DNA from: Ignavibacteria bacterium
GTDB taxonomy: Bacteria; Bacteroidota; Ignavibacteria; Ignavibacteriales; SURF-24
Assembly (NCBI GenBank): GCA_025612245.1
Contig: JAAXKQ010000016.1
Span: 62,001 to 126,000, forward strand
Direction: 5' to 3'
DNA: 64,000 nucleotides
This document shows, piece after piece, positions 1-64,000 of the stretch (position 1 is the stretch's first letter; the number at the start of each line of letters is the position of its first letter). Position numbers and translations under genes: made by a program. Under the pieces are notes generated by a model. That model ran no database searches, was not told the origin of the DNA, and was given only the letters and a program-made list of their open reading frames with translations.

Positions 1-1023
1 GAAATAAATTCCGACCGCCAGCTCTGGAGCCTTGCCGGAAACCTCGCCCTTACCTACAGGGTGATCTATGGAATGCGCCTTAGCGCAGATTCAATTTCAT
101 TCCATCCCTTTATTCCGGAAGAATATTCCGGAAGCAGAAACCTGAAGAATTTGAAATACCGCAATGCCACGCTTGAAGTTAAAATTGAAGGCTTTGGAGG
201 TGGAATCAAATCCGTGAGCCTGGACGGCAGGCCATACCCGAAGTCTTCCTTTCCGTCCAGCTTAACCGGAAGCCACAAAATTACAATAGTAATGAATGAC
301 AGTATTCCTGAAGAAGGAAAGCTGAACATGCAGGAAGTGGCATTTGCTCCCGAAACGCCCGTGCTTAAATATGACGGAATGAAGCTTATCTGGAATAAAA
401 CAGAAGGCGCCCTGAACTACGAGGTCTATAAAAACGGGAAGATGGAATTCAGCAGCAGCAATTTGTCTTATGAAGTGGATAACTCGGCCCCTTTCCTGGA
501 ATTCCAGGTCAACGCAGTGGATAAAAAAGGACTGGGATCCTTCCTTAGTTCACCGGTCTCAATTTCCCCGGGCGGCAGCATCTATACTTTTGAAGCCGAG
601 GAGGCAATCTCAGAAGGTGAAAACGGCAAGGACATTGAAAACAGGTATTCGGGCTTTAAGGGCAGGGGATATCTCGTACTCGAAAAGAATAAAAACAGGG
701 AAGTGAGCTTGATTGCAGATGTGCCTGAGGAAGGGCTTTACAGCATAGATTTTAGGTATTCCAACGGAAACGGACCCATAAATACGGAAAACAAGTGCGC
801 TATCAGGACACTCCTTATAGACGGCAACAGGCTTGGCGCGGTAATTATGCCGCAAAGAGGGGATAACGTGTGGAACGACTGGGGGTATTCGAATTCCATT
901 CATGCAAGGCTTTCCAAAGGAAGGCACGTTCTGACATTGACATTCGGCAGATATGATGATAATATGAATATGGATGTCAATGGCGCACTTTTAGACAGCG
1001 TGCGCCTGATCTTGTTAAAATAA
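1..1023 (+). CDS. C-terminal part of a glycosidase-like protein with FN3-like and carbohydrate-binding domains (5' truncated)
   Basis: The reading frame is open from base 1, so the gene starts outside the window; 340 residues are visible. The first 40 residues (DRQLWSLAGNLALTYR, then a GM and HPFIPE motif) resemble the end of the alpha-toroid catalytic domain of six-hairpin glycosidases of the debranching/rhamnosidase type; that assignment rests on pattern memory only. Next come a short beta domain, a fibronectin-III-like stretch (visible residues about 110-190) and a C-terminal beta-sandwich opening YTFEAEEA and ending in a VDSVRL-like strand, typical of CBM6/CBM35 modules. It is probably a secreted or periplasmic polysaccharide-degrading enzyme. 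It stops 6 bases before the DedA gene and may share its transcript. Confidence 0.6.
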   Translation, partial: EINSDRQLWSLAGNLALTYRVIYGMRLSADSISFHPFIPEEYSGSRNLKNLKYRNATLEVKIEGFGGGIKSVSLDGRPYPKSSFPSSLTGSHKITIVMNDSIPEEGKLNMQEVAFAPETPVLKYDGMKLIWNKTEGALNYEVYKNGKMEFSSSNLSYEVDNSAPFLEFQVNAVDKKGLGSFLSSPVSISPGGSIYTFEAEEAISEGENGKDIENRYSGFKGRGYLVLEKNKNREVSLIADVPEEGLYSIDFRYSNGNGPINTENKCAIRTLLIDGNRLGAVIMPQRGDNVWNDWGYSNSIHARLSKGRHVLTLTFGRYDDNMNMDVNGALLDSVRLILLK

Positions 1024-1029
1024 AGTTTT

Positions 1030-1641
1030 ATGGAAACACTAAACTACTGGATCCAGCATTACGGGTACGGGGGCATTTACGCGCTCTTGATGCTGGGAAT
1101 AGTAGGCGTTCCTGTACCGGATGAAACGCTTCTTGCGCTTTCGGGCTTCTTAGCCTTTAAGGGTGAGCTCTCACTTCTGCCGGCTTTTCTTGCCGCTTTC
1201 CTTGGGAGCATAACGGGCATTACGATCAGCTATTTTATCGGACGCGGCTTTGGGCGCGCTGTCCTGGAAAAATACGGGCACTATATCCACCTTTCCCGGG
1301 AACGCCTCGAAAAATCACGTCTCTGGTTTAAGAAAATCGGCCGCTGGGCGCTTCTTCTGGGGTATTTTATCCCCGGCCTCAGGCATATTATTTCTCTTCT
1401 TGCCGGGTCGGCAAAAATGAATTACCCGGAATTTGCTCTTTACACCTATGCCGGGGGATTTATCTGGGCGGCAACTTTTATCTCCATAGGCTACTATTTC
1501 GGCGAGAAATGGAAGAATATTCTGCAGGCAATACACCACCATATCATTCTTTCCTCAATCGTTCTCATTCTTCTGGTTTCCGGCATAATTATCATCAGGA
1601 ATTTCCTCGCCAAAAAAAAGAATCTTCGAATGGAGGATTGA
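1030..1641 (+). CDS. DedA-family membrane protein
   Basis: This 203-residue polytopic protein has the DedA/SNARE-associated layout: an amphipathic N-terminus (WIQHYGYGGIYALLMLG), the conserved PVPDETLL segment, a central GRGFGR loop, and the signature GYFIPGLRHIISLLAGSAKM with its essential-type arginine. DedA proteins are inner-membrane proteins linked to lipid-carrier (undecaprenyl phosphate or phospholipid) flipping and membrane homeostasis. The substrate here cannot be told from sequence. The length matches the family (about 200 residues). The ATG lies 6 bases after the preceding stop and no clear Shine-Dalgarno is seen, which suggests coupling to the upstream gene. It converges with the NRAMP-family gene. 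Confidence 0.9.
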   Translation: METLNYWIQHYGYGGIYALLMLGIVGVPVPDETLLALSGFLAFKGELSLLPAFLAAFLGSITGITISYFIGRGFGRAVLEKYGHYIHLSRERLEKSRLWFKKIGRWALLLGYFIPGLRHIISLLAGSAKMNYPEFALYTYAGGFIWAATFISIGYYFGEKWKNILQAIHHHIILSSIVLILLVSGIIIIRNFLAKKKNLRMED

Positions 1642-1658
1642 CGCCATACCTTTTAGCT

Positions 1659-2966
1659 TCAGGTGAAAAATAACCCTATTGAAGCCAGAATCATTACAAT
1701 CGTCGAAAGCCATCCCATGAACTTCATTACTCTGGAAACCGTAAAGTCTCCCATTACTTTCCTGTTTGCCGACATCAGCATGAGCATTATCATCACCGGT
1801 CCTGCCGTTATGCCGTTTATTACAGCCGCCCAGAATAGCGCCTTAATGGGATTTATTGGCGTAAAGTTGATGAATAAGCCGAGTATGATTGAAAGCGCCA
1901 GTACGGAGTAAAAGTTTTTTGCCCTATGGGGCTTGTGTTCCAGTCCTATTTTCCATCGGAAGGCCTCTCCTACAGCGTAGGCTGCGCTACCGGCAAGAAC
2001 CGGTATTGCAAGAAGCCCCGTCCCTATTATCCCGGCGCTAAAGAGCAGAAATGAGAATTCGCCTGCCAGAGGCTTTAGGGCTGCTGCGGCATCGGCTGCC
2101 GAGTTAATTTCCGTGGTGTGGCTTTCGTGCAATGTTACGGCAGCCGCAAGTATGATGAAATATGAAACCAGGTTTGAGAATGCCATGCCAATGTACGTGT
2201 CGATTTTTATTCTCTTTATCTGTCCTCCGGCCTGTTCAGGGGCCTTCTTTAACGCGTCCTCTTCAACTTTTGTCTTGATTTCCTCAACTTCCTGGCTTGC
2301 CTGCCAGAAAAACAGGTAAGGGCTTATCGTCGTACCCAGTACGGCAATGAGTGAAGTCAGATAAACCGGATTGAATGAGAAACTGGGCACAAAGGTGTGG
2401 TAAAGAGTGGTAGCCCAGGGAACTTTTACGATAAAAACCGTAACTATATAGGCAAAAAGGGAGAGTGTTAGCCATTTGAGGTAACGTACGTACCTGGAAT
2501 AGGGGATAAACGTCTGCAGGTATATCGAAAGAATGGAGAAGATTGCGGAGTAAAGGAGCGCAGGCCCGCCTATTACGAGCTTAAGCGAGCTTCCCATGGC
2601 CGCAATATCGGCACCAATGTTAATTATGTTTGCCGTAACCATCATTCCTACAATTAAAAAGCTGAGCCACTTGGAGTAATATTTCCTTATATTTGCGGCA
2701 ATGCCTCTTCCGGTTACGCGCCCAATCAGGGCGCTGATCTCCTGAATTGCTCCCATAAGAGGGTATGAAAGGAGAATTGTCCAGAGCAGGCTGAAGCCGA
2801 AGTGAGCCCCTACCTGGCTGTAGGTCGCAATTCCGCTCGGGTCGTCATCCGAAGCGCCTGTTATTAGCCCCGGGCCCAGCTTTTTGAATATTTTCCAGAA
2901 GCCCGATTTCTCTCCTGTTTCTGGCTGCGGGGCATCGTTTTTTGTGCCTTCGATGACTTCCTTCAT
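1659..2966 (-). CDS. NRAMP-family divalent cation transporter, variant motif type
   Basis: A 435-residue protein with about eleven hydrophobic segments after a hydrophilic 20-residue N-terminus. GPGLITGASDDDPSG (residues 31-45) is the NRAMP TM1 unwound region. The canonical DPGN metal motif reads DPSG here, and the canonical MPH segment of TM6 reads ISPY (residues 214-217). The fold is therefore NRAMP-like while two metal-coordinating positions differ from manganese/iron NRAMPs. Such variants occur in a broad bacterial branch annotated simply as divalent metal cation transporters, so substrate and coupling ion are open. It is probably monocistronic, converging with dedA. Confidence 0.85.
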   Translation of the reverse strand: MKEVIEGTKNDAPQPETGEKSGFWKIFKKLGPGLITGASDDDPSGIATYSQVGAHFGFSLLWTILLSYPLMGAIQEISALIGRVTGRGIAANIRKYYSKWLSFLIVGMMVTANIINIGADIAAMGSSLKLVIGGPALLYSAIFSILSIYLQTFIPYSRYVRYLKWLTLSLFAYIVTVFIVKVPWATTLYHTFVPSFSFNPVYLTSLIAVLGTTISPYLFFWQASQEVEEIKTKVEEDALKKAPEQAGGQIKRIKIDTYIGMAFSNLVSYFIILAAAVTLHESHTTEINSAADAAAALKPLAGEFSFLLFSAGIIGTGLLAIPVLAGSAAYAVGEAFRWKIGLEHKPHRAKNFYSVLALSIILGLFINFTPINPIKALFWAAVINGITAGPVMIMLMLMSANRKVMGDFTVSRVMKFMGWLSTIVMILASIGLFFT

Positions 2967-3145
2967 AACTTTCCGGTAAATAATTTATAATAGGACTGTA
3001 GCCGGCTACTTAAAAGCGGTGTGAGCATAAAAATGGCCCAATTTCCACACGTGTCTGAATCCTTTCTGCAGAACCCTTCAGCCAAAAAAAAAGCTACACC
3101 AGGTCATTTCTCAGTCCCGGGATTTTTTTTGGGGAAAGATACTTT

Positions 3146-3505
3146 TCAGCGCACGTTTTCATCCGGGGTTACGGGATGAAACCTAATTATTGCGCTCCTT
3201 CCCAGGGATGACTTAACCTGCAGAACTTTTGGGGAATGATCCTCATGCTCCTCAAGAATTACAGTGCCTGCATTGTCAATTACGTGTCTAAAGGAGGAAG
3301 ATGTTCCTGCTGAAACGCTGACAGAGGTGTTATCTTCATCAACGGCTGAAATTTCCACCCCCTTAAAAGGGAGGCTTTCTGCATAGTCTACCCTGTAATC
3401 CTCGTCGTCGGTAATTTCAATTTTAACTATCTGTTCCTTGTGAATTTTGTTAAAATCGTCAAAAAACATCATCCAGTTCTCGCGGGGGATCTCTCTTTTA
3501 GGCAT
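3146..3505 (-). CDS. DUF5335-type small protein
   Basis: A 119-residue soluble acidic protein. The N-terminus MPKREIPRENWMMFFDDF matches my memory of the DUF5335 family (P-x-R-E-I-P-R-E-x-W). No signal peptide or membrane segment is present. A GGAG Shine-Dalgarno sits 7 bases before the ATG. The middle contains an LPFKGVEI strand and the C-terminus ends in an IRFHP motif. Function is unknown. The gene stands alone, divergent from nifJ across a 359-base spacer. Confidence 0.7.
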   Translation of the reverse strand: MPKREIPRENWMMFFDDFNKIHKEQIVKIEITDDEDYRVDYAESLPFKGVEISAVDEDNTSVSVSAGTSSSFRHVIDNAGTVILEEHEDHSPKVLQVKSSLGRSAIIRFHPVTPDENVR

Positions 3506-3864
3506 TGCTTCTCCAAAAGTGTTTATAATAAATAATATGCCCGTGTCAGATTTAAGTCAAGACAGAAGAAATTCAAGCCTTTTTAAGGGGATAACAGGAT
3601 AAATTATCAGATTATAGAATTCTTAAGCATCCGGACCCTATTAATTACTATTTTTAAGATTTTTTTAGCATGCTTTTTCACATTAAAGACAATGTATGAA
3701 AGTACATTTTACCGAATGTCAAAAAGCAGCCTGTTTTCCAGTATTTACCGGGTCTTTAAGAGAATGGCTTAGTTTTTGCTATAAACAAGCCAACAGGGAA
3801 TCTTCTATGCTTTCCTAATTAGGATTTTAGGTATTATTTAATAAAATATTTTGGAGTTAAATAA
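3506..3864. other. Intergenic region upstream of nifJ
   Basis: This AT-rich spacer lies between the divergent DUF5335 gene and nifJ and must hold both promoters. A perfect 12-base palindrome, TCCTAATTAGGA, sits at 3813-3824, about 40 bases before the nifJ start, and could be an operator. A GGAG ribosome-binding site precedes the nifJ ATG. No gene is supported here. Confidence 0.4.
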
Positions 3865-6800
3865 ATGGAAAGAAAAAAGGTAACCATTGACGGAAATGAA
3901 GCTGCAGCCTATGTAGCTCATCAGGTCAATGAAGTTATTGCAATTTATCCGATTACTCCCTCATCACCGATGGGTGAACATTCGGATGAATGGTCAGCAA
4001 AGGGAAAGAAAAATATATGGGGCACAGTTCCTTCAGTTACTGAAATGCAGAGTGAAGGCGGAGCTTCAGGTGCCGTTCACGGCGCTCTTCAGAATGGCGC
4101 TCTGACGACTACTTTTACCGCTTCACAGGGATTGCTTTTGATGATTCCCAATATGTACAAGATCGCAGGGGAGTTAACGCCTACAGTCTTCCACGTAACA
4201 GCCCGTTCACTTGCAGCAGCTGCTCTTTCCATATTTGGCGACCAGAGTGACGTCATGGCTACTCGCCAGACAGGCTTTGCAATGCTGGCCTCAAACTCTG
4301 TACAGGAAGTAATGGATTTCGCTTTGATTTCACAGAAAGCTACTCTCGAATCCAGAATTCCTTTCGTCCACTTCTTCGACGGCTTCAGAACTTCACACGA
4401 AGTAATGAAAATTGAACAGCTGGCCGTTGAAGACCTCAAGGCAATGATCGACGATAACGCCGTCAAGGCACACAGGTCAAGAGCTCTTACGCCTGACCGC
4501 CCTGTCTTAAGAGGCACTGCCCAGAACCCTGACGTTTACTTCCAGGGAAGGGAAACAGTTAACAAGTTTTATGATGCCTGCCCCGAATTTGTTCAGAAAG
4601 CAATGGATAAATTTGCTTCACTGACAGGCAGACAGTATCACCTCTTTGATTACTATGGCGCCCCTGACGCAACAAGAGTTATTATACTCATGGGTTCAGG
4701 CGCTGAAGCTGCAGAAGAAACAGTTGAATACCTCACAAAAAGCAACGACGAGAAGATCGGCGTCCTGAAGGTTAGACTTTTCAGACCTTTCTCTGTAAAG
4801 GACTTCCTGGCAGCTTTACCTAAAACTGTTGAAAAAATTGCCGTCCTCGACAGGACAAAAGAACCGGGCAGCCTTGGCGAGCCTTTGTATCTCGACGTCG
4901 TAACTGCAATTGCTGAGGAAATGGCCTCAGAAAACGCTCCATTTGCAAAGAGCCCGAAAATCGTTGGCGGCAGATACGGACTTTCTTCAAAAGAATTTAC
5001 ACCTGCCATGGTTAAGGCGGTTTATGATGAACTGAAAAAAGACAGCCCGAAGAACCACTTCACCATCGGTATCAATGACGACGTTACATTTACAAGCATT
5101 GAGTACGATCCAAGCTTTACAACTGAAGGCAAAGACGTTCACCGCGCTCTCTTCTACGGCCTTGGTGCCGACGGTACGGTTGGCGCAAACAAGAATACCA
5201 TTAAGATTATCGGCGAAGAAACCGACAACTACGCTCAGGGTTACTTCGTTTACGATTCAAAGAAATCGGGTTCAACAACGGTTTCTCACCTTAGATTCGG
5301 CAAGAAGCCAATTAAATCCAGCTACCTCGTTCAGAAAGCTACATTTATCGGCGTTCACCAGTTCAATTTCCTCGAGAAATTCGACATACTTAAGAACATT
5401 GAGCCTAACGGCACACTCCTTTTGAACAGCCCTTATCCGAAAGAGGAAGTCTGGGGCAAACTGCCCAGGACAGTCCAGGAACAGATCATTGCCAAGAAAT
5501 TAAACTTCTACGTTATCGACGGCTATGACGTTGCAAAGAAAACCGGAATGGGTACAAGAATCAATACAATCATGCAGACATGCTTCTTCGCTATCTCGGG
5601 CGTTCTGCCAAAAGACGAAGCAATCGAGCAGATCAAAAAGTCAATCAAGAAAACCTACGGCAAGAAAGGCGATGAAATTGTAAGAAAGAACTTTGAGGCT
5701 GTCGACCAGACTCTGGCTCACCTTTACAAAATAGACGTTCCTTCTGTTGCCAACAGCACAATTGCTCTTCCGCCGACAGTTTCCGAAAAGGCTCCTGAGT
5801 ACGTTAAGACCGTACTTGCAAAGCTCATGGAAGGAAACGGCGACGACGTGAAGGTAAGCGAAATGCCTGTCGATGGTACATTCCCGACCGGTACGACACA
5901 GTGGGAAAAGAGAAATATCGCTCTTGATGTTCCCGTATGGGACAACGAGATCTGTATTCAGTGCGGCAAGTGCTCTATGGTATGCCCGCACGCTGCCATC
6001 AGAACCAAGGTTTATGACGCTGCTCTTCTTGGCGGTGCTCCTGCAACATTCAAGCACATGGATGCCAAAGGCAAGGAATATCCCGCAAACTCAGCCTACA
6101 CAATCCAGATTTCAGTTGAAGACTGTACCGGATGCGGACTCTGCGTTGACGTCTGCCCGGTTAAGAACAAGAAAGAAGTTAAGCTCAAGGCCCTCAACAT
6201 GGCCGACCAGCTCTCACTAAGAGAATCAGAAATCAAGAACTGGGACTTCTTCATTAATCTGCCTGAATTCGACAGAAGAAAAGCTGCAATCAATACCGTT
6301 AAGGGAAGCCAGCTCCTGCAGCCTCTCTTTGAGTTCTCCGGCGCCTGCACGGGCTGCGGCGAAACTCCCTATGTAAAGCTGACCTCTCAGCTCTTCGGCG
6401 ACAGAATGGTAGTTGCCAACGCTACCGGCTGCTCTTCAATCTATGGCGGCAACCTGCCTACAACTCCATGGGCAAAGAACAAGGATGGACGCGGTCCGGC
6501 ATGGGCAAATTCACTCTTTGAAGACAACGCCGAATTCGGCCTTGGTATGAAACTGGCTATCGACAAGCATTCTCAGTATTCAAGGGAACTCCTTGTACGA
6601 CTCAAAGAACAGGTCGGAGCCGAACTGGCCGATGCAATTCTTAATGCAGACCAGAAAGACGAAACAGGAATCTACGACCAGAGAGAAAGGGTTGCAAAAC
6701 TCAAGGAAGCCCTGGCTGCAATCAAGACTCCTGAAAGCGAGGACCTGCTCTCACTTGCCGACTATCTCGTGAAGAAATCCGTATGGATCATGGGCGGTGA

Positions 6801-7461
6801 CGGATGGGCTTATGACATCGGTTACGGCGGTCTTGACCACGTTCTTGCAAGCGGCAAAAATGTTAACGTTCTCGTTCTCGATACAGAAGTTTACTCAAAC
6901 ACCGGCGGACAGATGTCCAAATCCACCTCTCTCGGTGCGGTTGCCAAATTTGCAGCAAGCGGTAAAGCTACTGGAAAGAAAGACCTGGCAATGATGGCAA
7001 TGAGCTATGGCAATGTCTATGTTGCCAAGGTTGCTATGGGCGCAAACGACCTTCAGACTATCAGGGCTTTCCTTGAAGCTGAAGCTTACGATGGTCCTTC
7101 ATTGATCATCGCTTACAGCCACTGTATAGCTCACGGCATCGACATGTCTAAGGGCCTGGAATGCCAGAAGGGTGCCGTTGAATCGGGCCACTGGCCGCTC
7201 TTCAGATACAATCCTGCACTTGCAGCCGAAGGAAAAAATCCTCTTAAACTCGATTCCAAGGCTCCTAAGATCAAGGTTGAAGAGTACGCTTACAAAGAGA
7301 CCAGGTATACAATGCTCAAGAAATCCAACCCTGAAGAGTCAAAGAGACTTATGGATCTGGCTCAGGCAGAGGTTGAGACAAAGTGGAAACTCTACGAGCA
7401 GCTGGCCGCAGCAGATAACGGTGAAACAAAAGCTGAAGTTAAAGCTGAAACTAAAGCCTGA
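3865..7461 (+). CDS. nifJ: Pyruvate:ferredoxin (flavodoxin) oxidoreductase
   Basis: A 1198-residue single-chain PFOR that interconverts pyruvate plus CoA with acetyl-CoA plus CO2, passing electrons to ferredoxin or flavodoxin in the cytoplasm. The N-terminal pyruvate-binding domain shows YPITPSSPMGEHSDEW near residue 30. A two-cluster ferredoxin insert has CIQCGKCSMVC near residue 698 and CTGCGLCVDVC near 754. The proximal-cluster motif CTGCGETPY is near 828, and the thiamine diphosphate site GGDGWAYDIGYGG is near 978. Length and domain order match the homodimeric type. The C-terminus ends in a short Lys/Glu/Ala-rich tail. A GGAG Shine-Dalgarno supports the start. The flavoprotein gene follows after 143 bases. 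Confidence 0.97.
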   Translation: MERKKVTIDGNEAAAYVAHQVNEVIAIYPITPSSPMGEHSDEWSAKGKKNIWGTVPSVTEMQSEGGASGAVHGALQNGALTTTFTASQGLLLMIPNMYKIAGELTPTVFHVTARSLAAAALSIFGDQSDVMATRQTGFAMLASNSVQEVMDFALISQKATLESRIPFVHFFDGFRTSHEVMKIEQLAVEDLKAMIDDNAVKAHRSRALTPDRPVLRGTAQNPDVYFQGRETVNKFYDACPEFVQKAMDKFASLTGRQYHLFDYYGAPDATRVIILMGSGAEAAEETVEYLTKSNDEKIGVLKVRLFRPFSVKDFLAALPKTVEKIAVLDRTKEPGSLGEPLYLDVVTAIAEEMASENAPFAKSPKIVGGRYGLSSKEFTPAMVKAVYDELKKDSPKNHFTIGINDDVTFTSIEYDPSFTTEGKDVHRALFYGLGADGTVGANKNTIKIIGEETDNYAQGYFVYDSKKSGSTTVSHLRFGKKPIKSSYLVQKATFIGVHQFNFLEKFDILKNIEPNGTLLLNSPYPKEEVWGKLPRTVQEQIIAKKLNFYVIDGYDVAKKTGMGTRINTIMQTCFFAISGVLPKDEAIEQIKKSIKKTYGKKGDEIVRKNFEAVDQTLAHLYKIDVPSVANSTIALPPTVSEKAPEYVKTVLAKLMEGNGDDVKVSEMPVDGTFPTGTTQWEKRNIALDVPVWDNEICIQCGKCSMVCPHAAIRTKVYDAALLGGAPATFKHMDAKGKEYPANSAYTIQISVEDCTGCGLCVDVCPVKNKKEVKLKALNMADQLSLRESEIKNWDFFINLPEFDRRKAAINTVKGSQLLQPLFEFSGACTGCGETPYVKLTSQLFGDRMVVANATGCSSIYGGNLPTTPWAKNKDGRGPAWANSLFEDNAEFGLGMKLAIDKHSQYSRELLVRLKEQVGAELADAILNADQKDETGIYDQRERVAKLKEALAAIKTPESEDLLSLADYLVKKSVWIMGGDGWAYDIGYGGLDHVLASGKNVNVLVLDTEVYSNTGGQMSKSTSLGAVAKFAASGKATGKKDLAMMAMSYGNVYVAKVAMGANDLQTIRAFLEAEAYDGPSLIIAYSHCIAHGIDMSKGLECQKGAVESGHWPLFRYNPALAAEGKNPLKLDSKAPKIKVEEYAYKETRYTMLKKSNPEESKRLMDLAQAEVETKWKLYEQLAAADNGETKAEVKAETKA

Positions 7462-7509
7462 TAAAAAGCGCTTTAGTAAGATTGATTGATTAAAGGTAAT
7501 ATAGTTTCT

Positions 7510-7543
7510 GGGAGATGCAGGCTTAATAAAGCTTGCATTTCCC
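7510..7543 (+). other. 15-bp hairpin in the nifJ - flavoprotein spacer
   Basis: GGGAGATGCAGGCTT at 7510-7524 pairs with 7529-7543 around an AATA loop. All 15 positions pair in RNA, two of them as G-U. No uridine run follows, so it is not a standard intrinsic terminator. It could be an attenuator, a 3' stabiliser of the nifJ mRNA or a processing site. Confidence 0.5.
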
Positions 7544-7604
7544 GAAGCTATGATGTAAACTATAGACATAACAACGATTTTGTAAAATTAAACGCGAGAT
7601 TAAG

Positions 7605-8603
7605 ATGGACTTAACAACTACCTACATGGGGTTAAAACTAAAAAACCCGATTGTCCCTTCAGCTTCTCCTCTTTCGGAATCAGTAAATAGCGTTAAAGCT
7701 CTCGAGGATGCAGGCGCAAGTGCAGTTGTAGTATATTCATTATTTGAAGAACAGATAGCATACGAAGAAAAAGCACTGGACTTTTTCCTTACGCAGGCTA
7801 GTGATACACATGCCGAAGCTTTGAGCTATTTCCCTTCACAATCCTCATTTAAGCTGGGTCCCGAAGAATATTGTAATCACATTCAGAAGTTGAAAAGCGT
7901 TGTTGACATTCCTGTAATCGGAAGCCTTAACGGTGTAAGCGTCGGCGGCTGGATGAAATATGCAAAGAACATTGAAGAAGCCGGTGCAGATGCCCTCGAA
8001 CTGAATATTTATTACATTCCTACGGATCCCTCACTGCCGGGTTCACAGGTTGAACAGATGTACCTTAATAATCTTCAGGCCGTAAAGGAGAACGTGAAGA
8101 TTCCGGTTGCGGTAAAGTTAAGTCCCTATTTTTCTTCTATGGCAAGCCTTGCCAAAAAGCTTGATGACGCCGGTGCAGACGCCCTTGTAATGTTCAACCG
8201 CTTCTACCAGCCGGATTTTGACCTGGACAGCCTGGAAGTGATTCCCAACCTGGCATTAAGCTCCCCGTGGGAGCTGAGGCTGCCTTTGAGGTGGATTTCA
8301 ATTCTTTACGGGAAGGTCAAAGCCTCCATGGCCGCAACGAGCGGTGTTCACGATTACGAGGACGTAATAAAGGTTATGATGGCCGGCGGAGACGTTGCAA
8401 TGGTCTGTTCGGAACTCTTAAGGCACGGGCCAACCAGAATTACGCAGATGCTTGAGGGCATGAGGCGCTGGATGGAAGAGAAGGAATACACTTCAGTTGA
8501 ACAGATGAAAGGAAGCATGAGCCAGAAGTCCGTCAAAGAGCCGGCGGCTTTTGAGCGTGCAAACTACATGAAAACATTGCAGAGCTACAGACCTTTACTC
8601 TAA
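7605..8603 (+). CDS. Dihydroorotate dehydrogenase-like flavoprotein
   Basis: A 332-residue TIM-barrel protein of the PyrD superfamily. The N-terminus ([20 protein letters not shown]) and the strands [20 protein letters not shown] and [10 protein letters not shown] fit an FMN-binding dihydroorotate dehydrogenase barrel. The segment that carries the catalytic Cys in class 1 enzymes (N-x-S-C-P-N) reads [12 protein letters not shown] here and has no Cys, so pyrimidine synthesis is doubtful. Proteins of this type are often annotated as dihydroorotate dehydrogenase-like. Position 143 bases behind nifJ suggests a role tied to ferredoxin redox metabolism; this is inference. No pyr genes are nearby. 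Confidence 0.8.
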
Positions 8604-8641
8604 AAAAATACTCTAAAAGAAAAGACCTAATGAAGCTATAA

Positions 8642-8667
8642 AGGCTGCCCTTTAAAAAAGGCAGCCT
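8642..8667 (+). terminator. Probable intrinsic terminator after the flavoprotein gene
   Basis: AGGCTGCC at 8642-8649 and GGCAGCCT at 8660-8667 form a perfect 8-bp stem with a 10-base loop, followed by the T-rich GATTTATTTTA. It lies 39 bases after the stop codon. Confidence 0.7.
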
Positions 8668-8868
8668 GATTTATTTTAAATTGATTTCTAATGAATTGAA
8701 TTCATGAATCCATATAGCTTCTTAAACTGACAAAACCGAAGCTTTTTCTTCCATTTTTTTCATCCTTTTTTCTTAAGTCGAAGCAAAATAAATATCTGAT
8801 GATCATTTCTGGAATCATAATGTTTCTGGTATCCTTAATTCGGGCCAGTGAATGGATAACTTAAAAGT

Positions 8869-10056
8869 TTAACCGGCATTAATTATTTCGATACCTCTTT
8901 TACACAACTTTTCTGTCCGTTTAATCAGACTTTCAGCACCGGAGGCAGATTTTCGCATTCCGGCATGATTAACATCATTCCGACAGTTGCAAATTTCGCT
9001 CCAAATTGCAGCTAGCTTGCCCTTTTTACCGTCTATTTGTTTTCCACTTCTGCAATTAGAAGATAAGTCAAACAACATAGTTTCAGCCTTTTCTCTTCCT
9101 GCCTTGTCCCAGACGTCGAAACTTTCAATTATGCATAGAAGGGAAACGATTGATTCTCTCAGCAATGTAATAGCCTGAGGATACTGCCTGGTTTCCAGAT
9201 AAAACGATATCATTTGTGATTGCGCAAAAAAGCCCTTTTTTGTGAATAGTTCATTTTTGGAAAGAGAAAGACTGTTCAAGCTTTCGGGTATTTTATTCAG
9301 AAGCATTCCTAGCGGTTTGACAGCCGCGATATTGTTGAATTTGACTTTGAGGTCATCGACAATGAGGGGCATTTTCTTAGATATCAACGAAACCTCTTCA
9401 GGTCTTATCAAGGAGAGTGAATTAGTCAGGTCAGAAATTATTTTGGCGAATTTTTTTAGAGAGGAGAATTTTTCCGGTTTTTCGTATTTAATGAGTCTTT
9501 CATGTTCAGAATAAAGAATATTTGAAAGTTGCAGAGTATTTCCATAATTAAGAAACTGTTCTGTAGCAGATGACCACTCAATTATTCTCAGGAACGGAGT
9601 AAGGTCGAAGACTGGCGCATAATTCTCATTGTCTCGTGCTTCAAAAGCTCCATAAACAATCTTTTCTACTGAAATATTCTTAATTACTTTAAGAAAAACC
9701 GCAGCTGCGAGTACAAGCATTGGTTGTGTTCTAAAGCCGTGTGTAACGTCAATTATGATACTTTCTTTATCATTAACCTGTTCCGCAATCAGTGAAAATA
9801 TGCTCCAAAGTTCATCTTCGGTTTTTCCTGCTGGGATCAGTATCTGTTTTACACAAGATGTTTTTATTTTAGGAAGCAAAATGTCAATATGTTTTTCCAT
9901 GGCTTCTTGTGTAAGCAATAAAATTATTTCATCAGGTTTGAAAAACTCTTCGGCTGCAACTATAAAATATTCTGTCTTTATGTACCGGCTCTTATCATTC
10001 TGATAGTAATAGACCGGCTGATAATTACCAGTGCCGATAAAAGATACAATTTTCAT
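8869..10056 (-). CDS. csx2: CRISPR-associated CARF-HEPN protein, Csx2/TM1812 family (Csm6-like ancillary RNase)
   Basis: A 395-residue protein. The N-terminal half has the Rossmann-like CARF pattern of the TM1812/Csx2 group: FIGTGNYQPV at the first strand-loop and IIDVTHGFRTQP near residue 100. The C-terminal helical region holds RNDVNH (residues 359-364), the R-x4-H motif of HEPN ribonucleases. Such proteins bind cyclic oligoadenylate made by Cas10 and then cut RNA without specificity. It is the last gene on the minus strand of the CRISPR locus, downstream of the array. An AGAGG Shine-Dalgarno precedes the ATG. The exact family name (Csx2 or Csx1) is less sure than the CARF-HEPN architecture. 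Confidence 0.85.
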   Translation of the reverse strand: MKIVSFIGTGNYQPVYYYQNDKSRYIKTEYFIVAAEEFFKPDEIILLLTQEAMEKHIDILLPKIKTSCVKQILIPAGKTEDELWSIFSLIAEQVNDKESIIIDVTHGFRTQPMLVLAAAVFLKVIKNISVEKIVYGAFEARDNENYAPVFDLTPFLRIIEWSSATEQFLNYGNTLQLSNILYSEHERLIKYEKPEKFSSLKKFAKIISDLTNSLSLIRPEEVSLISKKMPLIVDDLKVKFNNIAAVKPLGMLLNKIPESLNSLSLSKNELFTKKGFFAQSQMISFYLETRQYPQAITLLRESIVSLLCIIESFDVWDKAGREKAETMLFDLSSNCRSGKQIDGKKGKLAAIWSEICNCRNDVNHAGMRKSASGAESLIKRTEKLCKRGIEIINAG

Positions 10057-10219
10057 AAAAACCTCTTATGTAAAATTAAAAATTGTACGTAGTAGTTCGA
10101 ATGCTGGATATTGCCAATTGTACTACAATATTCAATCCCTTATAAAAATACTGAACCGCCTTATAATTGACATAAATTGAGATTATTTTCTTAGTTATTA
10201 AAACATTTGGATGCAATAT

Positions 10220-11237
10220 ACCTTAATCCTACAATAGTTCGATAAAAACTGAAATGCCGGAACATAAAACTCTTAACAGTATGCATTTCAATTCTACAAT
10301 AGTTCGAGAGAAACTTTGCAGTGGGCTATTGAATTCGAGGAAAAATACAAATTTCAATTCTACAATAGTTCGATAAAAACATCGTCATTTTCTTTGTTGA
10401 CCAGAAAGACCTCATATTTCAATTCTACAATAGTTCGATAAAAACCTAATTACCATACCAATCTTTACAAGGGTTCTTCTGAATTTCAATTCTACAATAG
10501 TTCGATAAAAACGATTGAGACAGAGGAATTAACGGTACAGATAACCGAATTTCAATTCTACAATAGTTCGATAAAAACACAGATTAAGCCAGGATTTTGG
10601 ATTAAAAAGCTCTAATTTCAATTCTACAATAGTTCGATAAAAACAAGGCGGCCTTTTTATCAAGCTCACTTTCTATTTCCATTTCAATTCTACAATAGTT
10701 CGATAAAAACTTCAGAATGACTTCAGGAAAGCTCTCCATAGAATTAATTTCAATTCTACAATAGTTCGATAAAAACGCGGGGGATGCGGTTTTTAACACT
10801 CAACAACCGGGATTTCAATTCTACAATAGTTCGATAAAAACATACTGTTTTTATTTCTACCCATTTCCCCCACTGCTATTTCAATTCTACAATAGTTCGA
10901 TAAAAACCAAATGTAAAACCAACTCGACCACGCATAAACTACGTATTTCAATTCTACAATAGTTCGATAAAAACTTAGCCTTGATCTTTGCCCGGATCTC
11001 GTCTATAGACATTTCAATTCTACAATAGTTCGATAAAAACACTAAACAGGCAATACTTTCCAAGATCTTCTTCATATTTCAATTCTACAATAGTTCGATA
11101 AAAACCCTAAAAGAATGGCTCATTGAGTGGTTCGAAGAGAAATTTCAATTCTACAATAGTTCGATAAAAACCCCTGAATACCTGACTTGTCAGCTCTCAG
11201 ATTCAGCATTTCAATTCTACAATAGTTCGATAAAAAC
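10220..11237 (-). CRISPR. CRISPR array, 16 repeats and 15 spacers
   Basis: A 30-base repeat (plus strand begins ATTTCAATTC and ends CGATAAAAAC) recurs at 10220, 10285, 10351, 10416, 10483, 10549, 10615, 10681, 10747, 10812, 10878, 10945, 11011, 11076, 11142 and 11208. Spacers are 35-37 bases and all differ. The first copy (10220-10249) has four T/C differences and the second (10285-10314) two differences near its end; the rest are identical. Read on the minus strand the repeat ends in ATTGAAAT, the usual form of the 8-base crRNA 5' handle. Decay at the left end is expected at the leader-distal side, so transcription is right to left, as for the cas genes. Confidence 0.98.
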
Positions 11238-11288
11238 CCCGCAATTTTCTGCGATTCCAGGCTGAAAAGAAGCCTTTTGTCTTATATT
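11238..11288 (-). promoter_or_regulatory. CRISPR leader and possible array promoter
   Basis: This is the 51-base stretch between the leader-side repeat and the hairpin behind csm5. On the minus strand it starts with TTAATATAAG (a -10-like TAATAT next to the hairpin) and then runs about 40 bases to the first repeat. Two short inverted pairs are present (AGGCT/AGCCT and CGCA/TGCG). The leader assignment follows from array polarity. The promoter is a guess from the TAATAT box; no good -35 was seen. Confidence 0.4.
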
Positions 11289-11336
11289 AAGTCGTCGATC
11301 CCACATAATGCATTTTTCCCGGGGGATCGACGACTT
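11289..11336. terminator. 14-bp perfect hairpin between csm5 and the CRISPR leader
   Basis: AAGTCGTCGATCCC (11289-11302) and GGGATCGACGACTT (11323-11336) form a perfect 14-bp stem with a 20-base loop, starting one base past the csm5 stop codon. On the plus strand the stem is followed by a T run (TTTTT). On the minus strand, the direction of the operon, it is followed by AATATAAG and lacks a U run. It may terminate or slow the csm transcript, protect its 3' end, or block antisense transcription into csm5. Confidence 0.6.
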
Positions 11337-11337
11337 T

Positions 11338-12588
11338 TTATTTACGCTGCAGTGTTACCCTGAAATTTGCTGACAGTTTTTTGAAGACATCTTCTTCTTG
11401 GACTGTTGCCTGTTTAACTGACTCTTCCTTAATTGCGCTATTTAGCCTTATTTTAACCCATCCTGGAACCTGTGCTGGCTCGTTATCCTCAAATATGATT
11501 TTGCGCGTTTTGGGGAATGGCATTCCAGCACGTCCGAGTTGCATATCCGGGCGAATTATTTTCAATGATTGTTCGTCAATCCAGTTCCCCGTCATACTTT
11601 TCCAGCCTGTACCCCAGCCTAGCCTCAATACCATTTCTTTCTTTGATTGCTCAGAGTTCTCAGGCGGAATTGTTTCCATTATTCTTGCGAGCTCCGCTTC
11701 TAAATGCCTTAGTAGCGGATTCTTAAAACTTTGGAAAAATTTTAATTCCGATTCCAGCATCTCTCTTGAATATCTATTAACTTCCTCACTTAAATTCTCA
11801 ATGGTCAGTTTTCTACTTGCAAAACCCAGTTCTGCGATTGCTTGAGGGTTCTCGAATAAGAAGTTCTCAATTTTTATGCTGAAATTTGCAGCGCTGCCGG
11901 CCTGGAGCATTTCCGCATGAACAGGTGTGGCGTCATTTGGACTTAAAGTGTTCAGTTTTCGCCGAACATTCTTCCATGCAAAGCATGGCTTGGATGAATC
12001 AGTCATATTCATTATGTAGATTTTAAACAATTCCATACTGCCTTCTTCAAACATGGCATCTCCAATCTGAAGTATCCTCATGAAGTTGTTATTAGGTAAA
12101 TTACCAAATATTTTCTTCGTGATTTCTTTATCTGCGCTTTCTTTGTTTTTGGGGTTTATACTTTCTAACAAACGGCATCGATCTTCCTTATCCATTCCCA
12201 TCAAAAAACACTTAAACAGTATCGTTCTCAGTGCACCTTTAATTGAAGAACCTGGTAAATAGGGGAGGGAGTTACCATTACGTTCGAATTGTAATATGTC
12301 GGAAGAATTACATTTAACGTTATATTTCCTTCCCTCGGGCAGATGTTTAAGCATTTGAAGTTTGTAACCTCCACTGATGAAATTTTCCAGTTCCTCCCTG
12401 TCGCTTCTTAAATAATCCATAAGTATGCTGGGTGAAATAATTATAGTAGACGAATTTTCGCTTAAAAAATCTAATCCTCTTGAAAGCTTTATCCCACTTC
12501 CTATGTGTACGGGAGAAAGCAATTCTATGGAACATATGATTTTTGCCCCAAGTTTTCTTTTCGCTTCTGGAAGATTATTTTCAAACAT
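11338..12588 (-). CDS. csm5: Type III-A CRISPR RAMP protein Csm5
   Basis: A 416-residue RAMP-fold protein, the last of the Csm subunits and placed at the 3' end of the crRNA in known Csm complexes. The RAMP motifs LSPVHIGSG near residue 27 and YLPGSSIKGALRTILF near 115 are clear. The ATG at 12588 is chosen over a GTG two codons upstream because GGAGG lies 5 bases before the ATG and overlaps the GTG. The start overlaps the end of csm4 by 8 bases, so translation is probably coupled. Length fits Csm5 (roughly 350-420 residues). Confidence 0.92.
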   Translation of the reverse strand: MFENNLPEAKRKLGAKIICSIELLSPVHIGSGIKLSRGLDFLSENSSTIIISPSILMDYLRSDREELENFISGGYKLQMLKHLPEGRKYNVKCNSSDILQFERNGNSLPYLPGSSIKGALRTILFKCFLMGMDKEDRCRLLESINPKNKESADKEITKKIFGNLPNNNFMRILQIGDAMFEEGSMELFKIYIMNMTDSSKPCFAWKNVRRKLNTLSPNDATPVHAEMLQAGSAANFSIKIENFLFENPQAIAELGFASRKLTIENLSEEVNRYSREMLESELKFFQSFKNPLLRHLEAELARIMETIPPENSEQSKKEMVLRLGWGTGWKSMTGNWIDEQSLKIIRPDMQLGRAGMPFPKTRKIIFEDNEPAQVPGWVKIRLNSAIKEESVKQATVQEEDVFKKLSANFRVTLQRK

Positions 12589-13561
12589 TTTCACCTCCTA
12601 TTGGGAGAACAAAAGCCTGAGCATTTCGAAATACCTGGTAAGCTTCTTCAAGATTACAATATGCATTTAGGACCTGTCCTTTGGGGTAATTTTTATTCCG
12701 AAAGCTCAAAACTGAACCCTCTGTAAACATCCTGAAAGTCCTTCTTTTATAAGATGAGTTGCTGATCCAGCCGCCCCTGGCTTTTATTTCATAGAATGAT
12801 CTTTCAGGCAAAAAATCTTTTAATTCTTCTGAAGCGGGAAGGTAAGTCGAAATAAGAAGAAAAGCTTCAGGCTTCTGCGGTAAATTAAGGAGTATAGTTT
12901 CTGTTTCAATCGAGAATAGGCCTTTACCTGCAGTTCTGTCGCCACCAATTCCTTCATCTCCCAGCAAACGCAAGGATGCAAGAAATTTTTCCTGCAGAGC
13001 CTTTTTTACTTCGGCAAAAAAATACAGCCCAGCTTCAGAATCGAAACGAAGTTCGGTGAAATGATAAATTGAAGGCGAATTATCGATTCTGTCTATAGTT
13101 ACTCTTGGTATTTCACTTCTAACGTAAAACTTTCTACTGCATGTTCCGGGGCTACAGGGGAGCAGACACTGATTTGTTAGGTCATTCTCATTAATTCCCG
13201 TAATCTCTAGGTTTCCATTTAAAATATCCTCAACCATTCTTAGAGGTATAAAACGAGTTTTTTTGAATGCTTTTCTTAGCGAATATCGTTCCTGAGAAAT
13301 TTCTGGCAAAAAGTTTAATGGGCGTGGAAGCAGCAGGCTCTCTCTGAAAAAAGGAAATGCTGAAGAGAGAATAAAATTTCCCTCCTTCAGCAGTTCTGTC
13401 GTAAATTCATTTCCATATAACATCGCAGCTGTACAGCATATTGCACTGAAAAGAGTATCGGAATGAATTAAAGGGGTTTCAGTTGCATCGTATAAACCTT
13501 CTCCGGATGTATGAATGCCTCCCTTAAATTTCATTTTATAAATTGTGTATTCCTTTTGCAT
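12581..13561 (-). CDS. csm4: Type III-A CRISPR RAMP protein Csm4
   Basis: A 326-residue RAMP protein that binds the crRNA 5' handle region and contacts Cas10 in the Csm complex. The N-terminal GGIHTSGEGLYDATETPLIHSDTLFSAI is the typical Csm4 opening. The glycine-rich loop GDEGIGGDRTAGKGLF near residue 205 is a RAMP hallmark. It starts 2 bases after the csm3 stop and its 3' end overlaps the csm5 start, so it sits within one tightly packed operon. Confidence 0.93.
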   Translation of the reverse strand: MQKEYTIYKMKFKGGIHTSGEGLYDATETPLIHSDTLFSAICCTAAMLYGNEFTTELLKEGNFILSSAFPFFRESLLLPRPLNFLPEISQERYSLRKAFKKTRFIPLRMVEDILNGNLEITGINENDLTNQCLLPCSPGTCSRKFYVRSEIPRVTIDRIDNSPSIYHFTELRFDSEAGLYFFAEVKKALQEKFLASLRLLGDEGIGGDRTAGKGLFSIETETILLNLPQKPEAFLLISTYLPASEELKDFLPERSFYEIKARGGWISNSSYKRRTFRMFTEGSVLSFRNKNYPKGQVLNAYCNLEEAYQVFRNAQAFVLPIGGENV

Positions 13562-13563
13562 GT

Positions 13564-14313
13564 TTATACCACTGGAATTTCATTCTGTTTTAACTCAACA
13601 GGTATTGGAATTTGATATTCCTTCCAGATGCCTGCAGATTCATAAACCGTCTTGTCTTTATATTTAACTCCTGTTATCGAAATTTTCACCTCTCCGCTTC
13701 CTCTTGTGCCTTTGCCACCTAGATAATCGTTTTGAACAAGGCAGAGAGCTTCAAAAACTTTCTGCACAAGTTCGTTCTCATTATCCCCCTCATAAATGTT
13801 CAGAATAAGTTTCATTGCAAAAACTGCTCCGGCTGGCACTCTTTCTATTTGTCGGGGAGTAGCAGCTGAAGTAATTCTATCAATTAATACTTCGGTCTTT
13901 ACTTCTGTGTAAGGCATGTCTGTATCCCTGGATTCCGTAAGCTTTTCGGCGCTTTCAAGTGTAAGCTCACAATCTCTCACAATAAGGCGTGAAGTCGGCT
14001 GCCTATTATTTTCCAGCTTCTTCGGCACAGTGCCAAAAATTCTGCAGATAAAATGATCAGGTTTACTTAAAAGTGGCCCTGTTTGATTATTTCCTTCCTC
14101 AAATTCTCCTTCCAGTTTTTCTATGAGGCTGCGCATTTTTCCCTTTAATGAACTGCCTGGTATATAGGGCTTGTTGCTTATCGGATTTCTAAGTACTACG
14201 GCATCAGCTCCTCCTATTGACATTCCGATATTTGAGCTTCCGATATGAAGGCCTGTTATTGTAGTAATAGTACCTTCAATGAATATTTTTTTGCTGAGTT
14301 TTCCTATCGGCAT
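13564..14313 (-). CDS. csm3: Type III-A CRISPR backbone and target-RNA nuclease Csm3
   Basis: A 249-residue RAMP protein that forms the repeating backbone of the Csm filament and cuts target RNA at 6-base intervals. It begins with the TGLHIGSS motif, followed by GGADAVVLRNP: Asp37 aligns with the catalytic Asp33 of characterised Csm3 proteins, so RNA cleavage should be intact. YIPGSSLKGKMR and the glycine-rich GGKGTRGSGEVKI complete the RAMP signature. A GGAGGG ribosome-binding site precedes the ATG, and the csm2 stop is 1 base upstream. Confidence 0.95.
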   Translation of the reverse strand: MPIGKLSKKIFIEGTITTITGLHIGSSNIGMSIGGADAVVLRNPISNKPYIPGSSLKGKMRSLIEKLEGEFEEGNNQTGPLLSKPDHFICRIFGTVPKKLENNRQPTSRLIVRDCELTLESAEKLTESRDTDMPYTEVKTEVLIDRITSAATPRQIERVPAGAVFAMKLILNIYEGDNENELVQKVFEALCLVQNDYLGGKGTRGSGEVKISITGVKYKDKTVYESAGIWKEYQIPIPVELKQNEIPVV

Positions 14314-14314
14314 A

Positions 14315-14731
14315 TTATATCCCTCCCTCTGCTTTATAGTAGGCTAAAATTGCTTCAAAAAAGTTTACAAAATTCTGAAAATAGTCCAGTTTTGATTTTT
14401 CGTCACTGTTAAGAATTGGGTCAATTCCCGCTGAAAGGACCTGTTTAAGATCTTTTGCCGGCTGATTGTTATGTTTAGTCCTTCTTTCAACTGAGTAGGC
14501 GAGACGTGGTTTCATAAGCAACAAATCTAAATCAAATGTTTGGCTCAATGTTTTCATTTGCATCTTTTTAACTGCACCAAATGCATTTCGTATCTGTGAC
14601 GAACTGAGTTTGTTTTGAGCCAAGTATCTTCCAAGTTTCTCTGCAAACGTTATTGCATCTTGGTTAAGTCCCTGACTTATCCATTTAGGTATTTCCCTAA
14701 GTGCATCACTTATATCAGATTCCATAAGCAT
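14315..14731 (-). CDS. csm2: Type III-A CRISPR small subunit Csm2
   Basis: A 138-residue, mostly helical protein between cas10 and csm3, the standard place for the small subunit Csm2. The segments ITFAEKLGRYLAQNKLSSSQIRNAFGAVKKM and LMKPRLAYSVER are typical. Csm2 lines the inner groove of the Csm complex next to the target RNA. AGGAGG is 6 bases before the first ATG (a second in-frame ATG follows two codons later). The gene begins 1 base after the cas10 stop. Confidence 0.9.
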   Translation of the reverse strand: MLMESDISDALREIPKWISQGLNQDAITFAEKLGRYLAQNKLSSSQIRNAFGAVKKMQMKTLSQTFDLDLLLMKPRLAYSVERRTKHNNQPAKDLKQVLSAGIDPILNSDEKSKLDYFQNFVNFFEAILAYYKAEGGI

Positions 14732-14732
14732 T

Positions 14733-17195
14733 CTATTCCTCCTTATTCCTGGTTAAAAATTCTGCCCATTTAGAGGCTGTATTTAATATTTTACTGTATT
14801 CCTGTTCAGTATTATCTCCAGTGAAGAGCTTGGAAGCTATTAATTCGATTTCCTTTTTAAAAACTTTGTTGCGGCCGCTAAATCTGCTAAGGTAGTATGC
14901 TGCTCGCCATCGCCAGCTTCCCCATGGATTAGCATATTGTACGGTATATTCTGTATAAATGTTTTGTGCTAGGTTTAGAATTGAACGGCTTAGTTTTTCA
15001 TTATCCTGTCCAGTGGTAATTAACTTGTATAGTTTTTTTGACAAAAGTGAAATTACCTTGAAATCTTTCCAGGAAAATGAATCGCCAAAGAATGAAATTG
15101 CGTTTTTCCTTTGCTCTATGCCAGTCATGCTTTTTCTTGCCCCTTTCGCCCTTTCTACAGCCTCTCCTGTTCTTCTGGCAGCCTTAAAGAGGGGATATTT
15201 AGCATCAAAGAGCTCTATTCCGGCAGAAAGCGTAAAAGAAGAATTTAAGCCGGTATAATTTTGGAAATTATCATTAATCCATAAGGCCAGGTCGGGCATT
15301 ATATTCCAGACTCCTGTGATGAACAGATCGTCACCTCCGGCATATACTATTTCAACTAGATTTTTAAGGGGAAATGCTGTCTCTTGCTCTTTTATTCCTT
15401 CAGCAGGCTCCCAATACAAATCCTGAATTCGGTTTAGATATGAACTGAAAAAGAAATCAAGCATGTTTGAAAGCTGGACAATACGTGAGAAGGTGGCATT
15501 GTTCCCAAAGCCGGACTTAAATATTTCCCCAAGATTATCCACATCCATTCTAAGAATTGCCAGGTATTCAATTCCAAAAGATTTTTTCGCAAGTTCATCA
15601 AAGCTGCTTTCAAGTGCCCAGCTTCCACCATAGAATTTCCAACCTTTTGAAAATTTCCCATTAAGTATCTGCATAAAATTGTCGTTATTAATAAGAAATG
15701 CCCTTTGTGCTGAAAGTTTTTCCTTTAAGTCATTATTCAAAAAGATATCAAATCTATCAATTCCAAGCAGATTGAATTGCGCGCCTTCTGAATATATCAG
15801 CGCAGTGGAATCCTTTTTCAATTTATAGCCGATTAACTGGGAATCGAATTGTTCAGCAGAAATGTAGGTCTTATCTTCCACGTCTTTTTCGGAAAGTACC
15901 TGATAAAATTTCCCTTTCTTAGATTTACATTCTCTGAACCGATGAGCCCCTATAGAAACTTCTTTTTCTGTGGATAGCACTTCATCCTTGCTGCAAATTG
16001 CCTCCCCTGTAGATGAACAAGAGATAATTTTGCCGGAAAGGGATTCTGGTATAAAAAAATCCTCTTCAAACTGGTGTGAATATTTTTTCATTTTATTCTG
16101 TTCAAGTACTTTTTTTATGGAATCCCATTTAGCCGTAATGCTGCATTTACCAGCAGGTGTAGTGAAATTTTCTCCGGAAAGTTCCATAAAGGCAAAGACA
16201 ATTCCGACATCCAGTCCAAATGACTGAAGAAACTTCTTCTCAATGGATAAGGAGAGGTCTTCAAGCGATTTCTTAACTTTTTCAGTATTTGGTGCTAATA
16301 TGTAAAAATTGCCTCCGCTTGAATAAATGAGGTTTGAATCCGGAAGTGAAAAGGTGGATAATAGACTCTGTGCAACTGAATCCATAAGCTGTTGCAATCT
16401 GAAAGAACGTCCCTTAAGAGCTCTCATTGCTCCTTTATGCCCAATATTGTATATGTAGCTCTGAATCCCGGTCAGGTCAGCTGCAATGAGAAGGTATCTT
16501 GCTTCCTGTCTGTTTTCCACATTCTTTATTTCTTTTGGATCTTTAGCTTTATCATAAAGGAAATCATATATGCATACAGCAATAGCTGCTGTCAGCCTTG
16601 AATGTTCGTAGAGTGAAATATCAGGAATTGTTTTATAAGAAGAAGAAGGAATACACCAAAGAAACTTCTTAAAGATTTGAAGGAGTGTATTAAAATCTAT
16701 TTCTTCTTCTTGTGTTAGTATTTCGTCTTCAAACTCTTTCCACTTATTGGAATAACCTAAATTAAAAATATCCTTTCTATATTCCTTATTAGGAGATTTA
16801 TAATCTTCAGGTGTCAGATGGCATAAGGGTTGAAAGTAAGATTGACTGTTGTTGCGTAAATGCTCAGCAAAAGATATTTCAGTAAAAATTGGAGTCAGGG
16901 GCTGTTGTGTTCGAATGGTATTTTTGCTTTGTCTTTCTGCACTGGAAAGGGAATCTGCTTCGCATACTATTTCTGCCAGAATTCGTTTTACGTCCCTCTT
17001 AGAATATTTAGTCAGCTCCTTTTTGTGATGATTGGCAACAATGAAATCAATTATCGGGTCATGAAACATTTTCTCAGCAAATACAGCAGAAAAGCAACTG
17101 TGGGAATCATATCTATTATTTATCCTGCTGCGTTGATAAAATTTCCCGATATCATGAAAAAGAGCTCCTTTAAGAAGCTGTTCTCTTTCAGGCAT
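14733..17195 (-). CDS. cas10: Type III-A CRISPR large subunit Cas10/Csm1 with HD and GGDD
   Basis: An 820-residue signature protein. The N-terminal HD domain has FHDIGKF (His14-Asp15) and IVANHHKKE, suggesting target-activated DNase activity. A palm-like segment (LIAADLTGIQSYIY) lies near residue 245, a cysteine-containing linker at about 390-440, and the second palm carries VYAGGDDL near residue 620, the GGDD motif that makes cyclic oligoadenylate. The ATG at 17195 is chosen over a GTG two codons earlier because GAGG sits 5 bases before it. With both HD and GGDD intact the effector should be fully active and able to switch on the CARF-HEPN protein at 8869-10056. Confidence 0.96.
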   Translation of the reverse strand: MPEREQLLKGALFHDIGKFYQRSRINNRYDSHSCFSAVFAEKMFHDPIIDFIVANHHKKELTKYSKRDVKRILAEIVCEADSLSSAERQSKNTIRTQQPLTPIFTEISFAEHLRNNSQSYFQPLCHLTPEDYKSPNKEYRKDIFNLGYSNKWKEFEDEILTQEEEIDFNTLLQIFKKFLWCIPSSSYKTIPDISLYEHSRLTAAIAVCIYDFLYDKAKDPKEIKNVENRQEARYLLIAADLTGIQSYIYNIGHKGAMRALKGRSFRLQQLMDSVAQSLLSTFSLPDSNLIYSSGGNFYILAPNTEKVKKSLEDLSLSIEKKFLQSFGLDVGIVFAFMELSGENFTTPAGKCSITAKWDSIKKVLEQNKMKKYSHQFEEDFFIPESLSGKIISCSSTGEAICSKDEVLSTEKEVSIGAHRFRECKSKKGKFYQVLSEKDVEDKTYISAEQFDSQLIGYKLKKDSTALIYSEGAQFNLLGIDRFDIFLNNDLKEKLSAQRAFLINNDNFMQILNGKFSKGWKFYGGSWALESSFDELAKKSFGIEYLAILRMDVDNLGEIFKSGFGNNATFSRIVQLSNMLDFFFSSYLNRIQDLYWEPAEGIKEQETAFPLKNLVEIVYAGGDDLFITGVWNIMPDLALWINDNFQNYTGLNSSFTLSAGIELFDAKYPLFKAARRTGEAVERAKGARKSMTGIEQRKNAISFFGDSFSWKDFKVISLLSKKLYKLITTGQDNEKLSRSILNLAQNIYTEYTVQYANPWGSWRWRAAYYLSRFSGRNKVFKKEIELIASKLFTGDNTEQEYSKILNTASKWAEFLTRNKEE

Positions 17196-17225
17196 AAACA
17201 CCTCAGTTTTAATTTAAGAAAAGAA

Positions 17226-18020
17226 TTAACAGGGAGAGGCCATGCCAAAGCCCATCGAATTTTTTTCTCCAAATCCACATTCCCAACCTGTCCTGATTAG
17301 TTCGGGTGGAGCAGTAATTTCAAAAGGAAGAAGGTTCCCAATTACATCAGTTGCTTCTTGGTCGTTGGCATGGATAGTCACTTTTTTTGTGAGACGTTTT
17401 CCTTCAGAGTTCTTTTTCTCTATGTAGGTTTCATCCCACTTAATTCGTACTACTCCGTTTATTTCTTTGTTATATATTAGCCGGAATTTGTTTGTGAGAT
17501 TTTTGGTGAGCACGCGGTTGATCTCGTCTATATCATCGTAGAATCTGAAATAGTATTGCTTAAGCTTGCCATTTGTTTCACGTTTTGTCGATAGAACAAT
17601 TGGAGATAACAACGTGAAGCGCATCTTATCAGTAAATATCGGTTCAGGGATAACTTCAACAGAATTTATCCTGAAGTTAGTTCTGATGTTTCCGTCCTCG
17701 ATGCTGAATGTATGATTATTGAAGGTACCAATGACGAAATTCTGTATGAATTCTTCCGAGATGGGGGAGCTAATAATAAGTTCAGCATTAGGAACTCTAA
17801 GAAGATATTTGTCCCTTTGTGCTATAGCATTCTGAGGCCTGAGTGCAAAATTGAATAATTTGTACGATTTCCCTTCAATTCGGTAGCCCTTTTCATGGAG
17901 AAAATCTGAAAATTCATCCGACCCGATCCTCAGGAAATTATATATAACTGCCGCAAGAGGATAGTTATAGTTAAAAGTGAGTTTATTGCCAATAGCACTT
18001 AATTTCAGCAGCAGTCGCAT
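17226..18020 (-). CDS. cas6: CRISPR RNA endonuclease Cas6
   Basis: A 264-residue RAMP-fold endoribonuclease that should cut the array transcript within each repeat to leave an 8-base ATTGAAAT-type handle. The C-terminal glycine-rich loop GFGEKNSMGFGM near residue 250 is the Cas6 signature, and the N-terminus (MRLLLKLS, then LAAVIYNFL) is typical. It is first in the operon, 30 bases ahead of cas10, with TGAGG as ribosome-binding site. The 161 bases upstream to the pirin gene should hold the operon promoter; no clear box was identified. Confidence 0.93.
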   Translation of the reverse strand: MRLLLKLSAIGNKLTFNYNYPLAAVIYNFLRIGSDEFSDFLHEKGYRIEGKSYKLFNFALRPQNAIAQRDKYLLRVPNAELIISSPISEEFIQNFVIGTFNNHTFSIEDGNIRTNFRINSVEVIPEPIFTDKMRFTLLSPIVLSTKRETNGKLKQYYFRFYDDIDEINRVLTKNLTNKFRLIYNKEINGVVRIKWDETYIEKKNSEGKRLTKKVTIHANDQEATDVIGNLLPFEITAPPELIRTGWECGFGEKNSMGFGMASPC

Positions 18021-18181
18021 TTATGCCTCAATTTTCAACAAACCCAATTTAAGGAAAATTTTTGGAAATTGTTAAGTAAATTCAAAAATAATATTATACT
18101 CTTCCTTGGGAAGAAAATGCGTACCAGAAATGAACTTCATTCATATAATCTTTCTTTGAATACTCTAATTATCATTTAAAA

Positions 18182-19042
18182 CTACCTGAATTTTCCAAAC
18201 TTCCCCGACTTGTAGTCGTCGTACGCCTGGCGGATTTCATCCATGGTGTTCATAACAAAAGGTCCGTGTGCTACTACGGGCTCGTTAAATGGCCTCGCGT
18301 GGCCGAATATTACGTAACTTTCCGTTAGTGCCGCCATCTGTAGCCCTTCTTCGTCATTGCTGAATTCAAGCAGCTGCCTTTCTTCGGTATCCTGGCCGTT
18401 TATCTTTAATGCCCCCCTTACAATGTAAAAAAATATGTTTTCATCCAGCGGCACACTTGCCCGTAGACTTCCGCCTGCCTTAAATTCAATTGTATACAGG
18501 GAAATGGGGTTAAGCGGCGTGCGTACCCCTTTTGTCGCAGCCCAGAGGCCCGAAATGACGTTAACCCTTACCTTCCCGCCATCACTCACAACATGCGGGA
18601 TCTCATCCTTCTGAAATCCCTCGTATACCGGCTCAGCCATTTTATCCTTAGAAGCCAGGTTTATCCAGAGCTGCAGTATCTCAAGCTTCCCGCCCTTCTT
18701 CTTAAACTCATCAGAAGAGACTTCGGCGTGGATCAGCCCCCGGCCCGCGGTCATCCATTGCACACCTCCGGATTTAATTACGCTTTCATGCCCGTGGCTG
18801 TCTTTATGAAGGATGTCTCCTTCGAGTATGAATGTTACGGTTTCCATCCCGCGGTGCGGGTGTGGCCCGAATGGCATACCACCGTTATTTTGCCCGTAAG
18901 TCTGCGGCCCGTGGTGGTTTAGCAAAAGAAAGGGATCTATCATCTCCACATTGTCCGAAGGCAGGGGGGAATAAGTTATTAAATCCCCGACGGGAGAATA
19001 TTCGGCATCATGAATTTCCTTTATTGTCCTCAATTTCTTCAC
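18182..19042 (-). CDS. Pirin-family bicupin protein
   Basis: A 286-residue cytosolic protein of two cupin domains. The N-terminal cupin has the metal-binding set HPHRGMETVTFILEG and later GLIHAE, as in human pirin and E. coli YhhW (quercetinase-like activity in some members). The C-terminal cupin is degenerate, as usual. The frame opens with GTG at 19042, where AAGG overlaps the GTG; a TTG three codons in would have better spacing, so the start is uncertain by a few codons. It seems monocistronic and is followed by the CRISPR operon on the same strand after 161 bases. Confidence 0.9.
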   Translation of the reverse strand: MKKLRTIKEIHDAEYSPVGDLITYSPLPSDNVEMIDPFLLLNHHGPQTYGQNNGGMPFGPHPHRGMETVTFILEGDILHKDSHGHESVIKSGGVQWMTAGRGLIHAEVSSDEFKKKGGKLEILQLWINLASKDKMAEPVYEGFQKDEIPHVVSDGGKVRVNVISGLWAATKGVRTPLNPISLYTIEFKAGGSLRASVPLDENIFFYIVRGALKINGQDTEERQLLEFSNDEEGLQMAALTESYVIFGHARPFNEPVVAHGPFVMNTMDEIRQAYDDYKSGKFGKFR

Positions 19043-19189
19043 CTTACGCTTTTAATAAATATGCGCTTTTATAAAAAAACGGGAAAGGGAATTGTGTGCC
19101 TACAATAAATTGAAGCGTGTAAATTATTAAGGCTTTAAGCCGGGGCTGCAGAAAGAATGCAACCCCTTCGAAGAAAAAAAAGTGAAATT

Positions 19190-19879
19190 TTATAACATGA
19201 AGAATAGCTGGCAGGCGAAAAGGAAAGTAACACCGCTTATGGGCTTGTAGCCGCCTTCAATCTGTGTCGAGCAGAACCAGCCCCAGTCCTGACTCATGCC
19301 TAGCCTTGCACCGAATTTATTCATCTCGTGCTTGTCTGATATCTGCCCCTGATAGTTTCCGTACATGAGATCGAGGTAAATGTTATTTAAGGCACAGACG
19401 CTTGAATTTACAAGGTTATCAATTTCATATCCGGCATAAAAGACGTTCATGTTGTGGTCTCCGTTCTTTTCTTTGTTGGCCGAGAACATGCGCGTAAAGC
19501 CGAACCTTATCCTGTCGAATCTTCTTACGCTCATGGCCGATGAACGGAATGTCATCTGGATCTTGTCCCCCATGTCCTGGTGGTCCACCATAACGCCCTT
19601 GTCTTCAATTGATGCGTTGTCGTTAAACAGATATCCGGCATTAATGTCTATTACGCGGTACTCTGCGGCAAATGGAATGTAGGATGCGTGAATGGAATAG
19701 TAACGGGGTACATAATCAACCCCTACTCCTGCCAGAAGGTTCAGGTAACCCCCGGGCGAATTATTCAAGCCCAGCTCTCCGCCGATCGGAAACTGAAGGA
19801 CAAATTTTACGTCATCTGCACGTTGTGCAAAAACAAACTGTGAAATTAAAATGAAAAGAAAAATGGTAAACTTCTTCAT
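19190..19879 (-). CDS. Secreted or outer-membrane protein of unknown family
   Basis: A 229-residue protein with a clear signal peptide (MKKFTIFLFILISQFVFAQ). I start it at the ATG at 19879, five codons inside the longest frame, because the signal peptide begins there. The mature part alternates aromatic and polar residues, has many Gly/Asn turns and ends in FLFACQLFFML, as in a small outer-membrane beta barrel. I do not recognise the family. It is a single gene between tRNA-Leu and pirin. A 9-bp hairpin at 19142-19166 downstream may end its transcript but lacks a T run. Confidence 0.65.
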   Translation of the reverse strand: MKKFTIFLFILISQFVFAQRADDVKFVLQFPIGGELGLNNSPGGYLNLLAGVGVDYVPRYYSIHASYIPFAAEYRVIDINAGYLFNDNASIEDKGVMVDHQDMGDKIQMTFRSSAMSVRRFDRIRFGFTRMFSANKEKNGDHNMNVFYAGYEIDNLVNSSVCALNNIYLDLMYGNYQGQISDKHEMNKFGARLGMSQDWGWFCSTQIEGGYKPISGVTFLFACQLFFML

Positions 19880-20132
19880 GCTCTGGCCCCCCAAGTTTAA
19901 GAATGTTTACAGCCAAAGCACAGTTTTGCAGTTTTCAGGCTTTGGCTCAATTGTGAAAAGTAAGTCCGGAAAATTCCATCATATTGCGGAATTGCTCCCG
20001 GGCGAAAATAATAAAAATATTAACTTTAATCAAAAATATTGTGAATTTTTGGCCATTATTTTCATTATTGAAGGAACCTGTCCGGCCGGAATCTGAAAGG
20101 CAGGGAAGAGTATCTGCTTTAAAAACAGAAAA

Positions 20133-20156
20133 GGGCTGCCTTAAAAAAGACAACCC
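20133..20156 (-). terminator. Intrinsic terminator downstream of tRNA-Leu
   Basis: Read on the minus strand, GGGTTGTCTT and AAGGCAGCCC form a 10-bp stem (two G-U pairs) around a short A/T loop, flanked by A and T runs (3' side TTTTCTGTTTTT). It begins 7 bases past the tRNA-Leu 3' end. Confidence 0.7.
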
Positions 20157-20163
20157 TTTTTAG

Positions 20164-20249
20164 TACCGAAGGCCGGACTCGAACCGGCACCTGGGGTGAG
20201 CCAGACTGGATTTTGAGTCCAGCGCGTCTACCAATTTCGCCACTTCGGC
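20164..20249 (-). tRNA. tRNA-Leu (anticodon CAA)
   Basis: An 86-base class II tRNA. The acceptor stem GCCGAAG pairs with CTTCGGT (one G-U), followed by discriminator A. The anticodon stem CTGGA/TCCAG encloses loop CTCAAAA, giving anticodon CAA for UUG. The variable arm is long, as expected for leucine, and the T arm is CCGGTTCGAGTCCGG. CCA is not encoded. It is a lone tRNA gene with its own terminator. Confidence 0.97.
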
Positions 20250-20373
20250 ATCAGAGATACAAAGTTAACGCAAAAAACGCTTTTTTTCAAGATTTAATTT
20301 TGTTTCGCGTTATAATTTTTTCTTCCCCCGGGGGTGGGTGGCCCTTTTGACCGCCACCCCGGGAGATATAAAA

Positions 20374-23300
20374 TTATTTTTCGTTCAGATAACTTAAGAC
20401 GCCGGCCATAATGCTGTCCCTTTCTTTTTGTCCAAGAATGGATTCAAAAGGAAATCCGAACAGTACCAGCCCGTAGTCTTTCCTGTATGCCACGGCTGCA
20501 CTGAAACTGTTCTCGCCGTACCTGAGTATTGTCTGTGAGCCTCCCAGGGGATTAATTGCATCGGGAGCCTCAACGGCATACATCTTTGAGCTTAAGTCCG
20601 TGTTAAAGCCGAACTTCTCAGGCATTGAAATCTTTGAGGACTGTACCGTAAAGACCTCTCCGTTGTGCGAGGCGTGGTCGGTATCGAGTGCAATTTTCAG
20701 CACCTTTCTTGCAAACTGCACGTCGGGGTTGTCTTTTGTCTTGTTGCGGTATAGATCGCTTGCAATGTATGCGCCCGATATAAACATATTGCCGCCCGAA
20801 ATCAGGTATTCCGAAACAGCTTTCTGCAGCTCTGCCGGGAAGGCCTTAAACTGTGGCCCCCTCAGCGAATCCACAATTTTTTTCTGCCACGGGGTTTCTT
20901 TTTCCTCTCCTAAGATCAGGTCTGCAAGCTTGTAATTTTTAAGGCTTACTTCATTGTCCCATACCGATTCGTCGCTGCATGAAGAAAACGAGTAGCCTGC
21001 CTCACGTATGGATTTTCCGTGGAGGTATGGGTAGTCGAAAGTGTTTCCGGCAATTACCTTTGTCTCGTAATCGGCATGGCTTGCGCCGTGGCCCGGGGCA
21101 TCGTTTGTAATAAACTCGGAGGAAGGATTAAAGTCGTACTGTGTGCCGCTGAAGCTGATGTCGAACTTATCTGCAACGCCGGCATCAAGTGAATTTACAA
21201 ATCCTGCAAATCCCTTTGTTTCAACTACAGCCGGGCCGCTAATCCTGTCGAACCCGTTTACAACAAGAACGGGTGCTTTTTTACCGTTCATGCGGCATAC
21301 TGATAGGATTTCCGAAGGGAAGCTTTCGCCGCCCGCGTTTACTGCTGCAATCTTAAAGCTGTAGATTACACCGGCCTTAAGGTTGCTAATGGAAAAGTTC
21401 GTAGTTGCTGTAACCTGTCCGTTATCGAAGTCGGCGTCATCCATTCTTGTATATACAACATAGTGGTCGGGTTTTGCCGTAGCTTCAAGCGGATCTTCAA
21501 CTGCGTGCCACTTAAGGCGGGCAGTGCCTTTTTCATCCAGGAGTGCCTGGAAATGATCAACCGGAAGAGGCTGTACCGTATAAGGCCTGTTATACTGCAC
21601 CGAGAGGAATTTAAGCATTCCCTTATACATTGCCCTTGCAACGTCAAAACGGAACCTTGGATCCAGAAAATACTTCATGTCCAAAAGGTTCTGGTGCGAC
21701 AGGAGCTCAACTAAAATTGAAGGCATATTCGGCCTGTAGGATTCGCTGTACTGCGAGTCCTGCATCTGCCTGCGGTTCCAGGCCGGGTCATCCTTTGCCC
21801 TGAGGTCCTGAACAATCTGTGTCTGCATTATGTCCGCCAGATCCCTGTTTGCCATGCGTGAAACGCCGTCGGCAAAAACAGTGCGCTCGTCGGCTGCCTC
21901 TGTGCTGTAGATGACAAGCGTTCCAACGGTGGTATCATTTGAGGTAATGCCGGCGTCTGTATGGAAAGCCATCGAAAGGTCGATTGGAATTCCTAAGCCT
22001 TTTTCATCCCTGTTTCTGTTGGGACCGAAGGGTGCTCCTTTAAGGTAATTTGCGTACTCGCCTCGGCTCTGGTAGTCGTCGTTATAGTCGTTAAGGTTTT
22101 TGTTCAGGCTGTAGACCAGTGTGTCGGGCATGCCTGCATACTGCAGCCAGTAGCGGCTTCCTTCAAGATACTTCGGGCGTCCGCTGGTCTGACCGTGACG
22201 GCTGACGATTCCCATTCCTCCGCCAAAGCGGACTGCATCGGCGGTGACAAACTTTGCCGTCTTGTCTTTCGACTGGTTGACTAGTGTTACCTTGTTTGTT
22301 GATGGGTTTAAGCCTTTTTCGAACTTGAAATTGCCGAGGTAAATCCACGTCTCCCCGCCAATCTTCTGGTTAATGTGGAAATCCGTCCTTATACCCGAGT
22401 GATATACCGAATAAAGGGCGTCACTGGCATTTTCGGGTGACCCTAAATAGGATACATAAACCGAGTAATATCCTTCTTCCGGAACATCCGGAATCCAGTC
22501 CGCTTCGGCTGAGGCTACGGAATCAACCTCTATAAAGCGTGAAGTTCCCTGGAGAAACGGGTTGAAATTCTCCGGGTAGGGAGGATTGCCGTACGCAAAG
22601 CCGGGAAGTTTGGAGGTTCCCCACCTGATGGATTTCCCCTTTACAGATTCACGGTAATACCTTTTGTTTTCCCTGCCTTTTGTGTCGTTGTCAACAACTA
22701 CCTCGTTGGTCTGTATGTCCCTTTCCCTCGGCACAAATACATTTGCTCCTGCATTCTCCAGCATCGGTATCAGGTATGGTATTGTAAAGGAAAGAGGCAC
22801 CTTGTCTTCCACGCTCTCAAAAAGCCTGGGGCGCTGCCATTCCCACCTTTCCGCCTGGTTGTTGTAATACCAGCCGTGACTCTGCCAGAGTACTATGTTT
22901 CTCTCGTTAAGTCCGGTCTCAATTTTGTATGGCTTGCTTTCATTCTGAACTACGGGTACAGGGCGCTGGGTTTCTTTTGCAAGCCTTGACTTGTCGACGC
23001 TTGCCTTATCCCTGTAAAAGTTTGGTATCAGCTCTTCAAGAAGGGCATTGCCGCTTTTTAACTTGAATGCATAATCTTTGTACTCACTTCCGGCAGCCTG
23101 TTTTACGGCGTTTTCAAACGCGGAAACGTTGTCTGGACGGAGCGGCAGCTGCAGAAATGCATCATTAAAAACTACAGTTACCGTCTTCATTACTGAATCG
23201 CTGATTACCGTGTCGAGCTTTACCCTTGAGGGGAGCGCGAGCGGTATGCGTGTCTTCCGGACCTCAGATAAAAGGTCCTTCAGGCTGGTGCTTATTGTTT

Positions 23301-23427
23301 TTACTGTTGGAACGTTTTTTTCACCCTTTTTAGGTTCCTTTGTCTCCTCCCTTTCAATTCTGGGGGAACAGGCTGTAAAAAGGATACTTAAGATAATGAG
23401 TAAGTTGAACAGGTATCTTTTTTTCAT
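20374..23427 (-). CDS. Lipoprotein with N-acetylmuramoyl-L-alanine amidase-like, golvesin-like and FN3 domains
   Basis: A 1017-residue lipoprotein: signal sequence with lipobox FTAC (Cys20). Residues about 170-600 look like a divergent Amidase_3 domain (NIVLWQSHGWYYN, later AFHTDAG and LVELLSHQN, where His and Glu would bind zinc). It is interrupted at about 290-400 by a golvesin/xanthan-lyase-like beta domain (EVDSVASAEADWIPDVPEEGYYSV). An FN3-like domain follows at about 630-710 and a C-terminal alpha/beta domain (PVLVVNGFDRI) after it. Related Bacteroidota proteins are annotated as xanthan lyase or amidase, often without evidence. An envelope peptidoglycan or polymer hydrolase is likely. 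AGGA lies 6 bases before the ATG. Confidence 0.75.
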   Translation of the reverse strand: MKKRYLFNLLIILSILFTACSPRIEREETKEPKKGEKNVPTVKTISTSLKDLLSEVRKTRIPLALPSRVKLDTVISDSVMKTVTVVFNDAFLQLPLRPDNVSAFENAVKQAAGSEYKDYAFKLKSGNALLEELIPNFYRDKASVDKSRLAKETQRPVPVVQNESKPYKIETGLNERNIVLWQSHGWYYNNQAERWEWQRPRLFESVEDKVPLSFTIPYLIPMLENAGANVFVPRERDIQTNEVVVDNDTKGRENKRYYRESVKGKSIRWGTSKLPGFAYGNPPYPENFNPFLQGTSRFIEVDSVASAEADWIPDVPEEGYYSVYVSYLGSPENASDALYSVYHSGIRTDFHINQKIGGETWIYLGNFKFEKGLNPSTNKVTLVNQSKDKTAKFVTADAVRFGGGMGIVSRHGQTSGRPKYLEGSRYWLQYAGMPDTLVYSLNKNLNDYNDDYQSRGEYANYLKGAPFGPNRNRDEKGLGIPIDLSMAFHTDAGITSNDTTVGTLVIYSTEAADERTVFADGVSRMANRDLADIMQTQIVQDLRAKDDPAWNRRQMQDSQYSESYRPNMPSILVELLSHQNLLDMKYFLDPRFRFDVARAMYKGMLKFLSVQYNRPYTVQPLPVDHFQALLDEKGTARLKWHAVEDPLEATAKPDHYVVYTRMDDADFDNGQVTATTNFSISNLKAGVIYSFKIAAVNAGGESFPSEILSVCRMNGKKAPVLVVNGFDRISGPAVVETKGFAGFVNSLDAGVADKFDISFSGTQYDFNPSSEFITNDAPGHGASHADYETKVIAGNTFDYPYLHGKSIREAGYSFSSCSDESVWDNEVSLKNYKLADLILGEEKETPWQKKIVDSLRGPQFKAFPAELQKAVSEYLISGGNMFISGAYIASDLYRNKTKDNPDVQFARKVLKIALDTDHASHNGEVFTVQSSKISMPEKFGFNTDLSSKMYAVEAPDAINPLGGSQTILRYGENSFSAAVAYRKDYGLVLFGFPFESILGQKERDSIMAGVLSYLNEK

Positions 23428-23459
23428 GGCATCCTGATAGAATTAATTAAACAAAAAAA

Positions 23460-23481
23460 CAGGCACACATTGGTGTGCCTG
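23460..23481 (-). terminator. Intrinsic terminator after the M49-like peptidase gene
   Basis: CAGGCACAC and GTGTGCCTG make a perfect 9-bp stem with an ATTG tetraloop. On the minus strand it is followed by TTTTTTTGTTT. It lies 58 bases beyond the peptidase stop and shortly before the amidase-like gene, so the two are transcribed separately. Confidence 0.85.
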
Positions 23482-23538
23482 ATATGACGATAAGAACAAA
23501 ATTTATTTCCGGGGAAAATCCTTCCCCGCGGGGAACAT

Positions 23539-25218
23539 TTACTTTACGTGCTCTTCAATCTGAAATATAGGCCTGATGTCTACGGGAAGCTTGCTGAGCT
23601 TTGAACGCAGCTTGTCCATGGTTGGTGAATTAACTGCATACTTTTCTATAAGCTCTTTTGACGCCTCATAGTCACCTGTTGCCTGAATGGTAAGTATCTT
23701 TTCTGCCAGGTCCCTGAGCGCAGGGTAGACCTTGTCGAAATTAACACTTACTTTTTCGGTATTATTATCGAATTCATACCCGCCTTTTTCAAGCAGATAA
23801 TTGTAAATAATCGCATTTCCTGCGCCATGGGCTTCATTTACGCCGAAACGTACAGAACGGAAAATGCCTGCAAGGAATGTCACATAGGTTTCCTTCGCAA
23901 ATTCTTCCGTGTAAACCCCTTTCTTTATCATGAATATGTTGTTATACATTCCAAGGATATCCGCCTTGCATTCCTCGAGCTTTGAATATGTTTCCTTGAG
24001 CTCTTTCTTTACCTCTGTTTTTTGTCCGTTTACGGTAATGAAACCGGGCCCCACGCCGTGCGACATTTCGTGCATGAGCGTATGACTGAAAAACCCGTCA
24101 AAGGTAACGTATCTGATCTGCGAGGCATCGAGCACTATCTGCGCAATTGGCATTAAGAGCTTTTCAAACTTTGCTTCATGCACATTCTTAAGCATTACCT
24201 TCTTTGAGCCTTTGGCTGCCCGCACTCGTTCATCGTTTGGCAGGTTAAAGGCCAGTGTCTGCACGCCCGACTTTGTGTCTCCGGCTGAATAAACCTGCTG
24301 AACCACTACGATAGGGGATTCCATGCCGCGGCTTGAGTTCTTGTACTTTTCTTCAAGAGGAAGATTCTCTTCAATCTCTTTTAAGTAGCTCCCGAATTTC
24401 GCAAGCTTCTGGCTTTCAACCGGATCCTTTATGGTAAGAAAACTCTCGTAGGAAGCCTTATAGTTAAAGAGCTCGTCTTCATAGACTTCATATGGACCTA
24501 TGATAAACTCTATCGTGTTATCCTTAAGATCCATCCATGCCATGTCGCTTTCGTAGTAGTCGTTGGTCTCAAATGCCTTTGCCCTCAGTTCGAGGTATTT
24601 CTTTAAGGACGCATTATCGGCGTATTTTGCGGCCTCCCTTAAAAGTGCCGCAGCACGCGTAAGTTCATCCTTGTAGGCCTCGGTGTAGGGTATTGCCCTA
24701 AGAGCGCCATCTTCGCGGCGTATAATGGTGAACTCTGATGTAAATTTGTCTTTGTCTTCAGGATGCTTTTCTATCCAGCCCTGAAACTCTTCCTTTGTCA
24801 TATTGGCAGGATAGAAATTTGCTCCGAGAGGCTTTTCTTCCTTGCCGAAGAAAGGCTTGTTATGGTCCAGGCGGTCAAAAGGCCCCATATTGATGTTAAA
24901 GTATTCAAGCGTCAGCCTGGCCTCTGGCGAAGGATCACTTTCAAGCTGCTTTTTGATTTCCGGATTCCTGCTGTAGACCTGTTTAAGAAAAATGCCGTCA
25001 ATTATTCTTGAGGCTTCAAAAAGTTTCTCAACACAGATCTTTTCATTTGCATTAAGGAGCGTCGAATCGTACTTGATTTCAAATGGTGCATATTGCGCTA
25101 TCTTTTCTTTTAACATAGACGGATCCTCATATTGTGCAAAAATGTTCAGTGAGCTAATGGTTGAAATAAAAACCATTATTAAAACCAGATGCATAGTGTT
25201 TAGGCGGCGGACTTTCAT
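23539..25218 (-). CDS. Secreted M49-like (dipeptidyl peptidase III-related) zinc peptidase
   Basis: A 559-residue protein with an N-terminal signal segment ending near NIFAQ. HTLMHEMSHGVGPG (zinc motif HEMSH near residues 382-386) is followed about 30 residues later by LEECKADILGM, whose Glu would be the third zinc ligand. This HExxH plus EECKAD pair is seen in bacterial relatives of dipeptidyl peptidase III; classic DPP III has HExxGH with an extra residue. It is probably an exported or lipid-free periplasmic aminopeptidase. AAGGAG precedes the ATG. It has its own terminator (23460-23481). Confidence 0.8.
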   Translation of the reverse strand: MKVRRLNTMHLVLIMVFISTISSLNIFAQYEDPSMLKEKIAQYAPFEIKYDSTLLNANEKICVEKLFEASRIIDGIFLKQVYSRNPEIKKQLESDPSPEARLTLEYFNINMGPFDRLDHNKPFFGKEEKPLGANFYPANMTKEEFQGWIEKHPEDKDKFTSEFTIIRREDGALRAIPYTEAYKDELTRAAALLREAAKYADNASLKKYLELRAKAFETNDYYESDMAWMDLKDNTIEFIIGPYEVYEDELFNYKASYESFLTIKDPVESQKLAKFGSYLKEIEENLPLEEKYKNSSRGMESPIVVVQQVYSAGDTKSGVQTLAFNLPNDERVRAAKGSKKVMLKNVHEAKFEKLLMPIAQIVLDASQIRYVTFDGFFSHTLMHEMSHGVGPGFITVNGQKTEVKKELKETYSKLEECKADILGMYNNIFMIKKGVYTEEFAKETYVTFLAGIFRSVRFGVNEAHGAGNAIIYNYLLEKGGYEFDNNTEKVSVNFDKVYPALRDLAEKILTIQATGDYEASKELIEKYAVNSPTMDKLRSKLSKLPVDIRPIFQIEEHVK

Positions 25219-25689
25219 CTGTATCTCCTTAAATAATAATATGAAAACTCGGATGTGGAAATATATAAAGGAAATAGGAGAAAGGAAAAACTAAAAAATA
25301 AAAGCTGCTGTGAAATCAAGGAACGTTAACTGCTGGAGCGTTTTTATGAGGGTGACTTCAGGCACAAAGTTAAGATTTCTGCCCAAAGCATTTGTTTATA
25401 ATGAAATATACAACTACAATATAGTGAACACCTCCCTATCTGATTGGTAGCGCTCTGCGGTGTGATGCAAATGTGCAGAAGACTGTTGAGCGCTATTTCT
25501 TTACCCGTGTCCCTGATTCTTTCCTTGCCTGCTGTTGTTAAGTCAGAAAAAAATATTTTTAAGGCTTTTACTTTGCTTAAACCCTGGTTACGGACTATAG
25601 ATTACGGCAGTAAGAACAGCAGATAAAAAACAAAACGTAAAAACATCGCATACTTCTCCGGGAAACCTGCCAATATACATAAAATAATG
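25219..25689. other. Intergenic region, 471 bases
   Basis: This lies between two minus-strand genes and must hold the promoter of the M49-like peptidase at its left edge. A 60-codon plus-strand frame inside has no homologue I recognise and no ribosome-binding site. I see no RNA gene or strong repeat. Confidence 0.35.
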
Positions 25690-26763
25690 CTACAGGTTTT
25701 TAAAACCATATCCCAGGCTGAAAACATACCTCGTCGTAATGCCCATCGTAAGTTCTCCGTTTCGTCCGATGACAGACCAGATTCCTGGCGAAAAGTTACG
25801 GAACTTGATTATCCCGGGATAGACGTCAATCATGCAGAAATATTCCTTTACTCCGCTCATTACCAGCGAGGCCAAAAGGGAATTGTTCCTGTCGTAGAAT
25901 ACCCCGGCATGCCAGGATGTCTCAATTGTCCTTTGACGGTAAGGGTTTTTAACGTCTACAAGATGCTTGCTCTTGAAGCCGAACCCCGCGGAAAAATTAT
26001 CCTCGGTGTTCACTTTCTTTGAGAGTCCGAAAAGAGCTCCCATGCCGTAGCGGTAGAATAGAGAATAGTTCTCGGAGAAGGGGAGTTTCCATTTCATGGA
26101 GAAATACTGCCCCGCGTTTACCCTTCCATCTGGAAGTGCAATCGTTGCCTGAAGCGACCAATCGGAGAGGTTCAGCGTCTTGCTGAAAAACTCATTTACA
26201 TTGTCGAAGCTGAAAAGAAGTATTCCGCCCAGGTCGAATATGTAAATATCCGAAATCTCATCTACGCTGTAGCCTTCATAGGGGCCGGTTTCCATTATCT
26301 CATTTAAATAGTGCTGCCCCATGATGCTTATGGAGGATAAAAGCCACGGCACCGGACAGTTATGATCCTCGTACCATTCCTTCATTGCCGTATAGAGCAT
26401 CCCCCCGCCAATTAAATGCTGCTGGTAGTTCGGTACCCATTGCAGGTCCTCAACCTTGAAGCTCAAGGGGAAAAATTCCGTCGTTAGAAATTTTTTCCAG
26501 CCATATAGCTCTATACTCTTGAAAGGATGTACAAAAAGGTTTCCTGCAACGTTGTGTGCCATTGCGGCATAGTGGTGCCCGGTAATTTTATTCGATACAC
26601 TCTGAAGCTGCGTGACGTCATAGCCGCCATTTATCATGAGGCTGAAGGGGTTAAACAGGCTCTCGCTGCCGTAGTCTTTCCCCGTATAAAAGTAGTGCTT
26701 CTCCTGGCTGAATGCTAAGGTGGAAAGCAATAAAGTAAATAAAATTAACAGTTTGACTTGCAT
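25690..26763 (-). CDS. Probable outer-membrane protein of unknown function
   Basis: A 357-residue protein with a signal peptide ending LAFSQ near residue 20. It contains a His/Asn-rich region (HHYAAMAHNVAGN) and hydrophobic helix-like segments (QQHLIGGGMLYTAMKEWY), and its second half is made of amphipathic strands ending in an aromatic-rich YVFSLGYGFKNL, typical of an outer-membrane barrel C-terminus. I do not know the family; DUF3943-like barrels are one possibility. It is a single gene in a gene-poor stretch. Confidence 0.65.
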   Translation of the reverse strand: MQVKLLILFTLLLSTLAFSQEKHYFYTGKDYGSESLFNPFSLMINGGYDVTQLQSVSNKITGHHYAAMAHNVAGNLFVHPFKSIELYGWKKFLTTEFFPLSFKVEDLQWVPNYQQHLIGGGMLYTAMKEWYEDHNCPVPWLLSSISIMGQHYLNEIMETGPYEGYSVDEISDIYIFDLGGILLFSFDNVNEFFSKTLNLSDWSLQATIALPDGRVNAGQYFSMKWKLPFSENYSLFYRYGMGALFGLSKKVNTEDNFSAGFGFKSKHLVDVKNPYRQRTIETSWHAGVFYDRNNSLLASLVMSGVKEYFCMIDVYPGIIKFRNFSPGIWSVIGRNGELTMGITTRYVFSLGYGFKNL

Positions 26764-26963
26764 GGATCACACTCTTGCCGGCTAAAAAAAGTAGTGAGAA
26801 AAAAAGTTTTGCTAAATTTAATATTTTCCGGAATAAAATACGAAAAGGCAGAACAAAGTAGGAGAGTATTCTTAAAATGGGAAAGACTTATCTATGCCGT
26901 GCCGTCAAATTGCGAGGCGTCGTTAAAAATGACTGTTGGTAAAAAAAACATGCGGCAAACCAT

Positions 26964-27977
26964 CTATTCCGTAATTTCCCACTCTTCCGGAAAATAAGTC
27001 TCCGGGAAAATTTTGCGGGCTTCCTTAAGAAGCCCTGGATAGTCTTCTTCCTTGCCGTAGCGTTCTGAAATGTGAAACAGGATGAGCCTGCGGGCGTTGG
27101 CTTCTTTTGCAAGAGAAGCAGTCTGGTAAGTTGTCATGTGAAAATTCCTTTTGGCCAGGTCCTCATCCAGGTGTGAGTACTGGCTTTCACAGATCACCGT
27201 GTCGCAGTTTTCAATTAACCTGAGTGCCCTTTCTTTCGAGGTCTCATCGAAAATAAAGTCCGTCAGGTAGGCAATTTTTTCGCCGGGAGTCCTAATAAGC
27301 AGCTCTTTTCTTAAGTCCTTGAGCCTGTAGTCTGTTCCCTCCAGTGAAATTATTTCATCTTCGCTGACCGAAAAATCCTTAAGCTTCTCCAGCCAGGCCC
27401 CCTGCGGTAGCCCTGAATCAAGAAGTACGGACTTATTTATATTCAGAGAATCATTTTCTGAAACAAGGTAGGCAACCGTGGGAATGATGTGGTTCAGTAT
27501 GGCTGCTTTGACCTTAAAGCCGGGAGCCTCAAGAACAGGGCCGTCAAAGTCCGTTTTGCCTTCAAAATGTTTTTTCTCAAAGCCTTCTGAAGTCCTGAAG
27601 CTGAAAGAGGTCATGGAAGTTTCATCAATATCGGTTACGTACCACTTCCCCGGGGCACCGTCAACCAGGTTCCAGATAAAGCCAAGGAGCCTGTGGTGGA
27701 TGATTTCCGCGGTTTTCTTGGGACCCCATACATAAACCGGCCTGCCCTCGCGGTCGTAGTTACGCCTGAAGAAATAGTCAAACCCGGCAATGTGGTCTAT
27801 GTGAGTGTGAGAAAAAAACAGGTGGTCAATGGCCTTGATATCCGCCTGCTTTACCTCTCTTAAGAGTCCTTCGCCGCAGTCGAAAAGGAGCCTGTAAAAA
27901 CTGGTCCCGCTGTTTACCCAGACAAACATTGCGTTGTCGCGCCCCGGGCGCCCGAGTATTTGAAACTGTATGCTCAT
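26964..27977 (-). CDS. RNase Z-like metallo-beta-lactamase fold hydrolase
   Basis: A 337-residue protein. The start is set at the ATG at 27977, where the conserved fold begins (MSIQFQILGRPGRDNAMFVW); the frame remains open 49 codons upstream but that part is not protein-like. FFSHTHIDHIAG (residues 55-65) is the zinc motif HxHxDH, LLDSGL and TDFIFD give further ligands, and ICESQYSHLDEDLAKRNFHMT carries the C-terminal His. This matches tRNA 3' processing endonuclease Z-type proteins of Bacteroidota. Another phosphodiesterase of the same fold is possible. Confidence 0.75.
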   Translation of the reverse strand: MSIQFQILGRPGRDNAMFVWVNSGTSFYRLLFDCGEGLLREVKQADIKAIDHLFFSHTHIDHIAGFDYFFRRNYDREGRPVYVWGPKKTAEIIHHRLLGFIWNLVDGAPGKWYVTDIDETSMTSFSFRTSEGFEKKHFEGKTDFDGPVLEAPGFKVKAAILNHIIPTVAYLVSENDSLNINKSVLLDSGLPQGAWLEKLKDFSVSEDEIISLEGTDYRLKDLRKELLIRTPGEKIAYLTDFIFDETSKERALRLIENCDTVICESQYSHLDEDLAKRNFHMTTYQTASLAKEANARRLILFHISERYGKEEDYPGLLKEARKIFPETYFPEEWEITE

Positions 27978-28208
27978 ATCGAGTAGAGTCCAAAGTATAT
28001 TAGTTTTATGCTGTAAAAGAAAAAGTACAAAGTAATAATAAAAAGCAAAAGGGAAAAGGATGAATTTGAAATCTAACGCCGTTAAAACAGGTAATGAAGC
28101 CTGCGCCTCTGGGCAGTGAGGCAAATAATTAAAAAAAGTATTATCTTTTCCAAAGCAAGTTTGTTTTGGTCTGAATAATCAAAAAAATCCAGAGGAGTGG
28201 AATTAAAA

Positions 28209-30077
28209 ATGAAGAATAAGGTGATTTTCCTGTTCCTGATGTGTGCCTTTCTCCCAGGCCTGACATATGCCTCAAATGAGGACTCACTCTACGTGGCCTC
28301 TCATTATACAAAGTATGAGTACCGGATCCCCATGCGCGACGGCGTCAGGCTTTTTACGGCTGTCTACATACCGAAGGATACCTCCGGGACTTATCCCATT
28401 CTCTTAAACCGTACGCCGTACAGCCTTAACCCGTACGGGCAAAGTGCATACCCGAACCACCTGGGCCCTTCAATGGATTTTACAAAAGAGGGCTTCATCT
28501 TTGTATACCAGGACGTGCGCGGACGATTCATGTCTGAAGGGGAGTTTGAGGACATCAGGCCCGACAGGCAGGAGCCCGATTCGCTCGATGAAAGCCGCGA
28601 TACGTACGACACAATTGACTGGCTCATAAAAAATATAGGCCACAATAACGGCAGGGCCGGTATATGGGGAATTTCTTACCCCGGGTTTTATGCCGCCATG
28701 GCGGCAATTGACGCCCACCCGGCTCTTAAGGCCGCTTCACCACAGGCGCCTGTTGCCGACTGGTTTATTGACGACGACTTCCACCGCAACGGTACGCTCT
28801 GGCTTTCTCACATGTTCGGATTTCTGGGCGTCTTTGGGAAACCACGCCCTGAACTGACAAAAGAGTGGACACCGGCCGACTTTAAAATCGGTACGGCGGA
28901 CGGCTACAGGTTTTTTCTCGATATGGGATCACTTTCAAATATCAACAAAAAGTACTATAAGAATAACATAAAATTCTGGAATGACATCACTAAACACCCC
29001 GATTACGACGGCTTCTGGAAGGAAAGAAGCCTTCTGCCGCGCCTGAAAGGCTTAAAACCTGCCATCCTGACCGTAGGCGGATGGTTCGACGCTGAGGACC
29101 TCTTTGGGGCACTGAACGTGTATAAATCGGCCGAAAAAAACAACCCCGGGATTAAAAACCTGCTCGTCATGGGCCCCTGGAGCCACGGAGGCTGGGAACG
29201 CTCCACTGGCGAGTCGCTTGGATCTATTGAGTTCAGTGAAAAGACGGGGCCTTACTTCCTGAAGGAAATTGAGCTTCCTTTCTTTAATTTTTACTTAAAG
29301 GATAAGGGAACCTTTAAGGCTGCCGAGGCTACGGTTTTTGAGACGGGCTCAAACAGGTGGAAAAGCTATGAGCAGTGGCCTCCTGAAAAGGCACGTGAAA
29401 CCTCACTTTATATCCAGCCCGGCCGTGGGCTCTCGTTTAACCCTCCTCCTGCGGCTAAGGCTTCAGCCTACGACGAATACGTGAGCGATCCGAACTGCCC
29501 GGTCCCTTTTACCAGTGAAATTACAACCAGCATGCCGCGTGAATATATGGTCGAAGACCAGAGGTTTGCCGAAAGGCGCCCTGACGTCCTTAGCTACAGG
29601 AGCGAGGTTCTGACCGGGGATGTAACGCTTGCAGGCCCTTTAACCGCGGAGCTATATGTTTCCACTACGGGCACGGATGCCGATTATGTGGTAAAACTAA
29701 TTGACGTATTTCCCGATGACGTGCCGGATAAAACTTCGGAGCCCGGCAAGCTTAAAATGTCGGGCTATGAGATGATGGTCCGCGGCGAGGTTATGCGCGC
29801 CAGGTACAGGAACAGTTTTGAAAAGCCCGAAGCCATGAGTCCGGGTAAGGTTACAAAGGTTTCCTTCAGCCTCCAGGACGTGAATCACTCCTTTAAGAAA
29901 GGGCACAGGATAATGCTCCAGATTCAGAGCTCCTGGTTCCCGCTGTCCGACCGGAACCCTCAGAAATTTGTAAATATCTATGAGGCAAAGGAGGAGGATT
30001 TCCAGAAAGCCTCCCAGAGAATTTATCACTCGGCAAAGTACCCCTCAAGACTTATCGTAAACAGGCTTGAAGAATAG
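28209..30077 (+). CDS. CocE/NonD-family secreted hydrolase (peptidase S15 type)
   Basis: A 622-residue alpha/beta hydrolase with an N-terminal signal peptide (FLFLMCAFLPGLTYA). The ATG at 28209 is chosen over an upstream GTG because AGGAG sits 12 bases before it and overlaps the GTG. IPMRDGVRLFTAVYIP opens the fold, GIWGISYPGFY carries the nucleophile serine near residue 156 in a GxSYxG motif, and MGPWSHGGW holds the catalytic His. The C-terminal jelly roll (LAGPLTAELYVSTTGTDADYVVKL) is standard. The family includes cocaine esterase, alpha-amino-acid ester hydrolases and X-Pro dipeptidyl peptidases; substrate unknown. Confidence 0.9.
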   Translation: MKNKVIFLFLMCAFLPGLTYASNEDSLYVASHYTKYEYRIPMRDGVRLFTAVYIPKDTSGTYPILLNRTPYSLNPYGQSAYPNHLGPSMDFTKEGFIFVYQDVRGRFMSEGEFEDIRPDRQEPDSLDESRDTYDTIDWLIKNIGHNNGRAGIWGISYPGFYAAMAAIDAHPALKAASPQAPVADWFIDDDFHRNGTLWLSHMFGFLGVFGKPRPELTKEWTPADFKIGTADGYRFFLDMGSLSNINKKYYKNNIKFWNDITKHPDYDGFWKERSLLPRLKGLKPAILTVGGWFDAEDLFGALNVYKSAEKNNPGIKNLLVMGPWSHGGWERSTGESLGSIEFSEKTGPYFLKEIELPFFNFYLKDKGTFKAAEATVFETGSNRWKSYEQWPPEKARETSLYIQPGRGLSFNPPPAAKASAYDEYVSDPNCPVPFTSEITTSMPREYMVEDQRFAERRPDVLSYRSEVLTGDVTLAGPLTAELYVSTTGTDADYVVKLIDVFPDDVPDKTSEPGKLKMSGYEMMVRGEVMRARYRNSFEKPEAMSPGKVTKVSFSLQDVNHSFKKGHRIMLQIQSSWFPLSDRNPQKFVNIYEAKEEDFQKASQRIYHSAKYPSRLIVNRLEE

Positions 30078-30113
30078 GCTATAGCATTTTTAACTAGATT
30101 TATATCTCCTCCC

Positions 30114-30146
30114 CCGGGCTCCAGAAAAAAAGAAACAGGAGCCCGG
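30114..30146 (+). terminator. Possible terminator after the CocE-type hydrolase gene
   Basis: CCGGGCTCC (30114-30122) and GGAGCCCGG (30138-30146) form a 9-bp stem with a 15-base A-rich loop. The following AGTGGTTTTACT is only moderately T-rich. Confidence 0.5.
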
Positions 30147-30280
30147 AGTGGTTTTACTCTTGCCACTGGTCACACAAGGGACTTTCCTTATATATTGGCC
30201 TTGACAAAGCATTCCGTATTTTATAAGTTCGCTTAGAAAATGCCGGTCACATTGTCACTTATTAAATACAGGATTCTCTG

Positions 30281-30484
30281 ATGAATATCGAACTGGTTCT
30301 GATTACTGCCTTTGTAATAGTTACATTTTTAGTGCTGCAGCTCGTTAAGGTAAGAAAGCCCGAATCCGGCCCGGCTTCCTCCGGGCCTATGAGTGATGCC
30401 GGTAAAAGAGAGGAAAGTGAATTTGCCGAAATCAGTGAGTTTCATGAAGTCAGTGAGCTTCATGAAAGTGCCACTTTGAAGTAA
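30281..30484 (+). CDS. Possible small single-span membrane protein
   Basis: A 67-codon frame. Residues 4-22 form a hydrophobic helix (LVLITAFVIVTFLVLQLV), followed by KVRK and an acidic tail in which the segment SEFHE/SELHE is repeated; the DNA shows an 18-base unit duplicated at about 30433-30468. AGGA is 8 bases before the ATG. Its last 35 bases overlap the 3' end of the convergent glycosyltransferase gene. The membrane helix with a positive-inside charge pattern argues for a real gene; the overlap and low complexity argue against. Confidence 0.4.
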   Translation: MNIELVLITAFVIVTFLVLQLVKVRKPESGPASSGPMSDAGKREESEFAEISEFHEVSELHESATLK

Positions 30485-31790
30485 ACCTCGTTCCCCTTAG
30501 TTTCTCCCACAGGAGCATGACATAAACGGGCATGTATTCGGCCAGCAGTATGAATACAGGCATCTGCCATGTCCCTTCTAACTTGTAGCCGATGACCACA
30601 TAATTTGCCAGGCTCACCAGTGCTACAAACAAGACTCCGCTCCACCTGAAGCTCAATGGAAGCAGTGCTGCAAGCCAGGTCAGGTACCATGGATGCACGG
30701 TAGGCGAAAGGAGGAAAAATGCAAAGAATATCATATACATCTTTTCCATCGTCCCTTTGTACCTGAAGAAAATATACAGGCCTGCAACAATAAAAAGCGC
30801 CGCAGAAACAAGCCGCGCCTTCTGGTTATCGCCAAGAATGTCAAAAAATACTTGAAATGCCGAACCGTTAAACGTCCAGTTTGTCGTAAATGTCATCAGG
30901 GCCTCAAACGGAAATACCCCTCCAAAAGTGTAGGGAAGGTAAGTAAGTGCAAAAAAGAGCAGTACAATTACTCCGGCAAGTATCTTCTTGAAAAACCGGC
31001 GCTCAAGCTCGTTTGCCGTAAAGGGAAGTATCATTCCTGAAATCAGCTTTGTTGAAATTGAAAGCCCCAGAACCAGGAAGAACCAGAACTTTTTCCGCTT
31101 AAAGAACAGGATTATGGACAGTATGAGCAAAGGGATTCCGAGCCCGTCTACGTGTCCGTCAATCATAAACTGCATTACGGGCAAAGGACACAGTGCGTAA
31201 AGCCCGACAAACGATTCCGGGCGCCCAAGGAGCCTGAGAAGATAAAGGATCAGCAGAATTGTGGCAATTTCAAATATAAACAGGAATAGCTTGTATCCAA
31301 GGTAACTTTCCCCAAAGAGCTCATATGAGGTAAAAAATATGACCTGTGCAACAGGAGGATAAATCGATTTCATCCTTGGAAAATTAACCTTCGAGGGGAG
31401 ATTTTCCGAGTGCAGCGCTTTAAGGCTCGAATCTGCCGGTGCAAACCTGTATGGGTTGATTCCGCTGGACTGAACCTTGCCGTCCCATATATAGCGGTTG
31501 ATGTCGTCCGAGGCCGTCGGCGGGTAAAAAAGCGCCGTAAGGCGGAAGAGTATTCCCACTGCAATGAGCGTGTAGGCAAGCCGCGTACTGCTTTCATTTT
31601 TAAGAAGAACAAAACATATGACAATAAAAATGAGTGAGTTTAAGACTGCAACAGATGTATATACAACAATCGGATAACTCAGCCTTAAGTACAAGGCGGC
31701 ATAGAGGAGTTCCGAAAGCACAATGAGTGCAATTAAAAGTGAAAAAGTCTGCTTCTTAAAAACGCGCAGGTAAGTGGGCAGTTTGAGCAT
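30450..31790 (-). CDS. GT-C type membrane glycosyltransferase (DUF2029/mannosyltransferase-like)
   Basis: A 446-residue protein with about eleven membrane segments. ASDDINRYIWDG with GINPYRFAP (about residues 94-117) is the luminal loop typical of GT-C polyprenyl-phosphate-sugar transferases, with the DD pair as probable catalytic acid residues. IYPPVAQVIF and FMIDGHVDGLGIPLLILS, then STKLISGMILPF, are also typical. It probably transfers a mannose or related sugar from a lipid carrier to an envelope glycan. It begins 28 bases from the end of the upstream SDR gene on the same strand, so co-transcription is possible. Confidence 0.75.
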   Translation of the reverse strand: MLKLPTYLRVFKKQTFSLLIALIVLSELLYAALYLRLSYPIVVYTSVAVLNSLIFIVICFVLLKNESSTRLAYTLIAVGILFRLTALFYPPTASDDINRYIWDGKVQSSGINPYRFAPADSSLKALHSENLPSKVNFPRMKSIYPPVAQVIFFTSYELFGESYLGYKLFLFIFEIATILLILYLLRLLGRPESFVGLYALCPLPVMQFMIDGHVDGLGIPLLILSIILFFKRKKFWFFLVLGLSISTKLISGMILPFTANELERRFFKKILAGVIVLLFFALTYLPYTFGGVFPFEALMTFTTNWTFNGSAFQVFFDILGDNQKARLVSAALFIVAGLYIFFRYKGTMEKMYMIFFAFFLLSPTVHPWYLTWLAALLPLSFRWSGVLFVALVSLANYVVIGYKLEGTWQMPVFILLAEYMPVYVMLLWEKLRGTRFTSKWHFHEAH

Positions 31791-31817
31791 TTAATGTCCC
31801 TGTGTTAAAATCCTTAT

Positions 31818-32606
31818 TTATAATTCCTGTTTCGTCGTCTTTTGTATATACCTGACCGAGGCCGTAACAAGTTTCCTCGGGAAAAAGCGGATGCTACCGG
31901 CAACTATACTGTTAAATATTCCGTGCACTGCCACAACCTTACCCTTCATCATCGCCCTGAAGGCGTATGAGGCAACACTTTCTGCAGTAGCCACACTGCG
32001 GTTGTTAAAAAGAAGCACGTTCTTTACGCTGGCCCTCCTCTGAAAGCCCGACTTTGTGGGCCCCGGGCACAGCGCCGTAACGCTTACGCCTTTATCCTTA
32101 AGCTCATTTGCAAGTGCTTCTGAAAATGAGAGGACGTAGGCTTTTGTGGCATAGTAAACCGCCATTAAAGGCCCCGGCTGAAAGGCTGCCGTGGATGCAA
32201 CGTTCAGTATCCTTCCATGGCCCCGGTCTGCCATCTCTTTGCCGAAAAGGTGCGCCAGATACGTTAGTGCCGCAACGTTCAGTTCTATCATCCTGTAATT
32301 CTTCTCCAAATCCGACTCAATAAACAGGCCGTAATCGCCAAATCCTGCGTTATTTACCAGTATATCAACTGCAACATTATCCTTTTTCAGTTCGGCATAG
32401 ATATCTTTAACCGATTCAATTTCCGAGAGATCCTTCGGGATAACCCTGACTTTAACGCCATATTCAGCTTCAAGTTCAGTTTTCAGTTCCAGGAGTTCAT
32501 GCTCTCTTCGTGCCGTAAGCACCAGGTTAAACCGACTTCGGGCCATGATCCTTGCCAGCTCGCGTCCAATGCCTTCTGAAGCTCCTGTAATAAGTGCAGT
32601 TTCCAT
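31818..32606 (-). CDS. Short-chain dehydrogenase/reductase
   Basis: A 262-residue classical SDR. I start it at the ATG at 32606 because METALITGASEGIGREL places the NAD(P)-binding TGxxxGIG motif at the usual distance from the N-terminus; the frame extends 12 codons further up without family character. NNAGFGDYG, the active-site Ser in NVASTAAF and the YYATK motif are present. The C-terminus ends in a hydrophobic/basic stretch as in the DltE/YqjQ group. Substrate unknown. Confidence 0.9.
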   Translation of the reverse strand: METALITGASEGIGRELARIMARSRFNLVLTARREHELLELKTELEAEYGVKVRVIPKDLSEIESVKDIYAELKKDNVAVDILVNNAGFGDYGLFIESDLEKNYRMIELNVAALTYLAHLFGKEMADRGHGRILNVASTAAFQPGPLMAVYYATKAYVLSFSEALANELKDKGVSVTALCPGPTKSGFQRRASVKNVLLFNNRSVATAESVASYAFRAMMKGKVVAVHGIFNSIVAGSIRFFPRKLVTASVRYIQKTTKQEL

Positions 32607-32765
32607 GAAAATTCCTGAAAAATTCAAAGCCTTAAGGTACAAAGTTCATAGAACAAAATCGAGTCACCGGTAAATCGGGAATTGGAATTAGGAATAAATG
32701 AGGCTTCAGAGAAGTTCAGCGGCAGGATTTAAGGGATGAACTCTTAAAATATCGGACTATGTGAA

Positions 32766-32844
32766 TGTAAAGATGCATTGCCGCATTTAGGTTGAGGTTT
32801 ACTCATAACTTCTCTCACTCTTTGTGCGGCAATGCATCTTTACA
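32766..32844. repeat. 20-bp perfect inverted repeat between two SDR genes
   Basis: The arm at 32766-32785 (ending CATTGCCGCA) is perfectly complementary to 32825-32844 (starting TGCGGCAATG) around a 39-base spacer. It begins 9 bases beyond the stop of the upstream minus-strand SDR gene. No T run follows on either strand, so it is not a normal intrinsic terminator. Confidence 0.8.
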
Positions 32845-32853
32845 CACGGTTTA

Positions 32854-33720
32854 TCAGGTATTTATGACTTCGCCTCCGTTTGGATGAATTATCTGCCCGC
32901 TGATATAAGAAGCGTCGTCGCAGGCAAGAAATACGTATGCCGGGGCCACTTCGCTCGGCTGTCCCGGGCGGCCCAGAGGCGTATCTTTGCCGAAATTCTT
33001 TACCTTGTCTTCAGGAAAGGTCGAAGGAATCAATGGAGTCCAGATAGGTCCCGGTGCAACTCCGTTTACCCGGATCCCTTTTTCAGCCAGGTTCAGGCTT
33101 AGCGAGCGCGTAAAAGAAGTAATCGCCCCCTTGGTTGAAGAATAATCCAGAAGAACTTTCTGCCCCCTGAAGGCCGTAACGCTAGTGGTGTTTATGATGC
33201 AGTCCCCCTTCGTCATGTGCTTTAGTGCCTGCTGAGTAAGGTAAAACATGGAGAATATGTTCGTCCTGAAGGTCTTTTCCATCTCGTTCATATCCATTTC
33301 CTGCAGGTCCTGTTCCGGGTGCTGCTCGCCGGCATTGTTGACAAGAACATTGATCTTGCCGAACTCTTCGACCACTTTCCTTATTGCGTCCTGGCAGAAG
33401 TCCCTGTCGCCCACGTCACCGGCAATTAGAAGGCATTCTTTGCCTTCCTTCTCAACCAGCCTTCTGGTTTCCTGCGCATCCTTGTGCTCACTCAGGTAAA
33501 TGATTGCCACTTCTGCTCCTTCGCGTGCAAAGTGCACCGCAACCGAGCGCCCGATGCCAGAATCGCCGCCCGTAATAAGGGCTACTTTGCCATCAAGTTT
33601 GCCTGAACCCTTGTAGTTCGGGCGGATTACCTCGGGCTCCGGATGCATCTGGTGCTCGTGCCCGGGCTCGGCCTGCTTCTGGGGCGGAACTTCCTGGGGC
33701 TTTCCTGTAGTTTTACTCAT
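32854..33720 (-). CDS. SDR family oxidoreductase, general-stress-protein-39-like
   Basis: A 288-residue SDR with the extra 40-residue N-terminal tail typical of the Bacillus GSP39/YhdF and E. coli YghA group (here Pro/His/Glu rich). LDGKVALITGGDSGIGRSVA is the cofactor site, NNAGEQHPEQDLQ the family-specific segment, INTTSVTAF and YSSTKGA the active site, and NGVAPGPIWTPLIPSTFPE the substrate loop. Members are NAD(P)-dependent alcohol/aldehyde reductases induced by stress. GGAGAGG precedes the ATG. Confidence 0.92.
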   Translation of the reverse strand: MSKTTGKPQEVPPQKQAEPGHEHQMHPEPEVIRPNYKGSGKLDGKVALITGGDSGIGRSVAVHFAREGAEVAIIYLSEHKDAQETRRLVEKEGKECLLIAGDVGDRDFCQDAIRKVVEEFGKINVLVNNAGEQHPEQDLQEMDMNEMEKTFRTNIFSMFYLTQQALKHMTKGDCIINTTSVTAFRGQKVLLDYSSTKGAITSFTRSLSLNLAEKGIRVNGVAPGPIWTPLIPSTFPEDKVKNFGKDTPLGRPGQPSEVAPAYVFLACDDASYISGQIIHPNGGEVINT

Positions 33721-33920
33721 TATATACCTCTCCTCTCATTTTGTTTACTGATTAAATCAATATAGAATTTGAAAATAGAATTTCAATGCACAATTACAGC
33801 TAACACATTGCCCGGTGCTTCTAAGGGGCTATTGTGCGATTTTATTTATGCCGGCGCTTGAGAGGCGAATTTTTCTTATATTTATCTCTTTAATTTTTCT
33901 AAAAGAATTACCGGGAAAGA

Positions 33921-35822
33921 ATGGCTGATAACATAAATCCTGTCATAGTAACAGCAAGTGAGCTCGAAGTCCACTTCGGCGAGCATATAATTCTGGATAA
34001 AGCATCGCTCTCTATTCATGAGGGTGACCGTATTGGACTAATCGGAAGAAACGGCTCCGGAAAATCCACGTTCCTTAAGATCATTGCCGGGGCTCTGGAG
34101 CCTGACGACGGAAATGTTGCAAGAAGAAGAGACCTCCGGACTGGCTACCTGCCCCAGGAGTTCCTGCTGGATGAAAATCGGACGGTTTACGAAAACATAC
34201 TCGAAGGCGCCAGCGAAATTAAATTGCTCTTGCACGAGTACGAAACCCTGCCGCACGATTCCTCCAAAAGACACCTGCTCGAAGAGAAAATCATTGCCGC
34301 AGACGGCTGGAACCTGGATAACAGGATCGGCATCATTATGCATTCACTCAACGCCCCGCAGGCTGACAGGCTGACCGGCACACTTTCCGGCGGCGAAAAA
34401 AGACGCGTTGCAATGTGCAAGGCTTTAATTGCTCATCCGGATTTCCTCATACTTGATGAACCTACAAACCACCTGGATACCGAATCAATAGAGTGGACGG
34501 AGGATTTCCTGGCTTCTTATTCCGGTACATGCCTTTTCGTCACACACGACCGCTATTTCCTGGACAGGATTGCAAACCGCATCGTTGAGCTTTCAAACGG
34601 AACCTTCTATTCCCATAACGGCAACTATACGGATTACCTCATCAATAAGGCTGAACGCGAGTACAATCAGGAGCAGGAGGAAGGTAAAAGACAGTCCTTT
34701 TTAAGGCGCGAGCTCGAATGGGTAAGAAAAGGACCCAGGGCACGCAGAACCAAGGCCAAAAGCCGCCTAGACCACTACTTTGAAGTAGCCTCCCAACGGC
34801 CCCCGGAGAAAGAATTGGACGTGGAGATGATAATTCCGCCTGCGGCAAAACCGGGTACGAAAATCCTTAACCTTAAAAACCTCTCGGCTCAAATGGGCGG
34901 CAGGGAACTGTTTCAGGGCCTTAACTTTATTTTTGAAAAGGGAAGAAAACTGGGCATAGTAGGCAGAAACGGACTCGGAAAAACAACCCTCCTTAGGGTA
35001 ATTCTTGGCCAACTGGCCCCTGAAGCGGGCAAAGTGGAACTGGGTGAGAGAACTTTCTTTAACTATGTGGATCAGACGCGCCTCCTTCTTAATGAAAGTA
35101 ATACCGTCTTGCAGGAAATTGGTGAGGGACGCGACTTTATTGAGTTCGGAGACGAAAAGCTCACTGTCTGGAAGTACCTCAGACGCTTCCTCTTTACCGA
35201 CGACAGAATTAATACCAAAATTGAACGCCTCTCGGGCGGCGAAAAAAGCAGGCTCCTTTTGGCCCGCATACTGAAAAACGGGGGTAATTTTCTCATACTC
35301 GACGAGCCTACAAACGACCTCGACCTGCCTACGCTCAGAATCCTGGAGGAGGCATTGTCTGCCTTCAACGGCTGCGTCATTGTGGTAAGCCACGACAGGT
35401 ATTTCCTTAACCGCGTGTGTAACGGAATTCTGGCCTTTGAGGGGGAGGGAAACGTCTATTTCAGCGAAGGTGACTACGATTACTACCTCGAAAAAAGAAA
35501 GCTGAGGCTGAAGGAAATTGAACAGAAAAATCCTGCCCCGATGCAAAAGGAAAAAGCAGCCGAAAAACCGAAACCTGCCTCAAGGAAGCTTAAATGGAAA
35601 GAAGCGCGCGAGCTTGAAACAATTGAACAGGATATAATTGCGGCCGAGGATGAAGTGGCAAGGATTGAGGCCATCTTTTCATCTGCCGACTTCTACGAAA
35701 AATATGCCAGGCAGACAAATGAGCTTACTGCCGAACTGGAAAAGGCAAAAGAAAGGGTTAAAATGCTTTTTGAGAGGTGGGAAGAACTGGAAAAAATTAA
35801 AAACGGCGAGGTTACCGAATAG
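33921..35822 (+). CDS. uup: ABC-F ATPase, Uup-like
   Basis: A 633-residue soluble protein with two ABC ATPase domains and no membrane segment. Domain 1: Walker A GRNGSGKST, signature LSGGEKRR, Walker B LILDEPTNHLD. A charged linker follows (REYNQEQEEGKRQSFLRRELEW, then RARRTKAKSR). Domain 2: GRNGLGKTT, LSGGEKSR, LILDEPTNDLD. The C-terminal coiled coil (about 570-630, rich in Lys/Glu) matches Uup, which binds ribosomes or branched DNA and affects precise transposon excision. Other ABC-F subtypes are less likely given the NDLD and C-terminal coiled coil. Confidence 0.88.
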   Translation: MADNINPVIVTASELEVHFGEHIILDKASLSIHEGDRIGLIGRNGSGKSTFLKIIAGALEPDDGNVARRRDLRTGYLPQEFLLDENRTVYENILEGASEIKLLLHEYETLPHDSSKRHLLEEKIIAADGWNLDNRIGIIMHSLNAPQADRLTGTLSGGEKRRVAMCKALIAHPDFLILDEPTNHLDTESIEWTEDFLASYSGTCLFVTHDRYFLDRIANRIVELSNGTFYSHNGNYTDYLINKAEREYNQEQEEGKRQSFLRRELEWVRKGPRARRTKAKSRLDHYFEVASQRPPEKELDVEMIIPPAAKPGTKILNLKNLSAQMGGRELFQGLNFIFEKGRKLGIVGRNGLGKTTLLRVILGQLAPEAGKVELGERTFFNYVDQTRLLLNESNTVLQEIGEGRDFIEFGDEKLTVWKYLRRFLFTDDRINTKIERLSGGEKSRLLLARILKNGGNFLILDEPTNDLDLPTLRILEEALSAFNGCVIVVSHDRYFLNRVCNGILAFEGEGNVYFSEGDYDYYLEKRKLRLKEIEQKNPAPMQKEKAAEKPKPASRKLKWKEARELETIEQDIIAAEDEVARIEAIFSSADFYEKYARQTNELTAELEKAKERVKMLFERWEELEKIKNGEVTE

Positions 35823-35982
35823 GGCGGGAGACGCTAAGTGTAACGCAAGGTAACATGGGTATAAATTTAGTAAGAGAATTGTGGAATTTTAAACTATTAA
35901 AAATTTGTTCCGATAATAATACGACAGACTATCAGTTTAATTAAATTAATTCTTTAAGGGAAAGGACTTAATTATATATAAA

Positions 35983-36831
35983 ATGCCCCGGTTATCATTT
36001 ACACATAAGCCATCTGAAATGCATCTGGAGAGTCCTTCGGGTGCAGGCCATCTTTTCATTATTGGCGGAGGTCCAAGGCCGTCAGAAATGATGGAGCGGT
36101 TTATTGAGCTTGCCGGGGGTAGAGAGTCCAAAATTGTCATTATACCCGTCGCAAGCACAACCCCACTTGAGACCGGAATGCGCCATAAACTGGAGCTTGA
36201 ACTCTCAGGCTGCAGCGATGTCAGCGTCATTGACTGCCTTAGAAGGGAGGAGGCCGACAGACCTGAGAACCTCAGCATGCTCAAGGACGCAAAAGCCGTA
36301 TTTTTCTCCGGGGGAGACCAGAATAAGCTCGTTGCATTTCTTAAGGATACCAGGCTTCTTGCGAAGGTAAAGAAGGTCTATACAGCAGGCGGCCTTATCG
36401 GCGGTACCAGTGCCGGAGCTGCAATTATGAGCAAGGTTATGATCTGCGGCGACGGACTTAACGATAGTGACATCTCACCCTACCTTTTTAACCCTATAGT
36501 AAGGGAACACGTAAAACTTTCCGAAGGCTTCGGCTTCCTGGAAAACGCAATTATCGACCAGCACTTTAATACCCGCAGCAGAAAAAACCGCCTGATAAAT
36601 GCCGTCCTGGAGCACCCTTACCTCTCCGGGATAGGAATCGACGAATCTACAGCCGTCATCGTAAACTCCGGGGGAAGCTTTGAGGTTACGGGAGAAAACA
36701 ACGTGTTTGTCTTTAACGTGCTCCCGGATGATGAAAGCAGCCAGATGGATTCTTCCAGCAATATAGATATTAAAATCCTGAAGTCGGGGGATAAGTACAC
36801 TTTCCCGGTTATCCATCCCGAAAATCAATAA
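35983..36831 (+). CDS. cphB: Cyanophycinase (peptidase S51), copy 1
   Basis: A 282-residue cytosolic serine peptidase that releases beta-Asp-Arg dipeptides from cyanophycin. LFIIGGG opens the fold, GGTSAGAAIMS carries nucleophile Ser143, IIDQHFNTRSRKNRL carries catalytic His194, and GIGIDESTAVIV supplies the acidic residue. There is no signal peptide, so it is the intracellular CphB type rather than secreted CphE. The start lacks a well-spaced Shine-Dalgarno (AAGGGAAAGGA ends about 17 bases upstream); an ATG 12 codons in is the alternative. It is first of four cyanophycin genes on this strand. Confidence 0.88.
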   Translation: MPRLSFTHKPSEMHLESPSGAGHLFIIGGGPRPSEMMERFIELAGGRESKIVIIPVASTTPLETGMRHKLELELSGCSDVSVIDCLRREEADRPENLSMLKDAKAVFFSGGDQNKLVAFLKDTRLLAKVKKVYTAGGLIGGTSAGAAIMSKVMICGDGLNDSDISPYLFNPIVREHVKLSEGFGFLENAIIDQHFNTRSRKNRLINAVLEHPYLSGIGIDESTAVIVNSGGSFEVTGENNVFVFNVLPDDESSQMDSSSNIDIKILKSGDKYTFPVIHPENQ

Positions 36832-37234
36832 GAACAATTATTTCTTATACTTATAATACCTTAACCCTGTCTCTTTTATCCCCGCTATTTGAGCCTTCGG
36901 GAACCTTACGCTTAACGGCACACACACTTAAGCTTAAAAACCGCACAAACGTCTTAAGGTAAGCCATATAACTACAAATAATTCCGTAATTTACCTACAG
37001 GAAAATTCACTTAATGCCCTTTTCTTTTGACATTTTGAGCTTATATTAAATGAAAAAAAGATGAATATTATAAATTGGGCAAAATACCTGCATCCTGAAT
37101 TTCTGGCGATAACCTCGTCTGCAAAAAATGACTTCAATTATTCCACTGAAAAAAACTTTTCATTTTGCATCAATTCTTTAGATTATAGTAATAAGACAAA
37201 CAAGCGTGTCAGAGTTTAGATATTGGGGAGAGGA
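36832..37234. other. Intergenic region between the two cyanophycinase genes
   Basis: A 403-base AT-rich spacer with no convincing open frame or strong hairpin. It probably contains a promoter for the second cyanophycinase - isoaspartyl peptidase pair, implying that copy 1 may be regulated separately. Confidence 0.35.
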
Positions 37235-38167
37235 ATGAGATTACCCAAGGGTAAAATATTTGTTATCGGGGGAGCGGAACACAAAAACGACGGCCGGCCC
37301 CTTTCTATGGAAGAATATAACAAGGACTTTGAACCATTTGAAATACTAAAAGGGCTCCTGCCAGGCAAAAAAGCCGGCAGGTCAATTGAGATAATCCCTA
37401 CGGCTTCAAAGGCCCCTGAGGAGATCTGGGAGACTTATAAGGAGGCTTTCTCCGGACTTGGGTTTGCTGATGCCAATATTCTGGACGTACGCACCAGGGA
37501 AGACGCCTCAAATGAGGAATTTGTTTCTAGAATTGAAAAAGCACACACCGTTTTCTTTACCGGCGGCAGCCAGTTCAGGCTTTCAACCATACTTGGGGGC
37601 ACCAGGCTCATAGAGGCAATTGAGGAAAAATATTATGAGGACGAGAATTTTATCATTGCCGGCTCAAGTGCCGGGGCAATGGCAATGTCCAAGATCATGA
37701 TCTACGAGGGGCAAACCAAGGAGGCAATGCTTAAAGGCGATATTAAGGTGATGTCGGGCCTTGGATTTCTGGATTACTGCATCATCGATACGCATTTTTT
37801 AAAAAGAGGTAGGTTCGGGCGCCTGACACAGTCAATTATTACAAACCCAAGCTGTTCGGGTATTGGACTTGGCGAGGATACCGCTCTTTTAATTACACAG
37901 GGCAACCAGGCCGAATGCATCGGAAGCGGAATGATAATTATAATCGATGCCTCGAAAATCAAGTGTACAAATATCGTTGAGGCTGAGGACTATACGCCCC
38001 TTTGTGCCGAGGGATTGAATGTGCATATCCTTGCCAAGGGCAACGGCCACCTCATACGCGAAAGGGAATTTCTCCCTGACCTGAAAACCCCCGGGGAGAA
38101 AAATATTCATAATGGTCACAAAAATAAAAGTGTTTTGCACAATAACCATGCGGCAGAGAAAAAATGA
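37235..38167 (+). CDS. cphB: Cyanophycinase (peptidase S51), copy 2
   Basis: A 310-residue S51 peptidase, diverged from copy 1. KIFVIGGAE, then FFTGGSQFRL, AGSSAGAMAMS (nucleophile Ser145), IIDTHFLKRGRFGRL (His187) and GIGLGEDTALLI show the complete active site. A His/Asn/Lys-rich 20-residue tail at the C-terminus is unusual. The ATG at 37235 is preferred over a TTG four codons earlier because GGGGAG lies just before it. The stop overlaps the start of the isoaspartyl peptidase gene by 4 bases (ATGA), so the two activities that act in sequence are translationally coupled. Confidence 0.9.
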   Translation: MRLPKGKIFVIGGAEHKNDGRPLSMEEYNKDFEPFEILKGLLPGKKAGRSIEIIPTASKAPEEIWETYKEAFSGLGFADANILDVRTREDASNEEFVSRIEKAHTVFFTGGSQFRLSTILGGTRLIEAIEEKYYEDENFIIAGSSAGAMAMSKIMIYEGQTKEAMLKGDIKVMSGLGFLDYCIIDTHFLKRGRFGRLTQSIITNPSCSGIGLGEDTALLITQGNQAECIGSGMIIIIDASKIKCTNIVEAEDYTPLCAEGLNVHILAKGNGHLIREREFLPDLKTPGEKNIHNGHKNKSVLHNNHAAEKK

Positions 38168-39096
38168 ATTCTGAAGAAAACTTTGTCATTGCCATTCACG
38201 GCGGGGCACAGAACAAGGACAGGAACACATTTACCCCGGAGATGGAAGAGGCCTACAAAAAAGGGATCGAAGAGGCTCTTTTAACCGGCTGGGAAGTGCT
38301 GAACGACGACGGCCCTGCTCTGGATGCCGTAGAAGCCGCCGTAAGGGTCCTTGAAGATAACCCTCTTTTTAACGCCGGACGCGGCTCTGCAATTAACTGT
38401 GAAAAGGATACTGAGCAGGATGCCGCAATTATGGACGGAAAAACCTTGAAGGCCGGTTCGGTCGCGGCAATCAGGTTTGTCAAAAATCCCGTAAGCCTGG
38501 CCCGGAAGGTAATGGAAACAACAGAACACGTAATGCTGACGGGTCCCGGTGCAGAAGAGTTTGCCAGGCGTTCAGGCCTGGAGCTCCGCCCTTCGGAGTA
38601 TTTCATTACGCAGGAAAAACTCGAAGAATTCAAGAATACCCTGAACCACGAAAAGCATACCGCTGGAAAGGGAACCGTAGGAGCCGTGGCTCTCGATAAA
38701 AAAGGTGACCTTGCAGCTGCAACTTCTACCGGAGGGCTCACTAATAAGCTCAAAGGCCGCGTTGGCGACAGCCCGATCATCGGGGCAGGAACATATGCCA
38801 ATAACGAGGCATGCGCTGTCTCCTGCACGGGCGACGGAGAGTTTATCATCAGGGGAGTTTTTGCACACCTGGTCTATGCCCTCATTAAATTTAAGAACAT
38901 GTCTCTTCATGAAGCTCTCCGCGAAGTATTCCGCATAAATGGCGAAGGCCTGAAAACCGAGATGGGAATTATTGCCGTCGATAGAAAAGCTGACGCAGAG
39001 CTTTTTTATAATACCCTTCCAATGTACAGGGGATACAGGAGAAACCAGGAACCGGCATTCTTAGCAATATGGGAAGATGAGTTCAGAATTGAGTAG
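38164..39096 (+). CDS. iaaA: Isoaspartyl peptidase / plant-type L-asparaginase
   Basis: A 310-residue Ntn hydrolase that self-cleaves before Thr171 in the motif GKGTVGAVALD to form alpha and beta chains. IAIHGGA at the N-terminus, NPLFNAGRGSA and AATSTGGLTNK fit the EcAIII/IaaA family, and SCTGDGEFIIR belongs to the substrate pocket. It would split beta-Asp-Arg from cyanophycinase into Asp and Arg. It overlaps copy 2 of cyanophycinase by 4 bases and precedes cphA by 105 bases, which supports a cyanophycin role over general isoaspartyl repair. Confidence 0.93.
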   Translation: MNSEENFVIAIHGGAQNKDRNTFTPEMEEAYKKGIEEALLTGWEVLNDDGPALDAVEAAVRVLEDNPLFNAGRGSAINCEKDTEQDAAIMDGKTLKAGSVAAIRFVKNPVSLARKVMETTEHVMLTGPGAEEFARRSGLELRPSEYFITQEKLEEFKNTLNHEKHTAGKGTVGAVALDKKGDLAAATSTGGLTNKLKGRVGDSPIIGAGTYANNEACAVSCTGDGEFIIRGVFAHLVYALIKFKNMSLHEALREVFRINGEGLKTEMGIIAVDRKADAELFYNTLPMYRGYRRNQEPAFLAIWEDEFRIE

Positions 39097-39201
39097 CTTT
39101 TAGTGCACATTCAAGGCCTTTTTGTTCTATTGTGCTGCCGAATCAGACCCGACGGAGTTTGTGGATATACAAAGAGTAATGTGTAATTATCAGAGGATTT
39201 T

Positions 39202-41868
39202 ATGCGAGTATTGGAAAAAAGGGCAATGAGAGGACCAAATTACTGGAGCACCTACTGGAAAAATCTCATACTCATTCGCCTGGACCTGGAAGATTATGAA
39301 CAGAAGCCCACGGACCTGATTCCCGGATTCAGGGAAAGGATTGAAGAAGCAATTCCTTCCGTACGGCACCACCAGTGCAGCTATTACCAGGAAGGAGGGT
39401 TCTTAAGGAGAATTTCCGAAGGAACCTGGGCGGGCCACGTTATCGAGCATATTGCACTGGAACTGCAGACTCTGGCTGGAATGGATACAGGCTTCGGCAG
39501 AACACGCGCAACCGCCCTGCCGGGCATTTATAACGTCGTCTTTAACTATTTTGAAGAGGAATGCGGCCTTTATGCGGCCGATGCGGCAGTTGAAGTATTC
39601 CTTGCCCTGGCCGAAGACATGCCGATGGACCAGCTGAAGAACAAAATTGCTTTTCACGTGAAAAAGATGGCTGAAATCAGGGAAGAGGTATGCCTCGGAC
39701 CCAGCACTTCTGCCATCGTTAATGAGGCCCTTGAAAGGGGTATCCCTTTTATCAGGCTCAACGATTCTTCTCTTGTACAGCTTGGCTATGGCATATACCA
39801 GCAGAGAATTGAGGCTGCCTCGACGAGTAAAACCAGTATTATTGCCGTCGAACTTGCGGGCGACAAGAATCAGGCAAAGAGACTCCTTGCCTTCAATGGC
39901 ATCCCTGTCCCTCCGGGTAAGGTTGTTGAAGATGAATCGGAGCTCGAAGATGCCCTGCTGCTGACGGGCTTCCCGGCAGTAATTAAACCACTGGATTCAA
40001 ACCAGGGTAAGGGCATAAACCTCAACCTCATGAGCCTTGAAGAGGCGGTAAGGGCTTTCCGGGAAGCCAGGGCATTTTCTGAAAGCGTACTTGTGGAAAA
40101 GCAGCTCATAGGGCGCGATTTCAGGGCGCTCGTCGTAAATAATAAGTTTATCGCCGCAGCCGAAAGAGTGCCGGCACACGTCGTAGGTGACGGAGTGCAT
40201 TCAATAGGGCAGCTTGTGGATATAGTCAATAAGGATCCCTGGCGCGGAAATGGCCACGTCAACAACCTTACACGGATTAGTATTGACGAACAGACGCTGA
40301 GGCTTCTCAAAGAAAAAAACTATTCACCCGAAACTGTGCTTAAATTGGGCGAAATCTGCTGTTTGAAATCTACGGCAAACCTTTCAACAGGCGGTACCGC
40401 AATTGACAGAACAGATGAGGTGCACCCTTATAACGCCTTTATTTTTGAAAGGATAGCCAGGATCATTGGCCTGGACATCGCGGGACTGGACATAATTGCG
40501 CCCGATATTTCCACCCCGCTGAATGAAAACGGCGGCGGAATTGTTGAAGTCAACGCAGCCCCGGGCCTCCGCATGCATACCAGCCCCTCGATCGGCAGGA
40601 AAAGGAATGTGGCTAAAAATATCGTCGACATGCTTTATCCCCCGGGAGCCCCTTCCAGAATTCCCATAATTTCAATTACCGGAACAAACGGCAAAACCAC
40701 AACTACAAGGCTCATTGCACACATAATCAGGAGCTCGGGAAAGAAGGTTGGGTTTACGACTACTGACGGCATATACATAGACAATAACCTGGTTGAAAAA
40801 GGGGACGATACGGGGCCCATTTCGGCTAAAAAGGTACTCAGCGACTCCTCCGTTGAAGTGGCTGTGCTGGAAACGGCCAGAGGAGGCATCCTGCGCTCGG
40901 GGCTGGGCTTCGACAGGTGCAATATAGGCGTCGTGCTTAATATTACGGCCGATCACCTGGGGCAGAGAGATATCTATACGCTCGAAGACATTGCAAAGGT
41001 CAAATCCGTTGTCCCGAACAGCGTTTCTAAGGACGGTTTTGTCATACTCAATGCAGACGACCCCCTGGTCTATAATATGAGGCATGAGGTACTGGGGAAA
41101 GTCTGCCTTTTCAGCATGAAAAAAGACAACCCCTGCGTGCTCGAGCACATTGCCCGGGGAAACATAGCCTGCATTGCAGAAAGCGGCTACGTGACTCTTG
41201 CAAGAGGCGATTTGAGGCTCAGGGTGGAGAAAATTGAAAACATCCCGCTTACATTCTCAGGAAGGGCTTTATTTATGGTGCAGAATGTTCTGGCGGCAAC
41301 TCTTGCGGCTTTTGTGCACGACATAGACCTGAAAGTAATTAAAAAAGGCCTTAATTCCTTCAAGCCTACGCCTGAGAACGTCCCCGGCAGAATGAACCTT
41401 ATTGAAATGGGAAACTTTACGGTACTCGTCGACTACGCGCACAACCCTTCTGGCTTCATGGGCCTTTATAAATTCTTCTGCCGCTTCCCGCATCCCGTAA
41501 GAACGGGGATCTTTGGCGGCACGGGCGACAGGCGCGACGAGGACATATTCCTCCTTGGACGCATGGCTTCAAGAATGTTTACCAGGGTTATTATAAAAGA
41601 GGATAAGGAAAGGCGCGGTAGAAAGCCCGGCGAAATGACAAAACTCATCATCGACGGCATTCACAGCAAAAAGCCTAACCTGGAGATCCATACAATCCCA
41701 AAAGAAGAGGAAGCTATACTCTACGGAATTGAAAACGCCTCGGAAAATGAACTCATGATCGTTCTTGTAGATGAGGTCCAGGAAGTCCTTAAACTGCTCA
41801 ATGAAAAAAAGAAAGATATGGCTTCTAAACTAACCCGCAGGACTTCGCTGGTAATTCAAACGAAATAA
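39202..41868 (+). CDS. cphA: Cyanophycin synthetase CphA
   Basis: An 888-residue enzyme that adds Asp (ATP-grasp domain) and Arg (Mur-ligase-like domain) to build multi-L-arginyl-poly-L-aspartate. N-domain residues 1-160 carry GHVIEHIALELQ, in which H79-x-x-E82-H83 matches the zinc-protease-like site reported to make primers in some CphA1 enzymes. The ATP-grasp domain runs from about 210 to 480 (FPAVIKPLDSNQGKGI). The Mur-ligase domain has P-loop ITGTNGKTTTTR near residues 492-502, ITADHLGQRD and DYAHNPSGF. Length fits CphA1. AGAGG lies 7 bases before the ATG. It is last in the cyanophycin cluster. Confidence 0.96.
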   Translation: MRVLEKRAMRGPNYWSTYWKNLILIRLDLEDYEQKPTDLIPGFRERIEEAIPSVRHHQCSYYQEGGFLRRISEGTWAGHVIEHIALELQTLAGMDTGFGRTRATALPGIYNVVFNYFEEECGLYAADAAVEVFLALAEDMPMDQLKNKIAFHVKKMAEIREEVCLGPSTSAIVNEALERGIPFIRLNDSSLVQLGYGIYQQRIEAASTSKTSIIAVELAGDKNQAKRLLAFNGIPVPPGKVVEDESELEDALLLTGFPAVIKPLDSNQGKGINLNLMSLEEAVRAFREARAFSESVLVEKQLIGRDFRALVVNNKFIAAAERVPAHVVGDGVHSIGQLVDIVNKDPWRGNGHVNNLTRISIDEQTLRLLKEKNYSPETVLKLGEICCLKSTANLSTGGTAIDRTDEVHPYNAFIFERIARIIGLDIAGLDIIAPDISTPLNENGGGIVEVNAAPGLRMHTSPSIGRKRNVAKNIVDMLYPPGAPSRIPIISITGTNGKTTTTRLIAHIIRSSGKKVGFTTTDGIYIDNNLVEKGDDTGPISAKKVLSDSSVEVAVLETARGGILRSGLGFDRCNIGVVLNITADHLGQRDIYTLEDIAKVKSVVPNSVSKDGFVILNADDPLVYNMRHEVLGKVCLFSMKKDNPCVLEHIARGNIACIAESGYVTLARGDLRLRVEKIENIPLTFSGRALFMVQNVLAATLAAFVHDIDLKVIKKGLNSFKPTPENVPGRMNLIEMGNFTVLVDYAHNPSGFMGLYKFFCRFPHPVRTGIFGGTGDRRDEDIFLLGRMASRMFTRVIIKEDKERRGRKPGEMTKLIIDGIHSKKPNLEIHTIPKEEEAILYGIENASENELMIVLVDEVQEVLKLLNEKKKDMASKLTRRTSLVIQTK

Positions 41869-41994
41869 CCCGCGGAAGAGGCAAATTGGACGCAGGTGTA
41901 ATTTTAGAGTAAAGATTTTGTAAGATTTTATTTACGCGGGACTTGGATCGATTTTTTTTTGAAAGTGAAATGTGTGCCTGGGGAAGGTATAAAA

Positions 41995-42084
41995 GTGAGG
42001 CCTGAGGAATATTCTTTTGATATCCTGAAAATTCTAAGCGCGGGGTATCCTCCGCCTGTTGAGTTTATACCAGAAAGGCTTTAA
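41995..42084 (+). CDS. Possible 29-codon small ORF
   Basis: A GTG-initiated frame with AAGG 7 bases upstream encodes RPEEYSFDILKILSAGY followed by PPPVEFIPERL and a stop. The composition looks protein-like, but no family is recognised and it is very short. It may be a real small protein, a leader peptide for the HAD-ATPase gene 68 bases downstream, or a gene remnant. Confidence 0.25.
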   Translation: MRPEEYSFDILKILSAGYPPPVEFIPERL

Positions 42085-42151
42085 CTGAAAGTCTTTACGC
42101 GAAAACCTTTCAGTAGTACTTTATTTAACGTTCCGTAAAAGGATATACAAT

Positions 42152-43861
42152 ATGCAGTACTATGCTTTGGCAACGGACTACGATGGCACGCTCGCCAAGG
42201 ACGGGCGCGTGGATGAATATACAATTGATGTTCTTAAGCGCTTCCAGGCCTCCGGGCGGAAACTCGTTCTTGTTACGGGACGCGAACTGGATGAACTCAT
42301 GGAAGTATTCCCGCAGCACGACATTTTCGACATTATTGTGGCTGAAAACGGGGCCCTGCTTTATAAGCCTTCCGAAAGGGAGGAAAAGGCACTCGGTGCC
42401 TCTCCTCCCGAACTCTTCGTTAGTGAACTTAAGCGCCGCGGGATTCAACGCCTCTCGGTCGGACGCGTAATTGTGGCAACTTGGAGGCCTTTTGAAACTA
42501 CGGTGCTTGAAGTAATACGCGACCTTGGTCTTGAGCTCCAGGTGATTTTCAATAAGGACGCCGTAATGGTGCTACCCACGGGAATCAATAAGGCTACGGG
42601 TCTTAAGTCCGCACTCAAGGAAATTGGCCTGTCGCCGCATAACGTGGCTGCAATAGGGGATGCCGAAAACGACCACGCATTCTTGGGACTTTGCCAGTGC
42701 TCGGCTTCCGTTGCTAATGCCCTGCCGATGGTAAAGGAAACCTCGGACATTGTCATGAAGTCCGGACACGGCAAAGGCGTCAGCGAATTTATTGAAATGA
42801 TACTGCAGGACGACCTGAAAGACTACGAGCGGGAGCTTAAGAGCAACAGGATACCTGTTGGCACAACCGAAGATGACAAAAAAGTATACGTAAGACCTTC
42901 GGAAAGCCTCCTTTTAACCGGCAGCTCCGGAGCAGGAAAAACCACATTTGCTTCGGCTTTTCTTGAAGCCCTCGAAGAGCTCGAATACCAGTACTGCATA
43001 ATTGACCCCGAAGGGGATTACCAGGATTTTGAGAATGCGGTCATTCTGGGCAGCCCTAAAAGGGAGCCTACAATTGATGAGATCATGCACGTCCTCGGTC
43101 AGCCGGGACAAAACTGCATCGTAAGTCTTGTCGGCATTAGCATGGAACACAGGCCGGAATTTTTTGAAAAGCTTCTTCCCGTCCTCCTGAAGCTAAAGGC
43201 CTCGACGGGCAGGCCGCACTGGATAGTAATTGACGAAATTCACCACCTGCTCCCTGCGGGCTGGGAGCCTTTAATGCTTAATATTCCGCGTGAGATGCCG
43301 GGACTTCTTATGATTACCATACATCCCGACCACATCGCTCCCGAAGTATTGTCAATTGCCGGTGCAATACTTGCAATCGGGAAATACCCGCAAAAGACTC
43401 TCTCAAAGTTCAGCTCTACACTGGGCGAAAACCTTCCGGCTCTGCCCGAAGCCGAGCTGCAGACCGGCGAGGCAATTGCATGGTGGCGAATGCCTGCAAT
43501 GAAACCCTTTAAGTTCAATACCATTACACCCCGGAAAGAAAGGAAACGCCACCACCTTAAATATGCCGAAGGCGAGCTGCCTCCCGAAAGGAGCTTTTAC
43601 TTCAAGGGCCGGGAGAGTAAGCTCATGCTGAGGGCGCAGAACCTAATGATATTCCTTCAGATGGCCGAAGGCGTTGACGATGATACATGGCTTTTCCACC
43701 TGAGGAAAGGGGATTATTCATTCTGGTTCAGGAACATGATCAAGGATGAGGAGCTTGCGCTGGAGACTGAAAAAATCGAGCAGGAGAAGAATATCTCTGC
43801 CCGGGAGAGCCGCATGCAGATAAGATCTAAGGTGCTAAACCGCTATACGGCTCCGGAATAG
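42152..43861 (+). CDS. Fusion of a HAD-IIB phosphatase and a HerA/FtsK-like ATPase
   Basis: A 569-residue two-domain cytosolic protein. Residues 1-215 form a type IIB HAD phosphatase like sucrose- or mannosyl-glycerate-phosphate phosphatases: ATDYDGTLA (Asp9 nucleophile, Asp11), LVTGR near 43, Lys147, and IGDAENDHAF (168-177). Residues about 225-450 form a P-loop ATPase: LLLTGSSGAGKTTFA (Walker A 257-265), IDPEGDY at 284-290 as in HerA/DUF87 proteins, and HWIVIDEIHHLL as Walker B (357-362). The last 100 residues are charged. AAGGATAT precedes the ATG. The substrate and the purpose of the ATPase are unknown; cphA upstream and a thioredoxin-like gene convergent downstream give no firm clue. Confidence 0.8.
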   Translation: MQYYALATDYDGTLAKDGRVDEYTIDVLKRFQASGRKLVLVTGRELDELMEVFPQHDIFDIIVAENGALLYKPSEREEKALGASPPELFVSELKRRGIQRLSVGRVIVATWRPFETTVLEVIRDLGLELQVIFNKDAVMVLPTGINKATGLKSALKEIGLSPHNVAAIGDAENDHAFLGLCQCSASVANALPMVKETSDIVMKSGHGKGVSEFIEMILQDDLKDYERELKSNRIPVGTTEDDKKVYVRPSESLLLTGSSGAGKTTFASAFLEALEELEYQYCIIDPEGDYQDFENAVILGSPKREPTIDEIMHVLGQPGQNCIVSLVGISMEHRPEFFEKLLPVLLKLKASTGRPHWIVIDEIHHLLPAGWEPLMLNIPREMPGLLMITIHPDHIAPEVLSIAGAILAIGKYPQKTLSKFSSTLGENLPALPEAELQTGEAIAWWRMPAMKPFKFNTITPRKERKRHHLKYAEGELPPERSFYFKGRESKLMLRAQNLMIFLQMAEGVDDDTWLFHLRKGDYSFWFRNMIKDEELALETEKIEQEKNISARESRMQIRSKVLNRYTAPE

Positions 43862-43863
43862 GC

Positions 43864-44472
43864 TTAGACCAGAAACGGACTTAGCATTTCCCTGAATTCA
43901 CGCTCAATTTCTTTACCGTGATTATTGTTATACCACATCTGAAGGTTTTCATAAAGCTTTTCTTTGGGAATGCCTTCCGACTTAAGTGTAAGGAATAGTT
44001 CCTGCAGGGCTTCCGGACGGGGCCCCCACCTGTAGAGCTCATTCCAGCTCCTGTCAAAGCCGATTAGTTTCGGAATGCTCCTGGTGCCGTTTGTAAGAAA
44101 TTGATCCATTATGTCGGGGTTTTCATCTTTTAAGAGTATCCCAAGCTCAATTTTTGTAGTGGTTGCGGCAATTTTCGCGATGCAGGGGAGTATCTGTGCC
44201 GAATCGCCGCACCAGTCCTCCGTTAGTACAACCCAGATGTGCTCTTTGGGCAGGTTTGTGGTAATGCTCGTTAATTCTGGCGAAACAGAATATAACTTTT
44301 CAATTCTCAGGCTCCTTTGAAGGTTTAGCCTCGAATATTCGAACCTCTTTAGCAGCTCCTCGTCGAACAGCGTTGCATCTGAAGTAAGTACCTTTATTTT
44401 TGTACGCTCCATGTACTGCTGGTATGAAAGCGCCTTATGAAATCTGTTGGCAAGTAATATGTTTCCATTCAT
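43864..44472 (-). CDS. Thioredoxin-family protein with a CGDS active site
   Basis: A 202-residue thioredoxin-fold protein of the group seen in Bacteroidota and Firmicutes. WVVLTEDWCGDSAQILPCIAKIA has only the first Cys of the usual CxxC, replaced by CGDS, and TRSIPKLIGFD holds the cis-proline region. A helical N-terminal extension (about 75 residues) precedes the fold. With one active-site Cys it is more likely a mono-thiol redox or chaperone-like protein than a disulfide reductase. No signal peptide. It converges with the HAD-ATPase gene with a 2-base gap. Confidence 0.8.
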   Translation of the reverse strand: MNGNILLANRFHKALSYQQYMERTKIKVLTSDATLFDEELLKRFEYSRLNLQRSLRIEKLYSVSPELTSITTNLPKEHIWVVLTEDWCGDSAQILPCIAKIAATTTKIELGILLKDENPDIMDQFLTNGTRSIPKLIGFDRSWNELYRWGPRPEALQELFLTLKSEGIPKEKLYENLQMWYNNNHGKEIEREFREMLSPFLV

Positions 44473-44585
44473 TATGGGAATCCTGTATTTTGTTTAATTT
44501 ACAATATAACCATAATTTTAAGTAAATTATAAAGCAAAAAAAGTTTCTTACAAATTGCACGTTAAAAGAAAATAAAGGGATATGT

Positions 44586-44945
44586 ATGAACATTGAGTCT
44601 TTCAGGGAGTATTGCCTTAAGAAGAAAGGGGCAAGCGAAAGTTATCCCTTTGATAAAGATACACTGGTCCTCAAGGTAATGAATAAAATGTTTGCCCTTT
44701 GTCCGCTGGAAAAGCTGCCCTTAAGCGTTAACCTGAAGTGCGATCCGGAAAGGGCGGTGGAACTAAGAGAAAAGTATGAGGCCGTAAGTCCCGGCTACCA
44801 CATGAATAAGAAATACTGGATTACGGTAATCCTGGATAATTCAGTCCCCGACAGGGAGCTCAGGCAATGGATTGACTTCTCTTATGATCTTGTAGTCCGT
44901 GGCTTAAAAAAGGAAGACAGGCTAAAGCTTGATGCCATGAAATAG
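44586..44945 (+). CDS. MmcQ/YjbR family protein
   Basis: A 119-residue protein. The start (MNIESFREYCL), ESYPFDKDTLVLKVMNKMFAL, the NLKCDPERAVELREKYEAV segment and the GYHMNKKYWITV motif are the full signature of the MmcQ/YjbR fold (CyaY-like). Function is undefined; a DNA-binding role is suggested in annotations. AAGGGA precedes the ATG. It is divergent from the thioredoxin-like gene and appears monocistronic. Confidence 0.93.
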   Translation: MNIESFREYCLKKKGASESYPFDKDTLVLKVMNKMFALCPLEKLPLSVNLKCDPERAVELREKYEAVSPGYHMNKKYWITVILDNSVPDRELRQWIDFSYDLVVRGLKKEDRLKLDAMK

Positions 44946-45108
44946 AAATCTGATTGCCTCCCGGAAGGAAAGAGTAGCACAATATGGCTCCAGTGCCCTG
45001 CTCCCTGGCGCATATCGGGGGCAGCATTAAGGGGAAAAGCGGAAATTTTGGTATTAAGTCTTTATATTACTGACCTATAAATTATTTCTAATAATCCAGT
45101 AAAAAGCA

Positions 45109-46284
45109 ATGAAAAGGCATCTTTGTTATTTTGCAGCATTTATTTCACTTTTATTATTCAACAGCATTATGGCACAGAACGAAAAAGTTATTACTATAAA
45201 CGTTAAAGCGGGAAATCTGCCTGAAGCTTCAAAGGTCTACATTGTAGGAAGCCATGCCCTGCTTGGAGAGTGGAACCCGGGCAGGGTGCCGCTTGAGAAA
45301 AACCGGGACGGGATCTGGACTAAGAGGCTGAGCTTCAAAAAAGGGGAGACGCTTGAGTTCAAGTTTACCCTTGGAAGCTGGGATAATGAAGCACTTAATG
45401 AGGATGGCTCTGTTCCCGGAAATTATAACCTTACTGTCACCTCCGACACCACGCTTAGCTTCGGGATCCGGAACTGGAAAAAGGGTCCGACCGGCCGCAT
45501 CGTGCACGGACAAATTACGGGAAGCGTAAAATACCACACGGGCATGACCTGGCAGTCACTGGATCCAAGGGACGTAATCGTGTGGCTCCCGCCAAGCTAC
45601 GCTAAAGACAATAACAGGCGATATCCCGTCCTTTATATGCACGACGGACAGAACATTATTGACCCTAATACTTCCAGCTTCGGCTACGACTGGCAGGTTG
45701 ATGAGACCTCGGACAGCCTGATAAAGGCAGGCAGGATGCAGGAAGTGATTATCGTTGGCATTAACAACACAAAGGACAGGACGGCTGAATATTCCTACAC
45801 AGAGCTCGGGCGTTCATATATGCGCTTTATTGTTGAAAAGCTGAAGCCAATGATTGACAGTACATATCGCACGCTTCCCGACAGGGAGAATACTGCAACC
45901 ATGGGCTCTTCCATGGGAGGGCTGATTTCTTTTATGCTCATCTGGGAGCACCCCGAAGTATTCTCAAAGGCTGCCTGCCTCTCGCCGGCATTTAAGATCC
46001 AGGAACTCGATTACCTGCCCTTTATTGAAGCTTATACCGGTCCCAGGAAACCTCTTAAGATTTATATTGATAACGGCGGCATCGGGCTCGAAAAAAGACT
46101 TTTGCCGGGCGTTGAAGAAACGGTCAGCCTTCTTAAAAAGAAAGGCTATTCCGAAGGCCGGGACCTCATGTTTTATTACGACAAAAATGCCGAACACAAT
46201 GAACCCGCATGGGCAAAAAGGCTCTACATTCCGCTTGAGTTTCTCTTTGGCACGGATCAGGGTAAATTGTCTGACCGTCAATAA
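45109..46284 (+). CDS. Secreted esterase with N-terminal CBM20-like starch-binding domain
   Basis: A 391-residue exported protein with a signal peptide ending NSIMAQ near residue 23. Residues about 25-125 form a CBM20-like beta sandwich (VYIVGSHALLGEWNP, then FKFTLGSWDNE). Residues 150-385 are an esterase D/Fes-like alpha/beta hydrolase: YPVLYMHDGQN, the nucleophile elbow MGSSMGGL near residue 267, and AEHNEPAWAKR with the catalytic His. Such proteins deacylate polysaccharides or hydrolyse siderophore-like esters. The CBM suggests an alpha-glucan-associated substrate; this is inference. Confidence 0.88.
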   Translation: MKRHLCYFAAFISLLLFNSIMAQNEKVITINVKAGNLPEASKVYIVGSHALLGEWNPGRVPLEKNRDGIWTKRLSFKKGETLEFKFTLGSWDNEALNEDGSVPGNYNLTVTSDTTLSFGIRNWKKGPTGRIVHGQITGSVKYHTGMTWQSLDPRDVIVWLPPSYAKDNNRRYPVLYMHDGQNIIDPNTSSFGYDWQVDETSDSLIKAGRMQEVIIVGINNTKDRTAEYSYTELGRSYMRFIVEKLKPMIDSTYRTLPDRENTATMGSSMGGLISFMLIWEHPEVFSKAACLSPAFKIQELDYLPFIEAYTGPRKPLKIYIDNGGIGLEKRLLPGVEETVSLLKKKGYSEGRDLMFYYDKNAEHNEPAWAKRLYIPLEFLFGTDQGKLSDRQ

Positions 46285-46412
46285 TTTATCCGGGTACACT
46301 TACATAACGCAATTACCAAGCCCCTTTTGAGGGGCTCTCAGTCAATCCCACAACCATCTCTACGATACCTGAACCAATATAATCACGCCTCCCCCAAGCT
46401 CCGAAGGAGCGC

Positions 46413-46472
46413 TTTGTTTGTAGAAAAAACGAATAAAAAAAATATTCAGAGCTCCGGAAGGAGCGACTTGTA
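46413..46472 (+). repeat. 60-bp direct repeat, copy 1
   Basis: Starts TTTGTTTGTAGAAAAAACGA and ends GGAAGGAGCGACTTGTA. It is identical to 47013-47072 except for one base (46445 T versus 47045 A); the copies are exactly 600 bases apart. Each copy joins the tail of one hairpin unit to the whole of the next. Confidence 0.95.
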
Positions 46473-47012
46473 TCTTACTTCCCATTGGATAAACATATCA
46501 TTAAACCACGACCCCACACACATAAAAACCATCCCATCAAAACAACCGAGAATTATCTTAAATATTCATTACACAAAACACACAATCAGGGAAATACAAA
46601 GAACATGCAACCCTACAAATATGCTACCGCTAAAGCGGTAGAAATCCCAACACATTTACACCCGCTCACATTGCTTCCATTCATCATTCTTCTGTGCCGC
46701 TCCTGACCGGAGCTTTGTATATTGGGGCAAAATCCATTTCCCAGGGGTTCAGTCGCCCCCATCCGGGGGCTTCCTCACCCCGGGCTACAAATATCTCGCC
46801 CGCGCTGCGGGCTTAGTCATCGCACAATTCCAAACTCCCAGCCTTCATGGTTGTTTCCTTTCCCCCTCCACCTTATCCTTGTTCTCATTAAACTTCGAAC
46901 CTTGAACCTTGAACCCTTTTCCCTCGAACCTTGAACCTTTTCCCCATTCAAAACTGAAAACTTAAACCTTAACATCCTTCCGCTATATATTCATAGAGTC
47001 CCGGAGGGACGA

Positions 47013-47072
47013 TTTGTTTGTAGAAAAAACGAATAAAAAAAATAATCAGAGCTCCGGAAGGAGCGACTTGTA
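47013..47072 (+). repeat. 60-bp direct repeat, copy 2
   Basis: Second copy of the unit at 46413-46472, with one mismatch. The sequence diverges sharply after the terminal GACTTGTA, which marks the unit boundary. Confidence 0.95.
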
Positions 47073-47461
47073 AGGAAGGTCTTAATAATCTCTATCCATA
47101 TCAAACAAGTCGCCCTTCCAGGGCTCTATTGATGGGGGGAGGGGGAGTTCTCCTTCTCTGCTACAAACAAGTCGCCCTTCCAGGGCTCTCAAAAGAGAGG
47201 GAAGGAAGCATTCTTTTCTACAAACAAAACGCTCCTCTGGGGCTAAACCCATACCCAATTCCAATCCCACGCCCTTCATATTCCTTTCCTTCCTAAAACC
47301 TCGAACCTCGAACCTTGAACTCTTTCCCAACTTAAAACTTAAAACTCAAAACTCAAACCTTAAAATCCCTCCGGGGCTCTCAAAAGAGATGGGGGAAAGC
47401 ATTCTTTGCTACAGACAAATGAGTATAAGCCCGAACCCGGGCTTTAAGGAGAGGGGGGGAA

Positions 47462-47554
47462 AGTCCCGAAAGTGAAGTGGAAAGCCTGAAGGCTGAAATT
47501 GAAGAATTAAGATCCATGCTTTATTTCATTCAAAAAGCAGTTTTAGTAAGATGA
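47462..47554 (+). pseudogene. Possible 3' remnant of a coiled-coil protein gene
   Basis: This in-frame stretch reads SPESEVESLKAEIEELRS, then MLYFIQKAVLVR and a stop. The heptad pattern (LKAEIEELRSML) resembles the C-terminal coiled coil of surface or tail-type proteins. It has no start codon context and is preceded directly by the repeat island, so it may be the stub of a gene replaced or disrupted by the repeats. A near-perfect 13-14 base tandem duplication (AGTAAGATGACTT) spans its stop at 47545-47572. Confidence 0.35.
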
Positions 47555-47570
47555 CTTTGAGTAAGATGAC

Positions 47571-47798
47571 TTAACTTTCCACTTCCTTTTCTTCTTCTTT
47601 TCTTTTTCTGTACTGCCTTACGGCTCTTATAATGCCAACGACGTTCATTGCAAGTACAACAATGAGCAAAATCCAGTTCATTTTCCCGGTGTCGTAATAG
47701 GTCTTAATAACGCTTATTATTATCAGAGCCGTTGAGAGAATAAACAGACCCGTTGCCATTAAGGGATTAGGTCTTGATTTCCTTGGAATGTTATTCAT
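47571..47798 (-). CDS. Small two-span membrane protein
   Basis: A 75-residue protein with two hydrophobic helices (about residues 14-33 and 42-60) and a highly charged Lys/Arg/Glu C-terminal tail. Its start overlaps the rsmI stop by 4 bases (ATGA), so it is probably co-translated with rsmI. I do not recognise a family. Confidence 0.7.
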   Translation of the reverse strand: MNNIPRKSRPNPLMATGLFILSTALIIISVIKTYYDTGKMNWILLIVVLAMNVVGIIRAVRQYRKRKEEEKEVES

Positions 47799-48511
47799 TG
47801 AATTCCTTTCCCAGATTTATCTTCCTGCAGTTCCACCTTCCAGTCCAGCGGGGCAATGACTATTACAAATTCCCCCTTGATTACCCGGGTCTTCAGTTCA
47901 TCAAGCAGCTCAACTGGCCTTCCGCGCCAGGTTTCCTCGAACTTTTTCGTCAGTTCGCGCGAAACCGTTACGTACCTTTGGGGCATGTATTCATTTAATT
48001 CCTGCAGGAGCTTTTCAATCCTGTAGGTGGATTCATAAAGTATGATTGTCCTTTCTTCCCCGGAGAGCTGTTTTAGCTTTTTCTGCCGTCCCTTTTTCTG
48101 CGGCAGGAATCCCTCAAATACAAAGGCATCCGTTGGCAGTCCGCTCAGGCTTAGGGCCGTAATAAGCGCCGTAACGCCGGGCACGGCTTCAACCTTAATC
48201 CCTCTTTTAATTGCCGCTGAAATGAGCCTTACACCGGGATCCGAAATGGCAGGCGTCCCGGCATCGGAGACCAGCGCGCAGGATTCCCCTCGCTCTATCC
48301 TTTCTAAAGCGTAGTTAAGCTTGCCCGATTCAGACTGCGCATTAAATGAAACGAGTTCCTTGCTTATTTCAAAATGATTTAGAAGTATGGAAGTTACCCT
48401 TGTGTCCTCACAAAGGATAAAATCCACTTCCTTTAGTGTCTCAATTGCTCGTAGCGTAATGTCCTTGAGGTTGCCGATAGGGGTACTTACAATATAAACT
48501 GCTGGATTCAT
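47795..48511 (-). CDS. rsmI: 16S rRNA 2'-O-ribose C1402 methyltransferase RsmI
   Basis: A 238-residue SAM-dependent tetrapyrrole-methylase-fold enzyme that methylates C1402 in the ribosomal decoding centre. YIVSTPIGNLKDITLRAIE, FILCEDTRVT, ALVSDAGTPAISDPG and FEGFLPQKKGR are the RsmI landmarks. It is shorter than E. coli RsmI (286 residues) because the C-terminal extension is missing, as in other Bacteroidota. The downstream small membrane protein gene overlaps its stop. Confidence 0.95.
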   Translation of the reverse strand: MNPAVYIVSTPIGNLKDITLRAIETLKEVDFILCEDTRVTSILLNHFEISKELVSFNAQSESGKLNYALERIERGESCALVSDAGTPAISDPGVRLISAAIKRGIKVEAVPGVTALITALSLSGLPTDAFVFEGFLPQKKGRQKKLKQLSGEERTIILYESTYRIEKLLQELNEYMPQRYVTVSRELTKKFEETWRGRPVELLDELKTRVIKGEFVIVIAPLDWKVELQEDKSGKGIQ

Positions 48512-48600
48512 AGAATTTGTGTTTTTGCCTGAAATTAAGTTGTCTTTCCGGTTATTTTAAGCTCATCTGCTGGCCCGGCTTAGCGCATTTAAAATGATAA

Positions 48601-48619
48601 CGGCTCCGGAATGGAGCCG
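48601..48619 (-). terminator. Probable terminator after the lysine 6-aminotransferase gene
   Basis: CGGCTCC and GGAGCCG form a 7-bp stem with loop GGAAT. On the minus strand the stem is followed by TTATCATTTTAAA. It sits 26 bases beyond the stop codon. Confidence 0.55.
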
Positions 48620-48645
48620 CATCATGCAAGTAGTTTACTTATTGA

Positions 48646-50007
48646 TTATAAATTCGCTTTCATTAAATATAATACTTTTTCAATTATTTTCAAACCCTCA
48701 ATTAATTCCTCTCCCGTAATGGTAAGTGAGGGCCGGAATCTTATGGAATGCGTTCCGCAGGGGAGAATTAGCAGTTTGTGCGCGTAGCACAGGTTCAGAA
48801 ACTCCTTCCTCAACTCTACGCCTGGCATGTCAAATGAGCACATGAGCCCAAGCCCCCTGACGTTTGAGATGAGTTCAGGATAATCTTCCTGAAGGTCAAA
48901 AAGTTTCTCCAGCAGGAGCTTGCCCTGCAGCTCTGCATTTTCCACCAGGTTATCCTCTTCAATTATCTCAAGATTCCTCTTCGACCGCACCATGTCAACC
49001 AGGTTGCCGCCCCAGGTTGAGTTAATGCGGCTGGACTTGCGGAAGCAGTGGTCCTCAACGTCATCAATCCTGTTACTGACCATGATGCCGCAGATCTGCA
49101 TTTTTTTGCCGAAGGATACTATGTCGGGATCTATGTAGTGCTGGTGCGCCCACATCTTGCCCGTAAGGCCGATGCCCGTTTGAACCTCGTCGTACATGAG
49201 TAATATTTCGTTTTCGTCGGCAATTTCCCTGAGTTTACGGTGAAATTCCTTGCGGAAGAAGTTATCGCCGCCCTCGGCCTGAATGGGTTCGATTATAATG
49301 AGTGCTATGTCGTCAGGGTTATTTTTAATTGCCGCATAGATCTCGTCAATTGCACGGTTTTCCAGTTTTACCACCTCGTCCAGGTTCTCCTCCAGGGGAA
49401 ATTTGATCTTGGGGTTTGTAATTCTGGGCCAGTTAAATTTCGGGAAATACATGATCTTATTGGGGTCTGTATTTGTAAGAGACAGCGTATAGCCGCTCCT
49501 GCCGTGGAAGGCCTCCTTGAAGTGGATTACCTGCTGTCCTTTTTCCTCTTTAATTCCTTTCTGGAGGTTCTTTCTTACCTTCCAGTCAAATGCTACTTTT
49601 AGGCCGTTTTCAACTGCCAGCGACCCGCCGTCGATAAAGAAAAGGTACTTGAAATGTTCAGGAACTCCAATGCGGCTGAAGGCGTCTACAAATTCGGCCA
49701 TTTCAACGGTGTAAAGGTCGGAATTTGAAGGCTTGTTTAAGGAGGCAATGTAGCCGATTTTTTCCCTGAATTCAGGACTGCTTAGCTTTGGGTGGTTAAG
49801 ACCGACGGGGGAGGAGGCGAAGAAAGAAAAGAAATCCAGATATGCCTCTCCGGTTCTGGCATCAACAAGGTGACATCCATAACTGCGGTTATGATCAAAG
49901 ACCAGATCAAAACCATCTACGAGCATTTTCTTTCTGAGGACTTCGTGAACTGTTTCAGCGCTGATACTCTCAAAAGACAGATTCGTATTTAAGATAGCTG
50001 TAGCCAT
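48646..50007 (-). CDS. lat: L-lysine 6-transaminase
   Basis: A 453-residue class III PLP aminotransferase that transfers the epsilon-amino group of lysine to 2-oxoglutarate, giving 2-aminoadipate semialdehyde. FDHNRSYGCHLVDARTGEAYLDFFSFFASSPVGLNHP at the N-terminus is specific to LAT rather than ornithine or GABA transaminases. AFHGRSGYTLSLTNTDP, EPIQAEGGDNFF, LMYDEVQTGIGLTG and the PLP lysine in SFGKKMQICG (near residue 300) are present. GGAGAG precedes the ATG. No other lysine-degradation gene is in the window. It is separated from the TonB operon by a 768-base divergent spacer. Confidence 0.94.
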   Translation of the reverse strand: MATAILNTNLSFESISAETVHEVLRKKMLVDGFDLVFDHNRSYGCHLVDARTGEAYLDFFSFFASSPVGLNHPKLSSPEFREKIGYIASLNKPSNSDLYTVEMAEFVDAFSRIGVPEHFKYLFFIDGGSLAVENGLKVAFDWKVRKNLQKGIKEEKGQQVIHFKEAFHGRSGYTLSLTNTDPNKIMYFPKFNWPRITNPKIKFPLEENLDEVVKLENRAIDEIYAAIKNNPDDIALIIIEPIQAEGGDNFFRKEFHRKLREIADENEILLMYDEVQTGIGLTGKMWAHQHYIDPDIVSFGKKMQICGIMVSNRIDDVEDHCFRKSSRINSTWGGNLVDMVRSKRNLEIIEEDNLVENAELQGKLLLEKLFDLQEDYPELISNVRGLGLMCSFDMPGVELRKEFLNLCYAHKLLILPCGTHSIRFRPSLTITGEELIEGLKIIEKVLYLMKANL

Positions 50008-50775
50008 TTTTCTCTCCGCAAATTAGTGACCAAAGGAATTGTTATTTAAGAATAAATAAGTACCCGGACCAGGAAATTGGAGAGAATTGTCTTAGAATAC
50101 GTTCTCAAAGCGGGAAACAAAATAGCTGCGAAGCTGCTTGAAGCCGGTGTGCTCAAAAAAATCTTTGCATTTTGTTTTCATGGGCTTTAGGGTTAATTGG
50201 GAAAATATTTGAAAAGTAAGTTATAAATTAAATTTCCAATTAGCAATCACATTCGGCGTATCAGAAAGCAGGAACAGGACGGTCATTCAGGGCGGGCTGA
50301 AAAAGGACAAAAATACCCGAAAACCGCCTGTTTTGAAATTTTATGCGGAAAAATGAAACTCCTGGTGCCATAGAGTTGTTGAATAGTTATGGAAAATGTG
50401 TTACATTTTATTATCCTATGGTGTATCTTAAGATAGTACTAATTATATTAAGATAGGGAAGTGCTTAGCGCAGGGATGTTCACTTATATCAACTTTTCAG
50501 GTATCTGCGTTCGTAAAAATTATTATTTTATCTATTGCTAATTCGAAAAACCTTAACTAATTTTACACCATAAAATTCCGATGAAACAGATGCAGGCATA
50601 ACTGTGTCTATTGTTGTTTTATAAAAATAATGGGATTGCTTGTCCAGTGATATACGGCCAAAAAGTTAGCACTAAAATATGTTAGCATGAAAACAGTCGC
50701 TTCCGGATAAAGAAATTCAATAAATCAAGAACAATTAATCAATAAACAACTAATTCTTTAAATTAGGAGAAAGAC
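50008..50775. other. Long divergent intergenic region upstream of the TonB operon
   Basis: A 768-base AT-rich spacer between lat (minus) and exbB (plus). A palindrome TATCTTAAGATA lies at 50424-50435, with a second TTAAGATAG copy 19 bases on, possibly a regulator-binding site. A 37-codon TTG-started frame at 50077-50190 encodes an amphipathic peptide (ERIVLEYVLKAGNKIAAKLL) but has poor ribosome-binding spacing. Promoters for both genes should lie here; no box is clear. Confidence 0.4.
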
Positions 50776-51579
50776 GTGAAATCTTCGAAAGTTAAATCTG
50801 CCTTTTCAGGTTTTGCAGGTATCGTAATACCTCTTTTAATTATTATTGCTATCTGCATTTTTATTTTTGTATTAGGTAACCCCGACAACTTCCAGGGCGG
50901 CAACCCGGCTAACCATCCGAAGCCAGGCAACTATCTTGGAGTCGTTTACAAAGGCGGTATCATCGTACCTATTCTTATGTCACTTTTAATGATGGTTCTT
51001 ACATTCGGTATCGAAAGACTTATCACCATTACCCGCGCTAAAGGTAAGGGAAGAGTTAACCAGTTCGTTGCAAAAGTTCACACAAAGCTTGCTCAGGAAG
51101 ATCTGGATACAGCTATTGCTGAATGCGACAAGCAGAGAGGTTCAGTTGCTAACGTTATTAAGGCCGGTATTCTTAAATACAAGGAAATGATTCCTGAGAA
51201 GGGATTAAACAGAGATCAGAAAGTTCTGGCTATCAAACAGGAAATCGAAGAAGCTACATCACTGGAACTGCCTATGCTCGAGCAGAACCTGGTTATCGTT
51301 GCTACTATCGCTTCAATTGCAACCCTTATGGGTCTGTTAGGAACAGTACTTGGTATGATCAAGGCATTCTCTGCTTTGGCTACAGCCGGTGCTCCTGATG
51401 CAGTTGCTCTTGCAAACGGTATTTCTGAAGCTCTTATCAATACAGCTTTAGGTATCGGTACCTCAGCTATTGCTATTATTTCTTACAACTATTTTACAAC
51501 AAAAATAGACAAGATCACTTACTCAATTGATGAAGCTGGTGTTGCAATCGTTCAGAACTTTGCAGCTCATCATAATTAA
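50776..51579 (+). CDS. exbB: ExbB/TolQ/MotA-family proton channel protein
   Basis: A 267-residue inner-membrane protein. TM1 spans about residues 16-36, a periplasmic segment follows, TM2 is near 58-80, and the MotA_TolQ_ExbB domain covers 130-262 with the conserved LEQNLVIVATIASIATLMG and LLGTVLGMIKAFSALA. It forms the proton channel with ExbD that energises TonB. The start is a GTG with AGGAGA 5 bases upstream. It leads an operon with two exbD genes, tonB, a small membrane protein, a PstS-like lipoprotein and a TPR protein. Confidence 0.95.
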   Translation: MKSSKVKSAFSGFAGIVIPLLIIIAICIFIFVLGNPDNFQGGNPANHPKPGNYLGVVYKGGIIVPILMSLLMMVLTFGIERLITITRAKGKGRVNQFVAKVHTKLAQEDLDTAIAECDKQRGSVANVIKAGILKYKEMIPEKGLNRDQKVLAIKQEIEEATSLELPMLEQNLVIVATIASIATLMGLLGTVLGMIKAFSALATAGAPDAVALANGISEALINTALGIGTSAIAIISYNYFTTKIDKITYSIDEAGVAIVQNFAAHHN

Positions 51580-51614
51580 TGGATTTTAAAATATTTTTAG
51601 TATAATATAATAAT

Positions 51615-52247
51615 ATGCCAAAAGTAAAAGTACCCCGTAAAAGCACACTAATCGATATGACGGCGATGTGCGACGTTGCGTTTCTTTTGTTGACATTCTT
51701 TATGTTGACGACGCAATTTAAGAGTGATGATTCTATTGTTGTTGCTACTCCGTCATCTATTTCGGATATAAAGCTGCCTGATACGGATATTATGAATATA
51801 ACGGTTACAAAAGACGGCAAAGTGTTCTTCGGTATCGATAACAAGAACTTTTCAAGAGAAAAGCTCCTGGAAAGAATTGCCGAAAAATACAACATTCAGT
51901 TTACTCCACAGGAGCAGAAGGCTTTCTACCTTACTTCAAGCTTCGGAATTCCAATCAACGCCTTAAAGGGCTGGCTGGGACTTGAAGAACTTGACAGAAA
52001 GAACTTCAAGCAGCCTGGCATACCGGTCGACTCTACCAACAATGAGCTCGGTGTATGGATTATGCAGGCCCGTCTTTCAAACCCGGGACTCAGAATAGCC
52101 ATTAATGGTGACGGCAATTGTGCTTATCCTGTCATTAAGAAAGTTATGGGAACTCTGCAGGATAAAAACGTTAACAAATTCAATCTGATTACGAATTTGG
52201 AAGCAAATCCGAATACAAAGTACAAGAAACCAGAAGAAAAAAAATAG
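51615..52247 (+). CDS. exbD: ExbD/TolR-family protein, first copy (long form)
   Basis: A 210-residue single-span protein. The N-terminal LIDMTAMCDVAFLLLTFFMLTT holds the proton-path aspartate (Asp20) in the transmembrane helix. The periplasmic domain is longer than in typical ExbD (about 140 residues) because of an insert at about residues 95-150 containing WLGLEELDRKN and PGIPVDSTNN. It starts 35 bases after exbB. Confidence 0.9.
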   Translation: MPKVKVPRKSTLIDMTAMCDVAFLLLTFFMLTTQFKSDDSIVVATPSSISDIKLPDTDIMNITVTKDGKVFFGIDNKNFSREKLLERIAEKYNIQFTPQEQKAFYLTSSFGIPINALKGWLGLEELDRKNFKQPGIPVDSTNNELGVWIMQARLSNPGLRIAINGDGNCAYPVIKKVMGTLQDKNVNKFNLITNLEANPNTKYKKPEEKK

Positions 52248-52262
52248 AGGAAATTATAAAAA

Positions 52263-52787
52263 ATGGCTGAATTAGATACCTCGAAAGGTGGGGGACACGG
52301 CAAGGGTAAAAAGAAAAAAGGGAAAAAGATGTCCACCAGGGTCGACTTGACCCCTATGGTTGACCTTGGATTCCTTTTGGTTACCTTTTTCATGTTGACT
52401 ACCACTTTCAGCAAGCCACAGACTATGGAAATTAACCTTCCGGTTAAAGCCGATAACCCGAAGGAGCAGGCCGATGCTCCCGCAGTCAAGGCTTCAAAGA
52501 CCATGACCATTTTACTTGGTGAAACTAATAAGGTTTTCTGGTATAAAGGTATGGCTACTGAAGATCCGGAAGTTAAGATTACCAATTTCTCTGAAGCAGG
52601 CATTAGAAAGGACCTTCTTGAGCAGAACCAGATGATTAAGGATATGGTTGTATTGATTAAACCTACAGATAAGTCGACGTATAAAAACATGGTTGATATA
52701 TTGGATGAAATGAATATATGCAATATCAAACGTTTTGCTTTGGTTGATGCTGATCCTAAGGACATGGATTTAATTAAGAATAAATAA
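52263..52787 (+). CDS. exbD: ExbD/TolR-family protein, second copy
   Basis: A 174-residue protein. After a 25-residue Gly/Lys-rich cytoplasmic start, RVDLTPMVDLGFLLVTFFMLTTTF carries the channel aspartate (Asp34). The periplasmic part has MEINLPVKADNP and ends VLIKPTDKSTYKNMVDILDEMN, the usual ExbD C-terminal fold. It starts 15 bases after the first exbD. Paired exbD genes are common in Bacteroidota TonB operons. Confidence 0.92.
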   Translation: MAELDTSKGGGHGKGKKKKGKKMSTRVDLTPMVDLGFLLVTFFMLTTTFSKPQTMEINLPVKADNPKEQADAPAVKASKTMTILLGETNKVFWYKGMATEDPEVKITNFSEAGIRKDLLEQNQMIKDMVVLIKPTDKSTYKNMVDILDEMNICNIKRFALVDADPKDMDLIKNK

Positions 52788-52811
52788 TAACTTTAAGCGG
52801 CAAAAATAATT

Positions 52812-53633
52812 ATGAGTAATCATCAAATATCGTACAACATAGACCTTAACGACATTATCTTCGAGGGTAAGAATAAGGAATATGGTGCTTACGTACTGAG
52901 AAAGAAATATCATCAATTCCTGTTCCGCGCTTTTGTGATTGCCGTAATATTCTTTATACTGAGTGTTTCATCCCCGCTGATTATCAGCTTTGTTACACCT
53001 AAGGAAGATATTAAGGTCAACAGAAAGAAGGTCGTTACCATAACAGACCTGGCACCTCCTCCGTCAATCGACGAAAAGAAGGTAATCGAACAGGTTGAAG
53101 CTCCGCCACCGTTGAAGTCTACCATCAAATTCCTGCCGCCGGTTGTTAAACCTGACGATCAGGTAACTGACGAGTACGTTCCTACGGTTGAAGAACTCCA
53201 TAACGTTGACCCTGGTAAGGCAACTCAGCAGGGCCAGGAAGGCGGCGTGGACTACAGCCTTATTGAAGTTCAGGACGCTCCGAAGGAAGAAATTGTAAAA
53301 GAATCTGCTCCAAAGGAAGAAGCTTTTACATTCGTTGAGGAAATGCCCACTTATCCTGAAGGACAGGACGAACTTTTAAGATTTATCAGCTCAAACGTTG
53401 TCTATCCTGAAATTGCAAAACGTGCTCAGGTTGAAGGCAAGGTAATGGTCGGTTTCGTCGTTGAAAAAGACGGCTCTATTACTGACGTCAGGGTTGTTAA
53501 AGGTATCGGCGCAGGTTGCGACGAGGAAGCTGTCAGAGTTACAAGGCTCATGGGTAGATGGAGACCCGGAAAGCAGAACGGTAAACCTGTCAGGGTTCGT
53601 ATGGTAATTCCTTTCCAGTTTAAGTTACAGTAA
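52812..53633 (+). CDS. tonB: TonB-family energy transducer
   Basis: A 273-residue protein with one transmembrane helix at about 38-58 (FRAFVIAVIFFILSVSSPLIIS). A proline-rich periplasmic spacer (LAPPPSIDEKK, EAPPPLKSTIKFLPP) follows, then a C-terminal TonB domain at about 185-273 (EEMPTYPEGQDELLRFI, VYPEIAKRAQVEGKVMV, MGRWRPGKQNGKPV). It couples ExbBD proton flow to outer-membrane receptors; no receptor gene is in the window. The start lies 24 bases after exbD. Confidence 0.93.
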   Translation: MSNHQISYNIDLNDIIFEGKNKEYGAYVLRKKYHQFLFRAFVIAVIFFILSVSSPLIISFVTPKEDIKVNRKKVVTITDLAPPPSIDEKKVIEQVEAPPPLKSTIKFLPPVVKPDDQVTDEYVPTVEELHNVDPGKATQQGQEGGVDYSLIEVQDAPKEEIVKESAPKEEAFTFVEEMPTYPEGQDELLRFISSNVVYPEIAKRAQVEGKVMVGFVVEKDGSITDVRVVKGIGAGCDEEAVRVTRLMGRWRPGKQNGKPVRVRMVIPFQFKLQ

Positions 53634-53669
53634 TATACCCGACTTCAGGAGTTAATTACTACGAATAAT

Positions 53670-53909
53670 ATGCGGAAAAGTAATGCCTTCGTAAATAAGC
53701 TAAACCTGTTTACAGGCATTACTATGGTTTTAGTTTATATTGCAGCCGGTTTGTTGGTGCTTTTTGCAAAGTTCATACAACTTAGATTGCAGGAAAATTA
53801 CCGTATTATTTTGGGTGTTGCCATTTTGGTGTATGGTGCCTATAGACTCCTTAGAGTCTACAGGAAATATAACGAGCAGAAGGAATCTCAGGAAGATGAG
53901 GACATTTAA
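53670..53909 (+). CDS. Small two-span membrane protein in the TonB operon
   Basis: A 79-residue protein with two membrane helices (about residues 15-35 and 44-61) and a basic-then-acidic tail. It lies 36 bases after tonB and its last 14 bases overlap the PstS-like gene. Its constant place in the operon suggests a link to the ExbBD-TonB complex; function unknown. Confidence 0.75.
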   Translation: MRKSNAFVNKLNLFTGITMVLVYIAAGLLVLFAKFIQLRLQENYRIILGVAILVYGAYRLLRVYRKYNEQKESQEDEDI

Positions 53910-54849
53910 ACTAACAATACCGGTTATCTTTATTTTATCTTTTTTATTCGGATGCAGGAGTGAAAACCCTAAGGAGTCTGACACTCCTACATCCGGTGAA
54001 ATTACAATCTGCGTAGACGAGACTTTTAAGCCCGTCATAGATTCTGAAATTGATACTTTCGAAAAAATCTATCAGTACGCGAAAATCAAGGTCAATTACA
54101 AACCCGAAGCCGAGGCTATTGCGGATCTATTTTCCGACAGCGCCCGCCTGGTTATCCTTACCCGCAAGTTCACAAAAGAAGAAGAAAGCTATTTCCAGAA
54201 AAGGGAAATCGTGCCTATCGTCAGAAAAATTACTTACGACGGCATTGCTGTTATTGTGAACAATGCGAATACGGATACACTGATGACAATGCAGCAGTTC
54301 CGCGACATGATGAGCGGAAAAGTTACACGCTGGGGACAGCTGAGTGGCCGTTCGGCTCTTTCAAATATTCAAATTGTCTTTGATAATCAGAATTCAAGCA
54401 CTGTTAGATACGTTAAGGAAAAAATTAATAACTCGCCACTGGCTAAAAATACCTTTGCCGTCAAGGATAACCCTTCGGTTATCGATTATGTGGCTAAAAA
54501 CCGTAATGCTGTCGGTATAATCGGCGTCAACTGGATTAGCGACAGACAGGATACCGTAACACACGGCTTTCTCAAAAAAATCAGGGTCGTTGCCCTGGCT
54601 TCCGATACCGCACAGCCTGGCGAATATTATCAGCCTTACCAGGCTTATATTGCTCAGAAAGTCTATCCTCTCTGGAGAGAGGTTTATGTCTTAAGCGGTG
54701 AGGCTAGAGCAGGTCTGGGTTCCGGATTCATTTCCTTCCTGGCAAGCGACCGCGGCCAAAGGATTTTCCTTAAGGCAGGTCTGGTTCCTGCAACAATGCC
54801 TGTTAGATTAGTTGAAATTAGAAATGAAAATATCAAAATAACCAAATAA
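53896..54849 (+). CDS. PstS-like periplasmic substrate-binding lipoprotein
   Basis: A 317-residue lipoprotein with lipobox LFGC (Cys20). I start it at the ATG at 53896, inside the previous gene's end, because the signal peptide begins there. GEITICVDETFKPVIDSEI opens the fold, LVILTRKFTKEE and DGIAVIVNNANTD give the first lobe, and QFRDMMSGKVTRWGQL and FDNQNSSTVRY are phosphate-binding-protein-like segments. There is no pst transporter here, so it may act as a binding component for the TonB system or as a sensor. Confidence 0.85.
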   Translation: MRTFKLTIPVIFILSFLFGCRSENPKESDTPTSGEITICVDETFKPVIDSEIDTFEKIYQYAKIKVNYKPEAEAIADLFSDSARLVILTRKFTKEEESYFQKREIVPIVRKITYDGIAVIVNNANTDTLMTMQQFRDMMSGKVTRWGQLSGRSALSNIQIVFDNQNSSTVRYVKEKINNSPLAKNTFAVKDNPSVIDYVAKNRNAVGIIGVNWISDRQDTVTHGFLKKIRVVALASDTAQPGEYYQPYQAYIAQKVYPLWREVYVLSGEARAGLGSGFISFLASDRGQRIFLKAGLVPATMPVRLVEIRNENIKITK

Positions 54850-54859
54850 TATAGAACAA

Positions 54860-56473
54860 ATGAAAAGACTCAACAATTTATCAATACTGGATTCCATTAA
54901 ATTTGTGCTCGTAACGCTTGTTGCAGTTACTGCCTTAAATGCCCAGGATGTTAAGCAGGGCATCAGACTCATTGACGTCGAGAAATATACTGAAGCCAGA
55001 AATTTCTTCGATAATCTGATTAAAAGTAACCCTAAGAATGCCGATGCTTATTACTGGCTTGGAAAGCTTGATATTAAAGAAGGTAAAACCGACCAGGCGC
55101 AGGCCGACTTCCAGAAGGGGATTGATGCCAATAAGGAAAATGCCTTGAATTATGTAGGCATAGGACAGGTTCAGCTCATAAAGAACGACTCTACTTCTGC
55201 AATCAAGCAGTTTGATCAGGCGCTCGACATGACTGACTCTAAAGACGCTAACATAATGATTGCAATTGCCGATGCTTACCTTGGCTCGGACGCAAAGAAC
55301 TTCGGAAGGGCAATCGACCTCCTGTCTAAAGCTAAGACTGTCAGCAAAAAAAATCCCGCCATTTTCCAGCGCCTTGGCGATATCTACCTGAGAATGGTTA
55401 ATGGAAGCCTTGCAATTCAGAACTATCAGACGGCTATCGATTACGATTCTGCAAACGTTAAGGCTCATATCGGAATTGGCCAGATTTATGCAAAAATTAA
55501 AAATTATGCCGACGCAGAGGCAAATTTCACCGCGGCAATTACGGTTGACCCTTCATTTGCCCCGGCTTTCAAGGAATTTGGCGAATATTACTATTCACGC
55601 AAAGATTATGTTAAAGCCGCCGACATGTATAAAAAGTACATCGACTTTTCGGAAGCTACAAGCGACAAGCTCGAACGTTATGCAACTATGCTTTATCTTG
55701 CAAAGGATTACAATACCGCAATTACCGTAATTAACCAGGTTAATCAGAAAGGCGGAAAGCCGGATGCACAGCTTCAGCACGTGCTGGCTTATTCTTACTT
55801 TTCAATTGACGACTCGCAAAACGGAATTGCTGCTTTTGACAAGTATTTCCAGATGACTGACCCGAAGGAAATTACTTCTACGGATTATGACTACTTAGGC
55901 AAGCTGCAGGTTAAAGCCGGAAACGATTCACTTGCAATTGAAAACTTCAAAAAGGCTATTTCACTCGATTCCACGCGCGCAGATCTGCACGGAGACATAG
56001 CTTCTCTTTACTTTAAGAATAAAAAGTGGGATGATGCGGCAAAGGAATATGAATTGAAGGAAAAAGCTTCGGGCAAGCCATTGAAGGTAATTGAATATTA
56101 CAACCTGGGCCAGGCTTATTATAAAATGAGCAATTTCAAGATGGCTGATACAACTTATGCAAAGATGATTCAGCTTAGCCCGGACCAGCCGATTGGCTAC
56201 TATTACAGGGCACTCAGCAATGCTCAGCTCGATCCGGAATCTGAGCAGGGCCTCGCAAAGCCTCACTACGAAAGATTCATTGAAGTTGTCACTAAGATGG
56301 GTCCCGAACAGCAGGCGAAGTTCAAGAATCACCTTATTGAAGCTTATTCTTATCTTGGATACTTCTATTACCTGAAAAAGGACAATGCTACTTCACGTCA
56401 GTATTGGACAAAGGTACTGGAGCTCGATCCAACAGATGCTAAGGCAAAAGAAGCTCTTAAGGCTCTGAAGTAA
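54860..56473 (+). CDS. Exported tetratricopeptide-repeat protein
   Basis: A 537-residue protein with an N-terminal signal-like segment (FVLVTLVAVTALNAQ). At least ten TPR units follow, for example AYYWLGKLDIKEGKTDQAQADFQKGI, AHIGIGQIYAKIKNYADAEANFTAAI and FYYLKKDNATSRQYWTKVLEL near the C-terminus. It is last in the TonB operon, 10 bases after the PstS-like gene, followed by a strong terminator. It probably scaffolds periplasmic partners. Confidence 0.9.
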   Translation: MKRLNNLSILDSIKFVLVTLVAVTALNAQDVKQGIRLIDVEKYTEARNFFDNLIKSNPKNADAYYWLGKLDIKEGKTDQAQADFQKGIDANKENALNYVGIGQVQLIKNDSTSAIKQFDQALDMTDSKDANIMIAIADAYLGSDAKNFGRAIDLLSKAKTVSKKNPAIFQRLGDIYLRMVNGSLAIQNYQTAIDYDSANVKAHIGIGQIYAKIKNYADAEANFTAAITVDPSFAPAFKEFGEYYYSRKDYVKAADMYKKYIDFSEATSDKLERYATMLYLAKDYNTAITVINQVNQKGGKPDAQLQHVLAYSYFSIDDSQNGIAAFDKYFQMTDPKEITSTDYDYLGKLQVKAGNDSLAIENFKKAISLDSTRADLHGDIASLYFKNKKWDDAAKEYELKEKASGKPLKVIEYYNLGQAYYKMSNFKMADTTYAKMIQLSPDQPIGYYYRALSNAQLDPESEQGLAKPHYERFIEVVTKMGPEQQAKFKNHLIEAYSYLGYFYYLKKDNATSRQYWTKVLELDPTDAKAKEALKALK

Positions 56474-56495
56474 AATTTATTGATAACTGTTTTTG

Positions 56496-56530
56496 AAAAA
56501 GGGAAAACGCGTAAAAGGTTTTCCCTTTTT
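56496..56530 (+). terminator. Intrinsic terminator of the TonB operon
   Basis: AAAAAGGGAAAAC (56496-56508) and GTTTTCCCTTTTT (56518-56530) form a perfect 13-bp stem with a 9-base loop and end in a T run. It lies 22 bases past the TPR gene stop. Confidence 0.9.
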
Positions 56531-56586
56531 TATTTCTCTTTCAAGCCCGCCGGTAAAAATTATTGTCTCAAATGAAAATTACTGTC

Positions 56587-57807
56587 TCAGGCTAAAAAAC
56601 CTGCCAGCTTTGAAAAGGTTTCACTGAATGCCTTATCCACCTCATTGTTTATCATTTCCTTTAAGGGGAAGGGATCCTCGTGCCTGTAGTCGTACGGGAA
56701 ATCATCTATGTCTACACAGATTGGGATGTTTCTTGAACGGCCTTTAAGCGTATTTACTACCTCATAGGAAGGAATTATGGTATCTTTTTCAAGAGATATG
56801 GCATATATCCTCTCCGAAAGGCACCTGAGAAGCTTCTCTCTGTTTTCACTGAGCTTGTTATAATTAAGCAGGCTTAAAAAGTTCCAGCCTTCAGGGTGCT
56901 CAGGTGAAAGAAAATGCCTGAGCCATGGGTCGTTTTTAAGGTGAGTCTCCATGTAGCCCACAATGTACCTGTAAAGGGCCTGCTCGGTCTCGCTGTCCAT
57001 TATAAACTTACATACCGGCGTTAGCCTGCTGAAAACGGATCCGCTGCAGAAAAGGCTGAGCTTTGAGGCCTCAAAGTAGTTCCTTGTATTGGTCATAAGC
57101 AGTGTCTTGGCCAGAAGTCCCCCAATTGAATAAGCAAAGAGGTCAAATCTTACCTCCGGAGAAATTACGGGGTTTTTATCCTGCCTGATCTCTTCAATAA
57201 ACTGCATAACGTCATAATAGCTCTGCAGGCCGGACCAGATGAAGCGCTGCGGCTTTGTGTGCAGGCGTGTGCTGATGGCGGCATTAACGAGCGATGAGCT
57301 TAGTAAGTCCGGATAAATCCTTTTTCTTTCGGTGCTCACTTCAGCCATCAGGTGCCTGTCGCTCCAGGACTGGGGAGCCCTGTTCATATGAAAGGCTAGG
57401 GGGAACAGTACTATGGTTTTTCCTGTTATTTCCATCATGCGGTATGCCCAGGGATAGTACTTTTGCCAGTTTTTCTCGTTAAAACCGTGAAAAAATAAAA
57501 TGACGTTTTTACTTTTTCCTGTCTTTGCCGGCTTAAAGATGTGATACCGGAAGTGAATGTTTTCACTTACATGCGCATCGTGCACGTCAAGTGCGGGACC
57601 GGGATTAATTGCCGCATTCTGAAAAAATACGGCCTTTGCGTGAAAATCATGCTCACTGCACCAATGCTCCGGTTCACCGGGCAATATAGGGGAGTTTCGG
57701 GAAACAAAGGGGAAATTATGTACTTCAAGCTTTTCATCTACCCTGATAAAATCTTCCTGGAAATTTACATTTTGTTTCAGCAATGAAAATAGTTCGTAAT
57801 ATTTCAT
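56587..57807 (-). CDS. Alpha/beta-hydrolase-fold protein, possibly DUF6051
   Basis: A 406-residue cytosolic protein. NVILFFHGFNEKNWQKYYPWA is an oxyanion-hole region, FDLFAYSIGGLLAKTLL a nucleophile elbow (Ser in AYSIGG), and a DTIIPSYEVV segment supplies the acid. It resembles a Bacteroidota family that I recall as DUF6051; I am not certain of the number. There is no signal peptide. It is divergent from the efflux genes and convergent with the TonB operon. Confidence 0.7.
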   Translation of the reverse strand: MKYYELFSLLKQNVNFQEDFIRVDEKLEVHNFPFVSRNSPILPGEPEHWCSEHDFHAKAVFFQNAAINPGPALDVHDAHVSENIHFRYHIFKPAKTGKSKNVILFFHGFNEKNWQKYYPWAYRMMEITGKTIVLFPLAFHMNRAPQSWSDRHLMAEVSTERKRIYPDLLSSSLVNAAISTRLHTKPQRFIWSGLQSYYDVMQFIEEIRQDKNPVISPEVRFDLFAYSIGGLLAKTLLMTNTRNYFEASKLSLFCSGSVFSRLTPVCKFIMDSETEQALYRYIVGYMETHLKNDPWLRHFLSPEHPEGWNFLSLLNYNKLSENREKLLRCLSERIYAISLEKDTIIPSYEVVNTLKGRSRNIPICVDIDDFPYDYRHEDPFPLKEMINNEVDKAFSETFSKLAGFLA

Positions 57808-58432
57808 GACTCTTTTTCGTTTTAATTTTTAGGAATAATAATCTGATATTTGAAGCTGAAAGAGAAGTTTGTATGTAAGAAAACTAAAAAAATGAGTTCG
57901 TGGAAAATCATAATTAACCCAATATTTACAGATATCAGTAAAAGAGATCTTAGGGTCTCAGATGGAATTAAATATAGGTAAACATAGCAGTTTAGTTTAA
58001 CAGATGCAATTATGGGAGGGAAATTAGATGTATAATTTTTATGGCCGAAACAAATAACCATTAAGTTGTGGTTTATGTAAGAATGTCAGAATTTTTTTTA
58101 TAAAGGGATTTCCGGGAATTATCAGGGCAGTATTAAAGCCTTCAAAAAATGCAGATTAAACATATTATGAAATTCTTTGCAATAAATGCATTGAAAAAAT
58201 GTCCGTTATAAAATATCTTTTAAACCTGAATAATTTGGAGTTTGTCCAATAAGTCCAGATAAAGAGTATCTGGCCGATACACAGTCTAGAGCTAGTCTTA
58301 TGAACTGCCGCACCAGGTGTTATTTTCTGTGTTGGGGTGTTTAACTGTCACAATGGGAAACCGAGTGTCTCCGGTAAAATATTGGTTTAAGAATTTTTTT
58401 GCCGGAGCGGTTTAGCAAATCAAGGAAAGCAA
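57808..58432. other. Intergenic region upstream of the efflux genes
   Basis: A 625-base AT-rich divergent spacer. A 79-codon minus-strand frame at 57822-58061 is hydrophobic but has no family character and no ribosome-binding site. No repressor gene or clear operator was found. AAGGAAAG before 58433 is the ribosome-binding site of the adaptor gene. Confidence 0.35.
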
Positions 58433-59521
58433 ATGAATAAATCGACTAAAAGAATTGTTATTGCAGCAGCTGCAATTCTTATAATTCTGATAATTATATT
58501 GCCAAAGATGTCATTCCTGAAAGGCGAGGCAAAAACCAAGGGCGCGGGTAGTGCCGAAGGGAAAAGAGGCGGCAGGATGCACCTGGCAGTGGAGGGCTTT
58601 GTGGTTATGCCGGGAAAGCTGAACGACAGAATTGTCTCTAACGGCACAGTCCTGGCAAATGAGGAAGTGCAGCTGAAAAGTGAAGTTTCGGGCAAAATTA
58701 CAAAAATACTGTTTAAGGAAGGCTCCTACGTCCGCAAAGGCACCCTTCTGGTAAAGATAAACGATGCCGACCTTCAGGCCCAGCTTGCCAAGGCCAACTA
58801 TAAGCTTCAGCTTGCAAAGGATAGGGAGTACAGGCAGAAGATGATGCTCAAAAGGGAGGCCATAAGCCAGGAGGAATACGAAGCCGCGCTTAATGAGCTT
58901 CAGACACAGCAGGCCGACATACAGCTCATTAAGGCACAGATCGACAAGACAGAAATAAGGGCTCCTTTTAACGGTATTATTGGACTGAAGTCCGTAAGCG
59001 TCGGAAGCTTTATCAGCCCTACCGACAAAATTGCTACTCTGCAGGAGATCAACCCTGTAAAGGTTGACTTTTCAATTCCTGAAAAGTACTATAATACGGT
59101 TAAAACCGGAACACAGATCAACTTCAAGGTTCAGGGCTCGGAAAAGGTTTTCAACGGAAAGATTTATGCCGTTGAACCGAAAATTGACCAGAATTCAAGA
59201 TCACTGCAGATCAGGGCGCTTTGCCGTAACGACAGGTCCGAGATATATCCCGGCTCATTTGCCAATATTGAAATTGTCCTCAGGGAGATCAGCAACGCTC
59301 TTATGATACCAACCCAGGCACTGGTGCCTGACTTCAAGGGACAGAAGGTTTTTATTGCTAAAAACGGTAAGGCTCTTTCTGTGCCCGTTAATACGGGAAT
59401 TAGGCAGGAAAGCACAATTCAGATAACTGACGGACTTAGCCAGGGCGACACGCTCATTACAACCGGACTTCTGCAGTTAAGGCCTAACATGCCTGTCAGA
59501 ATATCTAAGGTTAATCAATAA
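58433..59521 (+). CDS. RND efflux periplasmic adaptor (membrane fusion protein)
   Basis: A 362-residue protein anchored by an N-terminal helix (residues 8-24). The lipoyl half LKSEVSGKITKILFKEGSYVRKGTLLVKI near residues 82-110 is followed by a helical hairpin (about 115-170), the second lipoyl half IRAPFNGIIGLKSVSVGSFI and beta-barrel and membrane-proximal domains. It links the inner-membrane pump at 59676-62783 to an outer-membrane channel. AAGGAAAG is the ribosome-binding site. Confidence 0.95.
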   Translation: MNKSTKRIVIAAAAILIILIIILPKMSFLKGEAKTKGAGSAEGKRGGRMHLAVEGFVVMPGKLNDRIVSNGTVLANEEVQLKSEVSGKITKILFKEGSYVRKGTLLVKINDADLQAQLAKANYKLQLAKDREYRQKMMLKREAISQEEYEAALNELQTQQADIQLIKAQIDKTEIRAPFNGIIGLKSVSVGSFISPTDKIATLQEINPVKVDFSIPEKYYNTVKTGTQINFKVQGSEKVFNGKIYAVEPKIDQNSRSLQIRALCRNDRSEIYPGSFANIEIVLREISNALMIPTQALVPDFKGQKVFIAKNGKALSVPVNTGIRQESTIQITDGLSQGDTLITTGLLQLRPNMPVRISKVNQ

Positions 59522-59675
59522 TATTGAGTTCAATATAATATATACAGGACTCCCAGGCCCGGGGTTCTGATTGCCTAATTTAAGAATACGACCGGTATAG
59601 GCTACTGGCGAGAGGTAAATAAACAGGGAAATATTTTATTCACCCCGGGTGAAAATTAAAAGTGAACAGGAAATA

Positions 59676-62600
59676 ATGAGTTTATCATCATTAAGCATAA
59701 AAAGACCCGTACTGGCTATTGTAATGTCAATAGTGGTCATTTTGTTCGGGTTTATCGGTTATACATACCTCGGCGTGCGCGAGTACCCGAGCGTGGATGC
59801 CCCTATTATTACGGTTACAACCACTTATACGGGCGCCAATGCCGAAGTAATTGAATCCCAGATTACTGAACCTCTGGAAGAATCAATTAACGGTATTGCG
59901 GGCATACGTTCGCTTACATCCGTAAGCAGCGAGGGTAGAAGTTCAATTACGGTTGAGTTTACACTGGATGTCGATCTGGAGACCGCAGCCAATGACGTTC
60001 GCGATAGGGCCGCACGTGCAGTTAGAAACCTGCCTGCCGACGCTGACCCGCCCGTGGTTGCAAAGGCTGATGCCGATGCCAGTTCGATCTTCCTTCTGAC
60101 ATTAAAAAGCGACAAGAAAAACCTGCTTGAACTTAGCGACTTTGCAAATAACGTCTTTAAGGAAAGGCTGCAGACAATTCCCGGCGTAAGTACGGTCCAG
60201 ATCTGGGGCGAAAAAAAGTTCTCAATGAGGCTTTGGCTCGACCCGGCAAGGCTTGCTGCTTATGACCTTACGGCTCTTGACGTAAGAGACGCCCTTAACA
60301 GGGAGAATATAGAGCTCCCTTCAGGGCGTATCGAGGGAGTTAATACGGAGCTTACGGTTAGAACCTTGAGCCGCCTTCAGACAGAGAGTGACTTCAATAA
60401 CCTCATAATTAAGGATGTTGGCGGTAACCCGGTCAGGCTTAAAGACGTGGGTGAGGCAACGCTGGGACCTGAGAACGAGCGCACTATCATGAAGCGCGAC
60501 GGCATTCCGATGGTTGGCGTCGGCGTTGTTCCCCAGCCTGGAAGCAACCAGATTGACATTGTCGACAGAATATATAAGTCGCTCGAACAGATTAAAAAGG
60601 ACCTCCCGCAGGACGTCAAGACTGACGTCGGATTCGACAACACACAATATATCAGAAGGTCCATTATGGAAGTTGAGGAAACGGTCTATATTGCGCTTGG
60701 ACTCGTTATTCTCATCATATTTGCATTCCTGAGGGACTGGCGTACTACGCTTATTCCTATTATTGCAATTCCCGTGTCCTTGATCGGTGCATTCTTTATC
60801 ATGTACCTCATGAATTTCTCCATTAACGTGCTGACGCTGCTTGGAATTGTGCTTGCAATTGGCCTCGTTGTCGATGACGCAATTGTGGTGCTGGAGAATA
60901 TTTATTCCAAGGTTGAACAGGGAATGCACCCGCTTGAAGCAGGCATGAAGGGCTCCTCTGAAATATTCTTTGCAATTGTTTCAACTACCATTACACTGGC
61001 AGCCGTATTCCTGCCCATCATATTCCTGGAGGGAATGACAGGAAGACTCTTCAGGGAATTCGGTATCGTGGTTGCGGGCTCAGTGCTCATTTCTGCCTTT
61101 GTTGCCCTTACGCTTACCCCTATGCTCAGCACCAAGATTCTTAAGCCGAATGCGGGCCACAACTGGTTTTACAGGAAAACTGAACCCTTCTTTGTCTGGT
61201 TGTCAGAGGCTTATAAGAAGGCCCTGAATACATTCATGGAAAAGCGCTGGCTGGCATTTGTTATTATGGCTGTCTCGGCGGTAATTATTATACTCATCGG
61301 CTCTGGCCTTCAGAGCGAACTTGCTCCTCTTGAAGACCGCAGCCAGCTCCGCATCTCGGCTACCATGCCCGAGGGCGCCTCTTATGAGTCGATGGATAAC
61401 TACATGGACCAGATAGCACAGTTTGTGCAGGATACAGTTTCAGGTAGCCAGACCATCATTTCAATGACCGCAGCCGGCTTTGGCTCAAGCGGCGTTAACT
61501 CCGGTTCGGTTAACCTGATATTGAAAGACCGCGACCAGAGGCCAAAAAGCCAGCAGCAGATTTTTGAGGAGCTCTCAAGCGCCTTCAGAAAATTCAACGC
61601 GGCCAGAACTATTGTAATTCAGGGACAGACAATCGGCGGCTCCAGGGGAGGCATGCCCGTGCAGTACGTGCTCCAGGCACCTAATGCACAGAAGCTAAGA
61701 GAAGCACTCCCCAAATTCTATCTTGCAGCTTCACAGGATCCAACATTCAGCATAGTGGACGTCAATCTGAAGTTTAACAAGCCTGAACTCGTTGTTTCAA
61801 TCGACCGCGACAGGGCCAGAAGCCTCGGCGTTTCCGCCTCCGACATTGCACAGACGCTTGCTCTTGCCTTTAGCGGCCAGAGATTCGGATACTTTATCAT
61901 GAACGGCAAGCAGTACCAGGTGATCGGCCAGGTCAAAAGAGAGGATAGGAGCGAACCCCTTAACCTGAAAAGCCTGTTCGTAAAGGCTTCCAACGGCGAA
62001 CTCATTCAGCTGGATAACCTCGTAAGCGTTAAAGAGCAGATTAACTCGCCGCAGCTCTACCGCTTTAACAGGTACACGGCTGCAACAATTTCGGCAAACC
62101 TGGCACCCGGCAAGACAATCGGAGACGGCATTAAGGCTATGGACGCAATTGCAAAGAAAGTCCTGGATCCTTCTTTCTCAACGGCGCTCAACGGGCCGTC
62201 AAAGGACTTTGCCGAAAGCTCCTCAAGCCTTGTTTTTACCTTTATGCTGGCGCTTGTGCTCATTTACCTCATTCTTGCGGCCCAGTTTGAAAGCTTCCGC
62301 GATCCTCTCATTATCATGTTTACCGTGCCATTGGCTTTGGCCGGAGCCTTGATGTCGTTGTGGTATTTTAACCATACAATGAATATCTTTAGCGAAATCG
62401 GTATGGTTATGCTAATTGGACTTGTGACCAAAAACGGCATCCTTATCGTGGAATTTGCAAACCAGAGAAGATCTCAGGGCCTTGAGCTTACAGAAGCCGT
62501 TAAGGACGCTGCCGTGGCGCGTTTCCGCCCGATTATTATGACGAGCCTTGCAACAATTCTTGGCACACTTCCTATCGCACTTGCTCTGGGCTCGGGCGCC

Positions 62601-62783
62601 GGAAGCAGGGTCTCTATGGGCGTTGCCGTCATCGGGGGACTCATTTTCTCTACGTTCCTTACGCTTTTTGTCGTGCCGGCAATTTATTCATATCTATCGA
62701 AAAAAGGCGACGTGTTAAGCAACGTAACTGAGGATTTTGCCGAAAGTAAAAAGACTGAAACAAAGGATTTGGTGACAAAGTAA
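59676..62783 (+). CDS. RND multidrug efflux pump, AcrB/MdtBC-like
   Basis: A 1035-residue pump with the usual twelve membrane segments and two large periplasmic loops. I use the ATG at 59676 (AGGAAA upstream) over an earlier GTG, because LSIKRPVLAIVMS is the standard start. GLVVDDAIVVLENI (TM4 proton-relay Asp pair) and GLVTKNGILIVEFANQRR (TM10 Lys) are intact, as are DRAARAVRNLP and SGQRFGYFIMNG in the porter loops. It is a drug or small-molecule exporter of the HAE1 type rather than a metal exporter. Confidence 0.96.
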   Translation: MSLSSLSIKRPVLAIVMSIVVILFGFIGYTYLGVREYPSVDAPIITVTTTYTGANAEVIESQITEPLEESINGIAGIRSLTSVSSEGRSSITVEFTLDVDLETAANDVRDRAARAVRNLPADADPPVVAKADADASSIFLLTLKSDKKNLLELSDFANNVFKERLQTIPGVSTVQIWGEKKFSMRLWLDPARLAAYDLTALDVRDALNRENIELPSGRIEGVNTELTVRTLSRLQTESDFNNLIIKDVGGNPVRLKDVGEATLGPENERTIMKRDGIPMVGVGVVPQPGSNQIDIVDRIYKSLEQIKKDLPQDVKTDVGFDNTQYIRRSIMEVEETVYIALGLVILIIFAFLRDWRTTLIPIIAIPVSLIGAFFIMYLMNFSINVLTLLGIVLAIGLVVDDAIVVLENIYSKVEQGMHPLEAGMKGSSEIFFAIVSTTITLAAVFLPIIFLEGMTGRLFREFGIVVAGSVLISAFVALTLTPMLSTKILKPNAGHNWFYRKTEPFFVWLSEAYKKALNTFMEKRWLAFVIMAVSAVIIILIGSGLQSELAPLEDRSQLRISATMPEGASYESMDNYMDQIAQFVQDTVSGSQTIISMTAAGFGSSGVNSGSVNLILKDRDQRPKSQQQIFEELSSAFRKFNAARTIVIQGQTIGGSRGGMPVQYVLQAPNAQKLREALPKFYLAASQDPTFSIVDVNLKFNKPELVVSIDRDRARSLGVSASDIAQTLALAFSGQRFGYFIMNGKQYQVIGQVKREDRSEPLNLKSLFVKASNGELIQLDNLVSVKEQINSPQLYRFNRYTAATISANLAPGKTIGDGIKAMDAIAKKVLDPSFSTALNGPSKDFAESSSSLVFTFMLALVLIYLILAAQFESFRDPLIIMFTVPLALAGALMSLWYFNHTMNIFSEIGMVMLIGLVTKNGILIVEFANQRRSQGLELTEAVKDAAVARFRPIIMTSLATILGTLPIALALGSGAGSRVSMGVAVIGGLIFSTFLTLFVVPAIYSYLSKKGDVLSNVTEDFAESKKTETKDLVTK

Positions 62784-62791
62784 ACTTTATT

Positions 62792-62822
62792 GCAGCGGGG
62801 TGAACTACTTTCACCCCGCTGC
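62792..62822 (+). terminator. Strong intrinsic terminator between the RND pump and the TolC-family gene
   Basis: GCAGCGGGGTGAA (62792-62804) and TTCACCCCGCTGC (62810-62822) form a perfect 13-bp stem around CTACT, followed by GGCCTTTTTTTG. It is 8 bases after the pump stop. Confidence 0.92.
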
Positions 62823-62917
62823 GGCCTTTTTTTGTAAATATAAATGTTTCGGATTCCTGACTATGTACTATTAAATCTGACTTCAGAATCTAAATTTGAA
62901 ATTACGGACTATTGATT

Positions 62918-64000
62918 ATGTTGAAATATTTGGTTCCCCTGGTTCTTTTTATCAGTGTGAATGCTTTTTCACAGGAAACTCTTGACCTGGGAAAAGCTGT
63001 AAAGATCGGACTTGAAAATAATTATTCAATAAAGCTTGCAAAAAACAGCCTCAGCATTTCAGCAAACAACGTAACGCTTGGCAATGCCGGCTTCCTTCCG
63101 AAACTCGATGCCTCGGCCTCAGGCAGCGGTACCAATAATCATGTGCACCAGGAGTTCCTCAGCGGGCAGGTTACGGATCAGAGTAATGCCACTTCCAACT
63201 CAGTTACGGCAGGAATTGCACTCAACTGGACACTGTTCGACGGGATGAACATGTTCATCAATTTCAGCCGCCTGCGCGAACTCAATGCCCAGGGCGAAAT
63301 TAATGCCAGGGCTACCGTGGAGAACAACGTTGCCTCAATTATGAGCGGCTACTACAACATTGTTAGCATTCAGCAGACCATAAGGGCAATCCTGGACGCA
63401 ATCAGAATCTCGGAGGAAAGGGTCAAGATTGCTGAGGATAAGTATAACCTGGGCTCCGGCTCAAAACTTGACCTATTGCAGGCCAGGGTGGACCTTAATG
63501 CCGACAGGTCGAACCTCCTCAGGCAGCAGCTTAACCTGGCGCAGGCTAAAGTATCCTTAAACCAGCTCATGGGTCTCGAAAGCACCAAGGATTTCCTGAT
63601 ACAGGATACAATTGTTATAAATGGCAAAATGGACTATAACGTCCTTAAGGCAAGAGTAGTGGATGAAAACAGCTCATTAAAATCTGCAGGAAAGGACATT
63701 TCAATTGCCTCTTTGAACCTGAACGGACTCAAGTCACTTTGGTATCCTTCACTCGGCTTTTTTGTGGACTATAATTATTCACGCGCTGAAGCGCCATTAG
63801 GTTCTCCTAAGCTAAACCGAAATAACGGAATTACTTACGGGCTTAATCTGTCTTTTAACATCTTTAACGGCTTTAATACGTCTCGGCAGATTGAAAACGC
63901 CAGGATCAGCCTCATGACCAGCCAGCTTCAGTATGGCGACCTTAAGAACAGGCTGGATGCTTCATTTGAACAGGAATACACAAACTACAGCAATAACCTT
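62918..64000 (+). CDS. TolC-family outer-membrane efflux channel (3' truncated by window end)
   Basis: 361 residues are visible with no stop before base 64000. The signal peptide MLKYLVPLVLFISVNAFSQ is followed by TLDLGKAVKIGLENNYSIKLAKN, the typical TolC opening. AGFLPKLDASASGSG, ALNWTLFDGMNMFI, SGSKLDLLQARVDLN and LNLSFNIFNGFNT are the outer-membrane efflux protein repeats. It should be the channel for the adaptor and pump upstream, though a strong terminator separates them. Confidence 0.94.
   Translation, partial: MLKYLVPLVLFISVNAFSQETLDLGKAVKIGLENNYSIKLAKNSLSISANNVTLGNAGFLPKLDASASGSGTNNHVHQEFLSGQVTDQSNATSNSVTAGIALNWTLFDGMNMFINFSRLRELNAQGEINARATVENNVASIMSGYYNIVSIQQTIRAILDAIRISEERVKIAEDKYNLGSGSKLDLLQARVDLNADRSNLLRQQLNLAQAKVSLNQLMGLESTKDFLIQDTIVINGKMDYNVLKARVVDENSSLKSAGKDISIASLNLNGLKSLWYPSLGFFVDYNYSRAEAPLGSPKLNRNNGITYGLNLSFNIFNGFNTSRQIENARISLMTSQLQYGDLKNRLDASFEQEYTNYSNNL

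What the first reader, a model, noticed from the sequence alone, without database searches (positions are those of the whole stretch)
46290..47460. REP-like hairpin island with paired base changes
At least seven copies of a unit made of a 5-bp stem (GCTCC-GGAA-GGAGC in the main form, a GNRA-type loop) followed by GACTTGTTTGTAG occur in both orientations. In the inverted copies the stem reads GCCCT/AGGGC, so both strands of the stem changed together, which argues for selection on the fold. This looks like a palindromic repeat family of the REP/BIME type, often moved by RAYT (TnpA-REP) transposases.
Basis: partly seen in the sequence, partly recalled or inferred. Interest (0 to 1): 0.5.

Follow-up and report, generated by a model that had tools for sequence, protein, structure and literature searches.

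The report
Hairpin repeats paired with IS200-like enzymes
The window holds a cluster of tiny hairpin-forming DNA repeats that are scattered through the genome and sit beside genes for a little-studied kind of DNA-cutting enzyme in many related bacteria, which suggests that these enzymes, not the ones already known to move such repeats, spread them.

Summary
Window 46290-47460 carries seven family-A units (hairpin plus GACTTGTTTGTAG or a decayed form) in both orientations and two related units. Stems covary, and a model finds 59-71 copies genome-wide. REP-like is right; RAYT is not. The enzymes flanked by these units are IS200-type Y1 proteins with the Y-x3-Q-x2-HH signature (subclass 1.2 of Quentin et al. 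2018), which that paper lists with REP 'no'. They score under NCBI's RAYT cut-off. The tag is also on the other side: canonical REPs carry GTAG 0-2 nt 5' of the hairpin; here [GA]TAG lies 3', typically 14 nt from the loop.

This generalises. Of 72 high-scoring loci, 60 of them from a sample of the phylum, 53 carry such a unit within 600 nt, against 1-6 of about 70 at shifted positions, 0 of 30 at RAYT genes and 0 of 8 at other IS200 genes; a second set gave 9 of 18. Orthologous enzymes in two congeneric genomes share unit families; paralogues have other stems. Movement and cleavage are inferred, not shown. Best reading: a widespread REP-like system served by subclass-1.2 HUH enzymes, a new variant of a known kind.

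The parts
46290..47460 (.). composite REP-like island between convergent genes (putative esterase 45109-46284 +, and 47795-48511 -, rsmI-like by recall)
   Evidence: 99 blastn matches in own genome, itself included; no unit seen at the orthologous site of congener G001, which has a 100-N gap there
46396..46423 (+). family-A unit: hairpin GCTCC-GAA-GGAGC + GCTTTGTTTGTAG
46449..46477 (+). family-A unit, hairpin GCTCC-GGAA-GGAGC 46451-46464, tail decayed after GACTTGT
46613..46643 (-). family-B unit: CTACCGC-TTTA-GCGGTAG + CATATTTGTAG; I found no linked enzyme in this genome
46785..46814 (-). unit of another family (called D): GCCCGC-AGC-GCGGGC + GAGATATTTGTAG; loop-to-GTAG 15 nt; its enzyme not established
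46995..47023 (+). family-A unit: GTCCC-GGA-GGGAC + GATTTGTTTGTAG
47048..47077 (+). family-A unit: GCTCC-GGAA-GGAGC, tail decayed after GACTTGT
47099..47127 (-). family-A unit: GCCCT-GGA-AGGGC + GACTTGTTTGATA
47161..47189 (-). family-A unit: GCCCT-GGA-AGGGC + GACTTGTTTGTAG
47218..47246 (-). family-A unit, imperfect stem GCCCC-AGA-GGAGC + GTTTTGTTTGTAG
47461..47567 (+). weak remnant resembling the 3' end of the DUF480-type gene that sits here in congener G001
   Evidence: blastn over 47467-47549, 69% identity, E 0.002; protein resemblance judged by eye

Best explanation
The units are REP-like elements: short single-strand hairpins followed on the 3' side by a tag [GA]TAG, typically 14 nt from the loop. 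Each family is cognate to a HUH Y1 enzyme of subclass 1.2 whose gene it flanks: family A with the C26 gene, family C with one C22 gene, and a third stem with the other C22 gene. Shown: the architecture, the linkage, the covariation, the enzyme-to-family pairing in two congeneric genomes, and the dispersal of family A. Inferred: the enzyme binds the folded strand, cuts near the tag, and copies or moves units and composite islands through single-stranded DNA at replication forks. The window island is one composite product of this, built from several families.
For: Hairpins are 8.32/kb within 250 nt of 72 genes against 1.32-1.36/kb beyond 2 kb, and the enriched 3'-tail words include GTAGA and TTTGTAG, with no motif assumed. 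GTAG is 3.3-fold enriched 3' of near hairpins, CTAC (the canonical side) 1.3-fold. Ruler-14 [GA]TAG units: 172 near (2.01/kb, 53 of 72 loci) against 22 far (0.032/kb). Shift test: 52 of 70 loci or 53 of 70 (slightly different filter) against 1-6 of 69-71 at six shifted positions. 0 of 30 class-2 RAYT loci and 0 of 8 IS200-model loci without the signature. In G000 and G001, enzyme orthologues (84-87% and 82% identical) carry the same family, other pairs that have units (43-61%) carry other stems. Enzyme identity tracks unit similarity over 54 loci, Mantel r 0.374, 0 of 999. Covariation: 4 of 5 pairs changed on both sides, 0 of 500 shuffles reach the covariation score; unselected test. Genomes with five or more hits to a generic unit pattern: 10 of 126 with an enzyme match, 0 of 121 without. 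No unit at the congener's orthologous site. AlphaFold model matches IS200/IS608/ISDra2 TnpA.
Against: No excision, insertion or cleavage was observed; the congener comparison shows absence (with a 100-N assembly gap in the stretch), not an exact empty site. 19 of 72 loci lack a strict ruler-14 [GA]TAG unit (several of these have GTAA or a shift of one), and in a second set of subclass-1.2 loci only 9 of 18 have one. Two genomes with 3-4 pattern hits have no detected enzyme, and most enzyme-matching genomes (91 of 126) have no hit to that pattern. Three of seven window units have lost the tag. Near-identical enzyme pairs exist in G001 (96-97%) and G002 (98%), so gene-plus-repeats may itself move like an IS. 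Polarity of islands follows GC skew in 29 of 34 but only 9 of 11 contigs (p 0.065; block-flip p 0.014), and the window island is an exception. The 5' foot shows almost no conserved guide, which does not fit a simple IS608-type guide model. The Bernardetia plasmid has just the two units beside its tnpA.
Confidence: 0.76

Rival explanations
1. Ordinary REP/REPIN elements served by a class-2 RAYT elsewhere in the genome; the subclass-1.2 genes are merely insertion hot spots.
For: The genome holds a class-2-like gene at C31:45097-45549; several REP families coexist in some genomes (PMC3733652, parts 1-2 of 8 read).
Against: That gene has its own hairpin with canonical 5' GTAG, unlike the window units. 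Ruler-14 [GA]TAG units occur at 0 of 30 class-2 loci of the phylum. Unit families follow subclass-1.2 orthology.
Confidence: 0.07
2. The hairpins are the ends (LE/RE) of IS200-type insertion sequences, and the dispersed copies are decayed or non-autonomous (MITE/PATE-like) derivatives of a still ordinary IS.
For: Enzyme fold and profile are IS200-like. A hairpin followed at a distance by a tetranucleotide resembles an IS608 right end (recalled). Near-identical enzyme pairs in G001 (96-97%, both with family A) and G002 (98%); up to 11 profile matches in one genome.
Against: In the own genome the three intact enzymes are only 46-58% identical. Units lie on both sides in both orientations. Eight IS200-model loci without the signature show no ruler-14 unit.
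Confidence: 0.12
3. The units are RNA elements (terminators, mRNA stabilisers or small RNA parts) kept by selection on the transcript, unrelated to any enzyme.
For: Covarying stems; the window island lies between convergent genes.
Against: No Rfam match up to E 1 in 45000-49000; no U-run after the stem; strong linkage to one enzyme subclass; units in both orientations.
Confidence: 0.04
4. The islands are polar chromosome-organising sequences (FtsK- or Chi-like), which explains their polarity with GC skew.
For: 29 of 34 islands point the same way relative to local skew.
Against: 34 islands in the stretches examined are few for such a role; the units within the window island point both ways; enzyme linkage is unexplained.
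Confidence: 0.01

Closest known systems
Canonical GTAG REP / REPtron with class-2 TnpA-REP (RAYT), e.g. E. coli, S. maltophilia (PMC3733652 parts 1-2 of 8; PMC6006769 sections 12 and 18 and passages; PMC8266576 passages)
   Same: Short hairpin with a GTAG tag, dispersed copies, inverted neighbours, copies around a HUH Y1 gene, one repeat family per enzyme
   Different: Tag 3' of the hairpin, typically 14 nt from the loop, instead of 0-2 nt 5' of the foot; enzyme has the subclass-1.2 signature, not class 2; loops mostly G/A-N-A closed by C and G
IS200/IS605 insertion sequences (TnpA subclass 1.1; IS608, ISDra2)
   Same: HUH Y1 fold; a tetranucleotide at a distance 3' of a hairpin, as at an IS608 right end (recalled)
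   Different: No near-identical copies in the own genome; hairpins on both sides in both orientations; no conserved tetranucleotide at the 5' foot
TnpA-Y1 subclass 1.2 (Quentin et al. 2018, PMC6006769 section 18 and table passage)
   Same: Y-x3-Q-x2-HH signature in 71 of 72 loci, HUH and WQ motifs, Bacteroidetes
   Different: [quoted passage not shown] here 53 of 72 loci carry tagged repeat hairpins
Atypical structures of class-2 subclass 2.6 and class 3 (PMC6006769, section 12 and passages)
   Same: Hairpins near the gene, copies elsewhere, not found by the canonical GTAG search
   Different: Different enzymes; described there as lacking the GT[AG]G consensus, class 3 with a 5' CnGA foot

Membership tests
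canonical GTAG REP | GTAG/GTGG 0-2 nt 5' of the hairpin foot | tested here: not met
   CTAC in 3'-read tails 1.3-fold against GTAG 3.3-fold; GTAG lies 7-9 nt 3' of the foot in 121 of 155 near tails
canonical GTAG REP | high-copy dispersed palindrome | tested here: met
   Family A: 71 covariance-model hits at E<=1, 59 at E<=0.01 in the own genome and 75 in congener G001; 150 of about 2,000 first-look candidates per genome were scored
canonical GTAG REP | inverted pairs or clusters (BIME/REPIN) | tested here: met
   67 opposite and 48 same-strand neighbour pairs within 250 nt near the genes; window island mixed
canonical GTAG REP | mostly extragenic genome-wide | not tested
   Only the window island was checked: it lies between convergent genes
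RAYT (class-2 TnpA-REP) | cognate enzyme over the NF047646 cut-off | tested here: not met
   33.7, 35.7 and 22 bits against cut-off 80
RAYT (class-2 TnpA-REP) | class-2 tyrosine motif ending in NP (motif table of PMC6006769) | tested here: not met
   Y-x3-Q-x2-HH (one with QH) in 71 of 72 loci
TnpA-Y1 subclass 1.2 | Y-x3-Q-x2-HH signature with HUH and WQ | tested here: met
   definition from PMC6006769
TnpA-Y1 subclass 1.2 | tree placement with the published members | not tested
   The published reference proteins were not at hand
IS200/IS605 insertion sequence | HUH Y1 TnpA fold | tested here: met
   Foldseek top 2ec2, 2xma, 2xm3; VIA-align top 2fyx Z 12.4 over 118 residues, rmsd 3.0; RAYT 4er8 Z 10.6 over 126, rmsd 3.4
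IS200/IS605 insertion sequence | element present as several near-identical copies with LE and RE | tested here: inconclusive
   Own genome: three intact enzymes 46-58% identical plus fragments. G001 has a 96-97% pair and G002 a 98% pair; element boundaries not examined
any mobile element | observed excision or insertion | not testable with these tools
   Only presence/absence between G000 and G001

The most novel reading that the evidence does not exclude
Subclass-1.2 Y1 enzymes form a second, independent REP system. Domesticated IS200-type HUH enzymes recognise a mirror-image REP whose tag lies 3' at a fixed distance from the loop, as at an IS right end. The system is widespread through the phylum and moves units and composite islands with a replication-strand preference. 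It would be a direct intermediate between IS200 ends and REPtrons.
Probability: 0.55. Interest if true: 0.75.

Novelty: new variant of a known kind. Interest (0 to 1): 0.62.

Why it matters
126 of 247 sampled genomes of the phylum match the enzyme profile at E<=0.001 (the weaker matches may be other Y1 proteins), so the system may be a major REP-like repeat of a large phylum that a search for GT[AG]G on the 5' side would not see. It gives a lead for an enzyme subclass left without REPs or IS ends. It also offers a natural comparison for how HUH enzymes choose cut sites: same fold and a GTAG tag, opposite side of the hairpin, a spacing rule and no visible guide. That makes the question of how REPs arose from IS200 ends testable with oligonucleotides.

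Tried and rejected
Rfam on 45000-49000, E up to 1: no match. Class-2 RAYT as mover: rejected. A first, narrow motif test (exact TTTGTAG in 51 loci: 53 against 35 for the reversed motif, 16 against 1 with a hairpin) was replaced by a motif-free hairpin scan. IS608-like guide at the 5' foot: no conserved tetranucleotide, only A at -1 in 66%. Head-to-tail arrays of minimal units: same-strand spacing peaks at 50-51 nt, none under 48 among ruler-14 units. A cyanobacterial plasmid hit (Kovacikia) lacks the HH signature; a Persicobacter plasmid hit has it but no ruler-14 tagged unit; a Bernardetia plasmid has two units, both beside its tnpA, and no other match to a pattern with that stem. The C9 enzyme fragments gave no clear family. 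The G001 C5 locus (L238) gave no usable protein and was left out of protein comparisons. I found no enzyme for family B in this genome. MAFFT misplaced the tetraloop insertion, so the covariation alignment used the 17 triloop units; these had been chosen for at least 4 of 5 pairs and a near-intact tag, so leans towards the structure and the unselected test is. Bertels et al. 2017 (recalled) is not held. Literature searches that listed no description of subclass-1.2 repeats; subscription journals are mostly missing.

Limits of the controls. The 72 loci are not random: 60 from the best matches, 12 from the own family. Shifted positions are mostly coding. The RAYT loci are no positive control: my scan saw few hairpins and few canonical 5' tags there (CTAC in 12 of 170 tails); with the looser tag [GA]TA[GA] 2 of 30 have a unit, and two of the 30 are cut by contig ends but were counted. 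Four of 30 loci of the IS200-model set were left out as cut, and some of its 18 subclass-1.2 loci are also among the 72. The ruler count took only offsets 6-10; one search used 4-12. One of the 34 'islands' is the unit array at the C26 enzyme; without it 29 of 33 agree.

Full report
What is there. The best-matching named records for a window gene (rsmI-like by recall) are a 'Bacteroidota bacterium' (75% identity) and Ignavibacteriales (73-74%), so the genome is taken as Ignavibacteria; it has 4.84 Mb in 44 contigs. The genomes sampled with the genome search are unnamed; I call their group 'the phylum', which is Bacteroidota in the wide sense (recalled placement). Between a putative esterase gene and a convergent gene lies an island, 46290-47460, with seven family-A units in both orientations and two units of other families. 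A family-A unit is a 5-bp hairpin with a 3- or 4-nt loop followed by GACTTGTTTGTAG or close to it; three of the seven window units have lost the final tag.

Is it real. Exact GCTCCGGAAGGAGC occurs 21 times in the genome, 0 for the reversed pattern. Searching only by the tail (up to 3 mismatches) in the own-genome stretches held gives 149 distinct hits, 41 with all five pairs in the fixed upstream position against 2.5 after shuffling. Seventeen selected triloop units show changes on both sides at four of five pairs (14 cells, none of 500 shuffles as many; slid structures 0-2 cells). A covariance model finds 71 hits at E<=1 in the own genome and, at E<=0.01, 59 in the own genome, 75 in the congener G001, 3 in one genome of the same order and none in the other 18 of 21. 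The island as a whole has 99 blastn matches, itself included, so it is one of many composite islands.

The enzyme. The Pfam Y1 model finds four places in the own genome: three intact genes and a fragment on C9. All three intact genes have ruler-14 tagged units beside them: C26 family A (eight within 500 nt), one C22 gene family C, the other C22 gene a third stem. The proteins read DH-x-H, WQ, Y-x3-Q-x2-HH. Two of three pass NCBI's IS200 model and all three fall far short of its RAYT model. An AlphaFold model (mean pLDDT 87) matches IS200, IS608 and ISDra2 transposases best, with the REP transposase 4er8 lower. The tyrosine signature is that of subclass 1.2 in Quentin et al. 2018 (PMC6006769; sections 12 and 18 and passages read), which that paper describes as low-copy, mostly in Cyanobacteria and Bacteroidetes, generally without typical IS200 ends, REP 'no'.

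Generality. A profile of the three enzymes matches 126 of 247 genomes sampled from the phylum at E<=0.001. I fetched 72 loci, 60 from the best of these matches and 12 from the own family, with up to 7-kb flanks; 71 carry the signature. With no motif assumed, perfect hairpins are 8.32/kb within 250 nt of the gene, 4.05 at 250-500 nt, and 1.32-1.36 beyond 2 kb; enriched words 3' of the hairpins include GTAGA (95 against 12.2 expected, 38 loci) and TTTGTAG (39 against 2.0). The tag is on the 3' side: GTAG 3.3-fold, its complement CTAC 1.3-fold, reversed GATG 0.7-fold. Among 189 units in 57 loci the distance from the loop to [GA]TAG is 14 nt in 168; with a wider offset it is 14 in 172 of 210 near units and 22 of 106 far ones. 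Within 600 nt, 53 of 72 loci have such a unit. In the shift test 53 of 70 loci have one or more and 43 two or more, against 1-6 and 0-1 of 69-71 at six shifted positions; allowing [GA]TA[GA], 61 of 70 against 1-9. Class-2 RAYT loci: 0 of 30; IS200-model loci without the signature: 0 of 8; subclass-1.2 loci in that second set: 9 of 18. So the unit belongs to this subclass but not to every member.

Pairing. In the two congeneric genomes the C26 enzyme and its two G001 orthologues (84-87% identical) have family A, and one C22 enzyme and its G001 orthologue (82%) have family C. The other pairs that have units (43-61%) have other stems, though the C8 and C26 enzymes of G001 share part of the linker. 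Over 54 loci enzyme identity and unit similarity correlate (r 0.374, permuted maximum 0.167); host relatedness confounds this, the within-genome contrast does not. A generic pattern for the unit has 168 hits in 247 genomes against 50 for the reversed pattern; five or more hits occur in 10 of 126 genomes with an enzyme match and 0 of 121 without, and the reversed pattern never reaches five. Two genomes with 3-4 hits have no detected enzyme, and 91 of 126 enzyme-matching genomes have no hit: the pattern is narrow, or amplification is not the rule.

Movement. The congener has the flanking genes at the orthologous site but no tagged unit between them; a 100-N assembly gap lies there, flanked by the same short sequence on both sides. 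In G003 the two matched stretches lie 193 nt apart. The G001 site holds a partial DUF480 gene, and the window keeps what looks like its 3' end; the DNA resemblance is weak (E 0.002). In the stretches examined, the orientation of 34 islands agrees with the sign of local GC skew in 29, switching within contig C12; by contig 9 of 11 agree (p 0.065) and a block-flip test gives 0.014. The five exceptions are the window island, both C40 islands, one C12 island near the skew switch, and the unit array at the C26 enzyme. This is what strand-biased single-strand insertion could give, but it is not proof.

Compared with what is known. Di Nocera et al. (PMC3733652; parts 1-2 of 8 read) define GTAG REPs by a terminal GTAG; Quentin et al. 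searched for GT[AG]G 0-2 nt 5' of the hairpin, so the present units would be missed by that rule. The in vitro work on TnpA-REP (PMC8266576, passages) concerns GTAG preceding the hairpin. In the main text of the RepRanger paper (PMC12306157, passages) the words transposase and RAYT do not occur. My searches listed no account of repeats with subclass 1.2. The system therefore looks like a REPtron in layout, but it is not a member of the RAYT REPtrons: two defining features, the 5' tag and the class-2 enzyme, were tested and not met.

Limits. Nothing here shows cutting or movement. The loci were taken from high-scoring matches, hairpins were called by a simple perfect-stem rule, and shifted positions are mostly coding. 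Subclass names and published features come from the cited passages; the IS608 right-end layout is recalled.

Noticed in passing
window 47461-47567; L309:3388-3977: Possible remnant of the 3' end of a DUF480-type gene beside the island; congener G001 has a partial DUF480 gene (profile positions 71-148) with an assembly gap at this site.
   Followed up: partly
window 46897-46972 and 47297-47365: Short period-7 tandem tracts (GAACCTT, AAAACTT, AACCTCG, AACTTAA) inside the island; origin unknown.
   Followed up: no
L273:3047-3589 (-) and 3659-3682: RAYT-like gene in the same genome (NH-x-H, YIQTNP; under the NF047646 cut-off) with one hairpin of canonical 5'-GTAG type: perhaps two different REP-type systems in one genome.
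   Followed up: partly
own genome, 34 islands in the stretches held: Composite islands mostly keep one polarity relative to GC skew, switching within contig C12; several contigs end inside islands.
   Followed up: partly
window 46319-46336: Hairpin AGCCCCTTTTGAGGGGCT just after the esterase gene, in a stretch also matched elsewhere in the genome, without a ruler-14 tag.
   Followed up: no
L181, L184, L202, L210, L211: Subclass-1.2 loci whose hairpin repeats carry other tails (GTAA, or in L211 no recognisable tag), suggesting tag drift between enzyme lineages.
   Followed up: partly
L234/L235 (G001 C16) and L241/L242 (G002): Near-identical enzyme pairs (96-97% and 98%) within one genome: recent duplication or transposition of the enzyme gene.
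   Followed up: no
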